The notes under the pieces were generated by a model, which saw only the letters and a program-made list of their open reading frames with translations, was not told the origin of the DNA and searched no databases. 64,000 nt of DNA from Oceanobacillus sojae. Lineage in GTDB: Bacteria; Bacillota; Bacilli; Bacillales; Amphibacillaceae. This document shows, one piece after another, positions 1 through 64,000 of the stretch. Each line of letters begins with the position of its first letter. The stretch's first letter is position 1. The position numbers and the translations under genes are program-made. The DNA is taken from NCBI RefSeq assembly GCF_900162665.1, contig NZ_LT727813.1:526214-590213 (forward strand), given 5' to 3'.

Positions 1-2
1 TA

Positions 3-506
3 GTAAACAACGCTGGTATTATGGATGGTATGGAAGCAGCCGGAGATATTGATGATAAAAAATGGGATCTAATTTTTGATGTAAATACAAAAGGAGTTAT
101 GCGTGCTATTCGCAAGGCAATTCCTATTTTCCTGGAAAAAGGGAAAGGCAACATCATTAATACAGCCTCTACAGGAGGATTAAATGGAGCTCATGCAGGT
201 GCTGCATATATGGCATCAAAGCATGCTGTCGTGGGCTTAACAAAAAATACAGGCTTTATGTATGCCAAGGAAGGTATTCGCTGTAATGCAATTGCTCCCG
301 GCGGGGTAGCAACAAATATCACTTCCTCTGTATCCGATTTCAATCAATTTGGTGCAAGCCGGACACAATTAGCACAGGCAGTGATGCCTAGAGTCGGACA
401 GCCGGAAGAAATTGCACAGGTTGCGTTATTCTTAGCTTCCGATGAATCCAGCTTCGTCAATGGAACTGTTATTACTGCAGATGCCGGCTGGACAGCAGCT
501 TTTTAG
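3..506 (+). CDS. SDR-family oxidoreductase, 5' end outside window
   Basis: C-terminal part of a short-chain dehydrogenase/reductase (NAD(P)-dependent, cytosolic). The reading frame is open to the window edge and begins with the conserved NNAG motif. The catalytic Ser lies in the NTAST segment, and the YMASK motif supplies the Tyr and Lys at about residues 69 and 73 of the visible part. The C-terminus matches the family (SDESSFVNG, then the TADAGW-type end). The Rossmann TGxxxGxG motif must lie upstream of base 1. Substrate cannot be read from the sequence. A clear terminator follows, so it ends its transcript. It resembles glucose-1-dehydrogenase or 3-oxoacyl reductase-like SDRs. Confidence 0.9.
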   Translation, partial: VNNAGIMDGMEAAGDIDDKKWDLIFDVNTKGVMRAIRKAIPIFLEKGKGNIINTASTGGLNGAHAGAAYMASKHAVVGLTKNTGFMYAKEGIRCNAIAPGGVATNITSSVSDFNQFGASRTQLAQAVMPRVGQPEEIAQVALFLASDESSFVNGTVITADAGWTAAF

Positions 507-518
507 CTTTTACTTTTA

Positions 519-550
519 CGGATGCAGATATCATTTCTGCATCCGTTTTT
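519..550 (+). terminator. Rho-independent terminator after SDR gene
   Basis: A 10-bp perfect stem (CGGATGCAGA with TCTGCATCCG) and a short loop are followed by five T, 12 bases after the SDR stop codon. Confidence 0.85.
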
Positions 551-763
551 ATTGTGGTCAGAAAAACAGCCGCCTTGCAAATAATATCCCTATGCTTCTG
601 GTGAACTGTTCTCATCTTCTCCCCATTGATAATATCCTATCTCATTTTTTAAGACGGAATGCTTCTGTCGGAAAAATGATAAAATCCTTTTTAGATACGG
701 TTAATTTCATCTGGATTGGCAATGCTATTAAAAAGAAATCTATGATGAAATGAGGCTCAACAC

Positions 764-2362
764 ATGTCTGAAAACGAAAAATCTGCTAATCAAACTAATC
801 TCGAAAATGATAAGACCCTGACTACCCGTCAAGGTCATCCCGTAACTAACAACCAAAATATCCGCACTGTCAACAATCGTGGTCCTGCTACATTGGAGAA
901 CTATGATTTTATTGAAAAAATAAGTCATTTTGATCGCGAAAAGGTTCCGGAACGTATTGTGCATGCACGCGGTGCCGGGGCACATGGCTATTTTGAAACC
1001 TATGGAACAGTTGGTAATGATCCTGTTTCCAAGTATACAAGAGCAAAGGTTTTCCAGGATAAAGGGAAGCAGACACCCGTATTTGTCCGTTTCTCAACAG
1101 TAGTTCACGGTAATCATTCTCCCGAGACAGTCCGTGATCCGCGCGGTTTTGCTGTTAAATTTTACACAGAGGATGGCAACTGGGATCTGGTCGGCAATAA
1201 TATCAAAATTTTCTTTATCCGTGATGCAATGAAGTTTCCTGATATGATTCATGCTTTCCGGCCGGATCCGGTCACCAATATTCAAGATTCCGAGCGCTTC
1301 TTTGATTTTTGCTCCAATTCTCCAGAATCGTTCCATATGGTCACCTTTATCTATTCACCATGGGGAATTCCGGCAAATTACCGTATGATGCAGGGATCTG
1401 GCGTAAACACTTATAAATGGGTCAATCAGGACGGAGAGGCTGTTCTCGTTAAATACCATTGGGAACCGAAACAAGGTATTAAAAACCTTACGACCAAAGA
1501 AGCTGCTGAAATCCAGGGTGAGAATTTTAACCATGCTACCCAGGATCTATATGATGCGATTGAAAAAGGCGATTATCCAGAATGGGAGCTGCTGGTACAG
1601 ATTATGTCAGACGACGATCATCCAGAGCTTGATTTTGACCCGTTGGATGACACAAAATTATGGCCGGAGGATAAATTCCCGTGGCTTCCGGTAGGAAAAA
1701 TGGTACTTAATAAAAATCCGGAAAATTATTTCACAGAAGTTGAGCAGGCATCATTCGGGACCGGTGTATTAGTGGACGGACTGGATTTTTCCGATGACAA
1801 AATGCTTCAGGGACGAACCTTCTCCTACTCCGATACACAGCGTTACCGTGTTGGGGCAAATTACTTGCAGGTGCCGATTAATGCAGCTAAAAAACGGGTT
1901 GCTACCAATCAGGAGGGCGGACAGTTACGTCAGCAAAATGACAAAGCTCCCGGACAAAACCCGCATATTAACTACGAACCGTCTGTGCTTGGCGGTTTAG
2001 AAGAAGCAAAGCAGACCGGAAAGGAATATACGCCTTATATAGAGGGAAACCTTGTCCGTGAGTCTATTGACCGCAATGATAATACAAAACAGGCAGGAGA
2101 AACCTTCCGCCAATTTGAAGACTGGGAAAAAGATGAATTATTGTCCAACATGGTTGGTGATTTATCGACCTGTGACAAACGTATCCAGGATAAGATGATT
2201 GCCCTTGCGGAACAAGCTGATGAAGAATATGGACGCCGTCTGAGAGAAGGCTTGGAGCATACGAAAAAGCATGGCACCAGCCAGAATCCATTAGGTGCAT
2301 CAGATGCAGAACAAGCTCCAAAGCACGCAGAAGATTTAGGACATGACGCTGACCCTTATTAA
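764..2362 (+). CDS. Heme catalase (KatX-like), 532 aa
   Basis: Monofunctional heme catalase that dismutates hydrogen peroxide. Visible family motifs are the distal His in [10 protein letters not shown] (about residue 67), the Asn region [14 protein letters not shown], and the proximal heme-ligand Tyr in [14 protein letters not shown] (about residue 360). Its segments resemble B. subtilis KatX as remembered more than KatA, including YGTVGND and [10 protein letters not shown]. At 532 aa it is longer than KatA, with a polar C-terminal tail rich in Asp, Glu, His and Lys. The start follows a modest RBS (TGAGG). It is monocistronic: a terminator precedes and follows it. No convincing PerR box or SigB promoter was found upstream. 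Whether it is vegetative or spore-linked is unknown. Confidence 0.95.
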
Positions 2363-2370
2363 TATAAAAC

Positions 2371-2409
2371 AAAAGTGCCTCAAGGTTTATACCTCCTGAG
2401 GCACTTTTA
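2371..2409. terminator. Bidirectional terminator between catalase and SRPBCC gene
   Basis: The 12-bp arms AAAAGTGCCTCA and TGAGGCACTTTT are A-rich on one side and T-rich on the other. The hairpin lies between two convergent genes and can serve both. Confidence 0.85.
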
Positions 2410-2411
2410 CT

Positions 2412-2903
2412 TTACGCTTCATCCAAAAGCGGACGAACCTGTTTTTTATATTCTTCATAAAGTGCTTCCCATGATTGTTTTGGGAATGCCATCTTTCTGC
2501 CATTCAAAACCTCATACAGCATCTCTAAACAAACTTGCCAGCCTGCTAAATCTTTCGGAACATGATCATTTAGAATCGGGATGTATTCTTTTAATAACAG
2601 TACAGATTCATCTTCTTTTGGCTCCAATTCAAATCGGACAGAGCCGTCTCCCCATTCAAACTGCCAATAAGCATTTTCTTTACAATCCAAAATAGAGATA
2701 TTAAAGGAATGTCCTGTACCGTCATTCATATTGAATTTCATGATTCCGTTTGTATGCAAATCAACTACTTCTAAATTCGGCATCCATTGCTGCAGTTTAT
2801 CATTTTCTGTTAATGCGCTCCACACCTCTTCAACAGAGTTTTTAAATCGACGTTCAAAAGTTGCTATATAGCCTTTATCTGCTTTTTCTAAAGTTGCCAG
2901 CAT
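2412..2903 (-). CDS. SRPBCC / AHSA1-like domain protein
   Basis: A 163-aa single-domain protein of the START/SRPBCC fold, Activator-of-Hsp90-ATPase-like group. Family signatures are the N-terminal ATFERRFKNSVEEVWSALT segment, where a helix packs on the beta sheet, and the central WQFEWGDGSVRFELEP strands. The ATG at 2903 was chosen because TGGAGGAAATAAT sits directly before it; an in-frame ATG 42 bases further upstream has no RBS. These proteins bind small hydrophobic ligands or act as co-regulators, and no ligand can be assigned here. It is monocistronic, convergent with the catalase gene and shares its terminator. Confidence 0.8.
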   Translation of the reverse strand: MLATLEKADKGYIATFERRFKNSVEEVWSALTENDKLQQWMPNLEVVDLHTNGIMKFNMNDGTGHSFNISILDCKENAYWQFEWGDGSVRFELEPKEDESVLLLKEYIPILNDHVPKDLAGWQVCLEMLYEVLNGRKMAFPKQSWEALYEEYKKQVRPLLDEA

Positions 2904-3003
2904 TATTATTTCCTCCAGTAATAAGAATTGCTTGAATGTGTTCATCTTTATTTTATATTATATCCTTTTTCCCGGCTCTTACTGATATTCTAAGCCGGCT
3001 TTA

Positions 3004-3609
3004 TCAAGTATTACCAGTAATAAATGATTCCGCCGGATAGTAATTTATTATTTTGCAGAGCTGTTTCGCCATATAATCAGGAGATTGCTCAAAATCGTTT
3101 TTAATCCAATCCAGAATAATACCTAAAATACCATAAGCATAAAACGAGGTATACATATTGTTATCCAATCCATCATGATAAGGGGTAATCAAGTTAATAT
3201 CCTGCTTGAAAAAACGTGTGATGGATTGCAGAAAGGTTTCATAAAATCCCGGTATCGCTTCAAACTCCCTCCAGAGCGCATAAAAATACTTATTTTCGAT
3301 AATATAATTAAAGATAACAATTTCTGAAGGGGCTAATGCATTTAAATGAATATAATTATTCTTTTTGTAGGGAACTTTAAAAGCTTGAATAAGTCCATTA
3401 GTCTGATCAGTAATAATTTCCTTTATTAAATCAGCCTTTTGGTTATAGTGCCGGTAAAAGGTAGCACGATTATAATCAGCATGCTCAACAATATCCGTAA
3501 CCGTTATTTGCTCATAGCTCTTTTCATTCATCAGTGTAATAAGTGCGTACTTCAATAACCTTTTTGTTCTGCGCACCCGTCTGTCCATTCCTAAATCCTT
3601 CGTAACCAT
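3004..3609 (-). CDS. TetR-family transcriptional regulator
   Basis: A 201-aa repressor with an N-terminal helix-turn-helix at about residues 15-60 (RRTKRLLKYALITLMNEKS, then VTDIVEHADYNRATFYRHY) typical of TetR proteins. The C-terminal ligand domain resembles the TetR_C-type found in Firmicutes DhaS/YfiR relatives. It is divergent from the flavoprotein gene at 3783, so that operon (flavoprotein plus alcohol dehydrogenase) is its likely target. The shared intergenic region holds a small palindrome, TATAC-N5-GTATA (3640-3654), close to its own start, a possible operator. The start at 3609 is preceded by GGGGTGAT; an in-frame ATG 21 bases downstream is an alternative. Confidence 0.85.
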   Translation of the reverse strand: MVTKDLGMDRRVRRTKRLLKYALITLMNEKSYEQITVTDIVEHADYNRATFYRHYNQKADLIKEIITDQTNGLIQAFKVPYKKNNYIHLNALAPSEIVIFNYIIENKYFYALWREFEAIPGFYETFLQSITRFFKQDINLITPYHDGLDNNMYTSFYAYGILGIILDWIKNDFEQSPDYMAKQLCKIINYYPAESFITGNT

Positions 3610-3695
3610 TTAATATCACCCCGAATCTCTTCTCGTTTTTATACACTTTGTATAGATCTGTTGTTTATGTGTACAGACCTCTGTTTATTACCGAT

Positions 3696-3709
3696 TGAAA
3701 GCACTTTCA
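3696..3709. promoter_or_regulatory. Candidate cre (CcpA) site upstream of flavoprotein gene
   Basis: TGAAAGCACTTTCA is a 6+6 inverted repeat and differs from the ideal cre TGAAAGCGCTTTCA by one base in the central CG. It lies 74 bases upstream of the flavoprotein start and about 90 bases upstream of the tetR start. The lost central CG lowers confidence. Confidence 0.4.
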
Positions 3710-3782
3710 TACCGATTTATACTAATAGTAATTCCTATTTACACTTTAACACAATTCTAAGAATCAAAGGGAGGTCATAGCA

Positions 3783-5489
3783 TTGGAAAAACAGTGGAAT
3801 GAACAATATGACGTCGTTATTGTAGGTTCAGGTGCCGGCGGTTTGACAGCCGCTTTAACAGCACGCTTACAAGGGTTATCGGCAATTGTCATTGAAAAGA
3901 CTGCATTATTTGGCGGTTCCACATCAAAATCAGGCGGAACAATCTGGGTACCCAATAATCTTTATTTAGAAGAGGCCGGGGTCAAGGATACGTATGAGCA
4001 GGCAAAAGCTTACCTGGATTCTACCGTTGGCGACCGTGTTCCAGATGCTTTAAAAAAGGCTTATCTGAAAAAAGGGCCAGAAATGGTGAAGTATTTACAC
4101 GAGAATACAGAGCATTTCAGATGGGAATACACTCCCGGATATTCCGATTATTACCCTGAGTCAGCAGGAGGATTAGCCTCAGGAAGAGCTGTTGAAGCCC
4201 AGCTTTTCGATCTTAGAAAGCTGGGAGATGATATTAAAGATTTACGCACGTCAGGCTTGCCGACAAAAGGGATGGTACTTAAATCCAGTGAATTCCACAA
4301 AGTAAACATGATTATGAGGACATGGATTGGAAAAGTAAAAGCAATGAAGGTAGGAGGACGCTTGATCCGCACACTTATTTCCGGATATAAGCCTACTACT
4401 TTGGGAGAAGCTGTTGTTGCTCGTCTATATACCTCACTCAAGGAAGCCGGCGGTGAGGTTTGGCTTAACACACCGTTTAAAGATTTAATCTATAAAGAAA
4501 ATCGCGTGACAGGTGTTATCGCTGAAAGAGATGGGAAAGAAATTAATATTCAGGCACGTCAAGGCGTCGTATTTGCTTCTGGCGGCTTTTCTCACAGCCA
4601 GGAGCTGCGGGAGAAATATTTACCGCAGCCTACTAATACAGAATGGACATTGTCAGCTGAAGAACAGACCGGCGATGTAATTGCTGCTGGTGTAAAACTT
4701 GGCGGACAATTGGATTTAATGGACAAAATGTGGGGAACGCCTACCTCAGCACCGCCTGGAGCTCCGGCGTTTATGCCTGTCGCTGAGCGGGCCACACCCG
4801 GCTTAATTATCGTGAACGGGAATGGCGAGCGCTATATCAATGAATCAGTTCCATATCATGAATTTGTAGATCAAATGTATGAAAATAATAACGAACAGAG
4901 CTCCACGATACCGTCATGGATGATTTTTGATAAACGGGTGAAGAATCGTTATCTCGTATTTGGGATTATGCCATTACAGCAGCTCCCTAAAGAATGGTTT
5001 GAAACGGGGTATGCAAAAAAGGCAGATACTGCTGAAGAGCTGGCTAAGCAAATCGATGTGCCTCCAGAAAAATTCACTGAGACCATTTCCAGATTCAATA
5101 CATTTGCAGCTAAAGGGAAAGATGAGGATTTTCAGCGTGGGGAAAGTGCTTATGATAGATATTATGGTGATCCAACCTTAGATAACCCTAATCTGGCGCC
5201 GCTTGACAAAGCACCTTACTATGCGATTCCCATATATCCAGGCGATATCGGAACAAAAGGCGGTCTGGTCATCGATGAAGCGGCAAGAGTGATCAGGGAA
5301 GATAGTACGCCAATAACAGGTTTATACGCTACGGGAAACTGTACAGCCTCTGTAATGGGAGAAACCTATCCCGGGCCAGGTGCAACGATTGGAGCATCTA
5401 TGGTGTTTGGTTATGCAGCTGCAGTGGATATAGCTGAAAGCACGAAAAAGAAAGAAAGTCCTATTCCAAAGGTGACCATGACAGTTTAA
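3783..5489 (+). CDS. FAD-dependent dehydrogenase, 3-ketosteroid delta-1-dehydrogenase-like
   Basis: A 568-aa flavoprotein of the fumarate reductase/KstD superfamily. The FAD-binding GSGAGG lies at residues 16-21, followed by IEKTALFGGSTSKSGG and WVPNN, which is typical of 3-oxosteroid 1-dehydrogenases. The C-terminal GNCTASVMGETYPGPGATIG and FGYAAA close the FAD site. KstD enzymes introduce a C1-C2 double bond into 3-ketosteroids; in Bacillaceae the true substrate may be another alicyclic ketone. Start is TTG, with AAGGGAGGT seven bases upstream. It is followed 35 bases later by the broken alcohol dehydrogenase gene, forming a two-gene unit divergent from tetR, with a cre-like site upstream. 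Confidence 0.85.
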   Translation: MEKQWNEQYDVVIVGSGAGGLTAALTARLQGLSAIVIEKTALFGGSTSKSGGTIWVPNNLYLEEAGVKDTYEQAKAYLDSTVGDRVPDALKKAYLKKGPEMVKYLHENTEHFRWEYTPGYSDYYPESAGGLASGRAVEAQLFDLRKLGDDIKDLRTSGLPTKGMVLKSSEFHKVNMIMRTWIGKVKAMKVGGRLIRTLISGYKPTTLGEAVVARLYTSLKEAGGEVWLNTPFKDLIYKENRVTGVIAERDGKEINIQARQGVVFASGGFSHSQELREKYLPQPTNTEWTLSAEEQTGDVIAAGVKLGGQLDLMDKMWGTPTSAPPGAPAFMPVAERATPGLIIVNGNGERYINESVPYHEFVDQMYENNNEQSSTIPSWMIFDKRVKNRYLVFGIMPLQQLPKEWFETGYAKKADTAEELAKQIDVPPEKFTETISRFNTFAAKGKDEDFQRGESAYDRYYGDPTLDNPNLAPLDKAPYYAIPIYPGDIGTKGGLVIDEAARVIREDSTPITGLYATGNCTASVMGETYPGPGATIGASMVFGYAAAVDIAESTKKKESPIPKVTMTV

Positions 5490-5524
5490 GTATATTTATG
5501 TTTAAATAAGGAAGGAGTTTTTTT

Positions 5525-6573
5525 ATGCAGAACAAAATGAAAGCATATCGTCTTCTTGATTGGCAGACGAAGCCTAAAATAGTTGAAACGGAAATCCCTG
5601 AACCGGAAAGAGGTGAGGTATTAATAAAGGTAGCTGGAAATGGCCTTTGTCATTCAGATATTTCTATGCAGCAAATGCCTAAGGAGATGGTGGAACCCAT
5701 CGGGTGGAAGGTTCCATTTACTTTAGGGCATGAAATTGGCGGCTGGATAGAAGAACTGGGTGAGGGAGTTACAGGCTTTAAAGCTGGAGATCCTGTTGTT
5801 TTGGTCAGCTCTTATTTCTGCGGGAACTGTGAATATTGCCTCAAAGGACAAACAAATAATTGTGAAAATGCTGCAGCCGGAAGAGGCTATGGAATGAATG
5901 GCGGCCTGGCAGAATACGTTTTAGTGGACAAGCCGCAGCAAATTATCAAGCTCGACAAATTGGATCCGGCAACTGCCGGCCCATTAACCGATGCCGGAAG
6001 CACCTCTTATCATCCGTCAAGCGTATATTGCCCAAATTGATTCCAGGGTCAACAGCAATTGTAATTGGCGCCGGAGGGCTGGGAGGGTTCGCTATTCAAT
6101 TTATCCGTGAGCTCAGTCCTGCCAAAATAATTGCTATCGACACGAACGAGAGCAGATTAAAAGTTGCCAGAGATTACGGTGCACATCAGACACTGATTGG
6201 AGTGAATGAATCTACATTGGGAGAAATAATGGAATTAACTGATGGACGTGGAGCCGAGGTTGTGCTGGATTTTGCCGGGTTTGATGCAACCATTGAAACA
6301 GCTTTAGCTGCTGTCAGAAAATCGGGTTCATTTGGCTTAATCGGTGCTGGAATGGGAACGTCAAAAAAACCTTGGTATGGAAGTCTTCCGTTAGATGGAG
6401 AAGTATTTAATTTTCAGGGCGGCTCCATCAATGATACAAAAGAAGTTATTAAACTGGCAGAAGCCGGACTTATTCGAAATGAAGTTGAGCTCTTTCCTTT
6501 GAAGGATGTAGAAAAAGCATATGAAAAGATGGAACAAGGATCGCTGCGTGGGAGAGCTGTTGTCAAACCATAA
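5525..6573 (+). pseudogene. Zinc-dependent alcohol dehydrogenase, frameshifted
   Basis: Two overlapping frames together encode one full-length medium-chain zinc alcohol dehydrogenase of about 349 aa. The first half has GLCHSD and GHEIGG (catalytic zinc) and the four-Cys structural zinc loop CGNCEYCLKGQTNNC. It ends at a stop at 6038-6040. The second half continues in another frame with VKRILPKLIPG and the NAD-binding GAGGLGG. Restoring one base at about 6013/6014 (CATCCGTC to CATGCCGTC) gives an uninterrupted TSYHAVKRILPK. So a single base is missing, either by real inactivation or by a consensus error. RBS AAGGAGTT precedes the ATG. It lies downstream of the KstD-like gene and probably belongs to the same operon. 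If the frameshift is real, the dinucleotide-binding half is lost. Confidence 0.85.
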
Positions 6574-6671
6574 TAATCACAGGAATTTAAAGCTCCCGGT
6601 TCATTTTTTTGAGGAAGAGACCCTGCTAACCTTATAAAGGAGAGAGTTCATTTCTTACTATACCGAAAAAA

Positions 6672-6726
6672 AGGATTTCGATTCACTGCCACTGTCACAA
6701 TAGCTAAATCGAAATCCTCTTTTTTT
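6672..6726 (+). terminator. Terminator after flavoprotein/ADH unit
   Basis: The 12-bp perfect arms AGGATTTCGATT and AATCGAAATCCT enclose a 23-base loop and are followed by seven T. A-run on the other side means it may also act for the minus strand. Confidence 0.75.
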
Positions 6727-6748
6727 ATTCCATGCCATACCATTAGAT

Positions 6749-6898
6749 TCAAGCCTCTCTTTCTAAACGGAAATACGACTTTTTCCAGTTCTTTTCTTTA
6801 TGCTTTTTCCGTTTACTTTTACATTGCTTCATTGTCTTCCTGACATCTTCCATTTGGTAATCCATTTGACTTTTCAACATTTCATAAGATGAAAACAT
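6749..6898 (-). CDS. Small Lys-rich hypothetical protein, 49 aa
   Basis: An unrecognised short ORF. It starts at an ATG with AGGAG upstream (spacing about 12 bases, rather long) and encodes a very basic, hydrophilic peptide. The N-terminal half resembles an amphipathic helix (SYEMLKSQMDYQMEDV). It is followed by the Lys/Arg cluster KSKRKKHKEKNWKK and ends REA. The minus-strand reading of the hairpin at 6672-6726 could terminate it. It has no known family that I can name. Low complexity and weak RBS spacing leave open that it is not translated. Confidence 0.4.
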   Translation of the reverse strand: MFSSYEMLKSQMDYQMEDVRKTMKQCKSKRKKHKEKNWKKSYFRLEREA

Positions 6899-7106
6899 AG
6901 GATAAATCAGCTCCTGAGAATAAGTTATTTGATACTTCTATTGTATCGCCTCATCTCTTTCCGCACATCAGATCCATGACTGATTTATCCCTTGAAATTA
7001 TCGCTGCTTCAGACCGAAGAGTTCCTCCTGCTTAAGGTGGAGATCACCTCCGTCTTGCCTCATTTTAAAGTAGAGTTACTGCAAATATCAGCTCCAGTTG
7101 AACTGT

Positions 7107-7877
7107 TTATTTCTCCCCCATCGACTTTTCAATAACATCCAGTACTTGCTGCAGCTTCTGAACCGGAATTTGTCCCGGCGCTGAAGCTCTTTCTCCAGCT
7201 CCAAAGGTTAGTACCGATCCAAAGACCTGTCCAGATAACCGGGTGATCACTCCAAGAGGACCCATCGCCATTGTAATCATTGGCTTCTCTGTATGTTTTT
7301 TCATTTCATTAGTTGCTGTGAGCAGCTCGAGGACATCCTCTGTGTTATTCGGCACCACGGCAATTTTTAATACATCGCCGCCAAGCTCATCTGCCCACTT
7401 TAATCGATTGATAATTTCTGATTGTGCTGGTGTTTTTTGAAAATCATGATTGGAAATGATTACGTATGTATGCTGCTGATGCGCGACAGAAATCAGCTTC
7501 TTAACCGTATCTTCTCCCTGATACAATTCCACATCCACAAGATCCGCAAGACCTGTCTGGATGACAAATTGGTTCAATGATACATAATCTTCTTTGGAGA
7601 GTTCCTTCTCTCCTCCCTCTTGATGACTGCGAAAAGTAAAAATCAGCGGAATCCCTTTTAAAACGTTCACCAAATCTTTTAGAACCTCCAGCACTGCTGC
7701 ATGATTTTCCACTTCTTCAAATATATCCGCTCGCCATTCAATAACATCTATTGCCTCTTTTTGATAACGTTTCGCCTCTTCAATAATTTCTGCTTTTTTT
7801 GATGAAGTTATAGGAATGCAGATACTTGGCTTCCCTTCTCCCAGTGTTATATTTTTAATTGTTAATGCTTCTGTCAT
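7107..7877 (-). CDS. aroD: Type I 3-dehydroquinate dehydratase
   Basis: Class I dehydroquinase of the shikimate pathway (3-dehydroquinate to 3-dehydroshikimate plus water), a 256-aa TIM barrel. The catalytic His is H144 (ISNHDF) and the Schiff-base Lys is K171 (VLKIAV), matching H143/K170 of the E. coli enzyme. Also visible are the EWRAD substrate loop and the C-terminal ASAPGQIPV lid. The ATG at 7877 was chosen over an in-frame TTG six bases upstream; GGAG lies 11 bases before it. It is the second gene after an MFS carrier (54-base gap), and this context suggests use of imported quinate or shikimate rather than only aromatic biosynthesis. Confidence 0.93.
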   Translation of the reverse strand: MTEALTIKNITLGEGKPSICIPITSSKKAEIIEEAKRYQKEAIDVIEWRADIFEEVENHAAVLEVLKDLVNVLKGIPLIFTFRSHQEGGEKELSKEDYVSLNQFVIQTGLADLVDVELYQGEDTVKKLISVAHQQHTYVIISNHDFQKTPAQSEIINRLKWADELGGDVLKIAVVPNNTEDVLELLTATNEMKKHTEKPMITMAMGPLGVITRLSGQVFGSVLTFGAGERASAPGQIPVQKLQQVLDVIEKSMGEK

Positions 7878-7931
7878 AATCAATCCATCTCCATTCTTTA
7901 CTGAAACTTATCCTTTTGAAAAACTTGTTTA

Positions 7932-9155
7932 TCACGTACGATACCTGCCTCTTTCCCTATGAGAAAAATGAAAAACAACCCATGTTACTGCAACCAGCAG
8001 CATAACAATACTGGATAGATAAAAAACGGCAGAGATTCCATATAAATCTATAATAATAAATGATAGCAAGGGACCGATTGCCGCTCCTAAATCTACAGCC
8101 ACCGTATGCAGGGTCATCATCTTAACGGGGTTACTTCTCGCTGCCGCATCGCCCGCCAAGGTGTCTGTTATCGTTAAAAGTCCGGTTGAAACCATCTGGA
8201 AAAACATAATAGTTATTAATAACAGCACAAAGGATTCCACACGGCCTATAATCAGAAAAGCAATGCTGCCTAATGTTAACGGGACAAGAATCCAGTTATA
8301 TTTATACTTGCTCTTATCTACAAACCTGCCTATCATTGGAGCAAATACAGGATCCCACGCCCAGCGGATTGCCTGTATTATTCCGGCCAGTGTTGCAGCG
8401 CCAATGAAAATACCAAAAAAGGACCAATCAGCATGATAAGTTTGTTCAATCAGCGGACTAAGTGTAGAAGCAAAAATGCCCATCGTGATAAAGCCCATGG
8501 TTCCTCCAGTCAGAATGACCAGGACAATATATGGATTGAGGATGGTTTGTTTCCCCTTGGCAGGTAAATCATTGCTTGCAGTTGTTTTTCCATCATCTCT
8601 ATTATTTTTTGGTACAAGCCTGACAATAAAAGGAAAGACTGCCACAGCAGCCAATACAAACAGGGTGGTCACAAACGGTATCGATAGCTGATCCACTAAA
8701 AAGCCTCCTGCCAGCATACCGACTAATCCGCCTAATCCCCATAGTCCATTGTACAATCCCATATAATGACCTCTCGTTTTTTCCGTAGAGAATGTGACAA
8801 CTGTGAGCATTCCTCCCAGTTTAACAAATGACCAGGCAACTCCCCACAGTATTCTAGCAAGCAGCAACAGCCAAAAGCCCTGAAGCAGACCATAAGATAC
8901 GGTGCTGAAAGCGGCACATGCTACAGAAATCAATACTCCTGTCCGAATATTGAATTTGCTGTAAAACAGTCCTACTAACGGGGTAATCGATAAGCGGACA
9001 AAACGATTGATTGATAGCAGCACGCCAATCTGCCAGATAGCTGTTAATCCGAAATCCTGCCAATATAAAGGGAGTACAATAAAAAGCATCGCATCTCCCA
9101 TCACAGTTACTGCTGTAATCAGCGCAATTCCGACAACCTTTCTTTTGTCACTCAT
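7932..9155 (-). CDS. MFS transporter, upstream partner of aroD
   Basis: A 407-aa major facilitator with 12 predicted membrane segments in two six-helix bundles separated by a charged loop (about residues 187-207, KNNRDDGKTTASNDLPAKGK). The motif-A region is degenerate (FVRLSITPLVGLFYSKF). It is co-directional with and immediately upstream of aroD, so a shikimate, quinate or dehydroquinate importer is a reasonable guess from context only; a drug-efflux role cannot be excluded. It is the first gene of the unit and is divergent from the ABC operon that starts at 9490. Confidence 0.8.
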   Translation of the reverse strand: MSDKRKVVGIALITAVTVMGDAMLFIVLPLYWQDFGLTAIWQIGVLLSINRFVRLSITPLVGLFYSKFNIRTGVLISVACAAFSTVSYGLLQGFWLLLLARILWGVAWSFVKLGGMLTVVTFSTEKTRGHYMGLYNGLWGLGGLVGMLAGGFLVDQLSIPFVTTLFVLAAVAVFPFIVRLVPKNNRDDGKTTASNDLPAKGKQTILNPYIVLVILTGGTMGFITMGIFASTLSPLIEQTYHADWSFFGIFIGAATLAGIIQAIRWAWDPVFAPMIGRFVDKSKYKYNWILVPLTLGSIAFLIIGRVESFVLLLITIMFFQMVSTGLLTITDTLAGDAAARSNPVKMMTLHTVAVDLGAAIGPLLSFIIIDLYGISAVFYLSSIVMLLVAVTWVVFHFSHRERGRYRT

Positions 9156-9393
9156 AGTGTTGGCTCTCTTAAGCTTGCATGATAAGTATCTCCTCTCACT
9201 ATCAACCTCTCCTGTCTACCTGTTTTATAATCCATCTTCCCAGATTTTTAGATTACTCTCCAACATATCATAAATTCAAAATATTTCATATAGTAAATTT
9301 CATTATATAAATAAACCTTATAAATATAAATGTATGTATTTCCAGTTCTATACCTCCCTATTTCACTTTTCTCCGGGATATTTTAAAATTTTA
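9156..9393. other. AT-rich divergent intergenic region
   Basis: About 330 bases separate the MFS and ABC operons. The half nearest the MFS gene is AT-rich; I see no small gene, riboswitch or terminator in it. The half nearest the ABC operon contains the promoter/operator described next. Confidence 0.6.
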
Positions 9394-9449
9394 TTGACAA
9401 GAAACCGTAACACTGTTATGGTTATACACATAAGTATATAACCATAACA
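9394..9449 (+). promoter_or_regulatory. Promoter with 13-bp inverted-repeat operator for the twin ABC operon
   Basis: The -35 is TTGACA (9394-9399) and, 17 bases on, the -10 is TATGGT (9417-9422). A perfect 13-bp inverted repeat overlaps the -10 and continues past it: TGTTATGGTTATA (9414-9426) and TATAACCATAACA (9437-9449). This is the geometry of a repressor operator, and the YtrA-type GntR protein encoded in the same operon (11091) is the likely ligand. Confidence 0.75.
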
Positions 9450-9489
9450 CAGTATAAGATTAAATATAAATATTTAAAGGAGGATGCAC

Positions 9490-10368
9490 ATGTCTTATTC
9501 CATTGAAGTAAATGGTTTAACGGTACATTATAAGAATTTTAAAGCATTAGATCAGTTGAATTTCAAACTGTCTTCAGGCAAGGTTCATGGCATATTAGGA
9601 AGGAATGGTGCCGGAAAAACAACCCTGTTAACATACCTTGCTTCCTTTCACAAAGCAAAGCACGGAACGATTGTTATTGACGGAGAAGATCCTTTTGAAA
9701 ATGAACGGATTTTGCAGGGGACGTCTTTTATTTATGAAAAAGATAATACTTACGACTACGATAAAATCGATAAGATTATAAAGAGAATGCTTTATTTCCG
9801 TCCATATTTTGATGAGGCTTATGCAAGAGAATTAGTAAAAAGATTTAAAATTCCTACGAATAAAAGTGCTGATCAATTATCAAAAGGACAATATTCCGCT
9901 TTGCAGGTTGCCATTGGCTTAGCAAGCAGAACCCCGCTCACTATTTTTGATGAAGCATATCTGGGAATGGATGCACCGGCAAGAGAACTGTTTTACAAAG
10001 AAATCTTGTTAGAGCAGGAAAGACATCCGCGTACGATTTTATTTTCTACACATCTTGTTTCAGAAATGGAGTACCTCTTTGATGAAGTCCTTATAATCGA
10101 TAACGGAAAAGTTTTATTACAAGAAACAAGCGAGCAACTTCTTGAAAAAGGCTTCTCCATTACAGGAGCTAAAGAAGATGTTGAGGCATTCACAAAAACA
10201 TTAGAGGTCATTTACGAAGAGATGCTTGGTGGAACAAAATCTGTGATGGTTTACGGAACTTTACCGAAACAAGAGCAGCGAGAAGCGGTTGAACTCGATT
10301 TAGAAATCGGTTCACTATCTATAAATAATCTGTTTATACATTTGACGAAGGAGGAGGAAAGAACATGA
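9490..10368 (+). CDS. ABC transporter ATP-binding protein, first copy
   Basis: A 292-aa nucleotide-binding subunit. Walker A is GRNGAGKTT (about residues 38-46), signature LSKGQ, Walker B LTIFDEAYLGMD and the H-loop STHLVSE, all present. It looks competent for ATP hydrolysis. The ATG at 9490 has AAAGGAGG at ideal spacing, while the ATG two codons earlier overlaps the RBS. The stop overlaps the next start (ATGA). It pairs with the membrane protein at 10365. The second ATPase of the operon (11465) is a clear paralogue with almost the same motif sequences. YtrB/bacitracin-type stress ABC systems are the nearest relatives by organisation; substrate is unknown. Confidence 0.9.
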   Translation: MSYSIEVNGLTVHYKNFKALDQLNFKLSSGKVHGILGRNGAGKTTLLTYLASFHKAKHGTIVIDGEDPFENERILQGTSFIYEKDNTYDYDKIDKIIKRMLYFRPYFDEAYARELVKRFKIPTNKSADQLSKGQYSALQVAIGLASRTPLTIFDEAYLGMDAPARELFYKEILLEQERHPRTILFSTHLVSEMEYLFDEVLIIDNGKVLLQETSEQLLEKGFSITGAKEDVEAFTKTLEVIYEEMLGGTKSVMVYGTLPKQEQREAVELDLEIGSLSINNLFIHLTKEEERT

Positions 10369-11060
10369 AACAATTTCATTTAGGCTGGGCATTTCTCATT
10401 GAACAGATTAAATGGGCTTCCTGGTTCTATAGCATTATAATTGTTTTAACAATTGGAACTACTATCGCGAACCATTGGGGGTTTTTAGATAACCTTGATA
10501 TCAGCAATACCACTTCTACTATATTTATGTTAATTATCGGATTGCTTTATTCTTATGGGTTCTTAGATTACTATTATAAATTAGGAATTTCCAGGAAAAT
10601 GTTTTTTAAAGCCGCTTTATTCGCATCTGCTTTGCTTTCTATTATATTAGCTTTGGCGATGATCACCATGATTGTTTTATTTGAGACACTCGTCCCAGCA
10701 TTAGGATTTGCTGTCCCATGGACAGATCCATTAATCGGCGGCGGGGTATTATCCTTCATTCAAAGCATAGCTGATTATTCCGTTGCCCATTTCTTTTACC
10801 TTTTACTTGGCTGGTTTATGGGGCTTGGTTTTTATCGTTTTCGCTGGAAGATTGGATTATTGTTTATCCTTATTTCCTTTCCATTTTTCGGGATATCCGC
10901 ATTATTACAAGATAAAGCTGATATTGCACATACCATTAAATTTTTCACCGTTAATCTGCAGATTATCAGTATTGGGCCTTATCTTATTTTCTTTATCGTG
11001 ATAGCCATTTTAATCGTCTGTAACTACCGCTTAACTAGAGACGTACCCATTCGATTATAA
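10365..11060 (+). CDS. ABC transporter membrane subunit, first copy
   Basis: A 231-aa protein with six predicted membrane helices and no large extracytoplasmic domain. It is translationally coupled to the preceding ATPase by an ATGA overlap. It resembles the permease at 12343: both share an early KWxxWF motif, the central YYYK/YYYM-x-x-GxxRKxFF region and the final NYRLxxDVxI. It presumably forms a dimer or heterodimer with its paralogue in a YtrCD-like complex. It has no recognisable named family domain. Confidence 0.8.
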   Translation: MKQFHLGWAFLIEQIKWASWFYSIIIVLTIGTTIANHWGFLDNLDISNTTSTIFMLIIGLLYSYGFLDYYYKLGISRKMFFKAALFASALLSIILALAMITMIVLFETLVPALGFAVPWTDPLIGGGVLSFIQSIADYSVAHFFYLLLGWFMGLGFYRFRWKIGLLFILISFPFFGISALLQDKADIAHTIKFFTVNLQIISIGPYLIFFIVIAILIVCNYRLTRDVPIRL

Positions 11061-11090
11061 AATCATATCAGAAAGGAGGCTATACGAACC

Positions 11091-11468
11091 ATGTCCACAC
11101 AATTTCGGAGTGATAAACCTATTTTCATTCAGGTCCGGGAACAGATTGAAGACCAGATTGTCAATAATCAGTTAAGGGAAGGCGAGCAGGCTCCCTCCAC
11201 CAATCAGCTGGTCCAATTTTATAAAATCAATCACGCCACTATTTCCAAGGGTGTTACACAGCTTGTAGATGAAGGTATTCTATATAAGAAGCGAGGTGTT
11301 GGTATGTTTGTCGCAGAAGGAGCAAAGCAAAAACTCGTTCAAAAACGAAAGCAGGCGTTTATGGATGATTATATCATCGGTTTAGTCCAGGAAGCAGAGA
11401 AGCTTCGTATTACAGAGAACGAAATCATTGACCTGATAAAAAAAGCAAGAAAGGGGGATAAAGCATGA
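11091..11468 (+). CDS. GntR-family regulator, YtrA subfamily
   Basis: A 125-aa short GntR protein: winged helix at residues 10-75 (KPIFIQVREQIEDQI, GEQAPSTNQLVQFYKINHATISKGVTQLVDEGI) and a helical tail of only about 45 residues instead of a large ligand domain, diagnostic for the YtrA subfamily. Such repressors usually sit in operons with ABC transporters and respond to cell-wall antibiotics. RBS AAAGGAGG. Unusually it lies in the middle of the operon, between two ATPase/permease pairs. Its stop overlaps the next ATG. The inverted repeat at 9414-9449 is the obvious autoregulatory target. Confidence 0.9.
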   Translation: MSTQFRSDKPIFIQVREQIEDQIVNNQLREGEQAPSTNQLVQFYKINHATISKGVTQLVDEGILYKKRGVGMFVAEGAKQKLVQKRKQAFMDDYIIGLVQEAEKLRITENEIIDLIKKARKGDKA

Positions 11469-12346
11469 GTTATGCGATTGAAGCAAAAGAAGTCAGTGTA
11501 CAATATAAAGATTTCACAGCTATTGATCAGGTCAGTTTTCAGCTGAAGGCTGGAAAAATTCATGGCTTATTAGGAAGAAATGGCGCAGGGAAAACTACCT
11601 TATTATCTGTGCTGTCAGCTTTTCGAAAGGCTGATAATGGGACTCTCACCATTGATGGAGAAAATCCTTTTGAAAACCCAAGAATCATGCAGGATACAAT
11701 TTTTATTTTTGATCAGCAGAAGGATTTGGAATATACCTATGACAAAGTTGGAGAAATGTTAAAAGAAATGGCTTATTTCCGGCCAAATTTTGATGAAGCG
11801 TATGCTCTTCAATTGGTTAAGAAATTTAAGCTGCCTTTAAATAAAAAAGTGAATCAGCTGTCCAAAGGGAAGAAGTCAGCATTTCAAGCTATTATCGGGT
11901 TAGCATCCAGAGCTCCTTTAACTATTTTTGATGAAGCTTATTTAGGAATGGATGCGCCGACAAGGGAAATTTTTTATAAAGAAATTTTAAACGATCAGGA
12001 AGAGCATCCAAGAACGATTATTTTTTCAACGCACCTTGTTTCGGAAGCAGATTATCTATTCGATGAAGTGCTGATGATTCATAACGGAAAGGTTTTATTA
12101 CAGGGCACAAATGAGCAAGTGATTTCTGAAGGGTTCTCTCTTACAGGTTCCCTGGAACAAGTAGATGCATTTACGGAAGGCTTAGAGGTATTAAACAGTC
12201 AAGTGCTTGGTGGAACAAAATCTGTCATGGTATATGGCGGACTTTCTGAACAGCAGAGAATTGCTGCTGATCAAGCTGGACTCGAGATTGGCAACCTCTC
12301 TCTCCATGATTTGTTTGTGCATTTAACAAAGGGGGAAGAAGAATGA
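11465..12346 (+). CDS. ABC transporter ATP-binding protein, second copy
   Basis: A 293-aa paralogue of the 9490 ATPase, alignable end to end. Walker A GRNGAGKTT, signature LSKGK (Lys replaces the usual Gln), Walker B LTIFDEAYLGMD and H-loop STHLVSE. It is coupled by ATGA overlaps to the GntR gene before it and to the permease after it. The near identity of the Walker B blocks in the two copies points to tandem duplication of an ATPase-permease module. A heterodimeric ATPase pair, as in YtrB/YtrE, is plausible. Confidence 0.9.
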   Translation: MSYAIEAKEVSVQYKDFTAIDQVSFQLKAGKIHGLLGRNGAGKTTLLSVLSAFRKADNGTLTIDGENPFENPRIMQDTIFIFDQQKDLEYTYDKVGEMLKEMAYFRPNFDEAYALQLVKKFKLPLNKKVNQLSKGKKSAFQAIIGLASRAPLTIFDEAYLGMDAPTREIFYKEILNDQEEHPRTIIFSTHLVSEADYLFDEVLMIHNGKVLLQGTNEQVISEGFSLTGSLEQVDAFTEGLEVLNSQVLGGTKSVMVYGGLSEQQRIAADQAGLEIGNLSLHDLFVHLTKGEEE

Positions 12347-13050
12347 ATCCTATTATTTTATCATCCAAAAAAATAGCCGGATTACTATTTAAGGAGCAAG
12401 TGAAGTGGACAATATGGTTTCTTTCCTTTATGTTTGTCATTTATATTGTCGTAGTAAGCTTTGCTTCCGGGCCGCATTCCAGTTTTATAGACTTGGCAAA
12501 CTTTTCAAACGGATCTTCAGCTATTTATATGTTAGTTATTGGTATCCTGACAACATCGACTTTCTTTTATTATTACATGCAGCAAGGAGCTGCCAGAAAA
12601 AATTTCTTCTTTGGAGCGGCGCTGACTTCCGTATTACTGGCCGTTGTCATAACAATTATGCTCATCCTGTTAACCTTTATTCTCGAATTTGCAGCTGGAT
12701 GGACAGGATGGAATATTCATGGACAGGAGTTTGATTTCACAAGCAGCATCTCCGAATTCATTTATATCTTTGTCAGCTTTATTATCATGCACCTTATTTA
12801 CTTTTTAATCGGCTGGATGATTGGCTTGACCTTCTATCGTTTAGGCTGGCTGTATGGACTTTTATCCATTGCTTGCAGCATTCTTCTTTTAGCAATAACC
12901 GGTATTCTCATAGAAGTCACACATTTTTCTTTCTTTACAAATATGATCCATTTGCCAGCTTTTATAGCCTTTCCATTGAACATTGTATTAATTATTCTCC
13001 TTTTTGGCGTTAACTATCGGCTGATTAAAGATGTGACAGTAAAAATCTGA
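12343..13050 (+). CDS. ABC transporter membrane subunit, second copy
   Basis: A 235-aa, six-helix membrane protein paralogous to the 10365 product. The two share KWTIWF/KWASWF at the start, YYYMQQGAARKNFFF in the middle, and a shared LGWMIGL/LGWFMGL block. It is the last gene of the operon, followed by a strong terminator. No substrate can be inferred beyond the general association of YtrA-controlled ABC systems with cell-envelope stress. Confidence 0.8.
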   Translation: MNPIILSSKKIAGLLFKEQVKWTIWFLSFMFVIYIVVVSFASGPHSSFIDLANFSNGSSAIYMLVIGILTTSTFFYYYMQQGAARKNFFFGAALTSVLLAVVITIMLILLTFILEFAAGWTGWNIHGQEFDFTSSISEFIYIFVSFIIMHLIYFLIGWMIGLTFYRLGWLYGLLSIACSILLLAITGILIEVTHFSFFTNMIHLPAFIAFPLNIVLIILLFGVNYRLIKDVTVKI

Positions 13051-13056
13051 CTGAAT

Positions 13057-13100
13057 AAAAAGAGTAAAGCATATCATTGAGCGACATGCTTTACTCTTTT
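13057..13100. terminator. Bidirectional terminator between ABC operon and multidrug exporter
   Basis: The 15-bp perfect arms AAAAGAGTAAAGCAT and ATGCTTTACTCTTTT enclose a 14-base loop. The hairpin lies between convergent genes. Confidence 0.9.
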
Positions 13101-13103
13101 ATT

Positions 13104-14837
13104 TTACTTCAACTGCTGCTCTGCAAAAGAACGATACAGCTCATGCGATTCCAATAAATCCTGATGTGTTCCTTTTCCGGTAACCTCCCCATTTTCAATA
13201 AAGATAATCTGATCTGCATCAATAATTGTAGCTAAGCGATGGGCAATTACAAATGTCGTTCTTCCTTCCATCAATCGCTGCAATGCTTTTTGAACCACCT
13301 GTTCTGATTGACTATCGAGACTTGCCGTTGCTTCATCAAGCAATAAAATTTTCGGATTACGCAGGAAAGCTCTCGCAATATTGATGCGCTGCCGCTGTCC
13401 GCCTGATAACTTCGTGCCCCGTTCCCCGACCTGTGTATCCATTCCATTTGGCAGCTCCTGTATAAATTGTGCAGCATAGGCCATTTCCGCAACTGCCCAA
13501 AGTTGTTCCTCAGCAATATTTTCTGCATTTTCCAATCCATAGGTTAAATTGTCACGAATTGTTCCAGACATCATCGAGCTTTCCTGAGATACGTAACCGA
13601 GCTGGGAACGCCAGGAGGCTAAAGAAATATCCTGAATGGATTCTTCCCCAAGCAGAATGGCTCCTTCATCCGGCTCATAATAGCGTTCAATTAAGCCGAA
13701 TACGGTGGTCTTCCCTCCCCCGCTTGGTCCGGCAAATGCCACCATTTCTCCCGGAGATGCAGAAAATGATACCTTATTCAGAATCTGCTCGCCTGCTTCA
13801 TAAGAAAAACTGACTTTTTTAAATTCCAGCGGCAGATCGCCAATCCGTTTTTTAGAGCCGGGCAATACCTCTTCCTCTTCTTCCTGTAAAATTTCTGAAA
13901 TACGCTCGGTAGCTCCTTTAGCCTTTTGCAATTCCGTGAAAAACATTGCAAATGTCGTTAGAGGCATGACAATCTGAAATAAATACAAGAGAAATGCGAC
14001 AAGTGATCCGGTTGTCATGGTCCCCTGCTCCACCCGGATACCTCCATAGCCGATAATCATAACGATAACAAGCATGACAATCATATACATAAATGGTGCA
14101 ATCACAGAGAAAATCTTTGCCTCTTTCAATCCTGTCTGCAATAGCTTGAAAATTCCCTGTAAGCCCCGCTTTTCTTCCTTCTGTTCTGCTGTAGAAGATT
14201 TCATTAATCTAATTTCACTGACTGTCTGCTGAATCTCTCCTTGAAAATTAGCTGTCTGATCCTGCAGACTGCGCGATACTTTTGCCATCCGCTTCCCTAA
14301 CGGCAGCATTACCGCCAATGTAACCGGAACAGCAATAAACATAATTAAAGTCATTTTCCAATCCATAAACAACAGGATAATAACTGCTCCTATAATGGAA
14401 ATTAGGCCGGAAATAAACTGTGGAAAATGCTGGGATACTAAATCCTTTACAATTCCTGTATCATTAATCACACGGCTGACAGACTCTCCGCTCGGCTGTT
14501 TCTGAAAATAAGGAACTGGCAGGCGGATCAGCTTTTTCCATAAGATTTCCCGAAGCCGCGCAACAACCTTTTGTCCGACATAAGCAAGTGCATATGCTGA
14601 CAAGCCATCTACCAGTGCATGCACGATAAATACGCCAATGATCAGAACAATAAAGCGCCAATCTAAATCTGCGATGGAGAATCCATCCACAAGCTCCCTT
14701 GTGAGCAGCGGGATTGTCAGGCCAACTAAAGTAGTCAGGATACTTCCTATTAAACCTAACATTAAAACAAGCTTCGGTATCCTTGTAGATAGTATAAGCT
14801 TTATAAAATTACTTGATGATTGCTTCGGTGTTTCCAT
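13104..14837 (-). CDS. ABC multidrug exporter half-transporter (BmrA/LmrA-like)
   Basis: A 577-aa fused membrane-ATPase half-transporter. Six membrane helices occupy about residues 20-310, then the nucleotide domain with Walker A GPSGGGKTT, Q-loop YVSQESSM, signature LSGGQRQR, Walker B ILLLDEATASLD and H-loop IAHR. Length and layout match homodimeric type IV exporters such as BmrA (589 aa) and LmrA. It starts directly after the MerR-family gene stop (TAA followed by ATG), with AAGGAGAG as RBS, so it is the second gene of a MerR-autoregulated drug-resistance operon. It is expected to pump amphipathic drugs out of the cytoplasmic membrane. Confidence 0.92.
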   Translation of the reverse strand: METPKQSSSNFIKLILSTRIPKLVLMLGLIGSILTTLVGLTIPLLTRELVDGFSIADLDWRFIVLIIGVFIVHALVDGLSAYALAYVGQKVVARLREILWKKLIRLPVPYFQKQPSGESVSRVINDTGIVKDLVSQHFPQFISGLISIIGAVIILLFMDWKMTLIMFIAVPVTLAVMLPLGKRMAKVSRSLQDQTANFQGEIQQTVSEIRLMKSSTAEQKEEKRGLQGIFKLLQTGLKEAKIFSVIAPFMYMIVMLVIVMIIGYGGIRVEQGTMTTGSLVAFLLYLFQIVMPLTTFAMFFTELQKAKGATERISEILQEEEEEVLPGSKKRIGDLPLEFKKVSFSYEAGEQILNKVSFSASPGEMVAFAGPSGGGKTTVFGLIERYYEPDEGAILLGEESIQDISLASWRSQLGYVSQESSMMSGTIRDNLTYGLENAENIAEEQLWAVAEMAYAAQFIQELPNGMDTQVGERGTKLSGGQRQRINIARAFLRNPKILLLDEATASLDSQSEQVVQKALQRLMEGRTTFVIAHRLATIIDADQIIFIENGEVTGKGTHQDLLESHELYRSFAEQQLK

Positions 14838-15650
14838 TTAATTCTCTCCTTCTTCCTCGTCCCATAAAGGACCCATATAATCCGTAGTAATTTGCCCGAG
14901 CCACGCTTCTTCCTCTTCTGTAATTGGAGATGGAACAAGCCGCTCGATTTCTTGAATATATGCTTCTATCCGTTCCTCATTCTCTTTGTCCTCAATGTTC
15001 AAAGAAAAAATATCTGTTAGTTCTTTCAAAGAGTCCATCCCCACTACCTCCAGGATAAGACGATAAAAATCATCCAGCATCTGTTGAACTTCTGGATCAT
15101 CTGCCGATTTTCCAAAATGCTTTCTGACCCGTTTATAAAATGTCAGTAATCCCTGTTCAAAAATCATCTTCTCCTTAGCTGTCTGCGGGAACATCTTCTT
15201 CATTACATCATCTTTAATAATTCCTTTTGCCAGTTCCTCCTGTTTCTTCTCGTTTTGCATACTTGCCAGCAGACTGATAAGCACAGCGTGGTCCACTTCT
15301 TTTTCATTTTCTAAAAGATATACTGTACGCTGGATAGCATCCAAAGCTATATCAATTTGCTCCCTATCCTTAATCAGTTTTGATTCCTGGAGCCTTAATG
15401 TATCAATAAAGCTTAAATCAAAGGTATTCGCCTGCATATAAGCTTTGATTTCATCTAAGCTCATTCCTAAAAATTTCATTGTCATAATCTTATGCAGCTG
15501 AATCATATCCTCTTGCTCGTAAACTCGGTGTCCTGTATGTTCATCCCGTTTCGGCTTCAATATATTTTTCTCATCATAATAATGCAGTGTCCTTACAGAT
15601 ACGCCTGTTGATTTAGCAAACTCACTGATGGAGAATGTTTCCTTTTTCAT
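14838..15650 (-). CDS. MerR-family regulator with TipAS-like effector domain
   Basis: A 270-aa activator. The N-terminal MerR winged helix (FSISEFAKSTGVSVRTLHYYDEK, residues 6-28) continues with MIQLHKIMTMKFLGMSLDEI, then a dimerisation coiled coil, then an all-helical C-terminal domain (about 150-270) like the antibiotic-binding TipAS domain of TipAL, Mta and SkgA. An in-frame ATG at 15689 overlaps the -10 box of the promoter at 15685-15715, so it cannot be the start; the ATG at 15650 lies inside the transcript with AAAGGA upstream. It is expected to bind the palindrome in that promoter and induce itself and the exporter when drug is bound. Confidence 0.9.
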   Translation of the reverse strand: MKKETFSISEFAKSTGVSVRTLHYYDEKNILKPKRDEHTGHRVYEQEDMIQLHKIMTMKFLGMSLDEIKAYMQANTFDLSFIDTLRLQESKLIKDREQIDIALDAIQRTVYLLENEKEVDHAVLISLLASMQNEKKQEELAKGIIKDDVMKKMFPQTAKEKMIFEQGLLTFYKRVRKHFGKSADDPEVQQMLDDFYRLILEVVGMDSLKELTDIFSLNIEDKENEERIEAYIQEIERLVPSPITEEEEAWLGQITTDYMGPLWDEEEGEN

Positions 15651-15684
15651 ATCTGCTTCAAGTCCTTTCCCGATTAATAGCTTT

Positions 15685-15715
15685 ATCATATCACCTCACG
15701 TTACGTCAGGCGCAA
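15685..15715 (-). promoter_or_regulatory. MerR-type promoter with 19-bp spacer and central palindrome
   Basis: Read on the minus strand: -35 TTGCGC (15715-15710), spacer of 19 bases, -10 TATGAT (15690-15685). The spacer contains CCTGACGTAACGTGAGG (15694-15710), an 8-1-8 palindrome with one mismatched pair. An overlong spacer with a palindrome inside is the hallmark of MerR activation, and the motif resembles the CTCACGT-N-ACGTGAG boxes of TipAL-type regulators. Confidence 0.85.
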
Positions 15716-15836
15716 GCGGGAAGTTGATATTTTTAATACGCAACTGAAGTTAACATAAATGGTTACCCTTCATTGGTTGTTTCCTGTCCATTAATCGTTA
15801 AAATAAAAGTATACCCAAACGAAAGGGATGCATGGG

Positions 15837-16289
15837 ATGAACAAAATTACCTTATCACGAAACCTTGCTTTTTTAAGAAGAGAAAATAATTATTCCCAGG
15901 AAGAATTAGCAGAAAAAATTGGTGTCACCCGCCAATCAATTGCCAAATGGGAAAATGGAGAGTCCTTACCCGATATTATCAATTGTGATGCACTCGCCGC
16001 CTTATTTGATGTTTCTTTAGATAATTTAATTCATTATGATCAAAAAGAGAGCGGCTTTCCAATTCCTCCAAAGGGAAAGCATATGTTTAACACCATTCCC
16101 TTAGAGAAGGATGGTTATGTAAAATTACCGGAAAAAGCAGTGAGTATGGTCCATATGCAGGAAGGTGATCAGTTTCTTGTTTTAGGTGACGAGAACCCTG
16201 AAAGTATCGGTATCGCTTTAGTTCCTGTAGAATTTTTCACAGCGATGACGCAGGGAATTTTAAATCACACAAAGGATCTTAAAAAATGA
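15837..16289 (+). CDS. XRE-family regulator with AbrB-like C-terminal domain
   Basis: A 150-aa protein. The helix-turn-helix spans residues 3-60 (NLAFLRRENNYSQEELAEKIGVTRQSIAKWE), and the C-terminal half (GYVKLPEKAVSMVHMQEGDQFLVLGDE) looks like an AbrB/SpoVT looped-hinge beta domain. The combination is seen in regulators placed in front of ABC-2 transporter genes. The ATG at 15837 was preferred because AAAGGG lies nine bases before it; an in-frame ATG at 15828 touches the RBS. The stop overlaps the start of the next ATPase gene (ATGA), giving a three-gene operon: regulator, ATPase, permease. Confidence 0.85.
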   Translation: MNKITLSRNLAFLRRENNYSQEELAEKIGVTRQSIAKWENGESLPDIINCDALAALFDVSLDNLIHYDQKESGFPIPPKGKHMFNTIPLEKDGYVKLPEKAVSMVHMQEGDQFLVLGDENPESIGIALVPVEFFTAMTQGILNHTKDLKK

Positions 16290-17203
16290 AGGAATATATT
16301 CTCGAAGCTAAAAATATTTTCAAAGACTATAATGGTTTTCAAGCATTGGAAAATGTATCTATATCCTTGGAGAAGGGGAAAATTTACGGCCTGATTGGTC
16401 AAAACGGAGCCGGTAAAACCACATTTATGCGGATTATTGCCGGTTTATCCTTTCCCACTTCCGGCGAGCTGTATTTATTTAACCAATCGAATCAAAAAGC
16501 ATTGCAGGCTGGCCGGAAACAAATGGGCAGTATGATTGAGAACCCCAGTATTCTCGGGTATTTGAGCGCGCGCGATAATCTCCGTGTCCATAAAAAGATG
16601 AAAGGTATCAAAGATGAAAATGTGGACCAGAAAGTGCTCGACATCGTCGGACTGGGGGCTGCCGGTAAAAAGAAAGCAAAAGATTTCTCCTTAGGTATGC
16701 GTCAGCGCCTGGGAATTGCCATCACTTTACTTGGTAATCCGAGAATACTGATGCTTGATGAGCCTGTTAATGGTCTGGATCCGAGCGGTATTGCTGAAAT
16801 CAGGCAGCTAATAAAGAGCCTGGCCGCTAAATATCAAATAACCATTCTTTTATCCAGTCACCATTTAGCAGAGCTTCATCAAACTGCTGATGAATTTATT
16901 ATTGTTAATGAAGGAAAAATCCTGAAAACGCTCAGCCATGACAAATTAGAGGAACAAATCAACAAACACCTTCTTATTGATTGTAATGAGCCGGAGAAGC
17001 TGCAGAAGGTGCTGAAAGAATCCCTTCAAACAGAGAATTTTATTGTCCAGCCTGATAAAAGTATTAAATTGTATGACTTTATTAATAAAAAAGAGGAATT
17101 ATCAAAAGCCTTAATCAATCATGATATTGTTGTTACTACTTTTACAACGCAGGAAGAGACCCTGGAAAGCTATTACCTTCAATTAATAGGAGGTGTTAGC
17201 TGA
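16286..17203 (+). CDS. ABC transporter ATPase, BcrA-like
   Basis: A 305-aa ATPase of the DRA/BcrA group. Walker A GQNGAGKTT, signature FSLGMRQRLG, Walker B ILMLDEPVNGLDPSG and H-loop SSHHLAEL. The LGMRQR form of the signature and the roughly 70-residue C-terminal extension are typical of bacitracin/lantibiotic-exporter ATPases. It partners with the 261-aa permease that starts on its stop codon (TGATG). Expected function is export of, or immunity to, a peptide or other amphiphile. Confidence 0.9.
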   Translation: MKEYILEAKNIFKDYNGFQALENVSISLEKGKIYGLIGQNGAGKTTFMRIIAGLSFPTSGELYLFNQSNQKALQAGRKQMGSMIENPSILGYLSARDNLRVHKKMKGIKDENVDQKVLDIVGLGAAGKKKAKDFSLGMRQRLGIAITLLGNPRILMLDEPVNGLDPSGIAEIRQLIKSLAAKYQITILLSSHHLAELHQTADEFIIVNEGKILKTLSHDKLEEQINKHLLIDCNEPEKLQKVLKESLQTENFIVQPDKSIKLYDFINKKEELSKALINHDIVVTTFTTQEETLESYYLQLIGGVS

Positions 17204-17988
17204 TGCAGCTGTTAAACGCTGATTTCTTTAAATTAAGCAGGTCCATTTCTCCCTGGACAGTATTTATTTTATCCATTCTCAGCGCAATTATTTTTACTGC
17301 CAGTTCTCATTATGTTTCTATTGGAAGTCTCAGCTTAGAGGCTGCATCCGGTACCTTGTCACTGTTTTCTGAAACACAGATGATAGCATTGCTGGGAAGT
17401 ATCGCTGCAGGCATTTGCCTTACGACCGATTTTGAAAATAAAATCATTGAAAATGCTGTGTCGGGCGGGCATAGCAGAAACACAATTATTATTAACAAGA
17501 TTATTTCATTTTTTATTTTAATTGCATTGTTATATCTGCCCTATATCATTATCACAGTTATTTTTGCTTTTACGGATACAGCATTCAGCGGTTTTATTCC
17601 GACACCGACCTTAAACATTTTAGCCGGGGCAGCAGAACAGGAAGTTACAGCCGGATTGCTCGGCAAAATCATATTGATCAGCGGGCTTTCATTGCTTATC
17701 TTCTTCAGTCAGCTGATGGTCAGCATGTTTTATATGTTTCTATTTAAAAAAGCAGTTTTCGTTATCGCTGCCACGTATATGACCAGCCTGATTCTTGGAC
17801 CAATCTCAAGTCTGAATGACACGGTTCATTCTGTAATAACCTATACTCCGTATGGGATTGATTTATCCCGGTTAACTCTTGAGATGAGCGGGAAATTTGT
17901 TACAAAGAGTGTGATTATCTGCTTGTTATTTATTTTCATTTTCTATCTGGTCAGCTTTCTTATCTTCCGGAAAGCGGAAGTAAAATAA
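17203..17988 (+). CDS. ABC-2 type permease, BcrB-like
   Basis: A 261-aa membrane protein with about six hydrophobic segments. It overlaps the ATPase stop by one base. The start MQLLNADFFKLSRS is a common beginning of ABC-2 permeases of the YhcI/BcrB kind, with a short cytoplasmic tail and then the first helix. It ends the operon; no clear hairpin terminator follows before the promoter at 18061. Confidence 0.82.
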   Translation: MQLLNADFFKLSRSISPWTVFILSILSAIIFTASSHYVSIGSLSLEAASGTLSLFSETQMIALLGSIAAGICLTTDFENKIIENAVSGGHSRNTIIINKIISFFILIALLYLPYIIITVIFAFTDTAFSGFIPTPTLNILAGAAEQEVTAGLLGKIILISGLSLLIFFSQLMVSMFYMFLFKKAVFVIAATYMTSLILGPISSLNDTVHSVITYTPYGIDLSRLTLEMSGKFVTKSVIICLLFIFIFYLVSFLIFRKAEVK

Positions 17989-18060
17989 CCTTACAGGCTA
18001 TGCAATAGCACTCGTGTTCCTTATTCACCGTACGAGAGATGTAAAAACGCATACTTTCAT

Positions 18061-18089
18061 TTGACAGAATAAAAACATGCCGATATCAT
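18061..18089 (+). promoter_or_regulatory. Sigma-A-type promoter of the hydrolase gene
   Basis: TTGACA (18061-18066), 17-base spacer, TATCAT (18084-18089), 26 bases before the start codon used below. Confidence 0.7.
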
Positions 18090-18115
18090 ATTCTCTATGA
18101 AAGTGAGTGACTAAC

Positions 18116-18982
18116 ATGAAAACATATACGTATAAGATAACCAATGACTGTGAAATAAAAGGTACACTTCATGAAACAGTCAAAAAACACGCACCTCTGC
18201 TCATGTATATTCATGGAGGCGGATTAATATGGGGTGCCAAAGACGATTTGGATAAAAAACAGATTGCGTTGTATACTGATGCCGGTTTTAATGTATTTTC
18301 CATCGATTATCGGCTGGCTCCGGAAACAAAGCTGCCGGAAATTATAGAAGATATACGCGATGCCATTATCTGGCTGACTGAGGAAGGAAACCGGCAATTT
18401 GACTTTGATATGGAGAACATTGCCGTCATTGGATCTTCTGCTGGTGCTTATCTGGCATTAATGACTGGCACACTGGCAATCCGCCCCAAAGCAATTGTTT
18501 CCTTCTATGGCTACGGAGACATTACGGGAGACTGGTATACTGAGCCCAGCCCCCATTTTACAAAAATGCCTTCAGCCCCGGAAATGCTTGCCAATCAATT
18601 AATTATGGATAAGCAGATAGCCTTCTCTCCTATTGAAAAAAGATATGCCATCTATCTTTATTGCCGGCAGCAGGGGAAATGGATCGATTATGTAACCGGC
18701 AAAAGCTCCAATGAGGATTTATCTTCCTTAAAGGAGTACTGTCCTGCCCATCTCGCGGACAGTAACTATCCTCCAACCCTGCTTTTGCATGGTGATCAGG
18801 ATGAGGATGTACCATATCAGGAATCAGTTAATATGAAGCAGGTATTGGAAGAGGCGGGTGTCGTTAACCAATTGATTAGTATATCCAATGGAAAACATTC
18901 TTTTGATCAGAACATGGAAGATCCACAAGTCATTCAGGCTTTTGAAAAAGTAATTCAATTTCTGAAACAGCAGCTTGATTAA
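18116..18982 (+). CDS. Alpha/beta hydrolase, esterase/lipase-like
   Basis: A 288-aa cytosolic hydrolase of the HSL/BD-FAE type. Oxyanion-hole motif HGGG in MYIHGGGLIWG, nucleophile elbow GSSAG (Ser), acid Asp in LLHGDQDEDVPYQ and catalytic His in NGKHSFDQ complete the triad. A GTG nine bases upstream could also start translation, but the ATG has AAGTGAG better placed. It has its own promoter and terminator, so it is monocistronic. Its preferred ester is unknown. Confidence 0.88.
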   Translation: MKTYTYKITNDCEIKGTLHETVKKHAPLLMYIHGGGLIWGAKDDLDKKQIALYTDAGFNVFSIDYRLAPETKLPEIIEDIRDAIIWLTEEGNRQFDFDMENIAVIGSSAGAYLALMTGTLAIRPKAIVSFYGYGDITGDWYTEPSPHFTKMPSAPEMLANQLIMDKQIAFSPIEKRYAIYLYCRQQGKWIDYVTGKSSNEDLSSLKEYCPAHLADSNYPPTLLLHGDQDEDVPYQESVNMKQVLEEAGVVNQLISISNGKHSFDQNMEDPQVIQAFEKVIQFLKQQLD

Positions 18983-19012
18983 TTTTTTACAAAGAATATA
19001 ATAGCTCCACAG

Positions 19013-19061
19013 AAAAAGCAGGAAAGCACTTATCTTCAAATAGTGTGCTTCCTGCTTTTTT
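19013..19061 (+). terminator. Terminator after alpha/beta hydrolase
   Basis: A long stem (AAAAAGCAGGAAAGCAC with GTGCTTCCTGCTTTTT, one bulged base) is followed by six T. Confidence 0.85.
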
Positions 19062-19094
19062 GTTTAAATTATCTTACTGTTGTTGAAATCGAGA

Positions 19095-19345
19095 TTGCGT
19101 ATAGCTCCGCTCCGACCAACCACTACGCTTTCCGACGTACAGGACGTACTAGTGCAGACGTTGCAACAACTCTTTTCGATGGGGTGAGTAATCGCAACCC
19201 CAGGACGTTGCGATCTTAGTCTGCCATGGGGACGGCTTCAGCTAACTTGAAAAGAAAACCGCTTTTCAAGTGGATCTTCAGCTCGCCCCACCGGAAACAT
19301 TTGTACGTCGAAAGCAAAACGGTCCGCCGTAGCGGTAGCCTTACA
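19095..19345. repeat. GC-richer palindromic intergenic repeat element
   Basis: A gene-free block of about 250 bases, richer in GC than its surroundings and built from nested inverted repeats: outer GCTTTCCGACGTAC (19127-19140) against GTACGTCGAAAGC (19303-19315), and inner CTTGAAAAG (19246-19254) against CTTTTCAAG (19262-19270). It also contains GGGGTGAGTAATCGCA (19181-19196), a 16-mer that recurs twice in one-base-variant form at 32243 and 32271. It looks like one member of the multi-copy palindromic intergenic elements common in Bacillaceae; I see no protein coding in it. Its boundaries are approximate. Confidence 0.6.
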
Positions 19346-19464
19346 CGTTACCTTCTTTTTCTAGATTGAGTTTATGCTTTATCAAGAGATAGGTGGAAGG
19401 AACGATCAACACAGGTCCCAGTGATAAGCAAGTTATTTTTTAGGTGCGAAAGTTGAATTAACAT

Positions 19465-19508
19465 AAAAAAAGAGCAGTCTGTATTCGTTTTATCTGAATA
19501 GACTGCTC
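19465..19508 (-). terminator. Terminator of pucG
   Basis: Minus-strand stem GAGCAGTC/GACTGCTC with further inner pairing is followed by seven T, 78 bases beyond the pucG stop. Confidence 0.88.
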
Positions 19509-19585
19509 CGTGTTCAAATTTTATTCGAAACTAATTTCAACATAAATTTGCTTGTTTTTTACTACTCCTCTTTCTGTGTAAAAAG

Positions 19586-20815
19586 TTATTCGGCTGACTC
19601 ATATATATCAAGAGCGGCTTGCAGTCCTTTCCCGGAATTCAGCTGAGCTCCATGACGAATTAATACACCTTCCAGTGCCGAAATGACAAATAATACATTT
19701 TCCTTTCGGCAGCTGAAGCCCATCGTACCAATACGCCAGATTTTCCCATGTAAAGGACCAAAGGAACTCGCAATTTCGATTCCAAATTGCTCAAGAAGCT
19801 TCGCCCTGACAGAATCGCCATCAATACCATCCGGAATTTTTATACAAGTTACCATTGGCAGCTTCCAGGCAACATCATTAAATAACTCCAGCCCCATTGC
19901 TTTAATCCCTTCCATCAGAGCTTTTTCATGGAGTTTATGCCGCTCAAAACGAGTTTCAAGTCCTTCCTGCAAGACAATTCTTACGCCTTCCCGCAAACCA
20001 TAAAGCATGGTGGTTGCCTCTGTATGATGATTCAGTCTTCTCGAGCCCCAATAATCCTGCAGCTGACTTAAATCAAAATAATTACTTTGAATTGGCTCTC
20101 CTGTATTAACATGATCCTCCGCAGTAGCAATTCCTTTTTCCACCTTTTTTCTGGTCGAAAGAATATGTTCAACCCGTTCATTATAAGTGATTGGTGCCAT
20201 CCCCGATGGGACCGACAGACATTTCTGGGTGCCTCCAATAACAGCATCCAGCTGCCATTCGTCCACTTTCACAGGTGTACCGCCTATTGTTGCAACAGCA
20301 TCCACGATACATAACACATCTGCTTCCCGGCAGGCCGGTCCAATCCGATCCAGAGGCTGCATACATCCTGTAGAGGTTTCTCCATGTACAATAGCGAGTA
20401 CTTTGGGGTTTACTTTTTTCATCTCTTCAATAATCACTTCCTGGTCAAAAACCTCTCCCCACTCACAGTGGATTGTGTGTACCTCAGCCCTGTTTCTTTC
20501 AACAATTTCAGTCAGTAAATGACCAAACCTTCCAAATATAGGAATAAGCACTTTATCCCCAGGCTCAATGACACTGCTTAACAAAGCTTCTATCCCGGAA
20601 CGTGATGTTCCATCTATTGGAAAAGCCCATTTATTCTTTGTTTGAAAAACTTCCCGAAGCATGTCCATTGTCTCATTCATCATTTCTGTAAAAGCAGGAT
20701 CAAATTGTCCAAGAATCGGTGTACTCATTGCACGAAGTACTCTTGGATCAACCTCAACCGGACCCGGTGTCATAATCGTTCGTAAAGGAGTATTAATTTC
20801 TTGATAACTTTTCAT
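19586..20815 (-). CDS. pucG: (S)-ureidoglycine--glyoxylate aminotransferase
   Basis: A 409-aa class V PLP aminotransferase of the PucG group. In B. subtilis PucG moves the amino group of (S)-ureidoglycine to glyoxylate, giving oxalurate and glycine. Visible features: TPGPVEVDPRVLRAM at the start, DGTSRSG near residue 69, HGETSTG, the VDAVATIGG Asp that contacts the cofactor, and the PLP Lys in GGTQKCLSVP. It has its own terminator and a good RBS (TTGGAGGA), and it is separated from the ureide operon by the terminator at 21206. With AllE and AllD encoded nearby, it offers a second route from ureidoglycine to oxalurate. Related alanine-glyoxylate aminotransferases are the main alternative. Confidence 0.85.
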   Translation of the reverse strand: MKSYQEINTPLRTIMTPGPVEVDPRVLRAMSTPILGQFDPAFTEMMNETMDMLREVFQTKNKWAFPIDGTSRSGIEALLSSVIEPGDKVLIPIFGRFGHLLTEIVERNRAEVHTIHCEWGEVFDQEVIIEEMKKVNPKVLAIVHGETSTGCMQPLDRIGPACREADVLCIVDAVATIGGTPVKVDEWQLDAVIGGTQKCLSVPSGMAPITYNERVEHILSTRKKVEKGIATAEDHVNTGEPIQSNYFDLSQLQDYWGSRRLNHHTEATTMLYGLREGVRIVLQEGLETRFERHKLHEKALMEGIKAMGLELFNDVAWKLPMVTCIKIPDGIDGDSVRAKLLEQFGIEIASSFGPLHGKIWRIGTMGFSCRKENVLFVISALEGVLIRHGAQLNSGKGLQAALDIYESAE

Positions 20816-21205
20816 TCCCAGTCCTCCAATAAGCTAATTTATTTAATATTTTTCTAAAGCAAATTCATTCTCTGCTCCGATACAGTATCTGTTTCCATTG
20901 ATTTGATGGGAATCCCAAATATACTGGTCCGTTATAGTATCGTCTATAATAACATAAGCATCTGTCTACTTTCCACTTTCACTTACAATACCAACACCCG
21001 AACTCATCTTTATTACGCTTTGATTTTTCTAAGCAGCAACCAGATTATTTTAGATTTTCAATTAAAATCTACGTATCTTGTATTCATTTTTGTTAATTAA
21101 TGTGATATTAATTGACATGTACATGCATAGTTTCATTTTAAAACAACCATTTCCTCAAAACATGAACATAATTGTAGAACAGCATATGCGTTTTTGGCTA
21201 ATTCA
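20816..21205. other. Non-coding region upstream of pucG
   Basis: An AT-rich stretch that should hold the pucG promoter. No convincing -35/-10 pair, PucR box, riboswitch or small gene was recognised. Confidence 0.5.
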
Positions 21206-21244
21206 ACTAAAAATCAGTGAGGGAAAAAACATCCCTCACTGATT
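21206..21244 (-). terminator. Terminator downstream of the MFS gene
   Basis: The 13-bp perfect stem AATCAGTGAGGGA/TCCCTCACTGATT has a seven-base loop and five T on the minus strand. It lies about 115 bases past the MFS stop. The stretch 21245-21358 between them has no gene. Confidence 0.8.
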
Positions 21245-21358
21245 GAAGATTTTATCAGCGTGCAACTGGCTGTAAGACACCCGTTTCAAGAATTGAGCGT
21301 ATTCGCAAATTCTATGCGAAAGGGAGGGAGTCAGCTTTTACGAAAAATTTGCTGAATG

Positions 21359-22606
21359 TTAAGCTTTAGCTTCTTTACCTGCAGCTGGCAGATGACTTTC
21401 ATCAATTAAAGAACTTGCAATCCATGCGATAATCAGCAAAGCGGCTGCAAAGTAAAACCCAATATTCATACTTCCAGTTGTATCCGTCAGCCACCCCGTA
21501 ATATATGGAGCCAGAATAGAACCTAACATTCCGACAAAATTGTAAAATCCAAAAGCAGTACCTAGGGACTGCTGTGGTGCATTGTTTGCTACAACCGCAA
21601 TTAGTACCGGATTAACGCTGATTTTCCCTACAATTCCGTATACAATAAGTGTGATATACAGAATCGGCATGCTGTCAAAATAAACAATGGAGGCGGTTGA
21701 TAAAATACCAAAAGGCAGCATCATCAGCAATACCGGCTTACGGCGTCCCCACTTATCTGATAGCCAGCTGAAGAATAACGAACCTGGAATTGCTGCCCAT
21801 GGAACAAGCGATGCAACAAAAGCAATATTTCCACCGGTTAAACCGCGTGCTGTTTCCAAATAGTACGGCAACCAGGTAATAATCATAAAGAATCCATAAA
21901 TCGAACAGAAAATAATAATATATGCCAAAATTAAATTTCTATTAAATAGGGAAGAAAACTTAAACGGTTCGGCAGTCTGACTTTGAACTTCTTCACTCGT
22001 TTTTGGTTTGTCCTTGACTACAATTGCCATAGCAATACCGATAATAACGACAGGTACTGCAATAACAAAAAATGGAACTCTCCACCCGAATCCCCATTCC
22101 CCTACAACATAGCTGGAAATATAATAACCAATAGATGTACCAAAAGCCATCCCGGCATTAATTACAGCACTTCCTAATGTTAAACGGTTTTTTGGGATAA
22201 TTTCAGATGATATACCATATTGGGGTCCATAATATACTCCTTGTGCAAGACCAACCATCAGCCAGGCAGAAATAAATAGAAAGAATGTAGGCATCATCCC
22301 AGTGACTGCTGCAAGTGATCCAAATAGAATTACTCCGGGAACAAGTACCCGTTTTTTTCCAATTTTATCTCCTAATATTCCAGCCGGAACATTCATAGCT
22401 GCATAGCCGATAAAAAAGATACTCGAGATTAATCCAAGCTGTGCCTTACTTAATGAAAATGCTGATTCAATATCACCCATTATCGGGTTTAATATAGTTC
22501 TTGTTGCATATAGTGCTACCCAGCCAAAGAAAAACACGATAACAACTTTTCCCCAATAAGGAATCAATGGCTTTTTTTTGTTGGTTGTATTTACCTTATT
22601 ATCCAT
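21359..22606 (-). CDS. MFS transporter of the ureide island, first copy
   Basis: A 415-aa, 12-helix major facilitator. Motif A (GILGDKIGKKRVLVPG, about residues 77-92) is intact. It is clearly paralogous to the carrier at 34297: both start with a K-rich tail, share FGWVALYATRTILNPI/LGWVAIWIYRTILTPI, and have the same motif-A sequence. It lies downstream of arcC on the same strand (339-base gap with a hairpin between) and has RBS AAAGGA. Context suggests uptake of a ureide such as allantoin, allantoate or ureidoglycolate, or export of a product such as oxamate. The substrate is not proven by sequence. Confidence 0.82.
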   Translation of the reverse strand: MDNKVNTTNKKKPLIPYWGKVVIVFFFGWVALYATRTILNPIMGDIESAFSLSKAQLGLISSIFFIGYAAMNVPAGILGDKIGKKRVLVPGVILFGSLAAVTGMMPTFFLFISAWLMVGLAQGVYYGPQYGISSEIIPKNRLTLGSAVINAGMAFGTSIGYYISSYVVGEWGFGWRVPFFVIAVPVVIIGIAMAIVVKDKPKTSEEVQSQTAEPFKFSSLFNRNLILAYIIIFCSIYGFFMIITWLPYYLETARGLTGGNIAFVASLVPWAAIPGSLFFSWLSDKWGRRKPVLLMMLPFGILSTASIVYFDSMPILYITLIVYGIVGKISVNPVLIAVVANNAPQQSLGTAFGFYNFVGMLGSILAPYITGWLTDTTGSMNIGFYFAAALLIIAWIASSLIDESHLPAAGKEAKA

Positions 22607-22889
22607 TTTATTAGTCCTTTCAATTTTACGCTCTTTTTATTCAATATATAATTTCCATCTAAATCAAATACGTTCCTTTATTCCGATGTGTTTTTGAAAT
22701 CAATAGTATAGTAACACAAAAAACAATGTACAAATAATAAATAAAGTATTCTGAAAATAAAAGTTCTATTTCATTATCATAATTAGTGCTCAAATAAAAG
22801 CAAAATAGAACTCAGCCGGTTAAAATTAATGCGTTTTGAAACTGCATTTCTTTCCTGTTCTATCAAAAAATATGGGTATTCATCCTTTT

Positions 22890-22928
22890 TAAAAGGAGGG
22901 AGGATTTTAATGCTTCGCCCTCCCTCTA
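22890..22928 (-). terminator. Probable terminator after arcC
   Basis: Minus-strand arms GAGGGAGG/CCTCCCTC are followed by CTTTT only, 20 bases after the arcC stop. The weak T-run suggests partial readthrough into the MFS gene. Confidence 0.5.
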
Positions 22929-22945
22929 AGCATAGACAGATTTCC

Positions 22946-23878
22946 TTATTTTGTGATACGTGTGCCTGCTTTGCCTTCTAAAGCATCCACTGCCTGATCC
23001 AGAGAGCAAATAATTGCTTCTTTACCTGCCTTGGCCATTTCTATTCCTGCTTGTATTTTAGGAAGCATACTGCCAGCAGGGAATTGCCCTTCTGCTACGT
23101 ATTGCTCTGCCTCTTCTATAGTAACCTGACTCAGTTTTTGCTCATTCTCTTTGCCAAAGTTGATATATACATTCGGTACATCTGTTAACATCATAAAGAC
23201 ATCTGCATTCACCTGTTGTGCAAGCTTTAATCCGGAACGGTCTTTATCAATCACTGCCTCAACACCATGTATTTGGCCGTTATCGTCCCGATACACAGGT
23301 ATACCGCCGCCGCCAGATGAGATGACAATAGTCTCATCGATTAAACGTCTAATTTCGTCAATTCCATGTATTTCTTTTGGTTCGGGAGAGGGTACAACCC
23401 GTCTATAGCCGCGTCCCGCATCTTCTGCCATTGTAAATCCTTGGGCTTCCATACTTTTTGCTTCTTCTTCCGAGAAAAATACACCGATTGGTTTTGTCGG
23501 GTTTTCAAATGCTTTATCGTTTTTATCTACTTCGACCATTGTTAATAATGTAGCTACGTTTGCAGCAATACCCCGCTCTTTGATATGATTTTTCAAAGAT
23601 TTTTCCAGCATATAGCCAATAAACCCTTGGGATTCTGCATTACATACATCAATTGGAAACGGATCTATTACATCTTTAGCCGCTTCATTCTGCACAATAA
23701 TATTTCCTACCTGAGGACCATTTCCGTGTGTAATGACAATATTGTGGCCCGCTTCTCTGATTTCAATCATATGACCTGTTGCTGATATAACATTGTTTAA
23801 TTGATTTGTATAGGTTGCTTCTTGCTTCGGCTGTAAAATTGCATTACCTCCTAATGCAATTACGACACTTTTACCCAT
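22946..23878 (-). CDS. arcC: Carbamate kinase
   Basis: A 310-aa amino-acid-kinase-fold enzyme that makes ATP from carbamoyl phosphate and ADP, releasing ammonia and CO2. Family signatures: VIALGGNAIL at the N-terminus, THGNGPQVG at about residue 50, SSGGGGIPV, and AVIDKDR in the ADP site. It directly follows allH (gap of a few bases, RBS AAGGAG). It is therefore the energy-conserving last step of the oxalurate branch, the role played by YbcF (AllK) in E. coli, not an arginine deiminase enzyme; no arcA or argF is near. Confidence 0.95.
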   Translation of the reverse strand: MGKSVVIALGGNAILQPKQEATYTNQLNNVISATGHMIEIREAGHNIVITHGNGPQVGNIIVQNEAAKDVIDPFPIDVCNAESQGFIGYMLEKSLKNHIKERGIAANVATLLTMVEVDKNDKAFENPTKPIGVFFSEEEAKSMEAQGFTMAEDAGRGYRRVVPSPEPKEIHGIDEIRRLIDETIVISSGGGGIPVYRDDNGQIHGVEAVIDKDRSGLKLAQQVNADVFMMLTDVPNVYINFGKENEQKLSQVTIEEAEQYVAEGQFPAGSMLPKIQAGIEMAKAGKEAIICSLDQAVDALEGKAGTRITK

Positions 23879-23882
23879 TCTT

Positions 23883-24656
23883 TCACTCCTTATTTAAAGC
23901 CATCCAAATTCCATATAGTGTATCTTTTCCAGAAGAAGAGCCTACTTTCATAAGACTTTTCAAACTTTCTAAAGATGAATCATGTTGCAATTGTGTAATC
24001 TTTGAACTAAATAAACCTTCCAGAGCACAGGTTAAAAAACGCTTGCTGACAATCGTTGTTAAAGGTTCTTCAATCAGTTTCCCCAAGGTTTTGAGATGAT
24101 TTGACGCGATAAAGGGATTAATAAAATGCCCATACAATATACCGACCAATATATCATCACCTGTTGGAGTTAACCCTTGTCCCCGTCCAATAAAGTACCT
24201 GAATTCATCTTCCAGATTTCCAGAAGCGTCCTGCAATTTACAAATTAATTCAGATACACGAATTGATTCAAAATCAGTGGATTCATACGATTCAAATGAA
24301 ATTTGCTGCATATTTTCTTTTAATATATTTATGTTGGCATGTTCAAAATCTGTATTTAAGGGAAGTATCTTTGTATTATCGAACTTGATATCCAAGCGGT
24401 TATGGGAAAGATGTTTATTGCGGACAATGAAGGTATCTCCTGCTTCAATTTCTGCTTTTGCCTTTTGCTTCGTTTGTGGATCCAGCAAAATTCCAAATGG
24501 AAAGGTTCCATTTTCATCTGTACCTAGGAATATCAATTCCTCATTGCAATCAATGATATTCCATCCCTTTTCAAAAATACTGTGAATTGTAAATTTTTTT
24601 CCTTCAATTAAGAGCTCGAGTGCGACTGAACCAATCGCACTCGTCTCTAAAATCAT
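23883..24656 (-). CDS. allH: DUF2877 protein, oxamate carbamoyltransferase subunit (YlbF-like)
   Basis: A 257-aa protein of the DUF2877 family (E. coli YlbF, renamed AllH). The family mark GRGQGLTPTGDD occurs in the C-terminal third, followed by LVGILYG. In E. coli AllF, AllG and AllH together form the oxamate carbamoyltransferase that converts oxalurate and phosphate to oxamate and carbamoyl phosphate. The start overlaps the allG stop (ATGA), and arcC follows at once, reproducing the fdrA-ylbE-ylbF-ybcF order. This subunit diverges most between species, so the assignment rests on the motif plus gene order. Confidence 0.85.
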   Translation of the reverse strand: MILETSAIGSVALELLIEGKKFTIHSIFEKGWNIIDCNEELIFLGTDENGTFPFGILLDPQTKQKAKAEIEAGDTFIVRNKHLSHNRLDIKFDNTKILPLNTDFEHANINILKENMQQISFESYESTDFESIRVSELICKLQDASGNLEDEFRYFIGRGQGLTPTGDDILVGILYGHFINPFIASNHLKTLGKLIEEPLTTIVSKRFLTCALEGLFSSKITQLQHDSSLESLKSLMKVGSSSGKDTLYGIWMALNKE

Positions 24657-25918
24657 TCTTTAAAACCTAATTTTTCAGCATAAGCCGTGATTGCTTTTTC
24701 AAAACATTCAATTGGAGGGTTAACTGTACCAGCACCAATTTGTCCATAGCCAGCAATTTTATGTGCAATACCAGTGTTAATTACCGGTGTTATACCAGTT
24801 TCAACAACTTTTCTTGCATCAAGACCTAAGCACGCACCTTTGAAATCCCATGTTGGAATTGCAAAGTTCGGATTTTCACCAATATAAATTTCAGTCATTT
24901 GATTACTTGTTTCAAGCGCATCATTAAATCCGCCGGAACCAACAAATCGTGTTACTGCAGGAGCAGCAATCATGGCTACCCCGCCTACACCCATTGTTTC
25001 TGTAATGGCAGAATCACCAATATCTGTGTTGGCATCTTCTGCTGAATAACCAGTGAAATACAATCCCTGTGGTGTATTAACAGGAGCGGTAAACCACTCG
25101 TCACCCATACCAGCAATACGAATGCCGAAATTTTCACCGTTACGGCACATAGCGGTAACAACTGTACCATGCCCAATAGTTGCTGCAGCATCCATCATTG
25201 CTTTTCCGGTTGCCATTGCAACATTTAAGAAAAATTGATCGGTGTCAGCTAAAAATTGAATAACTTCCGTACGTTTTTCTTTTTCAACATCTTCTAATGC
25301 TGAAATGATTGGGGCTACTTCTTTCAAAAATGCAAGGGACGCTGCAATATTACGCTGGTGAAATTCATCGCCCATTGCAATAGCTTTAGCAATTAATACA
25401 TTGACGTTTAAGCCGCCTTCCATTGCTTTTAATGCTTTGCTTAATACAGGACCAAGCACATCTTTCATCCAGTGCAGACGATTGATTACCTGCTCATTGT
25501 ATGCGCCAAAACGCAATACAGCCCCAATACCTTCGTTCATTTGACAATAAGCTTCGTTTCCATTCTCTTTGTTGACAACAACAAGAACCGGCATGTTAGG
25601 TGACGTAATACCGCCCATTGGTCCAACTGCATTCACATGATGACATGGAATGAATGTGATCTTATTGTTTTCAAGAAGTTCACGTGCTCCTTCTTCATCT
25701 TCTGCCCATCCTTCAAAAAGGATTGCTCCCACACAAGAACCTTGCATTGGATCTGTCATATTTTCATATTTAATCGGAGGCCCCGCATGTAATAATACAT
25801 GCTCTTCTAATTCAGGAATCACAGACTTGGCAGGCACAACATCCGTTAAAAATGGTGCAGCTGCTATTATCTTTTGGTTAACAGCTTCGTTGGCTTCGTT
25901 TATTGTTTTGTAACCCAT
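24653..25918 (-). CDS. allG: DUF1116 protein, oxamate carbamoyltransferase subunit (YlbE-like)
   Basis: A 421-aa protein of the YlbE/DUF1116 family (AllG). Recognisable segments: LLHAGPPI and GAILFEGWA near the N-terminus, HHVNAVGPMGGITSPNMPV, TAMCRNGENFGIRI, and GDSAITETMGVGG. It is thought to be a core subunit of the FdrA/YlbE/YlbF carbamoyltransferase. The ATG at 25918 was chosen: GGAGAT lies ten bases before it, whereas the in-frame ATG at 25939 precedes that RBS and has none of its own. It begins one base after the fdrA stop, so it is translationally coupled. Confidence 0.88.
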   Translation of the reverse strand: MGYKTINEANEAVNQKIIAAAPFLTDVVPAKSVIPELEEHVLLHAGPPIKYENMTDPMQGSCVGAILFEGWAEDEEGARELLENNKITFIPCHHVNAVGPMGGITSPNMPVLVVVNKENGNEAYCQMNEGIGAVLRFGAYNEQVINRLHWMKDVLGPVLSKALKAMEGGLNVNVLIAKAIAMGDEFHQRNIAASLAFLKEVAPIISALEDVEKEKRTEVIQFLADTDQFFLNVAMATGKAMMDAAATIGHGTVVTAMCRNGENFGIRIAGMGDEWFTAPVNTPQGLYFTGYSAEDANTDIGDSAITETMGVGGVAMIAAPAVTRFVGSGGFNDALETSNQMTEIYIGENPNFAIPTWDFKGACLGLDARKVVETGITPVINTGIAHKIAGYGQIGAGTVNPPIECFEKAITAYAEKLGFKE

Positions 25919-25919
25919 A

Positions 25920-27677
25920 TTAGATCTTATCTCCTTCATAATAGTTTAGGAATTGAAGTACTTTCATTAATTTTTCATCGCCGCCGGCAATTGGGCGCCA
26001 GTTAAATTGAACACATTCTGATCCGCTGCTTTGAACAGCTTCTGTGAAGCTTTTCAGTCCAATATTGATAACACTTGGTTTTGTATTGATCAGAGACATA
26101 ATTTTTTCATCTACTGACAAGTCTTCTTTTGTATGGTCAAATGTTTGTACATCAACAACAGGCTGTTCCACTTTGCCGCCTACAAGATTAATGGCTGTAC
26201 GTACCATTTGATCGTTTGTTTCACAAATAATAGCGCCACTTTCTCTTAAGGTTTCAACTTGTTTATCATAACCCTGAGGATCCTGCTCTGTACCTACAAC
26301 TGTCGCAAGTACAGCAAGCTCACGGCCATCTTGACGCGCATTTTCTAAAACACGTTTAATGGTTGGTGCTAATTCATTCGCCATATCATCATGACTGCCA
26401 TAACCAATTACGTTATCAATCATGATTACCGCTGTTTCAGGATCGTTTCCGGATGTCTCTAGCATCTCAATACGTTTTTCCGGATCAATCATTGGATGCG
26501 GCTTTCCTTGGGTATAAATATCATCACCTAAGTCAATAATTTCATGATGTTTTGTTTTTAGGATATAAGCTTCTTTTTTCTCTTCAGGTACTTCATCTTC
26601 GAATGCTGCTTTTACTAATACAGCTGCTTCGTACGCTAATGTACCGCCTGAGTAATAACCTTTAATACCCACTTGTGAATCTTTTAACGCCACGTTTACA
26701 TCTTCTTTTACTTTTGGTTCGAAATTTGGTTTCTCACCATTAGATAATTGAACAGACACAACCGCTGCTTCTTCAAGCGTATATGCATGATAAATATTCT
26801 CTTCCTGATAAGCTGGCTTATCTCCTAAGAATAACGTAACAACCGGTTTTTCAATATTTCTTAAAACGTTTAATACTTTTTCCTGTACTTCTTTTGCAGG
26901 CGGCTTAGAAATTACTGTAATCACTTTAACTTTTGGATCTTCATTTAAGGCTTTAATACTGTCTAAAGCTGTGATTGCACCAACCTCTGTAGATAAATCA
27001 CGGCCGCCGGTACCAATAGCATTGGTTACACCTTTGCCATAACGGTCAATGATAGTTGTTACTTCCTGGATACCTGTACCTGATGCTCCGACAACGCCAA
27101 TATCCCCTTCTTTTACGATATTGGTAAACGCCAGAGGCAAGCCGTGAATAATTCCAGTACCACAGTCAGGACCCATCACCAACAGGCCTTTTTCATGTGC
27201 CATTTGTTTCAATTTAACTTCGTCTTCTTTAGCTACGTTATCACTGAACATGAATACGTGCAGTCCTTCATTCAACGCATTTTCTGCTTCCATTGCTGCG
27301 TATTGACCAGGAATCGAGATTAATGCCAGGTTAGGGTTGTTAGCAAGCTCCAATGCACGCTTCCAGTTATGAGCTTCCTGATCTTTAGATGCATCCTGTG
27401 AACCGGACTCCCCTTTTAACGCTGCTTCTACTTCTTCTTTTACTTCTGTTACTTTTTCTTCCTGTTCTGCATCTACAACGATGACAATATCATTCGGTTT
27501 TGCTTTTTCCAGTTCATCTGTGCCTAAGCCGGATGACTTAAATATATCTTTGTTAGCTGGCGTTCCCATCATGATGGATACTTTGTTTACGCCATCCATT
27601 GCAGATAACTTGTTTGATAAAAGCATTAACACGATAGAATCTTGATAAGTGTTTTCTTTTATAATTGTATATAACAT
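25920..27677 (-). CDS. fdrA: FdrA, oxamate carbamoyltransferase subunit with succinyl-CoA-synthetase-like fold
   Basis: A 585-aa FdrA (AllF). The N-terminal domain has the YQDSIVLMLLSNKLSAMDGV opening typical of FdrA. The central CoA-binding/Rossmann-like region carries MGPDCGTGI and GVVGASGTGIQEVT, with the ligase-like GGRDLS. The C-terminal ATP-grasp-like part includes GYGSHDDMA. The family was long called acyl-CoA synthetase, but the E. coli complex was shown to phosphorolyse oxalurate. RBS ATGGAGG. A Lys/Glu-rich linker (residues 66-105, EEKVTEVKEEVEAALKGESG) separates the first two domains. It lies between allD2 and allG in the operon. Confidence 0.9.
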   Translation of the reverse strand: MLYTIIKENTYQDSIVLMLLSNKLSAMDGVNKVSIMMGTPANKDIFKSSGLGTDELEKAKPNDIVIVVDAEQEEKVTEVKEEVEAALKGESGSQDASKDQEAHNWKRALELANNPNLALISIPGQYAAMEAENALNEGLHVFMFSDNVAKEDEVKLKQMAHEKGLLVMGPDCGTGIIHGLPLAFTNIVKEGDIGVVGASGTGIQEVTTIIDRYGKGVTNAIGTGGRDLSTEVGAITALDSIKALNEDPKVKVITVISKPPAKEVQEKVLNVLRNIEKPVVTLFLGDKPAYQEENIYHAYTLEEAAVVSVQLSNGEKPNFEPKVKEDVNVALKDSQVGIKGYYSGGTLAYEAAVLVKAAFEDEVPEEKKEAYILKTKHHEIIDLGDDIYTQGKPHPMIDPEKRIEMLETSGNDPETAVIMIDNVIGYGSHDDMANELAPTIKRVLENARQDGRELAVLATVVGTEQDPQGYDKQVETLRESGAIICETNDQMVRTAINLVGGKVEQPVVDVQTFDHTKEDLSVDEKIMSLINTKPSVINIGLKSFTEAVQSSGSECVQFNWRPIAGGDEKLMKVLQFLNYYEGDKI

Positions 27678-27694
27678 AATATGCCTCCATTTTA

Positions 27695-28744
27695 TTATTC
27701 TGCAAATCTATTCTTTCCATGATAACGGTCATAATGAACATCGTCTGAAACAAGGTAATTATAAATATCGTCTACGATTTCAATACCCTCTTTATCATAC
27801 TTTGCACTTCTTAATCCTGCGCGTTCTCCAGGATAATAAATTTCTCCAAAGCCTTCTGCCGCCGGTTGTGCTTTTAATTCATCAAGCATTGTTGAGATCT
27901 GTTTCTTAAATGCATCTAAATCGGTAAAGTATGCCGGATTGATTACAATGTGAATCTGGCCTAAATCCCGGCCTTTGGTCAAATCTTGATACATGGACGA
28001 TACATGGACACCATGAGGCACTCCAAGGAGGCTTCCTGATAGAATATCCACCATCATCATCAATCCGTATCCTTTTGGTCCTGCAATAGGAACAAGTGCA
28101 TGCACATCTCTTGCATTCGTTGTCGGTTTGCCGGTCGCATCCACTGCCCATGTGTCTGGAATGGATGCATCTTTACTTCTTGCATCCAGCACCTTTCCCC
28201 AAGCCTGAACAGTTGTCGCCATATCAAATGTAATCATGCGCTCATCTGAAGATGGTGCGCTGAATGCAATCGGGTTCGTTCCAAAGTATGGTTCAGTACC
28301 TCCAAACGGGACCACCATAGGATCAGACTGACACATGCTTATACCAACCATATCTTGTTCTGCTGCCATTTCAACAAAATAACCCAGCGCCCCGCTGTGT
28401 GAAATATGCTTCATCCCCACTACAGCAATACCAGATGCTTTTGCCATCTCTATTGCTTTTTCCATCGCTTGTTTTGCAGCCTGATGACCGGGACCATTGT
28501 CTCCGTCAAAAACGGCAGATGCAGGTCCTGTCTGTTCAAACGTGTAATTCGGGTTTGCTGTAATACCGCCTTTTGCAATTCGTTCTGCGTAGTATTCCAC
28601 ACGTACAGCTCCATGAGAATGAATACCCCGGTAATCAGCGAATGTCAATACATCAGAAACATCATGTGCTGCTCCTTCATTTAATCCGGCTTTTATAAAC
28701 TTTTGCTTCATTAAATCAAACAATTCCTGCTTAGATACACGCAT
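27695..28744 (-). CDS. allD: Ureidoglycolate dehydrogenase-like oxidoreductase, second copy
   Basis: A 349-aa member of the LDH2/malate-lactate dehydrogenase type-2 family. AllD oxidises (S)-ureidoglycolate to oxalurate with NAD(P). Motifs: RGIHSHGAVR, the catalytic-His loop ISHSGALGYF, MVVPFGGTEPYFGTNPIAF, ATTVQAWGK and PKGYGLMMMVDIL. The ATG at 28744 has GGGAG seven bases upstream; the ORF-initial ATG 21 bases earlier overlaps that RBS region. It is a paralogue of the preceding gene and carries an extra C-terminal tail (DDVHYDRYHGKNRFAE). The two may differ in cofactor or substrate. Confidence 0.88.
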   Translation of the reverse strand: MRVSKQELFDLMKQKFIKAGLNEGAAHDVSDVLTFADYRGIHSHGAVRVEYYAERIAKGGITANPNYTFEQTGPASAVFDGDNGPGHQAAKQAMEKAIEMAKASGIAVVGMKHISHSGALGYFVEMAAEQDMVGISMCQSDPMVVPFGGTEPYFGTNPIAFSAPSSDERMITFDMATTVQAWGKVLDARSKDASIPDTWAVDATGKPTTNARDVHALVPIAGPKGYGLMMMVDILSGSLLGVPHGVHVSSMYQDLTKGRDLGQIHIVINPAYFTDLDAFKKQISTMLDELKAQPAAEGFGEIYYPGERAGLRSAKYDKEGIEIVDDIYNYLVSDDVHYDRYHGKNRFAE

Positions 28745-28769
28745 CTGATTACTCCCTTTCATCAAATGA

Positions 28770-29798
28770 TCAGTAAATCTTGTCAGACTCTAAATAATCA
28801 AAAATATCCTTTGTAACGGGAATGCCTGTCTCTTTGTACTGCTTCATTACATCATTTTGAATTTCACCTGGGTAATACACTTTGTCAAACCCTTCAGCAG
28901 GCGGATTATCATGCAATTCTTCAACCATTTGAGATATGTTTTCAAGAAATTGCTCTTTACCTCCAAAATATTCAGGGTTAATCACAATTTGAAATTGGCC
29001 TAAACGACGATACTCTGTTAAATCCTTATACATGGAAGTAACATGTTTGCCAAATGGCAAGCCAAGTAAACTCCCTGCCAGAATATCCACCATCATCATT
29101 AACCCATACCCTTTAGGTCCTGCTACTGGCAATAGGGCGTTTACCTTAAACGGATCCGTTGTAGGTGACCCACTTTTATCCACTGCCCATGTATCCGGGA
29201 TAGACTTGTGCTTGCTTCTTGCATCTAGAATCTTCCCCCAGGCTTGTACCGTTGTTGCCATGTCAAAGACAATTGGATCACCATCTTTTCTCGGAGCTCC
29301 AAAAGCAATAGGATTTGTACCAAAGTATGGTTCGGAACCGCCAAATGGCACCACCATAGGGTCCGATTGACATACTGTTATGGATACCATACCTTCTAAT
29401 GCAGCTTGACGTGCATAGTAGCCGATTGCACCGCTATGACCCATTTCTTTAATACCAACAACACCAATACCGGATGTTTTCGCCAGTTCAATTGCTTCTT
29501 TCGTTGCCTGATAGCTTACATAATGCCCTGCTGCATTATCTCCGTGATAAATTCCCGATGCCGGACCTGTTTTTTCAAACCTTAAATTCGGTGTCAGGTT
29601 AAAGCCGCCTTTTGACACACGCTCAGAATAGTATTGCATTCTTACAGCACCATGAGAATGGATACCCCGTTCATCTGCAAAAATGAGTAGGTCCGCAGTT
29701 TTATCCGCATGATTTTCTGGCAGCCCGGCCTTCACTAATTTATCTTTCATTAGCTGCCGGAGACGATCACGTTCTACATACACTAATGGTTCACTCAT
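28770..29798 (-). CDS. allD: Ureidoglycolate dehydrogenase-like oxidoreductase, first copy
   Basis: A 342-aa LDH2-type dehydrogenase with RGIHSHGAVR, MGHSGAIGYY, MVVPFGGSEPYFGTNPIAF, TTVQAWGKILDARSK and PKGYGLMMMVDIL. It is expected to oxidise (S)-ureidoglycolate to oxalurate. It follows allE after 15 bases and precedes the second copy by 25 bases. It lacks the second copy's C-terminal tail and instead has a short N-terminal extension (MSEPLVYVERD). RBS AGAGGGG. Which copy is the true ureidoglycolate dehydrogenase cannot be read from the sequence. Confidence 0.9.
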   Translation of the reverse strand: MSEPLVYVERDRLRQLMKDKLVKAGLPENHADKTADLLIFADERGIHSHGAVRMQYYSERVSKGGFNLTPNLRFEKTGPASGIYHGDNAAGHYVSYQATKEAIELAKTSGIGVVGIKEMGHSGAIGYYARQAALEGMVSITVCQSDPMVVPFGGSEPYFGTNPIAFGAPRKDGDPIVFDMATTVQAWGKILDARSKHKSIPDTWAVDKSGSPTTDPFKVNALLPVAGPKGYGLMMMVDILAGSLLGLPFGKHVTSMYKDLTEYRRLGQFQIVINPEYFGGKEQFLENISQMVEELHDNPPAEGFDKVYYPGEIQNDVMKQYKETGIPVTKDIFDYLESDKIY

Positions 29799-29813
29799 AA
29801 AACTTGCCCCTCT

Positions 29814-30602
29814 TTATATATTAATATCTCTATTCGCATCCTTAGAGTAAATATAGGCGAATGGTTCATCCAGACCAATTGCATAGGTAGCCTGCGGTGC
29901 ATAAGCACCCATAAAAATATAATCACCTTTATCAACTGGCATCCATTCATTGTCCAGATTATACATTCCGCGTCCACTTAATACATAGGCGCCGTGCTCC
30001 TGAACATGTGTCTCAATGTAACCGTGTGAAGCTCCCGGTTTAAAGGAGAGAATATGAATGTTCATGTCATATGCGATATCTTTTGGCAATAAATCCTGAA
30101 TTAATACTTCTTTCATACCTTCGTAAGCTTCTTGTTTAATTTCATTCACATTGCCGGCAACAATCTCCGGTGTATGCCCTTCAAGCGGCTGATAACGTTT
30201 TTTATATAGAAATAATCGGCTATCCTCGCCATTATTACTATTTTCAAATGTCAACTGTAAGTGTGGAGGTACATATAAATAGCCGCCTTCTGTTAATTCA
30301 TATTTTTTCTCATCCACGAAAGCGTTGATTTTACCATATTCGACATAGACAAATGATTGAACTCCATCACCAGCAAAACCAGTTTTATTTCCACCCTGAT
30401 TTTTAACTGTTACCAAATAATCTACAAACCGTGCACCTAAACGTGGAGAGCCCAAAATGGTTATATCACAATCTTCAAAGCCGGGTACAACATTATTAAC
30501 CAGACCATCCGGCGTAATTAACGCATAATTATCTTTTTTAATTACAGAACGTGTTTCTAACAATCCTTCTCTGTATCCTTGATTATGATTCAAATAACTC
30601 AA
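29814..30602 (-). CDS. allE: (S)-ureidoglycine aminohydrolase
   Basis: A 262-aa bicupin that releases ammonia from (S)-ureidoglycine to give (S)-ureidoglycolate, preserving chirality. The C-terminal cupin has the metal-site cluster [18 protein letters not shown] (Glu, His, His, Gln pattern as in AllE/YlbA), and the N-terminal cupin includes [14 protein letters not shown]. The start is TTG with AAAGGAGA upstream; no ATG fits. It lies between allC and the two allD genes, matching the order of the steps. Confidence 0.92.
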
Positions 30603-30629
30603 AAGTATCTCTCCTTTTTTCCTATTTTA

Positions 30630-31859
30630 TTATTCTTTATAAGCTAATTCATACAGTACATCTTTCAGTACTTCAATGCCTTTTACAAGATCTTTTACTT
30701 CCGTTTCTTCATTGGTGTTGTGGCTGATTCCGGCAATAGAAGGCACAAACAACATTGCTGTAGGAACAAAATCTGCAAAAATTTGTGAATCATGACCAGC
30801 TCCAGACGGCATGACTTTATAGGCATCCCCTACATTTTTCTTGGCTGCCTGTTCAACAATATTTATAATTTTTTCATCCATTAATGTCGGTGCTTCATCC
30901 ATCCACAAATTAATGTCATAAGTCATATCGTTTGCTTCTGCCACTGACTTGATTTTTTCTTCTATTTCTTTTGAAAAATCATTTAAAGCCTGCTGATCAA
31001 TATGACGGCAATCTACGGAAAAAGTAATTTCTCCCGGAACAACATTTACAGTGTTTGGAACTGGAGTAACATGACCAAACGTTAATACAAGAGGCTCTCC
31101 GATTTCTCTGGCCCGCTTTATCAAATCCGTAACAATTTCACTATATGCTACAACTGTATCTCGGCGTAATGACATTGGCGTTGTACCGGCATGATTTGCT
31201 TCGCCCTTTAAATTGATTGTATAACGTTTTTGACCCACAATTCCGTTTACTACACCAATTGTTTTATGCTCTGTCTCTAATACTTTTCCTTGTTCGATAT
31301 GCACTTCTACAAATGCTTTAATGTCATCACGGACGTTGTCATCTTGACGATAATCAAAACCAGATTCGTGCATCGCATCTTCAAATTTAATACCGTCTGC
31401 ATCTTCTATCGTTTCAACATCCGCTTTTTTAGCTAAATTAAAGAAGTTTTTGCTTCCCCAAAAAGTATATGGGAACCGGCTTCCTTCTTCTTCTGCAAGT
31501 GATAATACTTCCAATGTCCGTAGCGGCTGACCGTATTTTTCTTTTAAATATTTTACTGCAATCAATGCAGATAAAATACCGAATTGTCCATCCAGATGAC
31601 CGCCTTCGACAACTGTATCAATATGTGAACCTGTTAAAATCGTCTCATCAGAATATTTACTTCCGACAAGGCGTCCTGATAAGTTACCGACATCATCAAA
31701 GCTTACTTCCAAGCCTTCTTCTTTAAAGGTCGATTCCAATTCACGAACTGCATCATTCCATTCCGGTGAATATAACAGTCGAGTAATACCACCTTGTTCC
31801 AAACCGCCAAAACTTGTAAATTTCTTATCTAGCGCTTCAAAGGTTGATTGAATATCCAT
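30630..31859 (-). CDS. allC: Allantoate amidohydrolase
   Basis: A 409-aa M20-family metal-dependent hydrolase that converts allantoate to (S)-ureidoglycine, CO2 and ammonia. Metal ligands appear in TGSHIDTVVEGGHLDGQFG (His and Asp) and SLAEEEGSRFP (Glu pair), with the dimerisation-domain motif HIEQGKVLE and the C-terminal PSGAGHDSQ metal-site His. It is the first gene of the minus-strand ureide operon, with RBS GGGAGTG. Carbamoyl-beta-alanine or hydantoinase-type amidohydrolases are relatives, but the flanking allE and allD decide for allantoate. N-carbamoyl amino acid activity is the only realistic alternative. Confidence 0.92.
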   Translation of the reverse strand: MDIQSTFEALDKKFTSFGGLEQGGITRLLYSPEWNDAVRELESTFKEEGLEVSFDDVGNLSGRLVGSKYSDETILTGSHIDTVVEGGHLDGQFGILSALIAVKYLKEKYGQPLRTLEVLSLAEEEGSRFPYTFWGSKNFFNLAKKADVETIEDADGIKFEDAMHESGFDYRQDDNVRDDIKAFVEVHIEQGKVLETEHKTIGVVNGIVGQKRYTINLKGEANHAGTTPMSLRRDTVVAYSEIVTDLIKRAREIGEPLVLTFGHVTPVPNTVNVVPGEITFSVDCRHIDQQALNDFSKEIEEKIKSVAEANDMTYDINLWMDEAPTLMDEKIINIVEQAAKKNVGDAYKVMPSGAGHDSQIFADFVPTAMLFVPSIAGISHNTNEETEVKDLVKGIEVLKDVLYELAYKE

Positions 31860-32643
31860 TCCCTGTTCACTCCCTTTTTCTTATTAATTTCATTATAAAA
31901 TTCTAGCCGCAACCATTCATTGACATAAACAACAATTATATTAGAACGTTTTATGCACTATCAACAAATAACCTTTTAATCAACATATACTATCTGAATA
32001 TTGAAGCAAATAAAAATAGGTTCTCCATCATTTAGGGAATCAAGCTTCTGTACTGTAGCCATTATAGTATGAGTCACCGAGATTAATCTTACCCTTCAAA
32101 AAGGCGGTTCAATCATGTTTAGAAGCAAAAAGGCAGTATCACTTTTCTTCAGCATCTTCTTTAAGAAAAACCAGGAAAATCACTTGGTCTTTAAAATACT
32201 GGTGTTCTTGCCAAGAAGATGTCCGCTGCGACGTTGTTCCGCGGGGCGAGTAATCGCAATGGTTGGCGGTGGGGCGAGTAATCGCAGCCCCAGCCCCAGC
32301 CTCAGGAAGTCGCTTTCCGCAGGCAACTTCTCATTCCAAGAAAAGTATAAATACAGCCCTCATCCGTCCTGCAAAAAATGAAGTGCGGATGAATTTCTTT
32401 GTTCAAGCAACTAGAGCATGGTATCCTTATTATAACCTCGCTTTTCCAAAAAAAACGCAAATCACGTTGCATATTTTGACCATTTGCAACCATAATAACC
32501 CCCTTTAATCAAAGGGTTATATATAATAATCTTCAAAGGCTGCATACAATCAAAATTGCAGGCTGTGCTTGTAATATCTGACATACTTAATTTTCATATT
32601 ATCTTCTGTTAACATAACTGAAAAAATAGGGAGGCAGCCTTTT
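31860..32643. other. Divergent regulatory region between allC operon and pucR, with repeat remnants
   Basis: About 780 bases with no convincing gene. A TATAAT lies near 31894-31899 on the minus strand without a good -35, suggesting an activated promoter for the allC operon. The segment 32215-32345 is GC-richer and carries GGGGCGAGTAATCGCA twice (32243-32258 and 32271-32286), near-identical to a 16-mer in the repeat at 19181. No B. subtilis-type PucR box (TTGGTTAA core) was found. Short ORFs in the repeat look fortuitous. Confidence 0.55.
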
Positions 32644-34260
32644 ATGGCAACATTGAAAGAAATACTATCTGTATTACAATTTTCAGATTTAACATTGCTG
32701 AATAATCAGGGCGATCTGGAGAGAGAGGTGAGAATGGTTGACATTACTGAAACACCTGATATCAAGGATTTCACAACACCATACTCTTTTATCGTAACAA
32801 CCGGGATGAATTACAAGGATGACCAAGCTGGGTTAATCAGCCTTATCAGCGAGCTAAACGATATACAAGTTGCAGGTTTAGGAATCAAGCTATCCCGTTT
32901 TTTGAAAAGATTGGATGATGAAGTCATAGAGTTTGCAAACAAATTAAAGTTTCCAATCATTGAAATCCCTGACAGCTGGAATTTAGGATCTATTACGCAT
33001 CATATATCATCATTTATTTTGGATGAAGAAACAGAAAAATTACATTTTGCTTTAAATATTCAACAAGAATTAAACGCTATGCTTATGCAGGGGCTTGATT
33101 TAAATATGATGATTGAACGTTTAAGTAGAATTATAAAAGTTCCGGTAATGCTGTTAAATTCTTTTCACCATGTGGAATCGTTGAGCAATCACTTTCACCA
33201 GCATTCCGAACAGGTTCAAAAAAATCTAAATTATTTCAGAAGATATTTAAACTCAGAAAAAAACAACTCCAATCATAATACAGATTTTCAGGAGGAGTAC
33301 GCCATTTTTAAGGTTCCGGCATTTAAATATTTTCCGTATTACCTTATGGTTTCAAATATAAAAACGCTGAACTATCCGATTAGCTTATTAACAATCGAAC
33401 AGGCAGTTAATACACTCAGTTTAGCAATTTACAAAAATAGTAAGATTAAAGAAGCTGAACAGGAGGATGTGAATCATTTTTTCTCATCACTCATGTCTGA
33501 AAATCCCGATAATCTCAGTTCACTATCGCAACATATGGATCTTCTAAAAAAATATTATATTCAACCTTCCAAGTTTTATCAGGTGGTTACTTGTGCAATC
33601 GATAAAGAACAGCATATAGAAAATAGTGTCTATTTAAATGAAAGGTATCAAATGACATTTGAGTGGTTAACACATAAGCTTACAGCGATTGACCCTTCTA
33701 TCAGCATTTATATGTCTCAGAGGAAGCGCAGATTTACAATACTTTTCCAAGCAAAGCATCAGTATTATTTAGAATACTGTAAGTATATCCAAAAAGAATA
33801 TCATTTATTTTTTAATAGTTCCCTTTCATTCGGTATCGGAAATGAGGTTACTGAACTTTCTCAGCTGCCGCTGTCCTATTTTGAAGCGAATGAAGCTTAT
33901 GATAATAAATATGACCAGGGTGAAAATGAATTTATCGAATTTTATAAGTCCAAAAGTGTGGAAGAATTATTACAGCTGATTCCAGCAAGTAAATTAAAAC
34001 CATTTATTATGTATACACTAGGTTCTTTAGCTTATCCGCAAACAACGAAGGAAAAGGAACTAAGGTATACGTTAAATGTTTATATGGCAAATCAATGTGA
34101 TCTCACAAAAACGTCAGAAGAAATTTTTATCCATCGTAATACAGTAAAATACCGCATTAAAAAATGCGAAGAGATATTAGGTCAATCTGTAGAATCTCCT
34201 GATGCATCATTAGCCATTCGGTTAGCATTATTCGCCTTAGAAAAAGTAACTTTAAAATAA
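32644..34260 (+). CDS. pucR: PucR-family purine catabolism regulator
   Basis: A 538-aa regulator. The N-terminal PucR domain (about 1-125) includes VDITETPDIKDFTTPYSFIVTTG and PIIEIPDSW. The middle region is a GGDEF-like/CdaR-type sensor. The C-terminal HTH_30 motif (about 480-530) reads YMANQCDLTKTSEEIFIHRNTVKYRIKK in overlapping parts. B. subtilis PucR activates the purine-degradation genes in response to allantoin or allantoate. Here it is divergent from the allC operon, so it very likely controls it. RBS GGGAGG. Its 5' leader and its terminator share a complementary 11-mer (see findings). Confidence 0.9.
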   Translation: MATLKEILSVLQFSDLTLLNNQGDLEREVRMVDITETPDIKDFTTPYSFIVTTGMNYKDDQAGLISLISELNDIQVAGLGIKLSRFLKRLDDEVIEFANKLKFPIIEIPDSWNLGSITHHISSFILDEETEKLHFALNIQQELNAMLMQGLDLNMMIERLSRIIKVPVMLLNSFHHVESLSNHFHQHSEQVQKNLNYFRRYLNSEKNNSNHNTDFQEEYAIFKVPAFKYFPYYLMVSNIKTLNYPISLLTIEQAVNTLSLAIYKNSKIKEAEQEDVNHFFSSLMSENPDNLSSLSQHMDLLKKYYIQPSKFYQVVTCAIDKEQHIENSVYLNERYQMTFEWLTHKLTAIDPSISIYMSQRKRRFTILFQAKHQYYLEYCKYIQKEYHLFFNSSLSFGIGNEVTELSQLPLSYFEANEAYDNKYDQGENEFIEFYKSKSVEELLQLIPASKLKPFIMYTLGSLAYPQTTKEKELRYTLNVYMANQCDLTKTSEEIFIHRNTVKYRIKKCEEILGQSVESPDASLAIRLALFALEKVTLK

Positions 34261-34294
34261 AAAATAGGCTGCCTCCTCGACAGCCTATTTTTTA
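34259..34294. terminator. Bidirectional terminator between pucR and MFS gene
   Basis: The stem AAAATAGGCTG/CAGCCTATTTT encloses a nine-base loop (CCTCCTCGA), with T-runs on both strands. It is shared by convergent genes. Confidence 0.88.
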
Positions 34295-34296
34295 TT

Positions 34297-35550
34297 TTAT
34301 AATTCGTTCGCAGGTGTTTTTTTCTGTCTCAACATAACCACAAGGAAAAATAACACTGCTGCTAGAGCAAGCAGGATAGTTGCAATATAGAATGCTAATA
34401 CTTGTGAGCCTGCTACGTCACCAATATAGCCTGTAAGCGCTGGTGCAATAACGGATGAACTCATTCCAAAGAAGTTAAAAAGAGTCAATGCTCTTGCCAC
34501 TTTATCCCCTGAAACGGAATCAGACACATAGGTTATTAACACCGGATCAATGGCAAGCTTACCTAATAAACCATATAGAATAAGCGCTACATAAAGCACT
34601 GGCGGATTTGGTGCAAAAACAGTTAAACCAATCGTTACAGAGGCGGCGATTAATAGTAATAAAATTAAACGCAGACGCATATGTGCATTTTTATCAATAT
34701 ATTTAGTAAATAACAAAGCACCAGGTACGGCAGTGACTGCAACTAACGCAGCTACATATCCTACTGAACCTTGATCAAAACCTTTTTCTGAAACAAGGAA
34801 GGACGGCAGCCAGGTTACAATCATGTAATAGCCGTAACACGTTGCAAAATATACAAAATATATAACTAATTGCTTTGGAGCAAATAAACTTTCAGAGGAA
34901 GTATTTGCACTTTGTGCAGCCTCTTTCTTTTCTTCAACTTCGTCTTCCTTGTTGACGGATACTTTATCTTGCTTAATAAACAGCATAAATACAAATGTTA
35001 CAGCAACGATAATAATAGCAGTTATAAATAGAGTATAGTTCCATTGAATTTGGAGACCCCCTACCAAGACAGAGGAACCGATCAAACCAATGATCATCCC
35101 TAATGCCGAACCACTATTTATAATCGCATTAGCAAAGCTTTTTTTATCTTTTGGTGTATGTTTGGCTGACAATGAAAAGGCAGCACCATAGTAAGATCCA
35201 GTTGAAATACCTGCTATTAAAGACCCCAGGTATACTTGCATAATTGTTGAACTTGTACCGATTATAACGGCTGCAATCGCAAAAGCAATAAATGCAGGAA
35301 CCAATACCCTTTTTTGTCCAAATTTATCAACCAGTATCCCTGATGGAATCTGCATTCCCGTATAAGCAAAGAAATAAACAGAAGCCACAAGTCCCATCTG
35401 TGTACCGGTAACATCTCCCAGAGACTCCTGAATTTGTGGATATATTGGTGTAAGAATTGTACGATAAATCCAAATAGCAACCCAACCTAAACACAATGCA
35501 ACAATAATTTTCTTGTAATAATTCGGGTCAGATTTAATTGTTTTGTCCAT
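34297..35550 (-). CDS. MFS transporter of the ureide island, second copy
   Basis: A 417-aa major facilitator, 12 helices, with motif A LVDKFGQKRVLVPA and a long charged loop between halves (KQDKVSVNKEDEVEEKKEAAQ). It is paralogous to the carrier at 21359. The start is uncertain: ATG at 35550 is used here, while a GTG at 35562 lies only two bases from the GGGGAG sequence; both spacings are unusual. It is convergent with pucR. Together with its paralogue it brackets the ureide operon, so one may import the ureide and the other export an end product. Confidence 0.8.
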   Translation of the reverse strand: MDKTIKSDPNYYKKIIVALCLGWVAIWIYRTILTPIYPQIQESLGDVTGTQMGLVASVYFFAYTGMQIPSGILVDKFGQKRVLVPAFIAFAIAAVIIGTSSTIMQVYLGSLIAGISTGSYYGAAFSLSAKHTPKDKKSFANAIINSGSALGMIIGLIGSSVLVGGLQIQWNYTLFITAIIIVAVTFVFMLFIKQDKVSVNKEDEVEEKKEAAQSANTSSESLFAPKQLVIYFVYFATCYGYYMIVTWLPSFLVSEKGFDQGSVGYVAALVAVTAVPGALLFTKYIDKNAHMRLRLILLLLIAASVTIGLTVFAPNPPVLYVALILYGLLGKLAIDPVLITYVSDSVSGDKVARALTLFNFFGMSSSVIAPALTGYIGDVAGSQVLAFYIATILLALAAVLFFLVVMLRQKKTPANEL

Positions 35551-35916
35551 GATATAAGACACGCTCCCCTTTTATTAATTAAATATATTTTCTTCTTAAT
35601 TTAAATTGTAGGTCATAAGCAGATAAATAACATTGTTCACTTTTAACAAAAACGAAAGTAACATTACACATTTTAGACAAAAGATATCTTATTGCCTCAA
35701 CTTTCGCATCTGAGAATAAGCATCTATACCTTATCCTCAGAATTAGATGAACCTTTATAAGTATGTTCCAAAAGCTGCTGCTTTATCACTAAAACTTAAG
35801 AATTACCATTATAAATTCATTTACAAGGGAGCGTATCGTTTATTGACTGATTTTTTCAAATTTAGCATTTTCTAAGAGCTGACTTCAGTAACAAATGAAC
35901 CTTTAAACTGGTTTAA
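35551..35916. other. Intergenic region with one hairpin
   Basis: No gene seen. CTGAGAATAAG and CTTATCCTCAG (35711-35740) form an imperfect hairpin without a T-run. An adjacent CAACTTTCGCA is the reverse complement of TGCGAAAGTTG near 19444, possibly another short repeat motif. Confidence 0.4.
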
Positions 35917-37128
35917 TCACTCATCAGAATTTGAAGAAGGCCTTTTTGCATTCTTTTGTATCATCGTCACTAATATTAAATAGCCTATCGGCAATATACC
36001 AGCTATCCAGACAACTGCATTCCATCCCGCTTTATCCCAAATTGGCCCCACGGCGGTGCTTCCAAATGCAACGCCAATATAATAAGACACTAAATATAGA
36101 CTGGATGCGCTCCCTTTATGATGTGTTGCCTTTTCAGTTACAAAGGTTGCTGTTAAAGAATGTGCTGTAAAAAAACCGAGACAAGTAACACATAGACCGA
36201 CGATAATCCAAGGTAAAGAAAGTATCATGGTCATGATAATACCAGCTGATAAAATTATTATGCCTGCTATTCGGACAATGTTCAGACCCAAGGACCCAGC
36301 TAACCAGCCCGCAACAGGAGCCCCCACTACCCCAAAACCATACGCCAAAAATGTATATGAAATAGCTTTGGCAGAAAGGAAAAACGGCTCTCCTTCCAAG
36401 TGGAACGGCAAATAAGTCCAAATTGATGTAAAAGAGAGCTGAAAAATAATTCCCATACCGAAAATCAAAAGCATTGCCGGATTTTTCACATGAAAGACCA
36501 TACCTTCTATATCCTTCCGAAATGAAAGATGACTCGCTTTAAAAAAACGGGAATTTGGTAAAAATATCATTACGATCGCAACGATAACTACCCCTATCCC
36601 GGCAAAAATAAAAAATATCGTCTGCCAGGCATAATCCTCGGCTAAGTAGCCTGCCAGCACTCTTCCAACCATGCCGCCAAAAGCATTACTGGCTATGTAT
36701 AAAGCGGTCGCAATTCCAATACTCGACCGGTCGATTTCTTCATTAATATAAGCAAGTGATGCTGCCGGTAATCCTGCCAGTGCAAATCCTTGTAAAAATC
36801 GCATCAGAATAAAAAAATAAAAAGAGTCTGTCATTGGAATTAACAGAAACGGGATTACTGAAGCAAGTAACGAATATTTGATAAAGGGAACTCTGCCAAT
36901 TCGATCCGAAAAAAACCCAAGAACAATTAAGCCGATAATTAAACCGACAATATTTACTGATAGTGTTAAAGTAGCTTCTGATACCGATATATCAAAATCC
37001 CTGACAAACACCGGCAATAACGGCTGAACGACATAAAGGCCGGCAAATACGAAAAAAGAAGCTGAAGCTAAGCATAGAGTAATTTTCCAAAAATAAAAAT
37101 CTGTCTTATGATATTTTTTTGTTTCCAT
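35917..37128 (-). CDS. MFS transporter, YnfM/arabinose-efflux-like
   Basis: A 403-aa, 12-helix carrier. Motif A is FFSDRIGRVPFIKYS near residue 77. The sequence ALAGLPAASLAYINEEID and the long soluble stretch KASHLSFRKDIEGMVFHVKN resemble YnfM-type MFS proteins. RBS AAGGAGT. It is not paralogous to the ureide carriers at an obvious level. It is monocistronic, with no functional hint from neighbours; arabinose or drug efflux annotations in this group are only nominal. Confidence 0.82.
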   Translation of the reverse strand: METKKYHKTDFYFWKITLCLASASFFVFAGLYVVQPLLPVFVRDFDISVSEATLTLSVNIVGLIIGLIVLGFFSDRIGRVPFIKYSLLASVIPFLLIPMTDSFYFFILMRFLQGFALAGLPAASLAYINEEIDRSSIGIATALYIASNAFGGMVGRVLAGYLAEDYAWQTIFFIFAGIGVVIVAIVMIFLPNSRFFKASHLSFRKDIEGMVFHVKNPAMLLIFGMGIIFQLSFTSIWTYLPFHLEGEPFFLSAKAISYTFLAYGFGVVGAPVAGWLAGSLGLNIVRIAGIIILSAGIIMTMILSLPWIIVGLCVTCLGFFTAHSLTATFVTEKATHHKGSASSLYLVSYYIGVAFGSTAVGPIWDKAGWNAVVWIAGILPIGYLILVTMIQKNAKRPSSNSDE

Positions 37129-37344
37129 ATCATGCCACTCCTTATTTGCACTATAATACTATTTAAATAAGTATTTATGATATGAATAAATTGTTTATCA
37201 TATATATCGTTTCAGCATGGGAATGAATCACTCTGAAATGTGGTAAAGAAGGTTTCCCAAAAATTAATACACCTTCTCTCAAAAGCAGGTACTCCTTCTG
37301 CCTTTAGAAAGCCGGTGTAAAAATTCATTCTTTTAATTTTATTA

Positions 37345-38274
37345 TTAAATAAAAATTCCCAGCCATATAGCCGTTGCAAACGCAAAAATAAGCAGCTTTT
37401 TCTCATCATTTGTTACTTTTTCAACATCGTCAATATCCATTTTGATAACAAGATAGATGGCATAACCTAAAAGAATACCAGCTCCGATTGCTCCGGCTGG
37501 ACGTGTAAAGGCTGTCCAAAGAAGCAGCAAACCGACAACGGCCAAATAAAGCATCGCTGGTAATTTAGCACCTCTTACTCCAAAAATATCTACTGCCCAA
37601 ACAACAGAAGTCCGCTTTAACGGCTTTGCTTTCCGGTCAGCATGCCGGTCAGGAATATGATGCACCATTACCCAAGCCATACACCAGATTGCATTAATAA
37701 GACCATTTTGCCAAGCCCACACAGGAATCTGCTCCAGTAAAATCCAAGGTGCCGCAATTCCCAGCATCAGCATCGTTGGAAATAAACTGAGCCATTCCCC
37801 CGCGAATGGATAGTAGGCAAATTGAAAAGGCTTTAATGAATAAGACACAGCTCCCCAGATTCCAATCAAGGTTAATACAGCAAATTCTGTAAGGCCAAGA
37901 AAAGCAAATAATACTGCTGTTATCAATAAGAAAAGAGTCATCCAGGTCCCTAGTTGTTTCAGCATTCCTACAGACATTGCTCCCGTCTGTAATACACCGC
38001 TGCCTCCAGATAGAATTCCCGGACTATGTTGATCCGTCCCTGATTGATAATCTGCAATGTCATTCAGGGTGTGCGTCAGCATGCCATGAATACATACAGC
38101 GCCTATTAATAATACAGAAGCAATTGCCATCACAGCACCTGCTGATAAATCTGTATAAAATAAAAGTGGTAAAACCGTTGATAGAATGGCGGCCACACTG
38201 GAAAATACAACGGCAACAAGACGTAATAGCATAACAATATTTTTTCTGGTTATAGCTGGTTGTGCTGGAATCAT
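37345..38274 (-). CDS. UbiA-family prenyltransferase
   Basis: A 309-aa membrane enzyme with eight to nine hydrophobic helices. The first Asp-rich motif is NDIADYQSGTD (about residue 73), and the second is HHIPDRHADRKA (about residue 206). These bind Mg and prenyl diphosphate in UbiA/MenA-type transferases. The second motif is a slightly atypical form. The ATG at 38274 was chosen because AAAAAGG lies nine bases before it; the ATGs at 38283 and 38280 touch it. Acceptor unknown: MenA would be expected elsewhere with the other men genes, so a second aromatic or lipid acceptor is possible. Confidence 0.82.
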   Translation of the reverse strand: MIPAQPAITRKNIVMLLRLVAVVFSSVAAILSTVLPLLFYTDLSAGAVMAIASVLLIGAVCIHGMLTHTLNDIADYQSGTDQHSPGILSGGSGVLQTGAMSVGMLKQLGTWMTLFLLITAVLFAFLGLTEFAVLTLIGIWGAVSYSLKPFQFAYYPFAGEWLSLFPTMLMLGIAAPWILLEQIPVWAWQNGLINAIWCMAWVMVHHIPDRHADRKAKPLKRTSVVWAVDIFGVRGAKLPAMLYLAVVGLLLLWTAFTRPAGAIGAGILLGYAIYLVIKMDIDDVEKVTNDEKKLLIFAFATAIWLGIFI

Positions 38275-38452
38275 TGTCATCATCCTTTTTATAAGAAATC
38301 CATGTACATTGGGTTCTTTTTTATTAGCATACTAGCTTTTCCCATCTTTTATACAGATTAAGATTATATCGATTGTTTTCTTCTTCCCTGCAAATTTTTT
38401 AAAGGGCGAGCAGTCCATCAAAACCCCTGATAAATCATCAAAAACTCATATA

Positions 38453-38500
38453 AATACAAAACACCTCTGGTAATAGATGTTCACTCTAATACTTGAGGTG
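38453..38500 (-). terminator. Terminator downstream of the small frameshifted gene
   Basis: On the minus strand CACCTC and GAGGTG enclose a second stem GTATTAGA/TCTATTAC with one mismatch, followed by TTTTG. The stretch 38284-38452 holds no gene that I can see. Confidence 0.65.
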
Positions 38501-38651
38501 CCGGGTACCTTAGCTGTCCAAATTTTCCACCAGGTTTATTCAACGTTTAACATGTGCATGGATACTCCTGTGCACTCCTTTCTTTAACTATAACAAGAAA
38601 AAGCTTATAACACTAACCATTTTATTATTATTGTTTAAATAACATTTCCGT

Positions 38652-38902
38652 TTATTCCATTTTGTTCTGAAAAGAATCTAACTTTCTTTCTATTGCAGCA
38701 AGTCTTTCCTCTAATTGCCGGTCTTTTTCGTTTGTGTCTCTCGCTTCTTGTACGTATTCATCAATCGCCAGGCTTCCCGCATAAGTGCTTATGGCATCTC
38801 CAAAGTAGCTAACAACCCGCCTATTAAAGCCAGCTTTAAGCTGTATGCAATTTGTATTTCTTCCGGATTCGAAGTATCATTATTATTATTTTTTTCATTC
38901 AT
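38652..38902 (-). pseudogene. Small hypothetical protein gene (about 83 aa), frameshifted
   Basis: The reading frame starts at an ATG with GAGGT four bases before it and encodes MNEKNNNNDTSNPEEIQIAY followed by SLKLALIGG, then stops early. The next frame carries straight on with VVSYFGDAISTYAGSLAIDE, then a coiled-coil-like tail (EKDRQLEERLAAIERKLDS) to a stop at 38652. Adding one base at the GGG run near 38816-38818 gives one continuous protein of 83 residues. The region is one base short of a whole number of codons, consistent with a single deletion. No family recognised with certainty. It is followed by a terminator and lies next to the ilvD terminator. Confidence 0.6.
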
Positions 38903-38984
38903 TTGACCTCAACCTCTCGATTCAAATCATATTCCGTTATTTATCGTATTCAAATTAGACGCTTGCCGTTAATATAATATCGAA

Positions 38985-39019
38985 GAAAAAACGCCACAGC
39001 AGTACTATGGCGTTTTTTC
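38985..39019. terminator. Terminator of ilvD
   Basis: The perfect arms GAAAAAACGCCA and TGGCGTTTTTTC lie 19 bases past the ilvD stop. Confidence 0.88.
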
Positions 39020-39037
39020 TCAATATTATTTTTTATA

Positions 39038-40717
39038 TTATATTTCCATAACCCCGCCGGTATTCGCAGAAGTTACAAGCTTAGAATAACGGCCAAGCCA
39101 GCCTTTTTTCACTTTTGGTTCAAAGCCTTTCCAGTTTGCTTTGCGTTTTTCAAATTCTTCATCTGATACCAGCAGATTCATTTCACGGTTTTCAAGATCT
39201 AATTCAATCAAATCTCCATCCTCTACAAAGGCAATCGGACCGCCCTCTGCGGCTTCTGGAGAAATATGTCCAATGGAAATCCCTCTCGATGCGCCGGAGA
39301 AACGTCCGTCCGTGATTAAACCAACTTTCGCTCCCAGTCCACGTCCTACAATCTGTGAAGTCGGAGCAAGCATTTCCGGCATTCCCGGTCCGCCCTTAGG
39401 ACCTTCATAGCGGATAACAACGACATGACCTTCTTCCACTTTACCGGACTCAATTCCTTCCAGTGCTTCTTCCTGTGAATCAAAGCAGATAGCCGGGCCT
39501 TTAAAATATCCGCCAACCTCTGGATCAATAGCACCTACTTTAACAATAGAGCCATTTGGCGCCAAGTTTCCAAATAATACAGCAAGTCCGCCCCGTTCGG
39601 AATGCGGATTGTCGAGTGTATGGATAACATCTTTATCAAGGATTTCCGAATCCTGCACGTTTTCCCGAATTGTTTTCGCCGACACACTGAGATTATCTCC
39701 ATAAAATGCACCCGGTTTCTTAAGTAGTTCATTAATAATCGCACTGATTCCGCCTGCTCTGTCAACATCTTCAATATGATAATTAGATGCCGGGGCAACT
39801 TTTGCTAAATGAGGTACACGATTGGCAATCTCATTAATACGTTCCAATGGATAATCTACTTCTGCTTCATGCGCCAGTGCTAATGTATGTAACACTGTAT
39901 TGGTTGACCCGCCCATTGCCATATCCAGCGCAAAAGCATTATCAATAGCTTCTTTTGTTACAATATCACGCGGTTTAATATCTTTTTCGATTAATTCCAT
40001 TAATTGTTTTGCTGAGCGTCTCACAAATTCTTTCCGTTCTTCCGCAACAGCAAGAATTGTTCCATTGCCTGGAAGTGCAAGTCCAATGCCTTCAGCTAGA
40101 CAATTCATTGAGTTAGCGGTAAACATTCCGGAACATGACCCGCATGTCGGACAAGCATTTTGCTCCAATTCCAGTAATCTCGCTTCGTCAATTTTACCAG
40201 CTTGATAGGCTCCTACCCCTTCAAAAACAGAAGTAAGTGAAAGCGGGTTGCCCGCACTATCCGTTCCTGCCTTCATCGGACCGCCGCTGACAAAGATGGA
40301 TGGAATATTTACACGAAGAGCTCCCATCAGCATTCCCGGAGTAATTTTGTCACAGTTCGGAATGCAGACCATGCCATCAAACCAGTGGGCATTTGCCACT
40401 GTTTCCACAGAATCAGCAATAAGCTCCCGGCTTGGCAGGGAATATCGCATTCCAATATGCCCCATTGCAATCCCGTCATCTACACCAATTGTATTCATCT
40501 CAAATGGTATACCGCCGGCTTCACGAATTGCTTCTTTTACAATTTTTCCGAATTCTTGTAAGTGGATATGTCCTGGAACAATATCTATATAAGAGTTGAC
40601 CACCAGAATAAATGGTTTTCCCAAGTCCTTTGTTTTTACTCCTGCAGCATGTAGCAGGCTTCGATGCGGTGCACGATCAACACCCTTTTTAATCATATCG
40701 CTGCGCAGTTCTGCCAA
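39038..40717 (-). CDS. ilvD: Dihydroxy-acid dehydratase
   Basis: Fe-S enzyme of branched-chain amino acid synthesis, dehydrating 2,3-dihydroxy-isovalerate and -methylvalerate. 559 aa if it starts at TTG 40717, matching the B. subtilis protein length and its MAELRS opening; AAGAAGG lies eight bases before that TTG. Cluster Cys residues are seen in CIPNCDK and [15 protein letters not shown]. The frame stays open upstream to a GTG at 40807 with its own good RBS (AGAGGA), which would add 30 residues. It is a lone ilv gene here with its own terminator. A CodY-like box upstream fits repression when branched-chain amino acids are plentiful. Confidence 0.93.
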
Positions 40718-40948
40718 TTTCAATACCTTCTTTCTAAGATTTTTACTAATAGTGTAACAGTCAGAGGATGAGCCTCTGTGTTGCTTGGTCTGGAATGCAT
40801 CAGACACGTATTTCCTCTAAAAACCTTCAAAACAGATTTATTTTTCAGTCTATTTCGATTTAGAATTTAACTAATGATTGCATTCTAAAAAACATTCTAA
40901 TTTTATTATTCTACTACTTATACTAAAAAAATTATATACTAAATTACA

Positions 40949-40963
40949 AATTTAGAGAAAAAT
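40949..40963. promoter_or_regulatory. Candidate CodY box upstream of ilvD
   Basis: AATTTAGAGAAAAAT matches the CodY consensus AATTTTCWGAAAATT at 12 of 15 positions. ilvD is a classical CodY target in Bacillus. AT-rich sequence raises the chance-hit rate. Confidence 0.4.
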
Positions 40964-41133
40964 CCTAAGATATTTTGACAGTATATGCAAGAAAATGGTA
41001 CAAGAATTGATTCATCGTCTGCTTGTTTTAACTTTTCCCTTTTCGCATGCCCAAACCAATGATTCAGAAATTACAACAGCCTAAAATGATATCTGCTCAA
41101 CAATTTTATCTGGAATACGTATGCTTACTTACC

Positions 41134-41184
41134 TGTATAAAAAGAAAAAACCGCTCCCAGTAGGCGATTGTTTCTTTTTATACA
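41134..41184. terminator. 14-bp inverted repeat beyond the citrate transporter gene
   Basis: TGTATAAAAAGAAA and TTTCTTTTTATACA form a perfect stem with a 23-base GC-richer loop, 46 bases past the transporter stop. A T-run inside the minus-strand 3' arm suggests a terminator; the AT-rich stem is unusual. Confidence 0.55.
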
Positions 41185-41229
41185 TATTGACAGAGAACCG
41201 GGCAATCCCCAGTGTCGAAAGGAAGTCTC

Positions 41230-42561
41230 TTAAATAACCCCAATAAGCGCTGCAATAATTACTAACACAATACTTAATCCCCACAACCAGGGAAGCGAAT
41301 ATTTGATATGACGCCCCATTTCTAACCCTGATAAACCAAGCGCCAGCCAAACTGCTGGTGCAAGCGGGCTAACAAATGTCCCTACAATGTTTCCAATAAC
41401 CATCGCATATACTGTAGATACGGACTCTACACCAAAACCTGACGCAATTTGTTCCACGACTGGAAGTATTCCGAAATAATACGCATCTGTACTCGTGAGC
41501 AAGTCAAGAGGTACTCCTAAGAAGCCGATAATCAGATGTAAATATGGTCCGACGGCTTCAGGCATGATGGACACACCATCTTCCGCTATTGCATCCATCA
41601 TTCCTGTCCCTGTTAAAACCCCCAGAAATGTTCCAGCAGCCAAAATAATCGTCGCCATCGTTAAAGCACTTGAAGCATGTGCTTTAATTCTCTCCGTTTG
41701 ATCATTCATTTTTGGATAATTGATTGGTAATGCAAAACCAAGTCCAATCATAAATGCAAGTCCAGCCGGGATAATCCCGGTAACTAACAGTGCAATAACA
41801 CCTAATGCAATAATCGTATTTATCCAAAGCAATTTCGGACGCGCGTTCGGATTTTTATTGGAGGAGCTTTTCTCGCTCTCCGTGCTGTCAATATTTTCTG
41901 CAGTATTCTCCAGTGCAGCAGCAGCCTCCATTTTCCCAAAGCGCCGTTCAATTTTTTGTTTTTCCCTAAATCCAAGAAATATTGCTATACCAATCATTAA
42001 TACCATTCCAATGATTTGGACTGGTATGAGAGGATACCATAATTCCGTAATATTCATACCTAAAACAGAAGCAGATCGTCCTAAAGGTCCTCCCCACGGA
42101 ACCATGTTCATGATAGCTGCACTCCCTGCAATCAAAAGAAGCAGCAAATATGGGTTCATGTTCAATCGTTTATACAGCGGAAGCAATGCCGGAATCGTAA
42201 TGAGAAATGTCGACGCTCCAGAACCATCCAACTGTGCAACAGCTGCAATAAAAACCGTAGCTACACTTACAGCAATAACATTCCCGCGAGAAAATGCAAC
42301 CATTTTATTAATTAATGGATCAAATAGTCCGGCATCTGACATCACGCCGAAGAAAAGAATCGCAAAAATGAACATAACAGCAACGTCGATGACAGTAGTA
42401 ATTCCTTTATTAAAAAAATCTCCAATTTCTCCTAAACCAAAACCTGCAATAAAAGCACCCAAAATAGGTATTAATACCATCGCAATAATTGGTTGAACTT
42501 TTCCTCTAATCAATAAAACGACAATTGTCAGTATAGTTAGAAATCCTATTAAACTTAACAT
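41230..42561 (-). CDS. CitMHS-family citrate:metal transporter
   Basis: A 443-aa secondary carrier of the CitMHS family, which takes up citrate as a complex with Mg2+ or other divalent cations. There are about 12 hydrophobic segments, with a charged central loop (about residues 205-245, EKQKIERRFGKMEAAAALEN, then Ser/Asn-rich). Conserved pieces are AQLDGSGASTFLITIPALLP, MVPWGGPLGRSA and STDAYYFGILP. The upstream region has a near-perfect cre site, and a CitS-like kinase and (broken) regulator are encoded just upstream. B. subtilis citM is likewise controlled by CitST and CcpA. Confidence 0.9.
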   Translation of the reverse strand: MLSLIGFLTILTIVVLLIRGKVQPIIAMVLIPILGAFIAGFGLGEIGDFFNKGITTVIDVAVMFIFAILFFGVMSDAGLFDPLINKMVAFSRGNVIAVSVATVFIAAVAQLDGSGASTFLITIPALLPLYKRLNMNPYLLLLLIAGSAAIMNMVPWGGPLGRSASVLGMNITELWYPLIPVQIIGMVLMIGIAIFLGFREKQKIERRFGKMEAAAALENTAENIDSTESEKSSSNKNPNARPKLLWINTIIALGVIALLVTGIIPAGLAFMIGLGFALPINYPKMNDQTERIKAHASSALTMATIILAAGTFLGVLTGTGMMDAIAEDGVSIMPEAVGPYLHLIIGFLGVPLDLLTSTDAYYFGILPVVEQIASGFGVESVSTVYAMVIGNIVGTFVSPLAPAVWLALGLSGLEMGRHIKYSLPWLWGLSIVLVIIAALIGVI

Positions 42562-42626
42562 CCCTATCTCCCCTTATTTCATACTATTTATTATCCCCCT
42601 TGATTGCCAGCTTGTTCTGCCCTTAC

Positions 42627-42640
42627 TGAAAGCGTTAACA
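42627..42640. promoter_or_regulatory. cre (CcpA) site upstream of citrate transporter
   Basis: TGAAAGCGTTAACA fits every fixed position of the cre core (TGNAANCGNWWNCA). It lies 66 bases upstream of the transporter start. Confidence 0.7.
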
Positions 42641-42691
42641 ATCCATTCAAAAAAAAAGAAGCTTTTTTCGGCTAATAAATAAAATAGCATG

Positions 42692-42717
42692 AAAAAAAAG
42701 AAGGCGGAACCTTCTTC
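42692..42717 (-). terminator. Terminator of the two-component gene pair
   Basis: Minus-strand AGAAGG/CCTTCT hairpin is followed by a run of eight T, 25 bases after the regulator stop. Confidence 0.75.
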
Positions 42718-42740
42718 TCATAAGTTGTTTATTTCTTATA

Positions 42741-43467
42741 TTAATCATTTTGTTCATAAGTTTCACGATGCATGTACTTTCGCTCCGGCCTGCCGACGGT
42801 TCCGTATTTTAATGTCGTATGAACCTCTTTCGCAGAAACAAGGTATTCCAGGTAGCGGCGCGCCGTAGATCTGCTCGTTCCGATTTTCTTACTCAATTCC
42901 ACAGCAGTGATCCCTTTCCCTTTATCTGCTCCTAAAAGCTGTTTGATATCTTTCAAGGTAATTGGATCAATCCCTTTAGGTAAATTCGTATTTGTACTAC
43001 TGGAGTAAGATAGATAACTGACGTCTGTAACACCTATTAAGGCATCAATTTCATTTTGTTCTAACGACTCTTTAACAGAAAGAAATTTCCGATATTCCTT
43101 ATACCGCTAGGGAATGCGCAAAACGATCCGCATCGACCGGTTTTACGATATAATCAAAAGCACCTCCCCTTAATGCTTCTTCAATGGTTTCTGTCTCGTT
43201 AGCAGCAGTAACAGGAATCAAATCGATTTCATGATAGAGACGTCGCAGCTGCCAAAGCAGGTCCAAACCTTGTACATCAGGGATGTAAATATCAAGCAGA
43301 ATCAGCTGTGGAAGAGAAGAGCAATTTTCAAGATACGCAAGTGCCTCTTCTCCAGTTTTTACTACTTCCTGAACCATATACCCTTCTACCTTCTCTACAT
43401 ATCTCCGATTTATGTCAGCAATCCGAAAATCGTCTTCGATAATAAGAGCCTGTATGCTATCACTCAT
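42741..43467 (-). pseudogene. CitT/DcuR-like response regulator, frameshifted
   Basis: The receiver domain is intact: IIEDDFR acidic pair, phospho-acceptor Asp in LLDIYIPDVQG, and Lys in DYIVKPVD. The frame stops at 43099-43101, right after RFAHSLAV. Another frame resumes with YKEYRKFLSVKESLEQNEID and ends with the helix-turn-helix KGITAVELSKKIGTSRSTARRYLEYL, as in the CitB/DcuR family. The junction lies at about 43102-43108, needing either one base removed or two added. RBS GGGGGG precedes ATG 43467; the start overlaps the kinase stop. If real, signal reception is uncoupled from DNA binding and citrate induction should be lost. Confidence 0.85.
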
Positions 43468-45115
43468 CCGAATCCCCCCCATTCTTCGGTATAATCATTA
43501 CAAAACAGGCACCGCCCATTTCTCCTTCTTCCAGCATAATTTGACCGCCTTGCTTGTGGACGATATGCCGTGTCAATGCCAGCCCTATCCCGCGGTTTTC
43601 CTCTCCTTTTGTGGAGTATCCCTGTTCAAAGATATGAGCTGCTGCTTCTTCTGATATACCATGTCCAGAATCATCCACCTCTACTACGATATCGTCTCCA
43701 ATGTCAGTGAAAAAGAGACTAATTTGCCGCTCACCCTCCTGATTACTTTTCACGGCCTCTAACGCATTCTCGAGCATATTTCCAACACCAGTAATTAATG
43801 CCTCCTGCTTGTTTCCATGGTAAGTATGGTTAAGCTGACTGTCCGGGTGAATCGAGATAGTAACCCCAAGCTCATTCGCCTGATTGATTTTCCCTTGCAA
43901 TAGCCCTTGCACAACGGGATCAGCCGCGTGCTGTGTTAAGATTTGTGATTGATTCTCTTGGATATTTCTTTTCTTTTTAATAAAATCGATGGCTTCTTCG
44001 TGTTCTCCTAACTGAAGCAAGCCGAGAATGGTATATAAACTATTGGCAAATTCATGTGTTTGAGCACGTTGGGCATTTGAATACTGTTTAATTTGTTGAA
44101 GTTCCCGGGTCACATGCTCTATTTCTGTTTTTTTCCGGAAAGTAGATACTGCCCCAGCTACTTTCCCTTCCATATAAACAGGCACTTGATTTACAATAAC
44201 AATCGATTCTCCGAATATCATTTCCTTGTCGTACTGGCTCTTTCCACTTTTCAAAACTTCAGACAAACCTGCATGAGGAATCAGCCGATTAATCGATTTC
44301 CCTAAAAATTGGTCAAACTGCTCATCCTCACGAAACAAGACCTGTTTGGCAGCTTTGTTCATCATAATTATCATTCCATGATGATCAACCGCTATCATTC
44401 CTTCATGTGTGGACTGCAATATCGCTTCTTTTTGCAATAGTAAATAAGAAATATCCTTGGGTTCCATATTGAACAATAACCTTTTTATATGGTACGCAAT
44501 AAAAATGGCACCAGCAACCCCTAATACAACAATTCCTAACATGGTGAGCCATAGGGACTTACTCTGATTTGCTATAATGCTTTGGACATCCTCACTTAGA
44601 AAGCCTACGGACACGACACCGAGAATATTCCCTGCTTCATCTCTTACCGGTACCTTTCCACGAATGGACAAACCAAGTGACCCCTTACTCTGAGATACAT
44701 AAGCTTCTCCATTTTGTAAAGCGCGGGTGTTGTCTCCGCCTACCATTTTTTCTCCAATCCTTTCCGGGTTTGGATGAGAATAGCGGACCCCTTCCTTGTT
44801 TCCAACCACAATAAATTCAGCATCCGTTTCTTCCTGAATCGGAGCAACAATTTCCTGAATGACCGAAGCTGGATCATTTAACTCGAAAGCTGACCTTATT
44901 TCCGGCATATTGGCAACACTTTTAGCTACGCTTAGTGCACGTTTCCCAACCTGGTCTTCAATGGTGTCGGAAATAAATGAGTGGAGAAACCAGGTAAATA
45001 GAATAAAAATACCCAATATCAGCAAGCTGATCAGGAGAATCATCTTGCTTTTTAAACTCAACGCTGCTTTCGGCTCTAAATTTCCCTTTCCGTTTGCCTT
45101 ATGCAAATGAAACAT
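43460..45115 (-). CDS. CitS/DcuS-family sensor histidine kinase
   Basis: A 551-aa membrane kinase. First helix about residues 25-50, an extracytoplasmic Cache/PDC-type sensor (about 50-190, VRYSHPNPERIGEKMVGGDN), second helix, a PAS domain (HEGMIAVDHHGMIIMMNKAAK), then the phospho-His in RAQTHEFANSLYTILGLLQ and the ATPase domain (NMLENALEA; DSGHGISEE; GIGLALTRHIV). This is the CitA/DcuS class for citrate and C4-dicarboxylates. ATG 45115 has GAGGAG nine bases upstream; an in-frame ATG 33 bases earlier lacks one. It is followed by the frameshifted regulator and then the citrate carrier. Confidence 0.9.
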   Translation of the reverse strand: MFHLHKANGKGNLEPKAALSLKSKMILLISLLILGIFILFTWFLHSFISDTIEDQVGKRALSVAKSVANMPEIRSAFELNDPASVIQEIVAPIQEETDAEFIVVGNKEGVRYSHPNPERIGEKMVGGDNTRALQNGEAYVSQSKGSLGLSIRGKVPVRDEAGNILGVVSVGFLSEDVQSIIANQSKSLWLTMLGIVVLGVAGAIFIAYHIKRLLFNMEPKDISYLLLQKEAILQSTHEGMIAVDHHGMIIMMNKAAKQVLFREDEQFDQFLGKSINRLIPHAGLSEVLKSGKSQYDKEMIFGESIVIVNQVPVYMEGKVAGAVSTFRKKTEIEHVTRELQQIKQYSNAQRAQTHEFANSLYTILGLLQLGEHEEAIDFIKKKRNIQENQSQILTQHAADPVVQGLLQGKINQANELGVTISIHPDSQLNHTYHGNKQEALITGVGNMLENALEAVKSNQEGERQISLFFTDIGDDIVVEVDDSGHGISEEAAAHIFEQGYSTKGEENRGIGLALTRHIVHKQGGQIMLEEGEMGGACFVMIIPKNGGDSDE

Positions 45116-45265
45116 ATTGTTGATCTCCTCGTTATGTAAAACTTGCAAGAAAGATTATGTATCGGCAGCTTTAATCAAATCTCTCTGTCTCAAGTTTTTT
45201 AATCTTTTCTTCGATTCTATTATAAAGGGAAAGAGATACGTGTGTCACTCTTTCGTATTATTATG

Positions 45266-45314
45266 AAAATAAAAAAGTAACCTCTTAAGACAAACAAGTC
45301 AAAGAGATTACTTT
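45266..45314 (-). terminator. Terminator of the ABC-2 exporter operon
   Basis: Minus-strand arms AAAGTAATCTCTT and AAGAGGTTACTTT, one G-U/mismatch pair, are followed by TTTATTTT. It lies about 95 bases after the permease stop, in the otherwise empty 45116-45408 gap. Confidence 0.7.
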
Positions 45315-45408
45315 CAATTAAATTATAATGATATACTGTCCCTCTGCCCAAACAGAAGTTTGAATACTATTTTTATAATTCTACACTCACGATACTTTTC
45401 TTCATCTG

Positions 45409-47001
45409 CTATCCTTCTATATCACGCCGCTTATATCCCAGTGCGCCAATTAATACTAATAATACACTTATTCCGCAAAGAATCAGTATTGCAGCATAAG
45501 ATAGCTCTTCACTCGGATAAACCGGAACATGTTCATAGACCGATAGATTTCGCAGCCAATTCGGAAGTTCTAAAATATCTCCTAAATAGATGACGACAAA
45601 CCCGTAAACGAGGAAGAGCCACACAAGTGAAGTTGCCTTGGGAATCCAGCCGATTAATAAAACAGTAAAGCCTAACACAAGCAGAATTGCTGGAATATAT
45701 ACGACGGAAGCTCCCAGTACATCTGTAAGTGTCATCATATCCTCACTGACAGCTGCTCCGACACTCCATAATACAAGCGCCTGCAATATCGGCAACAGAA
45801 CAGCAATGATAATAGATGGAACGAGATAAGCCCTCAGCAGCTGCATCCGCGATACTGCCCTGCTGAATAAAAGCTCTGTCCGATTTGCTTTCTCTTCCCC
45901 GCGGAGCCTCAGGAAACTGATAATCACCGGTGCAGTAATAAATAATGCCATTATAGCCATCAGTAAAACAATAAATTGCTCCATCACATTCCCCTCGCCC
46001 GTTAAAAAGGCTTGCATCGCTTCATTTTCTAAAAAGAAAGTTTCTAAATCTCCTAATATAAGCGCAAAAACAATATGAAGCAGTAAAATGCCAAGAACCC
46101 ACATTAAAATCATTGTTTTTTGCAAACGGATAACCAGCCCCGCCTTTGTTTTTAAAAAGGCAGAAGCATAGACCGATCCAGCTCTCTCAGGCAGTAATCC
46201 GTCACCTATATCACGCTTTGCCTGCATAATAAATGCAATGATTCCAAACCCAATACCGCTTACAAGTAATAATCCTGCCGGAGTCCAGCTATTTTCCACA
46301 AAAACATAAGCTCTGGATAACCATCCAAGCGGGCTGATCCAGGATAAAAATGCCGCTTCTACGTCCCCCACAGCCCGTAAAATATAGAAGAAAAATAATG
46401 CCCCGAAACTCAAAATACCAGCTCCTCTTGAAGAGGTAACAAAATGGGCAAAGAACGCTGTCAATGTACCAGCCAGAAACCCAAAGCAGCCCAGAAGACT
46501 GCTGTAAAGAACAATCCCCGAAAAATCAAAACCATCTATTTGCATGGCTGTCATTGCTGCTGTAAGCAAAATGATAAGCAGGATATTTACCAACAGCATC
46601 ACCATAAAGGAAGCCGCCAAATAGCTTAAACGTCCAACGGATCTAGACTGGACAAGTTCTAAAATACCATTTTCTTCATCATCTCTTGTTAGCTTTGACA
46701 TAAGCAATATATTCATGATTGCTACAGCAATCGCAGAAAACAGCAGCATCTCCAGCGCAAACATGCTCCCAATTTTTTGATAATGATCATACCCTATTCC
46801 AAGCATCGCAATCATGGCCGGGTTTTCCATCGTCATAGCGTACGCTTCTCTGGATGCCTGATCTGGATACATGTCTGGATAAGCGTAGGCTACAGAGCAA
46901 GTCACCAGGACAAGCCCTGCCAGCCACAGCAGCAGACGCAGTCTGTGCTGCCGCAATAAAATAGGAAAAAGAATCCCCGTTCCTTTAATATGCTTTCTCA
47001 T
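45409..47001 (-). CDS. ABC-2 type exporter membrane protein (duplicated, 12 helices)
   Basis: A 530-aa permease made of two similar halves, each with about six helices. It resembles the exporters of polyketide antibiotics (TnrB3-like) in Actinobacteria and Firmicutes. The start (MRKHIKGTGILFPILLRQHRLRL cut short here) gives a cytoplasmic tail and then the first helix. Its ATG overlaps the ATPase stop (ATGA). The usual setting of these genes is a TetR repressor next door, as here. Probable role: export of a hydrophobic antibiotic or lipid-like compound. Confidence 0.83.
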   Translation of the reverse strand: MRKHIKGTGILFPILLRQHRLRLLLWLAGLVLVTCSVAYAYPDMYPDQASREAYAMTMENPAMIAMLGIGYDHYQKIGSMFALEMLLFSAIAVAIMNILLMSKLTRDDEENGILELVQSRSVGRLSYLAASFMVMLLVNILLIILLTAAMTAMQIDGFDFSGIVLYSSLLGCFGFLAGTLTAFFAHFVTSSRGAGILSFGALFFFYILRAVGDVEAAFLSWISPLGWLSRAYVFVENSWTPAGLLLVSGIGFGIIAFIMQAKRDIGDGLLPERAGSVYASAFLKTKAGLVIRLQKTMILMWVLGILLLHIVFALILGDLETFFLENEAMQAFLTGEGNVMEQFIVLLMAIMALFITAPVIISFLRLRGEEKANRTELLFSRAVSRMQLLRAYLVPSIIIAVLLPILQALVLWSVGAAVSEDMMTLTDVLGASVVYIPAILLVLGFTVLLIGWIPKATSLVWLFLVYGFVVIYLGDILELPNWLRNLSVYEHVPVYPSEELSYAAILILCGISVLLVLIGALGYKRRDIEG

Positions 47002-47900
47002 TGTACATTCTCCTCGACACTTTTCCCTTCATAATGACGCATAAATAAATCCTCAAGCATTGGCGGGGTACTCTCTATTTTCCGCACACCATATTTGTTT
47101 AAATAGTTGATAATCCCCTCCATATGGTCTGTATCTGCCTGAAAGGAAAATTGCTTTCCTGTCTCTTCCAGCTGATGCACGCCGGACAGCTTTGCTAAAC
47201 CTTCAGGGACTTCTCTGGTTTCCGCCTGTATCTGCATCCTGGTTAAATGACGCAAATCATCCAATGTCCCTCTTTCAATGATTTCACCTCTGCGGATAAT
47301 CGCAACACGATCACAAAGCTTCTCCACTTCCGATAAAATATGACTGGATAAAAGAACCGTCTTCCCTGCTTCCTTCACTCCTCTGACACCCTGCTGAAAA
47401 ATATGTTCCATCAATGGGTCAAGTCCCGAGGTCGGCTCATCCAGAATAAATAAATCGGCTTCTGAAGCAAAAGCGGCTATTAAAGCAATCTTTTGCCGGT
47501 TCCCCTTTGAATAAGACCTTGCTTTCTTGGTTGGATCAAACTGAAATCGTTCCACCCATTCATCGCGCTTCTTCTTTGAATAGCTCCCGTTCATTTTCAA
47601 TAAAACATCAATCACTTCGCCGCCTGTTAAGTTAGGCCATACATATACATCCCCCGGTACATAAGCACAGCGTTTATGAATTTCCGCAGCATCCTTCCAT
47701 GCGTCCTTGCCAAATAATACCGCACGTCCCTCCGTTGCCTTCAGCATTCCTAATAAAATACGTATCGTTGTTGATTTCCCCGCTCCATTCGGCCCAATAA
47801 ATCCATAAATTTCTCCTTCTTTTAATTCCATTGATACTTGATTCAGCGCTTGAAAATTACCAAACCTTTTCGATATGCGATCCAGCTGCAGCACAGTCAT
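46998..47900 (-). CDS. ABC-2 exporter ATPase
   Basis: A 300-aa ATPase. Walker A GPNGAGKST, signature YSKGNRQK (a known variant in this group), Walker B LFILDEPTSGLDP and H-loop SSHILSEV. The ATG at 47900 has GAGGAGG at ideal distance; the longer open frame upstream runs through the promoter and is not coding. It partners with the duplicated permease. Divergent from the TetR gene at 48048, whose product presumably represses it. Confidence 0.9.
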   Translation of the reverse strand: MTVLQLDRISKRFGNFQALNQVSMELKEGEIYGFIGPNGAGKSTTIRILLGMLKATEGRAVLFGKDAWKDAAEIHKRCAYVPGDVYVWPNLTGGEVIDVLLKMNGSYSKKKRDEWVERFQFDPTKKARSYSKGNRQKIALIAAFASEADLFILDEPTSGLDPLMEHIFQQGVRGVKEAGKTVLLSSHILSEVEKLCDRVAIIRRGEIIERGTLDDLRHLTRMQIQAETREVPEGLAKLSGVHQLEETGKQFSFQADTDHMEGIINYLNKYGVRKIESTPPMLEDLFMRHYEGKSVEENVQ

Positions 47901-47917
47901 AAAAATCCTCCTCGAAA

Positions 47918-47992
47918 GTTTTGAAATATTTAACCTTATACATTTCATAATATAACTAAAACAATCCTTCGTCAATGAGTTTTGAAATATTT
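47918..47992 (-). promoter_or_regulatory. Promoter of the ABC-2 operon flanked by two 14-bp direct repeats
   Basis: On the minus strand: -35 TTGACG (47975-47970), 17-base spacer, -10 TATTAT (47952-47947). GTTTTGAAATATTT occurs identically at 47918-47931 and 47979-47992, on either side of the promoter. These are candidate TetR binding boxes. Confidence 0.65.
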
Positions 47993-48047
47993 TTACGTTT
48001 ATATTTCATTTTTAAATATGATATGATAAGGATGGAGGTGGCAAGCT

Positions 48048-48632
48048 ATGGATGGTTTTGAACGCAGGACATCTATCAAAAAACAAATGATTTTAAAAAC
48101 AAGCGCTGTACTATTTCAAAAAGAAGGCATCAAAAAGGTTTCCATCTCACGAATAGCTAAAGAAGCAAACGTGTCACAGGTAACCATTTACAATTACTTT
48201 GAAAGCAAAGAAAAGTTATTGTACGAAGCACTTGTTTATATTGTCAGTCAAATGTGGGAAGAATACCGTAAACTGATTGATCAGCCCTTGTCATATGAAG
48301 AGAAGATGAAACGATTTATATTTTCTGAATCACAAGCTGTACACGATTTACATGATGAGTTTTCCGACTATATGATGGATCAGTTTAAAATACCCGGAAA
48401 TTTTATTGAACGCCTCTATCAGGAAAAAGCACTGCCGGCAATGATGCAGCTTGTTCAGCAAGGCAGAGATGAGGGGTTCATTGATTCTTCTATTAGTGAT
48501 ACAGCCATCTTTGTTTATTTACAGATGTTTACCGATTATTTACAGAAAGAAAATGCTATCGAGCAGCTTGTTCCGCTGACTGAAGAATTAATGAAGTTGT
48601 TTTTCTATGGCATTGCGGGGAAAAGTGGTTAA
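48048..48632 (+). CDS. TetR-family regulator of the ABC-2 exporter
   Basis: A 194-aa repressor. The helix-turn-helix (ILKTSAVLFQKEGIKKVSIS, then RIAKEANVSQVTIYNYFESKEKLL) occupies residues 15-60. The remaining helices form the ligand/dimer domain. RBS GGAGGTGG. It is divergent from the ABC-2 ATPase; the two identical boxes in the shared region are probable binding sites. Likely inducer is the compound exported by the pump. Confidence 0.9.
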   Translation: MDGFERRTSIKKQMILKTSAVLFQKEGIKKVSISRIAKEANVSQVTIYNYFESKEKLLYEALVYIVSQMWEEYRKLIDQPLSYEEKMKRFIFSESQAVHDLHDEFSDYMMDQFKIPGNFIERLYQEKALPAMMQLVQQGRDEGFIDSSISDTAIFVYLQMFTDYLQKENAIEQLVPLTEELMKLFFYGIAGKSG

Positions 48633-48747
48633 AAAGCTTGGTGTATGTTTAAGAAAGTCTCAAATTCCTGGACTCTTTTTTAGACTTCCTTATCTGCCGG
48701 GATGTAAGCCTTTAGGAGATGTTCAAATTTGTTACATGTTATAAATG

Positions 48748-48794
48748 AAAAAACCTGACTGAAGAAAATAGTTCATCTATCAGCCAGGTTTTTT
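48748..48794. terminator. Bidirectional terminator between tetR and brnQ
   Basis: AAAAAACCTGACTGA pairs with TCAGCCAGGTTTTTT (one bulge). It is convergent-gene terminator; brnQ stops eight bases away. Confidence 0.85.
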
Positions 48795-48801
48795 ATTCAT
48801 T

Positions 48802-50139
48802 TTATTTCTTCACTTTTGAGACAATCATCATGATGACTGCTACAACAACTGCCGGCAAGAGCCAGCCTAAGCCTTCTGCATAAAGCGGCAGAACATCACC
48901 CAGTGCCTCAATAAGCGTATCCAGCCATGCAGGCACTGCAATTTTTAATGACTGATAAAGTGCTACAAGACCGTCTATGATACTAAAAAGGAATGTGACC
49001 GCAATGGTCGGAATGTAAACAAGACGTGAATGATTGAAAAATGGTGACACAAACGTCAATAAAACTAATACCATTGCCAGCGGGTATAAGAACATAAGTA
49101 CCGGTGTAGAAAAAGCAATAATATTTTCTAAACCAAAGTTAGCTATTACAAAGGTTAAAATTGCAAAGAAAAATACCCATACTTTATAAGCAATCGCAGG
49201 AATTAATGTATGGAAATACTCTGCGTTGGCTGTAATCAGACCAATAGCAGTGGTCAGACAAGCTAATATAATAATAGCAGCCAGCAAAATCGTCCCCAGT
49301 GTACCGAAATAATAGGCAGCCGCACCACTTAACACAGGTCCCCCGTTTTCAAATACCCCTAACTCTGTCACACTTGTTGCACCCAGGTAAGAGATTCCCA
49401 CATAAATAATAACCAGCAGCGCTGTTGACGTTAAACCAATTTTAGTAACAGCAGAAAGAATTTGATTATTATCGGTAATACCAAAACCTTTGATAACATT
49501 AATAATAATAATACCAAATACGAGTGCAGCCAAGGCATCCATCGTATTGTAACCTTCTAAAAAGCCGAGAAAAAAGGCTGACGATTGATACGTTTCATCC
49601 GGAGATTGAATAGCTCCCATCGGATTAAAAAAGGCGACTGTCAATAAAATAAGCAGCAGAACCACCAGCGCCGGCGCCAAAAATTTCCCAATATTATCAA
49701 CAATTTTAGATGGGAATAATGAGAAAAGCAGAGCAATTAAGAAAAAAGCTCCTGTAAAAATTAAAAGAACTGTTGATTGTGCTCCTTCACTTACATATGG
49801 AGCAATACCAACTTCATAAGCAACAGTTCCTGTTCTTGGGGCCGCAAAGAACGGTCCAATGGTTAAGTAAAGTAACGCAGTAAATGCTAGACCATAAACA
49901 GGATGAACACGGCTCGCAAGCTCCTGCAGATTATTTTTTCCAGAGAAGCCCATTGCCATAATACCGAGAAAAGGCAACCCTACTCCAGTTATTAAAAAGC
50001 CAATCGTAGCCGGAGTAATATTATCTCCTGATAACTGCCCCAGCTGAGCCGGAAAAATCAGGTTCCCCGCTCCAAAAAATAAAGCAAATAACATAAATGC
50101 AATCGCTAAATAATTGCCTATACGCAGTTTGGTATTCAT
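48802..50139 (-). CDS. brnQ: Branched-chain amino acid:cation symporter
   Basis: A 445-aa LIV-II carrier importing Leu, Ile and Val with Na+ or H+. It has 12 hydrophobic helices. Family marks: FALFFGAGNLIFPAQLG near residue 20, FAAPRTGTVAYEVGIAP, and FLEGYNTMDALAALVFG at about residue 190. RBS GGAGGAAT. It is monocistronic, convergent with tetR. No T-box or CodY site was recognised in the 300-base region before it (50140-50443), which is AT-rich and shared with the divergent aminotransferase. Confidence 0.95.
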   Translation of the reverse strand: MNTKLRIGNYLAIAFMLFALFFGAGNLIFPAQLGQLSGDNITPATIGFLITGVGLPFLGIMAMGFSGKNNLQELASRVHPVYGLAFTALLYLTIGPFFAAPRTGTVAYEVGIAPYVSEGAQSTVLLIFTGAFFLIALLFSLFPSKIVDNIGKFLAPALVVLLLILLTVAFFNPMGAIQSPDETYQSSAFFLGFLEGYNTMDALAALVFGIIIINVIKGFGITDNNQILSAVTKIGLTSTALLVIIYVGISYLGATSVTELGVFENGGPVLSGAAAYYFGTLGTILLAAIIILACLTTAIGLITANAEYFHTLIPAIAYKVWVFFFAILTFVIANFGLENIIAFSTPVLMFLYPLAMVLVLLTFVSPFFNHSRLVYIPTIAVTFLFSIIDGLVALYQSLKIAVPAWLDTLIEALGDVLPLYAEGLGWLLPAVVVAVIMMIVSKVKK

Positions 50140-50443
50140 TTTATTCCTCCTACTTCCAAACCTATAGTTCTTGGAATTATCTAATTATTTAACATAATTT
50201 GACACGATTTCTATGTTACTACTTTAAAATTTGAAATGCAATGGAAAGCAGGTGAATAACACAATTAGAAAAATATTCCATAAACAGACGCTAACATCTT
50301 ATCTTTTTTGATAGACAATCTCTCTTCGAACTTATACTATTATATATAATTATAAAATGAAAATTCATTCAGGCAGGAGGTCTCCTCTGCCAAATAGACT
50401 GAGAAAACATTTACAAATCATAATGTAAAGAGGTAGATAAATA

Positions 50444-51613
50444 ATGAAATTATCCCAACGTGTAGAACAACTTCCATCCCAGTTCTTTGCATCACTTGCC
50501 GGTAAAGTAGCTGCTGCAATAGCAGAAGGAAGAGATATTATTAACCTGGGGCAAGGAAATCCGGATCAGCCGACACCCCCGCACATTATTCGTGCCCTTC
50601 AGGAAAGTGCTGAAAATCCAGTTACACATAAATATTCTCCTTTCCGCGGCACAGATGAATTAAAGCAGGCTGCTGCACAGTTTTACAAAAGAGAGTATGG
50701 TGTCGATTTAGATCCTGCTACAGAAATTGCTATTTTATTTGGCAGTAAAATCGGCTTGATAGAACTGCCCTTAGCTCTAATGGACAAGGGAGAATTAATG
50801 CTCTTACCCGATCCTGGATACCCGGATTATCTGTCCAGTGTTCCATTAGCAGATGTTACTTATGACACGTTTCCATTACTAGAAGAAAATGATTTTTTAC
50901 CGGATTATACAGCATTAACAGATGAACAGAAGAAACTTGCCAAGCTATTATATCTCAACTATCCGAATAACCCGACCGGAGCAGTTGCAACAAAGGAATT
51001 TTTTGAAGATACTGTTGCATTAGCTGAAGAAAATGATATCGGCATTGTTCATGATTTTGCATATGGCGCAATCGGCTTTGACGGACACCAGCCGGTAAGC
51101 TTCCTGCAAATAGAAGGAGCGAAGGATATCGGTGTTGAGCTATATACGCTCTCCAAAACCTATAATATGGCAGGCTGGCGCGTCGGATTTGCTGCTGGAA
51201 ATAAAGATATGATTGAAGCGATCAATATTCTGCAGGATCATTTATTTGTCAGCCTTTTTCTTGCTATTCAAAAAGCTGCTGCCGAAGCATTATCGGGTGA
51301 CCAAAGCTGCGTCACCTCTCTTGTAACACTTTATGAACAGCGCAGAAATGTTTTAATGGAGGAATGCAGACGTATCGGCTGGGAGGTAACTGCACCAAAA
51401 GGCTCCTTCTTTGCCTGGCTCCCGGTCCCGGCAGCATTTACAAGTGAAGAATTTGCGGATTATTTATTAAAGGAAGCAGATGTAGCTGTTGCTGCCGGAA
51501 ATGGTTTCGGAAGAACCGGAGAAGGCTATATACGTGTCGGCTTGCTGGTGGAAGACGAGCGCATACGTGAAGCAATCCGACGTATTGAAAAATTGAACTT
51601 ATTTCAAAAATAA
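50444..51613 (+). CDS. mtnE: MtnE-like PLP aminotransferase
   Basis: A 389-aa class I aminotransferase close to B. subtilis MtnE (YkrV) by remembered sequence: LPSQFFASLAGKV, INLGQGNPDQPTPPHI, LYLNYPNNPTGAVAT, VHDFAYGAIGFDG and the PLP-Lys motif TLSKTYNMAGWRVGF. MtnE transaminates 4-methylthio-2-oxobutanoate (KMTB) to methionine in the salvage pathway. RBS AAGAGG. The leader has a small hairpin (GGCAGGAGG with CCTCTGCC) but no S-box. The rest of the mtn operon is not here; instead the S-box metNI-oxidase unit follows on the same strand. Another amino-acid aminotransferase function is the alternative. Confidence 0.8.
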   Translation: MKLSQRVEQLPSQFFASLAGKVAAAIAEGRDIINLGQGNPDQPTPPHIIRALQESAENPVTHKYSPFRGTDELKQAAAQFYKREYGVDLDPATEIAILFGSKIGLIELPLALMDKGELMLLPDPGYPDYLSSVPLADVTYDTFPLLEENDFLPDYTALTDEQKKLAKLLYLNYPNNPTGAVATKEFFEDTVALAEENDIGIVHDFAYGAIGFDGHQPVSFLQIEGAKDIGVELYTLSKTYNMAGWRVGFAAGNKDMIEAINILQDHLFVSLFLAIQKAAAEALSGDQSCVTSLVTLYEQRRNVLMEECRRIGWEVTAPKGSFFAWLPVPAAFTSEEFADYLLKEADVAVAAGNGFGRTGEGYIRVGLLVEDERIREAIRRIEKLNLFQK

Positions 51614-51670
51614 GCATTGACGAAACCTGTAAAATAAGATATTTTTAAATAATACAATTCAATAAGTGCG

Positions 51671-51816
51671 TGTTCAAAAAGGCCGATAAATAGGACCAAG
51701 AAGTTCAAGGCGACTAGCTTTTTACGAACGGAGCGTATGCATTATAATACGTGAGTATCGGAAAAAGCTCGTCAACGTAGAAATTCGCAGTGTCATCTTT
51801 ATTGGACTTTTTGAAC
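51671..51816. repeat. Long nested palindromic intergenic element
   Basis: The ends are a perfect inverted repeat, TGTTCAAAAAG (51671-51681) and CTTTTTGAACA (51806-51816). Pairing continues imperfectly inward, with a second strong pair, GACTAGCTTTTTACG against CGGAAAAAGCTCGTC, and a central ATTATAAT. The 146-base unit can fold as one long hairpin. It looks like a non-coding MITE or REP-like repeat lying between mtnE and the S-box leader. It contains no ORF of note. Confidence 0.7.
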
Positions 51817-51836
51817 ATCCTCTATAAGTGTTATAT

Positions 51837-51985
51837 CTCTTATCCAGAGTAGCTGAGGGACTGGCCCGTTGAAGCTCGGCAACCTTAAAAAGGTGCTAAT
51901 TCCAGCAAGACATCCGTCTTGAAAGATGAGAGCAGAAAATAAATCTATGTTTTCGAGCCTCTCTTTCGCCAGAGAGGCTCTTTTT
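51837..51985 (+). ncRNA. SAM-I riboswitch (S-box) with terminator
   Basis: Aptamer at about 51837-51933: CTTATCCAGAGTAGCTGAGG, GGACTGGCCC, GAAGCTCGGCAACC, AAGGTGCTAATTCCAGCAA and the closing GATGAGAG match the S-box consensus blocks in order. A terminator hairpin, GAGCCTCTCTTTCGCCAGAGAGGCTC plus five T in two pieces (51955-51985), follows as expression platform. High SAM should stop transcription into metNI and the oxidase gene. Confidence 0.95.
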
Positions 51986-52053
51986 ATGAATTGTACAAGT
52001 ATTGATTAAAAGCGCATCCGCCGCTTAAAAATAGAAAGGCAGGAAGAACATCA

Positions 52054-53073
52054 ATGATCAAGTTAGAAAATGTCACGAAAGTTTTCCCGTCCAAAAAAGG
52101 AAAAGATGTTACTGCATTAGACAATGTGACGATTTCTGTCAATAAAGGAGAAATCCATGGCGTTATCGGTTATAGCGGTGCAGGAAAAAGTACATTAATT
52201 CGTTGTGTCAATTTACTGGAAACACCATCCAAGGGGAAGGTATGGATTGACGGAATTGATTTAACAAAATTATCGAAGGAAAAGCTCCGGCAGACAAGAC
52301 AGAAAGTCGGCATGATTTTTCAGCATTTTAATTTATTAAAAACAGCTACCGTCTATGACAATATTGCTATCCCTTTAAAATTACTCGGTGTGCCGAAATC
52401 AAAAATTGCTGAACGGGTTGTTAAATACCTGGAAATTGTTGATTTAGTTGAGAAAAAAGATTCTTACCCTGCTCAGCTTTCCGGCGGTCAAAAGCAGCGT
52501 GTAGCTATTGCAAGAGCACTTTCTCAGGAACCACAGGTGCTCCTGAGTGATGAAGCAACCAGCGCATTAGATCCCGAAACAACTAATTCCATTCTTGAAT
52601 TATTATTAAAAATTAATGCAGAGCTCGGGATTACGATTCTATTAATCACACATGAAATGAATGTTATTCAAAAAATATGTGATTATGTATATGTCATCGA
52701 AAATGGAAATCTTATTGAGCAAGGCTCTACGATTGAATTATTTACAAAGCCGCAGCAGCCGACCACAAAAAAATTCCTCAATACGATTTCACAGCGGAAG
52801 TTATCTGACCGTCTGGTTGATGAATTGAAATTGGAAGGAAGGGTCGTTCGTCTGACCTTTTTAGGGGAAAATACAGGGCAACCGCTGCTATCTAAGGTTA
52901 CACAGCAATTTTATGTAGAACCGAATATCCTCACAGCAAATATAATCGAATTAAAAAACGGCATCGTCGGTAATCTCGTTGTTCATTTAATCGGCAATGA
53001 TCAGCAGGTAGAACAATCACTCTCTTTCTTGCAGGAACAAGGCGTAGAAATAGAAGAATTGGGGGTAAACTAA
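52054..53073 (+). CDS. metN: Methionine ABC transporter ATPase
   Basis: A 339-aa MetN. Walker A GYSGAGKST (residues 38-46), Q-loop IFQHFNLL, signature LSGGQKQR, Walker B VLLSDEATSALDP and H-loop THEMNV. The C-terminal NIL (ACT-like) regulatory domain, about residues 265-339, provides methionine feedback in this family. It is the first gene behind the S-box; the permease starts one base after its stop. It imports methionine or related compounds with MetI and a MetQ-type lipoprotein, which is not encoded here. Confidence 0.95.
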   Translation: MIKLENVTKVFPSKKGKDVTALDNVTISVNKGEIHGVIGYSGAGKSTLIRCVNLLETPSKGKVWIDGIDLTKLSKEKLRQTRQKVGMIFQHFNLLKTATVYDNIAIPLKLLGVPKSKIAERVVKYLEIVDLVEKKDSYPAQLSGGQKQRVAIARALSQEPQVLLSDEATSALDPETTNSILELLLKINAELGITILLITHEMNVIQKICDYVYVIENGNLIEQGSTIELFTKPQQPTTKKFLNTISQRKLSDRLVDELKLEGRVVRLTFLGENTGQPLLSKVTQQFYVEPNILTANIIELKNGIVGNLVVHLIGNDQQVEQSLSFLQEQGVEIEELGVN

Positions 53074-53074
53074 T

Positions 53075-53737
53075 ATGCAATCCTTTATTGATCAATGGCT
53101 GCCAATATTTTACGAAGCAATAAAAGATACTTTTCTCATGGTTGCTATTTCTCTTGCTTTCTCAGTACTTATAGGTATCATTTTAGCCATCATTTTAATC
53201 TTGACGCGTCCTGGACAACCTTTGCAAAATAAATTTGTTTATCAGTTTTTTAATTTACTAATAAACGTCATTCGTTCCATTCCGTTTATTATTCTTTTAT
53301 TTTTTATGCTTCCATTCACCAAATTTATAGTAGGAACTTCTATTGGTGTCGAAGGGGCTATTGTACCGCTCGTAGTTAATGCTGCCCCGTATATTGCCAG
53401 ACTGATTGAATCTTCCCTGCTAGAGGTAAACCAGGGTGTTATTGAAGCATACCGGGCAATGGGGATAAAGACACATCAAATTATTTGGAATGTTATGCTT
53501 CGTGAAGCCAGACCGGCAATTGTCCTGGCTTTAACCATTGCAACGATCAGCCTTATCGGAGCAACAGCTATGGCAGGACTGGTTGGTGCCGGGGGCTTAG
53601 GTGACCTTGCATACAGATTTGGACATCTGCGCTATGAAACAGATGTGATGTACGTCACTGTTATACTTCTAATTATTATCGTCCAGGGTATTCAATCTAT
53701 CGGAAACCGGCTTGCGGCGCGAATGAAAAAAGATTAA
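53075..53737 (+). CDS. metI: Methionine ABC transporter permease
   Basis: A 220-aa MetI with five hydrophobic helices. The EAA loop that contacts MetN is in EAYRAMGIKTHQIIWNVMLREARPAI in overlapping parts (about residues 125-150). It follows metN with a one-base gap and has GGGGG as RBS. In most Firmicutes metQ follows; here the next gene, 15 bases downstream, is a flavin-dependent oxidase. Confidence 0.95.
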   Translation: MQSFIDQWLPIFYEAIKDTFLMVAISLAFSVLIGIILAIILILTRPGQPLQNKFVYQFFNLLINVIRSIPFIILLFFMLPFTKFIVGTSIGVEGAIVPLVVNAAPYIARLIESSLLEVNQGVIEAYRAMGIKTHQIIWNVMLREARPAIVLALTIATISLIGATAMAGLVGAGGLGDLAYRFGHLRYETDVMYVTVILLIIIVQGIQSIGNRLAARMKKD

Positions 53738-53752
53738 AACGGGGGTAAAAAT

Positions 53753-54901
53753 ATGCCAGTATCATCACAAAAAGGCTCTTTTTTAGAGCATATTACCATA
53801 CAGGATTCCTTTCCCATCGGGCCTGAACAGCTTGAAGCTGCGGCAAAGCATACCTTACCTGAAGAAGTGTTTGGCCACATCCGCTCCGGTGCCGGCGGCG
53901 AGGAAACATTAAGAAAAAATAGAACAGCTTTTGAGAAGTATTCCATCATTCCAAGATGTTTAAACAATGTATCGAAGGTGGATACCTCCATTCGTATTTT
54001 AGGAAAAGAATATGCTTTTCCATTTATGGTGGCTCCCATCGGCCATTTGAAAATGGTCCACGAGGAGCCCGACTTTGCCATTGCAAACGTTGCTGCCTCT
54101 ATGAATATTCCATATATCCAAAGCACTGTTACTGCCAGGTCTATCGAAGAGGTCTCAGAGGCTGTGCCTGAAGGACCTAAATGGTTTCAATTATATTGGT
54201 CAAGTAATGCTGCTATTTCCTACAGCATGGCAAAACGCGCAGAAAAAGCAGGATATGAAGCGATTGTTGTAACTGTGGATACAGTAATGCTTGGATGGCG
54301 GGAGGATGATATGCGCTATCAATATTCCCCTTTGAAAAAAGGATATGGAAAAGCCAATTATGTTCAGGATCCAGCTTTTCAGAAGGGGTTGAAGGAAGGC
54401 CAGGATGAAATTGATTCTATTATCGAGAATCTGCATCATCCGCACCTTCATTGGGACAACATAGCAGAATTACGTCAGCATACAAATCTGCCAATCTTTT
54501 TAAAAGGGATCCTTCATCCAGAAGATGCAATACAGGCTGCAGAAGCCGGGATCGACGGGATTGTTGTTTCCAATCATGGAGGCAGACAAATGGACGGGAT
54601 TATTCCAAGTCTGGAAGCATTGCCGGCTATCCGTAAAGCTGTCGGCCCGGATTTCCCTCTGCTCTTTGACAGCGGTATCCGCCGGGGAGCAGATGTAATC
54701 AAAGCTATTGCACTGGGTGCCGACGCAATTTTACTTGGACGTCCTTATGCATACGCACTGGCTCTGCAGGGGGAAGCAGGTGTCCAAAAGCTATTTGCCA
54801 ACCTCGCACAGGAGGTTTCTGTATCGATGGCTTTATCCGGAGCAAAGACAGTTGAAGAAGTAAAGCAGTTTACTTTAAAAGCCTCTGATTATTCATTGTA
54901 A
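53753..54901 (+). CDS. FMN-dependent 2-hydroxyacid oxidase/dehydrogenase (lactate 2-monooxygenase-like)
   Basis: A 382-aa TIM-barrel flavoprotein of the glycolate oxidase/lactate monooxygenase family. Catalytic His and Arg are in SNHGGRQMDG (about residue 274), and FMN-binding segments are FDSGIRRGADVIKA and ADAILLGRPYAYAL; the N-terminal VAPIGHLKM also matches. It oxidises an L-2-hydroxyacid to the 2-keto acid. It sits in the S-box unit after metI, without an intervening terminator. That suggests a sulfur-containing substrate such as 2-hydroxy-4-methylthiobutanoate rather than lactate; this is inference. Confidence 0.85.
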   Translation: MPVSSQKGSFLEHITIQDSFPIGPEQLEAAAKHTLPEEVFGHIRSGAGGEETLRKNRTAFEKYSIIPRCLNNVSKVDTSIRILGKEYAFPFMVAPIGHLKMVHEEPDFAIANVAASMNIPYIQSTVTARSIEEVSEAVPEGPKWFQLYWSSNAAISYSMAKRAEKAGYEAIVVTVDTVMLGWREDDMRYQYSPLKKGYGKANYVQDPAFQKGLKEGQDEIDSIIENLHHPHLHWDNIAELRQHTNLPIFLKGILHPEDAIQAAEAGIDGIVVSNHGGRQMDGIIPSLEALPAIRKAVGPDFPLLFDSGIRRGADVIKAIALGADAILLGRPYAYALALQGEAGVQKLFANLAQEVSVSMALSGAKTVEEVKQFTLKASDYSL

Positions 54902-54971
54902 TAAAGTGTGGATTCCTGTCAGCTCTTTTCTTTTATGAAGCAGCTAAGTTGCAATAGTCTGGAGGGGACCT

Positions 54972-55187
54972 ATGAACAGAAAAGAAAATATATTAATAGG
55001 GATATTATTTGTGATCTCAGGTATTTTGATTACCTTTTTCCTGAATACATTCACGATGATTACAGCACTGCTTATAATTGTCGCAACAGCTGTGTACGAT
55101 ATTTATAAGAAGCCGGCGTTTCCCAAAATTCTTTTTTATATTATTGTGTTTGGAGCATTTTCTGCTTATATCATTTTCTTTATTTAG
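54972..55187 (+). CDS. Small membrane protein, 71 aa
   Basis: Unrecognised protein with two or three hydrophobic segments (about 7-40 and 52-71) split by a short polar stretch (YDIYKKPAFPK). RBS TGGAGGGGA six bases before the ATG is excellent, and a terminator follows seven bases after the stop, so it is a real gene. It lies 70 bases after the oxidase gene and may be its last operon member or independent. No functional guess. Confidence 0.7.
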   Translation: MNRKENILIGILFVISGILITFFLNTFTMITALLIIVATAVYDIYKKPAFPKILFYIIVFGAFSAYIIFFI

Positions 55188-55193
55188 TTTAAC

Positions 55194-55232
55194 GAGTAAC
55201 TTTGCGGTAATACGTAGGGTTACTCTTTTTTT
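55194..55232 (+). terminator. Terminator after small membrane protein gene
   Basis: GAGTAAC and GTTACTC with an 18-base loop are followed by seven T. Confidence 0.8.
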
Positions 55233-55443
55233 GTCCAAAAATTGATAGTTTATAATTCCTATGATAGACACAAGAGGCTCTTCCAATTTTAAAATATAAA
55301 TCTTTTTTAAATTTGGTATTTGTTATAGTACAAAAAAAGGACACCATCTGTTAAAGTAAAAGTTAAAGCTTCTATTAGAATCTGGTTCTATCCAGATGGA
55401 TATGGTACAAGCAAAATCAGAACGTTTAAGAGGTGTTCGAAAG

Positions 55444-56700
55444 ATGGATGAATGGTACAAACTTGATAATGCAGGGAAAATGTTTCATGCTGTATCTGAA
55501 CAGACAAATTCTTCCGTTTTCCGGCTCGCGGCAGTAATGAAGGAAACGGTACAGCCTGATAAGCTTCAGCATGCACTTGATGATGTTCTTAAGCGTCTTC
55601 CAATGTTTGCAGTTAAGCTTAGCAAGGGATTATTTTGGGATTTCCTTGTTGAAAATAATGAAAAGCTATTTGTTCAGTATGAAAGCCAGTATCCATGTGC
55701 ACCCATTGATCCTATAGAAACAAACGGCTTCCTGATGCGTGTTACTTATTATAAAAAAAGGATTGCTGTGGAATTTTTTCATTCTGTAACAGATGGCACA
55801 GGTGCTTTAGAATTTATTAAGGCGCTTATTTACCATTATCTCGTTCATCTGGGTGAAAATGTGACCTATGAGAGTACATTGATTAATATTCATGATGAAC
55901 CCAGCTATTATGAACGGGATGACAGTTACCAAAATTACGTAACAGATGCAAAACCAGAAAAATTCAAGGAAGCATCTTCTTACCAAATTCGCGGCGGGTC
56001 AATAGATCAAACTGTTGTCATCCATGGAAAAATGAGTGCGGAAAAGGTACACCAGCTTGCTAAAAAGCATGGAACAACCATTACTGCTTTTATTTCAGCA
56101 CTTCTAATTGCAGCTATTTATAAAGAAAGATTGAAATTTCGCGCTTATCAGGAGGAAATAAAAATTGCCATCCCTGTTAATTTAAGAAACCTGTTTCCTT
56201 CGAATACGCTGCGTAATTTTTTTGGAGTTGTCAATATTGGCATGGCCATTACGGAAGAAACAACATTGGAAGAAATTATTTCTGAAGTGTCGAAGCAGCT
56301 GCGGGAAAAAGTACGGAAAGAAAGCCTGCAGCAAAGTATTAATGACCGGGTAAAATGGCAAACAAGGCTGACTGCCAGATTTATTCCGCTTCCTATTAAA
56401 TACCATGCAATCCGTTACGGTTACAGAAGCTTTAGTGAACGCACCAAAGCGATGACGATGACAAATGTCGGCAAGGTCCAGCTGCCAGAAGCTATGAAAT
56501 CGCATATCTCTCATATGGAGATTATTTTGTACCCGACAAAGAAAAGCCCGATTAATGGCGCGATGATTGCAGTTGGAGATGAGCTTGTCATTTCATTTTC
56601 GAGAATGATTAAAGAAGCAGATATTATTCGTACTTTTTTCAGAGAGCTTTCTAAGACATTTAATTTGGAGATAGAAGTATACTCCAATGACAGCAGGTGA
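55444..56700 (+). CDS. Condensation-domain-like acyltransferase (alcohol acetyltransferase family)
   Basis: A 418-aa stand-alone protein of the CoA-dependent acyltransferase superfamily. The active-site motif HxxxDG is HSVTDGTG (about residue 116), and the second-half motif region NFFGVVNIG is as in condensation domains. The ATG at 55444 was chosen since GAGGTG lies eight bases before it; the ATG at 55396 has no RBS. It overlaps the RBS of, and is coupled to, the zinc-ribbon membrane protein gene at 56706, a pairing that recurs in Firmicutes. Acyl donor and acceptor are unknown. There is no carrier protein or NRPS module nearby. Confidence 0.8.
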   Translation: MDEWYKLDNAGKMFHAVSEQTNSSVFRLAAVMKETVQPDKLQHALDDVLKRLPMFAVKLSKGLFWDFLVENNEKLFVQYESQYPCAPIDPIETNGFLMRVTYYKKRIAVEFFHSVTDGTGALEFIKALIYHYLVHLGENVTYESTLINIHDEPSYYERDDSYQNYVTDAKPEKFKEASSYQIRGGSIDQTVVIHGKMSAEKVHQLAKKHGTTITAFISALLIAAIYKERLKFRAYQEEIKIAIPVNLRNLFPSNTLRNFFGVVNIGMAITEETTLEEIISEVSKQLREKVRKESLQQSINDRVKWQTRLTARFIPLPIKYHAIRYGYRSFSERTKAMTMTNVGKVQLPEAMKSHISHMEIILYPTKKSPINGAMIAVGDELVISFSRMIKEADIIRTFFRELSKTFNLEIEVYSNDSR

Positions 56701-56705
56701 AAACA

Positions 56706-57365
56706 ATGCAGCATTATTGCACAAATTGCAGTGTCTATACAAAACAGAAATATTGCCCTTTATGCAAACGGAAGCTTTCCGATCAAACAGGAGATAATGA
56801 ATATTATCCTGTTTATGAAACCAAGGTCAAACGGCGCCGCTTTGCACAGCGTCTTGTCTTATTTATTGCGATTTTTGGCGTTAGTACAAGCTTGTTGATT
56901 AATTTACTGACGAACCCGGAAAGATTATGGTTTTTATATGTATTGGGACCTGTGCTGTATGGTGTACTGACTATAAATCACACCTTCCTTTCCAGAGCTC
57001 ATACCGGATCAAAAGTAGTTCTTCAAGTGATCTCACTATCTGTCATGCTGTTTATTTTAGATGCAGCATCCGGAAGCTCAAAATGGTCCATTCATTATGT
57101 TATTCCTTTTCTTGTTACATTGGCTACTTTTTTTGTAACAATTATTGTACTGCGGAAACCGATGAAATGGCGGGAATACATTGGATATATGTCAACGATG
57201 GTCATTCTCGGCTTTCTGCCCGTTATCCTATTTTTAAGCTCCTGGTCCACGGTATTATGGCCAAGTGCCGCAACTGCTTTATATGCTCTGTTGACATTGA
57301 TTGGCATGATACTATTTTCAGAAAAAACAATGAAGAATGAAATTGTACGGAGATTTCATTTCTAA
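56706..57365 (+). CDS. Zinc-ribbon membrane protein (DUF6320-like)
   Basis: A 219-aa protein. An N-terminal zinc ribbon (CTNCSVYTKQKYCPLCKRKL, two CxxC pairs in residues 5-24), a basic juxtamembrane patch (KVKRRR), then six hydrophobic helices. The ATG at 56706 has AGGTGA five bases upstream; GTG at 56697 overlaps the preceding stop. Coupled translation with the acyltransferase suggests one complex, the ribbon perhaps holding the enzyme at the membrane. Function not established. Confidence 0.75.
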   Translation: MQHYCTNCSVYTKQKYCPLCKRKLSDQTGDNEYYPVYETKVKRRRFAQRLVLFIAIFGVSTSLLINLLTNPERLWFLYVLGPVLYGVLTINHTFLSRAHTGSKVVLQVISLSVMLFILDAASGSSKWSIHYVIPFLVTLATFFVTIIVLRKPMKWREYIGYMSTMVILGFLPVILFLSSWSTVLWPSAATALYALLTLIGMILFSEKTMKNEIVRRFHF

Positions 57366-57368
57366 ATA

Positions 57369-57407
57369 AAGACACATGCTTTTTGTTAAATGATAAGCAT
57401 GTGTCTT
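57369..57407. terminator. Bidirectional terminator between membrane protein and Rpn genes
   Basis: The perfect 13-bp arms AAGACACATGCTT and AAGCATGTGTCTT have a 13-base loop, between convergent genes. Confidence 0.8.
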
Positions 57408-57440
57408 ATTGTTTCGTATTTCATCATGGGATTTTACAGA

Positions 57441-58607
57441 CTACTTTTCATTTTTCTCCGCTTCTTGCTGAATAATTTCTAACTGTTCTGGAGTAAGCCC
57501 AGTCACTTGCGTAATTGTGATATAATCTATCTCCCGTTCTAACATTTTTAGTGCCATCTGTTTCGTGGACTCCTCCAATGCTGACTCAGCTTCAATTCTT
57601 CTGCCCTCCTCTTCTCTTCTTTTTGTCTCTTCCTTTGTTCTTTTAATTTCCGCTTCGTCTTTCTCCGCTTTCAATTCATCTTTCTGAGTTTTCAGCTCAT
57701 CTTTCTGGGTTTCCAGCTCATCTTTCTGGGTTTCCAGCTCATCTTTCTGGGTTTCCAGCTCATCTTTCTGGGTTTCCAGCTCATCTTTCTGGGTTTCCAG
57801 CTCATCTTTTTGTATCTCCAGTTCATCCTTCTGAGTTTTCAGTTCTTGCATTTCCTGCTCCAATAACTCTCTATCCCGATTCATGGATTGTTCATCTAAA
57901 ATTTGCTTCAGGCGTATTTCATATTCCCGGCGCTCTTCCTTTGTACGGCTTAAATCTTCCCAGACACGCATTGCAATATTTAAAGATTTATCCCCCATCG
58001 CAATCTCCTCCAATTCTTGGTAGATATCATCGTAGAAATGATTCATTCTTCTGTCGACGACTCCTAATAACAGCAACCAACGGGTTAAGACATCTTCCCA
58101 TGGATTCAGCTGATTCTTTTTCCATGCGGTGATTAATTTAGGAATTTCCACAAAATGAAATTCGATCATATCAGTTAACGGATATTTTGGGTGAATCTCA
58201 TGCAATCGGAAAATATTATGGTAGGAATCTGTATCCTGCAACAGGTTAAAATGCATAATGTTAATGCTGATAACAGGATACAATTCTTTATAGCTTTGCC
58301 CTTCTTTTAGCTGCTCTGAAAAAAGTCTCGACCAGTAATACAGCGCTCTGTTAATCATATTATACTTATTATTGATTTGAATTTCTATGTTGACCCGTTC
58401 TTTATTCTCTGTCTCAACGAAGATATCTAATCTAGATTTTTTATCACCTTCATATTCGCCGCCAATTTCAATATTTTGAAAGATTAGATGCTGGATTGGA
58501 CTTCTTCCTGATTTCGCTAGAATTGCATTGAGAAAAACGACGGTAATATCCTTATTTTTCTCATTTCCAAACAATTGCTTGAAAGCATAATCCACCTTCA
58601 AATCCAT
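57441..58607 (-). CDS. Rpn-family PD-(D/E)XK nuclease with repetitive coiled coil
   Basis: A 388-aa protein of the Rpn/PDDEXK_2 family (recombination-promoting nuclease, often annotated as transposase). The nuclease core is residues 1-230: KVDYAFKQLFGNEKNKD at the start, and the catalytic RLDIFVETENKERVNIEIQ (Asp, then E-x-Q). Residues about 245-345 are a charged coiled coil built on the heptad ETQKDEL, repeated five times exactly and several times with changes. The C-terminus (about 345-388) ends with a helix (ERDIDYITITQVTGLTPEQL-like) typical of the family. No Shine-Dalgarno is visible before the ATG, suggesting weak translation. It is a lone gene. Confidence 0.88.
   Translation of the reverse strand: MDLKVDYAFKQLFGNEKNKDITVVFLNAILAKSGRSPIQHLIFQNIEIGGEYEGDKKSRLDIFVETENKERVNIEIQINNKYNMINRALYYWSRLFSEQLKEGQSYKELYPVISINIMHFNLLQDTDSYHNIFRLHEIHPKYPLTDMIEFHFVEIPKLITAWKKNQLNPWEDVLTRWLLLLGVVDRRMNHFYDDIYQELEEIAMGDKSLNIAMRVWEDLSRTKEERREYEIRLKQILDEQSMNRDRELLEQEMQELKTQKDELEIQKDELETQKDELETQKDELETQKDELETQKDELETQKDELKTQKDELKAEKDEAEIKRTKEETKRREEEGRRIEAESALEESTKQMALKMLEREIDYITITQVTGLTPEQLEIIQQEAEKNEK
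57656..57866. repeat. 21-bp tandem repeat within the Rpn gene
   Basis: Five perfect copies of the 21-mer CATCTTTCTGGGTTTCCAGC+T lie at 57698-57802 (unit starts 57698, 57719, 57740, 57761, 57782). Degenerate copies lie on both sides. Each unit encodes one heptad, so copy-number change keeps frame and alters coiled-coil length. Confidence 0.9.
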
Positions 58608-58998
58608 TAATTGATGATTTGGTATTTGAAGTAATGCTTTCTTCGTTCGTCCTTTTCTTTTTTGATACTTGTTGTATGATTTGTTATCTTCCTATACACG
58701 CAGAGCCGCTTTTTCTGATGAGGAATACACTTTACGCAGGCAAATTTGAGGCATAATAACACATCCTTTTATTATAATGAGGCTGTTTTCTGAGGTGATA
58801 TTATCTAAAAACATTACACAGAACAAATGTTCTTAAAACAAGGAATTTTTATAAAATAATTTGCACAGATTATCCCTCCTGTATTTCTGTATGTTTTACT
58901 TAACTGAAGGTAAAACTAGTTCTATATAAGTTGATAAATGTAACAAAAATATGTTACAAGCTAATCCTTGCACGCTTTACTTCCTGACAATACTAGAT
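58608..58998. other. Non-coding AT-rich region
   Basis: No gene supported. TGTAAC-N8-GTTACA (58939-58958) is a short palindrome that could be an operator. Promoters for the genes at 58607 (minus) and 59114 (plus) must lie here, but none is convincing. Confidence 0.45.
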
Positions 58999-59042
58999 TT
59001 GATCCATTTGTATGGATTTTACAATTCATACGAATGGATCAA
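58999..59042. promoter_or_regulatory. Strong 16-bp hairpin upstream of small gene
   Basis: TTGATCCATTTGTATG (58999-59014) pairs with CATACGAATGGATCAA (59027-59042), with one G-U, around a 12-base loop. No T-run follows. It lies 71 bases before the ATG at 59114. Confidence 0.6.
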
Positions 59043-59113
59043 GAGCGCATATCAGGCCAACGAGAAATTATTTAGTTCAGTTTATATAGAAGAATGTAAA
59101 GGAGAAATTATAA

Positions 59114-59449
59114 ATGATTGTATTAGAAACTCATTTACCAGGAAAAAGAGGTTTTTATCAAAAATTGAAGCCACACCTAGAAGGGCTTGGATTTCATATA
59201 GCCGGAAAAAATAGCAGGAATAGAGGCTGTTTTAATGGGATTCTTACCAGCAGAGGAGAAAGAAAGCTTTATTTATCACTTCCTTATCAAATAATATACG
59301 AAGAACATGACCAGCCATCTGCTCAAATTGAATTTGGATGTCCTCTTATCATAAATCATGCTGTTCATTCAGATTCAACCATCGATTGGAAGCTGGCAGG
59401 AGAACAGGCAGTACAGCAAATTATTAATCATATTGATAATAATCTCTAG
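59114..59449 (+). CDS. Small hypothetical protein (possibly YugN-like)
   Basis: A 111-aa soluble protein. RBS AAAGGAG eight bases before the ATG supports the start. The pattern MIVLETHLPGKRGFYQKLKP, then LEGLGFHIAG, and later IEFGCPLIINHA is reminiscent of the YugN-like family of Bacillus, but the match is weak. Function of that family is unknown. A strong hairpin lies in its leader, and a DUF1992 gene follows 69 bases later on the same strand. Confidence 0.6.
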   Translation: MIVLETHLPGKRGFYQKLKPHLEGLGFHIAGKNSRNRGCFNGILTSRGERKLYLSLPYQIIYEEHDQPSAQIEFGCPLIINHAVHSDSTIDWKLAGEQAVQQIINHIDNNL

Positions 59450-59518
59450 TTGAATTTCAGCTCCCGTTCCAGCATACTAAAAGAAGGATGATAGCCAGAT
59501 TTCATAGGGAGTGACGTT

Positions 59519-59875
59519 ATGTATCACTTTGTGGAAGAGCAAATTAAAAAGGCAGTGGATGACGGAGAGTTTGAAAATTTGCCGGGCCAGGGAGAGCGCC
59601 TGGACCTGCGTGATGAATTTGCCGGATTACCTGAAGAGGTTAAACAATCTTTTCGTATTTTAAAACGGGCAGGCTACCTTTCAGATGAGCAGGAAAAGCA
59701 AAAGCAGTATATCTCGCACCGCGACTTAATGCAAATTGCAACGGATGGAGAAAAGCAAGCCGATCTATCAGAAAAACAAGTGGCTTTTCAAATATTGACA
59801 AAAGAACGGAAGCTTGATAAAAGCAGTGTTTTTCGTAAATATGCGAGTAAGATCAGGCATAAATTGTTTCGGTAA
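59519..59875 (+). CDS. DUF1992 protein (DnaJ homologue subfamily C-like)
   Basis: A 118-aa protein of the DUF1992 family. The diagnostic start VEEQIKKAVDDGEFENLPGQ, then GERLDL, and the later FRILKRAGYLSDE are present. These proteins match the conserved part of eukaryotic DNAJC28; no J-domain is present and the bacterial role is unknown. Start ATG at 59519 follows a weak AGGGAGTGA. It is followed by a terminator. Confidence 0.85.
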   Translation: MYHFVEEQIKKAVDDGEFENLPGQGERLDLRDEFAGLPEEVKQSFRILKRAGYLSDEQEKQKQYISHRDLMQIATDGEKQADLSEKQVAFQILTKERKLDKSSVFRKYASKIRHKLFR

Positions 59876-59908
59876 AAAGGGACTAACCATCCAGTTAATC
59901 CCTTTTTT
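59874..59908. terminator. Bidirectional terminator between DUF1992 and beta-lactamase-like genes
   Basis: AAAAGGGACTAAC and GTTAATCCCTTTT arms with a six-base loop and six T. Confidence 0.82.
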
Positions 59909-59911
59909 AAT

Positions 59912-60934
59912 TTACATTATACGTTCCATCTCTTTTAACAGCTCATAAGCACCTTCAGATTCATTAGAGCACACAATCATCGTCTTTTCATCGTGCGGAT
60001 AATGAACTGCACGAAAATTAACTCCCGGATCATATCCCATCTGAATATACTTTATCACTTCTTGATTGTCGTCTAATTCCATATAACCGGAATAGCCGTA
60101 ATAGATATTTTCTTCCTCATCTACACATTCACGCGCTTGCAGTACCTCCCGGGTCATTTCCTCAGATAACAGCTGGTAACCGGTCAGAGCGTCCCAAAAT
60201 TTAGCCATATCACGTACGGTAACATACGCACCGCCATCTGAACCGCCTCTAGCAGGAATAGAATAAATATTTGTCTTCCATTTTCCATTAGGCTCTTCTA
60301 CATAGCCTAAGGCTGTCCGTTCCGGTAAACAATCCATTTCAAAATATCCCGAATCATTCATCCCCGCTGCTTTAAAAATATTTTCTTCTACAAATGAAGG
60401 AAAGCTGTAGTTGGCAGCCTGTTCCACAATCAAACCTAATAAAATATAGCCTGAATTATTATATTGAAAGGAACGGCCCGGTTTACCCTGCATTTCTCTA
60501 TGCTGAAAAAGCGGCAGAAAATCTTTTGGTGTTCTGACGCCATACATGGGGAAATTCTCCCACAACAGCTCAAAATCATCCATCTCTTCTTCATCAAAAT
60601 AATCCGGTACACCAGAAGTATGCGTTAGTAAATGATGAATGGTAATGTCCTTGTCAAAGTAAGGAAATTCTTCTGACACGCAATCCTGTAATTTTGTCTC
60701 AAACGATAATTTTCCCATTTCGACAAGCTTGGCAACAGCAATGGCAGTAAATAGTTTACACCCTGAAGCAATACCAAATCGTGTATCTACCTGATTTTCA
60801 AGCTTTTCAGCACGATTTCTGAATCCACTGCTTCCTGTTATTATTTCATCCTGCTTTTTTGCATAGAAAGCTCCTGAAAAAGAAAGTTCTTTTTGCACTT
60901 CCATCAGCTTGTTCCTTTTGTTTTCTGTGTTCAT
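59912..60934 (-). CDS. Serine hydrolase, beta-lactamase (class C)-like
   Basis: A 340-aa penicillin-binding-protein-like hydrolase. The SxxK motif is SGCK (about residue 57), the Tyr motif YNNSG (about 159), and HLLTHTSGVPDY is conserved. No signal peptide is visible, so it is probably cytosolic. Such EstB/PBP4*-type proteins are usually esterases or D-aminopeptidases rather than true beta-lactamases. RBS AGGAGGG. It is monocistronic. The 180 bases upstream hold nothing recognised. Confidence 0.87.
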   Translation of the reverse strand: MNTENKRNKLMEVQKELSFSGAFYAKKQDEIITGSSGFRNRAEKLENQVDTRFGIASGCKLFTAIAVAKLVEMGKLSFETKLQDCVSEEFPYFDKDITIHHLLTHTSGVPDYFDEEEMDDFELLWENFPMYGVRTPKDFLPLFQHREMQGKPGRSFQYNNSGYILLGLIVEQAANYSFPSFVEENIFKAAGMNDSGYFEMDCLPERTALGYVEEPNGKWKTNIYSIPARGGSDGGAYVTVRDMAKFWDALTGYQLLSEEMTREVLQARECVDEEENIYYGYSGYMELDDNQEVIKYIQMGYDPGVNFRAVHYPHDEKTMIVCSNESEGAYELLKEMERIM

Positions 60935-61113
60935 TTTTGTCCCTCCTGAAATCCTTTCATATTTTTATTTATGATTTTAAAAAGGATATCAGTTAAGATG
61001 TTCATACCATATAACGAATCATATGATTTTCCTCCGTTCTTCATAGAGTTAATATCATTGTACGTTAAAATACAGAAAATTACTACAAATCCAGTTGTTT
61101 TTTCGATTATATC

Positions 61114-61965
61114 TTAAAACAGCCCCAGCTGCTGCGAAGCCAGTCCATCAAACTCAATTCCTAACATCTGCTGCAGCTGTTTAGCATTCCCTGCCGCATG
61201 TCTGCCGGAATTATTATTAAACAGAACAATAACTTCATTACTCTGCTTTTCCAGCCTTTTTACCTCTTCAGCTATAACAGTTAATTCCTTTTCACTGTAT
61301 TCATACAAATAGCGGACTTTCCGCCAATTCGCATTTCCTGAATAATTCCATCCATGCACGTTCCTGCCGTGCAGACGGATAATCGTTTTATCTTTCACTG
61401 TTACCACAGGTACAAACGGCACCGATTTCACACCAGCCTGAGGCTCATCAGCAATGGCATGGATCCAGCCTTCCTGCTTCATGAAATCCAGGGTTTGCTG
61501 TTGAAATCTTTCTTCATACCAGGATTGATTTCTGAATTCCAATGCAACCGGTATATCTTTCATTTGCTTTTTACAATAACGGATATACTGTACATGCTCT
61601 TGTATACAATCAAACTTTGGTGGAAATTGAAACAGCACAGCTCCCAGCTTCCCTGCTCTTTGAAGCGGTTCAATCGACTCCCTGAAAGCCTGGAACATTT
61701 CTGCTATCGTTTCAAAAGGATTTTCCTTCTCCTCACCATCATGTCCAGTCATTCCATGAAAGGCTTTCACGATAAATTGAAAATTTTCCGGTGTTTCCTT
61801 TACCCATTTTTCCATATTGCGGATAGGCTGAACCGCATAAAAAGAGGAGTCTAATTCTACAACTGGAAAGTGACTGCTGTATTCCTGCAGCTTCTCGTGT
61901 GTTTTGGTATCAGCAGCATAAATAGAATCATGATCTCCCCATCCTGTCAATCCAATCTGAATCAC
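61114..61965 (-). CDS. DUF72 family protein (YecE-like)
   Basis: A 283-aa TIM-barrel-like DUF72 protein. Family marks: IGLTGWGDHD at the start, VELDSSFYAVQP, GAVLFQFPPKF, VALEFRNQSWY and RLHGRN. Start is GTG with GAGAGGTG upstream. Biochemical function is unknown. It follows the AbrB-type membrane protein gene after 22 bases and is probably co-transcribed. Confidence 0.9.
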   Translation of the reverse strand: MIQIGLTGWGDHDSIYAADTKTHEKLQEYSSHFPVVELDSSFYAVQPIRNMEKWVKETPENFQFIVKAFHGMTGHDGEEKENPFETIAEMFQAFRESIEPLQRAGKLGAVLFQFPPKFDCIQEHVQYIRYCKKQMKDIPVALEFRNQSWYEERFQQQTLDFMKQEGWIHAIADEPQAGVKSVPFVPVVTVKDKTIIRLHGRNVHGWNYSGNANWRKVRYLYEYSEKELTVIAEEVKRLEKQSNEVIVLFNNNSGRHAAGNAKQLQQMLGIEFDGLASQQLGLF

Positions 61966-61987
61966 TTTTTCACACCTCTCCCCTGCT

Positions 61988-63022
61988 CTACTCTCTTAAT
62001 CTTCTTTGTCCCCTTCGTACCATGTATTTTACGAATGGAATAATTATAATGGATAAAAATAAAATCCGAAACAGCTGAAATGACGTCACGACGGTGACTT
62101 CAGCCTGGATAGAAGCAGCAATTATCCCCATTTGATCCACACCGCCCGGAACAACACTTAAAAAGCTTGTGGCAAAATCCATAAAATAATGTGCCATCCA
62201 TTCGCTGATTAAAAATGCTACACCAATTAAAATAACACAGGATCCAACAGCATAAACAATATGTGATTTCATTTTCTTCAATTTATCCCGTTTTAACAAT
62301 AAGCCCATATAAATCCCAATAAAAAGCTGTGCAATATGTAATAAATTATCCGGCATCACCGGGACTTGAATGGACAACAAATTGCATACCATGATAAGAA
62401 ATACAGGCCCTAATAAATAAGCGGTAGGAACCTTAATAAACTTAAAAGCAATTCCTGCTATGTAGCATAAAATCAATAAACCAAATAAGATCAGCGAATA
62501 GCTTTCCTGCGTTTTATCAGGAGTCGCCCCGCCATTATTACTGGAAACAATAAAGGGAACCATCGTAATAATCGCCAGCAGCCGCATAACATGATAAAAC
62601 GTCACTACTGTAATGTTCAAATCCTTTTGCTCTTCCGCAAAGACAACCACCTGCTGTAACCCGCCGGGAGCACAACACGTCATCGCTGTTCCAATATCTA
62701 ATCGTGCCCATTTCGAAACGGCATAGCTGACACCAATAAATAAAATAAAAAAGATAACATTAATCAGAAGCATCGTTGGAAAATAGCGCACCATGTCCTG
62801 AAGTGCATCTAAGGTAAATGCATAACCAATCGTATATCCGGCAAAAACCAGGCCGATATTACGAAAAATAGGATTCCATGCCATTTGCCAGGGCGACTTT
62901 AATTGAAACAGCAATGTCATCAGCATCGAACCAAGCAGCCAGGGAATCGGCAGGCCAATCAGCGAGAAGATAATAGCTCCTAAGAGACCAATTGCAAATG
63001 TTCTCAGGAATAAAAATATCAT
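61988..63022 (-). CDS. AbrB-duplication family membrane protein
   Basis: A 344-aa membrane protein made of two repeated halves, each starting with a GxxxPxxLLGS-like motif (IGLPIPWLLGSML near residue 24; KVPTAYLLGPVFL near residue 195). This is the PF05145 family, often misnamed ammonia monooxygenase or AbrB regulator. About ten helices. Also seen: CCAPGGLQQVVVFAEE and SVVPGGVDQMGI, the paired PGG motifs. Transport function is presumed, substrate unknown. RBS AAGGGAA. It heads the DUF72 unit. Confidence 0.87.
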   Translation of the reverse strand: MIFLFLRTFAIGLLGAIIFSLIGLPIPWLLGSMLMTLLFQLKSPWQMAWNPIFRNIGLVFAGYTIGYAFTLDALQDMVRYFPTMLLINVIFFILFIGVSYAVSKWARLDIGTAMTCCAPGGLQQVVVFAEEQKDLNITVVTFYHVMRLLAIITMVPFIVSSNNGGATPDKTQESYSLILFGLLILCYIAGIAFKFIKVPTAYLLGPVFLIMVCNLLSIQVPVMPDNLLHIAQLFIGIYMGLLLKRDKLKKMKSHIVYAVGSCVILIGVAFLISEWMAHYFMDFATSFLSVVPGGVDQMGIIAASIQAEVTVVTSFQLFRILFLSIIIIPFVKYMVRRGQRRLRE

Positions 63023-63411
63023 ATAGTTCCCTTCCTTCTCTCCCTATTATAACGTGTTCATGCAAATTCTAAAATCCATTATTTCGTATCTGCAAGTAAA
63101 ATATTTTAAAAATAAAATGCAAAGAAGAACGTTGTATTAATCTAATTCCTCTTCAATAAAAAACGAGGAATCCCTCTGCTGCCACACATATCTTTAAAAT
63201 CCGCTTTAAAAACAACTTTCAAAATGACATCATTTTAAATGGTGAATTACCCTATTTCAGCTTTCCACAACTGCTTAAATCGAATCATACTATCAATAGC
63301 CGCACCAAAGCTTGTTCATATTGCTTCGTTTTCCATATTCCCTCCATTTCACCATCCTCCCTTTTCTGATTCGTAATTTGTAATATATCTCAGCCGTGTT
63401 ACATTTCTTCA
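63023..63411. other. Intergenic region before padR
   Basis: No gene or terminator with good support. CCTCTTCAATAAAAAACGAGG (63147-63167, quoted without its flanks) is a weak hairpin. The padR promoter follows. Confidence 0.4.
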
Positions 63412-63473
63412 TTGACATACTATGACAGACATAGTAATATACTTATACAATCAATTACTTTGTCTGTCATAGT
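63412..63473 (+). promoter_or_regulatory. padR promoter and two-part operator
   Basis: -35 TTGACA (63412-63417), 17-base spacer, -10 TAATAT (63435-63440). ACTATGACAGACATAGT (63419-63435) fills the spacer and is itself a palindrome. Its first 13 bases recur in inverted form as TGTCTGTCATAGT (63461-63473), beyond the -10. This suits autorepression by the PadR protein. Confidence 0.8.
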
Positions 63474-63525
63474 ATTTTATTTGTTATAGATAAGAAGAGT
63501 CATCGCAAGACAAGGAGGGGTTTTG

Positions 63526-63867
63526 TTGGAAGGAAGAATTTCAGCAGATTTATTACGTGGTCATACAGATACGATTGTATTGGGAATATTATTAAAAAAC
63601 GACGCCTATGGATACCAAATATACAAATCCATCATGGATCGAACAGACGGGCTATATCAATTAAAGGAAGCTACGCTTTATTCCAGCTATAAACGATTGG
63701 AAAAAGAAGCATGTATCGTCGCTTATTGGGGAGATGAAAGCCAGGGCGGCCGGAGAAAATATTACCGTATTACTGATAAAGGCCGCATACAATACAAACA
63801 AAACATCGCCGATTGGGAATTTACGCAGCGGATTTTGAATCGATTATTGAAGGAGGAGGACAATTAA
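63526..63867 (+). CDS. PadR-family transcriptional regulator
   Basis: A 113-aa winged-helix repressor of the short PadR-s2 type: DTIVLGILLKNDAYGYQIYK at the start, LKEATLYSSYKRLEKEACI recognition region, and the wing GGRRKYYRITDKG (about 78-90). Start is TTG; the one at 63526 has GGAGGGG seven bases upstream, and a TTG three bases earlier is an alternative. It is followed after one base by a gene with an HAAS-like N-terminus, a standard PadR partner. Confidence 0.9.
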   Translation: MEGRISADLLRGHTDTIVLGILLKNDAYGYQIYKSIMDRTDGLYQLKEATLYSSYKRLEKEACIVAYWGDESQGGRRKYYRITDKGRIQYKQNIADWEFTQRILNRLLKEEDN

Positions 63868-63868
63868 T

Positions 63869-64000
63869 ATGATGATAAAAAAATATGTCGATGATTTATT
63901 TCACGGGTATGAATCAACAGCTGAGCTGGAGGATTTTAAAGAAGAAATTATAATAAATTTAAAGGACCGCGTGCAGGATTTAGAAAATGCAGGAAAGTCA
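63869..64000 (+). CDS. HAAS/DUF1700-like membrane protein, 3' end outside window
   Basis: Only the first 44 codons are visible. The sequence (KKYVDDLFHGYESTAELEDF, then EEIIINLKDRVQDLENAG) fits the helical HAAS domain that begins PadR-linked sensor or permease proteins. RBS AAGGAGGAGGA. The start is ATG 63869 or the next ATG at 63872. It is probably co-transcribed with padR. Confidence 0.65.
   Translation, partial: MMIKKYVDDLFHGYESTAELEDFKEEIIINLKDRVQDLENAGKS

Follow-up and report, generated by a model that had tools for sequence, protein, structure and literature searches.

A SAM riboswitch-headed metNI operon with an FMN-dependent hydroxyacid oxidase in Oceanobacillus sojae: candidate genes for recovery of methionine from its hydroxy analogue

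In Oceanobacillus sojae, a gene for an FMN-dependent 2-hydroxyacid oxidase closes a metN-metI operon that is headed by a SAM-I (S-box) riboswitch. We consider it probable that this operon is part of a SAM-repressed regulon, which recovers methionine from 2-hydroxy-4-methylthiobutanoate (HMTB, hydroxymethionine) via 4-methylthio-2-oxobutanoate (KMTB). Comparison of genes and their neighbourhoods among relatives lends strong support to the core of this proposal, that is the predicted route from HMTB to methionine.

Organization of the locus

The window, i.e. the whole stretch of 64,000 nucleotides that was analysed, belongs to the genome termed G000 here; the other G numbers denote genomes of relatives, and L numbers denote individual loci. 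The relevant part of the window is organized as follows:

50444-51613, + strand: mtnE, encoding a KMTB aminotransferase of 389 aa (NCBIfam PRK08068)
51656-51825, no strand assigned: copy of a dispersed, imperfectly palindromic repeat of ~165 bp between mtnE and the S-box (repeat matches)
51837-51932, + strand: SAM-I (S-box) riboswitch aptamer (RF00162)
51918-51967, + strand: predicted antiterminator, formed by possible pairing between the 3' strand of P1 and the terminator's 5' arm (folding)
51955-51980, + strand: predicted intrinsic terminator of the S-box expression platform, a 10-pair stem followed by TTTTT
52054-53073, + strand: metN, encoding a MetNI-type importer ATPase whose C-terminus carries a NIL domain (Pfam ABC_tran, NIL)
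53075-53737, + strand: metI, permease (Pfam BPD_transp_1)
53753-54901, + strand: FMN-dependent 2-hydroxyacid oxidase of 382 aa, final gene of the S-box operon (Pfam FMN_dh)

A gap of 1 nt separates metN from metI, and the oxidase gene follows metI after exactly 15 nt. The preliminary description of this DNA had named an S-box leading into metN-metI with an FMN oxidase 15 nt further on, and each of these parts was found in its place. It had also put mtnE directly upstream: mtnE is indeed located upstream on the same strand, but it does not adjoin the unit, as 223 nt lie between its end and the aptamer. This spacer consists mostly of the dispersed repeat, which yields 58 match rows in the window's genome (fragments and reverse self-matches counted) and is missing from the corresponding site in relative G019. 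Because mtnE lies upstream of the S-box, it is outside the S-box transcript, and the idea that all of these genes are under SAM control fails for mtnE in this strain.

The aptamer scores 87.5 bits against RF00162 (E 2.2e-19; gathering score 44.4), which places it in the SAM-I class. For the sequence downstream, folding yielded -18.4 kcal/mol (z -4.1) for the terminator (51950-51990) and -15.7 kcal/mol (z -3.2) for the antiterminator alternative, and the two structures are predicted to be mutually exclusive. A promoter or terminator splitting metI from the oxidase gene had been named as an argument against a common unit; a consensus scan returned no convincing one. That is, no terminator-like site was detected on the + strand from metN through the start of the oxidase gene; one weak 7-pair terminator-like match is located inside the latter gene, and one weak promoter-like match (9/12) lies on the + strand inside metI (53201-53230). 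Both scans remained near shuffle level, with 21 promoter matches vs 15.2 in shuffles and 6 terminator matches vs 5.0.

Linkage of the oxidase to S-box metNI operons

To assess conservation, we used 67 oxidase loci, 65 of which are from the window's family (65 of its 66 places, a 34% match of G177 being left out) and 2 from other families (L037 and L039). At 33 of the 67 loci, metI lies directly upstream of the oxidase gene or one gene away. Among 40 loci from other families, which were hand-picked from 93 places and hence are not a random sample, metNI was linked upstream of the oxidase at 17 of the 39 readable ones (L245 is without a readable ORF). The linkage spans eight families, and chance is ruled out as its cause by the 50 linked loci. 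Conserved co-occurrence of the oxidase with S-box metNI, the check that the preliminary description had asked for, is thus borne out.

A single covariance model, built partly from 15 of the 50 linked loci that it then detected, revealed a same-strand S-box in front of every linked unit (33/33 and 17/17), and Rfam also detects an S-box in 36 of the 50. At unlinked loci, an S-box was present within the stretch in 2 of 34 and 1 of 22 cases, and none of them reads into the oxidase gene: the S-boxes of L173 and L181 are on the opposite strand and serve neighbour genes, the one of L181 preceding a divergent metNIQ, and the S-box of L209 stands before ybdH-metQ. The search with the model covered the 67 loci, 12 ybdH loci and the 40 loci from other families, and among the 34 unlinked loci 19 were searched with Rfam; an earlier S-box sequence pattern proved to be a poor test, missing 14 of the 33 linked loci. 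Several observations on the oxidases were counted against the HMTB reading: 14 family oxidases of the linked clade do not adjoin metNI, none of the readable distant homologs in named genomes does (0/44, see below), and in a larger tree 8 linked rows are separate from the remaining linked rows.

Partner genes and the methionine transporter

The genes accompanying the oxidase were counted at the 67 loci, at an identity of at least 34% and within about 7 kb on either side. mtnE is located near the oxidase gene at 24 of the 33 linked loci as compared to 0 of the 34 unlinked ones; for a ybdH-like gene the numbers are 15/33 vs 0/34, and for mtnU 10/33 vs 1/34. metQ is present at 25 of the 33 linked loci, and at L211 a single S-box heads the complete series mtnE-ybdH-metQ-metN-metI-oxidase.

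The best family for the YbdH-like protein is PRK10586, with 309.7 bits under a cut-off of 429, and we therefore call it YbdH-like only; this dehydrogenase is related to glycerol dehydrogenases and not to the FMN oxidase. At 20 further ybdH loci, hand-picked from 58 places, mtnE (11/20) and metQ (7/20) recur as neighbours. An S-box is found at 15 of these loci and none at 5, the latter being counted against the HMTB reading. YbdH is present in 40 of 47 genomes with the oxidase clade vs 11 of 112 without it, and at genus level in 11/15 vs 3/31 (p 2.6e-5), the genome and genus lists having been transferred by hand from search listings; the threshold of E 1e-70 was our choice, and of the 57 genomes that pass at 1e-50 it retains 51. 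The paralogous oxidase clade shows no co-occurrence with YbdH (2/18). Judged by gene context, the same transporter and aminotransferase have thus been joined by the oxidase and the YbdH-like dehydrogenase, which share a reaction class but are not related to each other.

As to the transporter, TIGR02314 (389.5 bits; curated cut-off 499.7) and PRK10782 MetI (207.7 bits; curated cut-off 212) are by far the best NCBIfam families for metN and metI, respectively, although both scores stay below the cut-offs; the NIL domain of metN is present. No gene for a MetQ lipoprotein lies at the window's locus, and the replacement of metQ noted previously turned out to concern this locus only: loss from the genome is ruled out by two metQ genes found elsewhere, each under an S-box. 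One S-box metQ heads the series metQ-hydratase-CoA transferase, apparently the remaining half of an operon that relatives keep undivided, and metQ2 shares its S-box operon with the YbdH-like dehydrogenase.

MetQ1 keeps the general MetQ sequence and aligns throughout with solved methionine-binding proteins, and therefore methionine itself may be the ligand, which weighs against the HMTB reading. This observation favours an alternative that we regard as unlikely, and as the strongest of those considered, namely that the oxidase works within the methionine regulon on another 2-hydroxy acid (2-hydroxybutyrate and 2-hydroxy-4-mercapto/methylsulfinyl acids are examples), or on HMTB that arises solely within the cell through metabolic damage. 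The unit would then serve repair instead of nutrient capture, and MetNI would import methionine. Location of the oxidase or of ybdH away from metNI, as seen at L145-L152, L154 and L155 as well as at L188 and L189 (mtnE-ybdH-mtnU), also fits repair. However, metQNI operons contain the oxidase gene in eight families and, in separate cases, ybdH in several genomes, an arrangement which suggests that these enzymes act on the transported compound or on a product of it, and which speaks against this alternative.

Assignment of the oxidase

The oxidase matches Pfam FMN_dh with 413 bits, and residues Y148, R183, K251, H275 and R278 are invariant in a 17-row alignment. By domain and catalytic residues, the predicted protein is a member of the FMN-dependent alpha-hydroxyacid oxidase/dehydrogenase family. 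Position 42, the equivalent of Tyr-24 in glycolate oxidase numbering, is in relatives a Tyr that binds the substrate carboxylate; in the window's lineage it is His42 (6/6 close genomes), a substitution counted against the proposed function. The gene shows dN and dS values of 0.019 and 0.30 vs G019, 0.062 and 1.23 vs G018, and 0.083 and 0.92 vs G008. The family also acts on lactate, glycolate, mandelate and others, and the sequence alone carries no HMTB-specific feature; the reaction catalysed by this oxidase is probably conversion of hydroxymethionine to its keto form.

That it is an ordinary lactate or glycolate oxidase standing behind metNI by chance appears very improbable to us. In favour of such an enzyme, the nearest solved structures belong to enzymes that oxidise lactate or other hydroxyacids, among them lactate oxidase and lactate 2-monooxygenase, and related unlinked oxidases occur in family genomes. 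Moreover, distant homologs in named genomes were linked to metNI at 0 of 44 readable loci among the matches listed, in a scan of at least 80 loci, from which near relatives may be missing and in which 36 of the listed 80 were lost in ORF picking. Chance placement is contradicted by linkage in eight families, all 50 linked units being preceded by an S-box, and by the finding that 20 of the 34 unlinked oxidases group in a clade of their own, G014 and G023 carrying one oxidase of each kind. Scores far below the cut-offs for the L-lactate oxidase model TIGR02708 (249.4 vs 645.5 bits) and the L-lactate dehydrogenase LldD model NF033901 (242.8 vs 550 bits), together with the conserved gene context, disfavour a plain lactate oxidase.

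Least probable of all is a CoA branch, in which the oxidase would decarboxylate HMTB in the manner of lactate 2-monooxygenase, and CoA-transferase and enoyl-CoA hydratase would yield methanethiol from the resulting 3-methylthiopropionate for re-fixation into methionine by a sulfhydrylase. Lactate 2-monooxygenase is a close solved relative with the NYVxDPxFQK loop in common, both CoA genes are located behind one of the S-box metQ genes of the window's genome, and a MetY-like S-box gene, named by reading only, is present there (L057). Both CoA genes also flank or follow the oxidase gene at 7 of the 33 linked family loci, where they are superfluous for the HMTB pathway and were counted against it. 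At L213, L217 and L246, they likewise lie on either side of the oxidase gene. However, they are missing from 26 of these 33 loci as compared to mtnE, present at 24; a close CoA-transferase ortholog is lacking in G019, G018, G014 and G008 (best 33-37%), four genomes that belong to the six closest; and no DmdC-like dehydrogenase is among the genes identified in these operons. A racemase role of the CoA-transferase was also considered and rejected, as a His, which we presume to be the AMACR active-site residue, seems to be missing by eye.

MtnE and the source of its keto acid

MtnE scores 667 bits against the PRK08068 transaminase (cut-off 494) and contains the Pfam Aminotran_1_2 domain. In all 7 relatives from the same order that have a strong match to ARD, the KMTB-making enzyme of classical methionine salvage, the best MtnE match (60-63%) is encoded on the ARD strand at a distance of 2.8-6.4 kb, which identifies the protein as an MSP-type MtnE. 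ARD (MtnD) was not found in G000, and a full-length one was found in 0 of the 159 family genomes; the best match there is partial and has 27.5 bits, half a bit above the Pfam cut-off. MtnA was searched in G000 only and gave one IF-2B match (124 bits) in a nucleoside/transport context. Since the family lacks full-length ARD and G000 has no convincing MtnA, feeding of MtnE by classical salvage was rejected, and MtnE needs another keto-acid source. Taken together, the order HMTB to KMTB to methionine, as envisaged in the preliminary description, is favoured by the linkage in eight families, the partner genes and the missing ARD, and control of mtnE speaks against it.

Proposed pathway and comparison with known systems

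We propose that low SAM would cause the riboswitch, whose class is assigned from sequence, to admit transcription into metNI and the oxidase gene. MetNI would cooperate with MetQ from the two other S-box operons to import methionine or analogues. The FMN oxidase would convert one HMTB enantiomer, expected to be L, to KMTB and H2O2, and the YbdH-like dehydrogenase, going by its enzyme class, may act with NAD(P) on the remaining enantiomer or on the one that the oxidase uses. MtnE would then transaminate KMTB to methionine. MtnU (omega-amidase type) removes alpha-ketoglutaramate after glutamine-dependent transamination, and in many relatives would clear what is left when glutamine is the donor. 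The hydroxy acid may stem from outside the cell or from KMTB lost to promiscuous reduction inside. More tentatively, a dedicated SAM-riboswitch pathway for environmental HMTB, comprising the oxidase and YbdH (one per enantiomer), its own MetQNI, MtnE and MtnU as well as an optional CoA branch, could have replaced classical salvage as the family-wide source of KMTB.

Hydroxymethionine is an intermediate of DMSP synthesis and a feed supplement in wide use, and the operon supplies concrete candidate genes for its use by bacteria; the SAM-regulated oxidase could be tried as a means to measure or convert it. In the mostly open-access literature searched, neither a named bacterial operon for hydroxymethionine use nor an S-box metNI-hydroxyacid oxidase system was found. 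The closest known parallel is ybdH-mtnE (ybdL) of E. coli under MetJ. E. coli retains this pair under MetJ and has lost the other salvage genes (PMC3228920), YbdH being reported as a hydroxycarboxylate dehydrogenase (PMC11481890). Both systems combine such a dehydrogenase with a methionine/KMTB aminotransferase under SAM-dependent repression (PMC3228920, PMC11481890), whereas S-box control, the FMN oxidase and the joining to metQNI are particular to the genes described here, which suggest a role for the pair kept by E. coli. Hydroxymethionine or its keto analogue supports growth of an E. coli auxotroph, as stated in a review (PMC3274233). In animals, L-2-hydroxyacid oxidase as well as D-2-hydroxyacid dehydrogenase oxidise HMTB, and both routes lead to KMTB and then transamination (PMC10136669), as in the pathway proposed here. 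Unlike in animals, the bacterial genes are organised in an operon that includes a riboswitch and transporter genes, and the dehydrogenase is YbdH-like, i.e. related to glycerol dehydrogenases.

Classical salvage (mtnKA-mtnWXBD-mtnE-mtnU) has the final steps in common, that is MtnE with MtnU as helper, whereas in the window's family, in which no full-length ARD was found, KMTB would derive from a 2-hydroxy acid. If true, this would explain why mtnE and mtnU are retained in bacteria without the ARD step. In S-box metNPQ/metNIQ operons of Bacillales, a SAM riboswitch precedes the methionine ABC importer; as compared to these, the oxidase gene has been added here, and the metQ genes of the window's genome reside in other S-box operons.

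S-box metNI-oxidase operon in the window

Mapping of ORFs together with Rfam and Pfam searches confirmed what the preliminary description had read from the window (positions 526214-590213 of contig C18 in the 4.8 Mb genome G000), namely the ORFs, a SAM riboswitch (S-box) and a gap of 15 nt between metI and the gene encoding an FMN 2-hydroxyacid oxidase:

51837-51932 (+), S-box (RF00162, 87.5 bits)
51955-51980 (+), terminator downstream of the S-box, 10-pair stem with T run
52054-53073, metN
53075-53737, metI
53753-54901 (+), oxidase

Folding indicates that an antiterminator is possible, as the 5' arm of the terminator can pair with the 3' strand of the S-box P1 stem. The genes had been proposed to form one unit, and a consensus scan detected no terminator-like site on the + strand between metN, metI and the oxidase and a single weak promoter-like match inside metI (53201-53230), promoter- and terminator-like matches being about as numerous in shuffled sequence. 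Comparison of dN with dS reveals that purifying selection acts on the oxidase (0.019 versus 0.30 relative to the related genome G019; 0.062 versus 1.23 relative to G018).

Between mtnE and the S-box lies a dispersed, imperfectly palindromic repeat of ~165 bp (51656-51825), which yields 58 match rows in G000, fragments and reverse self-matches counted, and is missing from this site in G019. The window also carries a Bacillaceae-1 RNA (RF01690; 19136-19235, minus strand, 37.8 bits), which is likewise present in loci L032, L162 and L168.

Conservation of the linkage

The search of 159 family genomes for oxidase homologs (E ≤ 1e-40) returned 66 places, 65 of which were examined and combined with two places of other families into a set of 67 loci. 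In 33 of these, metI is located immediately upstream of the oxidase or one gene off, the gap between the preceding gene and the oxidase having a median of 14 nt (range 1 to 417). From other families of the order, 40 of 93 places were chosen by hand and fetched, and 17 of the 39 readable loci are linked, spanning seven further families. Thus, the linkage noted in the window is conserved in related genomes. Among distant homologs in named genomes, none of the 44 readable oxidases (44 of 80 among the matches listed) is linked.

S-boxes were first searched by Rfam and by a core pattern, which overlooked 14 of the 33 linked loci; a covariance model was then built from 18 S-boxes, 15 of them out of linked loci. 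This model placed an S-box in front of the oxidase on the same strand at all linked loci (33/33 and 17/17), as compared to 2/34 unlinked loci of the 67-locus set (L173 and L181, both on the opposite strand) and 1/22 unlinked loci of other families (L209, preceding ybdH-metQ). The S-box of L181 (9667-9786) heads a divergent metNIQ operon close to an oxidase of the other clade.

In a first tree, midpoint-rooted for drawing, every linked oxidase falls on one side of one branch (SH-aLRT 99), together with 14 unlinked family-set rows and three distant rows, and the opposite side comprises the remaining 20 unlinked loci; genomes G014 and G023 each carry one oxidase of either kind. A larger, faster tree was less tidy: eight linked rows (L156 and seven of families f2 and f11) are separated from the rest by a short branch, and seven changes, three of them forced by starred branches, are needed to account for the linked rows. 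The linkage may equally well have been lost, regained or recruited several times. Locus L145 (5609-6892), from genus g61, has an unlinked oxidase that is divergent from an adjoining gene that reads as aminotransferase-like.

MtnE and the missing ARD step

The upstream aminotransferase is a true MtnE, as had been suggested. ARD is the KMTB-making enzyme of classical methionine salvage, and 7/7 relatives from the order in which ARD was matched strongly encode the closest counterpart of this aminotransferase (60-63%) at 2.8-6.4 kb from the ARD gene. No full-length ARD was found in the 159 family genomes searched, the B. subtilis positive control being detected; weak partial matches occur in 17/159, the best of which (27.5 bits) exceeds the Pfam cut-off by half a bit. 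The sole IF-2B/MtnA-like match in G000 (124 bits) resides amid nucleoside and transport genes. Since the family lacks full ARD, gene content argues that KMTB for MtnE must come from a source other than classical salvage.

metQ and the divided operon

The reported lack of metQ holds for the window locus but not for the genome: G000 has two metQ genes elsewhere, each under an S-box. Altogether, 8/33 linked loci are without metQ, every one in the window's genus. One of them belongs to locus L052, and the second stands behind a YbdH-like gene (L053).

4927-8141 of L052 (G000:C17), operon S-box-metQ-enoyl-CoA hydratase-CoA-transferase family III, without metNI

Because loci L028-L031, L033 and L141 contain a single operon of the order S-box-metQ-metN-metI-hydratase-oxidase-CoA-transferase, the window operon and L052 appear to be complementary halves of one operon that has been divided. 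A close CoA-transferase ortholog is present in G025 (95%) and in none of G019, G018, G014 and G008 (best 33-37%). Further S-box operons of G000 comprise, as named by reading, homocysteine methyltransferase-like, cyclase-like and MetE-like genes (L055, 3782-6753) or an SDR, an NhaC-type transporter and luxS (L058, 5016-7840).

Partner genes

Two genes adjoin mtnE in many genomes: one best matches E. coli YbdH (NCBIfam PRK10586; 310 bits, below the cut-off of 429), the other, an amidase gene labelled mtnU, PRK10438 (145 bits, below the cut-off of 249), which we take to be E. coli YafV. In the 67-locus set, mtnE is found near 24/33 linked versus 0/34 unlinked oxidases, a ybdH-like gene near 15/33 versus 0/34 and mtnU near 10/33 versus 1/34. 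Among 20 hand-picked loci with ybdH away from the oxidase, 11 have mtnE and 7 have metQ next to it, and an S-box occurs in the stretch at 15/20 (Rfam, 8/11; covariance model, 7/9 others and again none in the three Rfam misses). YbdH is present in 40/47 genomes with the oxidase clade versus 11/112 without it, and accompanies the paralog clade in 2/18; counted by genus, as genomes are not independent, the figures are 11/15 versus 3/31 (p 2.6e-5). Locus L211 (genome G185) has a single S-box (1166-1272) heading mtnE, ybdH, metQ, metN, metI and the oxidase, all on the same strand and overlapping or ≤111 nt apart. Right behind this oxidase lies a second aminotransferase gene (7563-8729, 39% to MtnE), and in three genomes an FAH-type 2-oxopent-4-enoate hydratase-like gene comes after the oxidase, at L023 (8165-8935), L024 (8210-8986) and L026 (8266-9045; all in oxidase orientation).

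Proposed pathway and published parallels

Two unrelated enzyme types of the same reaction class, which turns 2-hydroxy acids into 2-keto acids, namely the oxidase and the YbdH-like enzyme, share a transporter, a KMTB aminotransferase and a riboswitch, which points to 2-hydroxy-4-methylthiobutanoate (HMTB) as the putative oxidase substrate. At low SAM, the operon would be transcribed and MetNI, together with a MetQ, would import methionine-like compounds. The oxidase would convert L-HMTB to KMTB and H2O2, the YbdH-like enzyme could act on the other enantiomer or provide a parallel route, and MtnE would produce methionine, with MtnU clearing alpha-ketoglutaramate. As the substrate-binding Tyr of the oxidase family is replaced by His42 in the window's lineage (six closest genomes) and by Phe in 10/14 unlinked clade members, specificity may have shifted with this replacement. 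Further points against HMTB are that the hydratase and CoA-transferase are not needed for this route, that 14 members of the oxidase clade are unlinked to metNI, and that MetQ1, one of the two metQ products of G000, aligns throughout with methionine-binding proteins, so that HMTB import is putative.

Published work reports that the salvage cluster disappeared from E. coli lineages, which retained ybdH and mtnE together under MetJ (PMC3228920), that E. coli YbdH is a hydroxycarboxylate dehydrogenase whose gene follows met genes (PMC11481890), that hydroxymethionine or its keto analogue supports growth of an E. coli methionine auxotroph (PMC3274233), and that in animals the two enantiomers are handled by separate enzymes, an L-2-hydroxyacid oxidase and a D-2-hydroxyacid dehydrogenase (PMC10136669). 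Searches of open-access literature turned up no described operon that joins metNI to a hydroxyacid oxidase under an S-box. Since every enzyme class is already known and E. coli ybdH-mtnE offers a SAM-controlled two-gene parallel, the system is not a new category.
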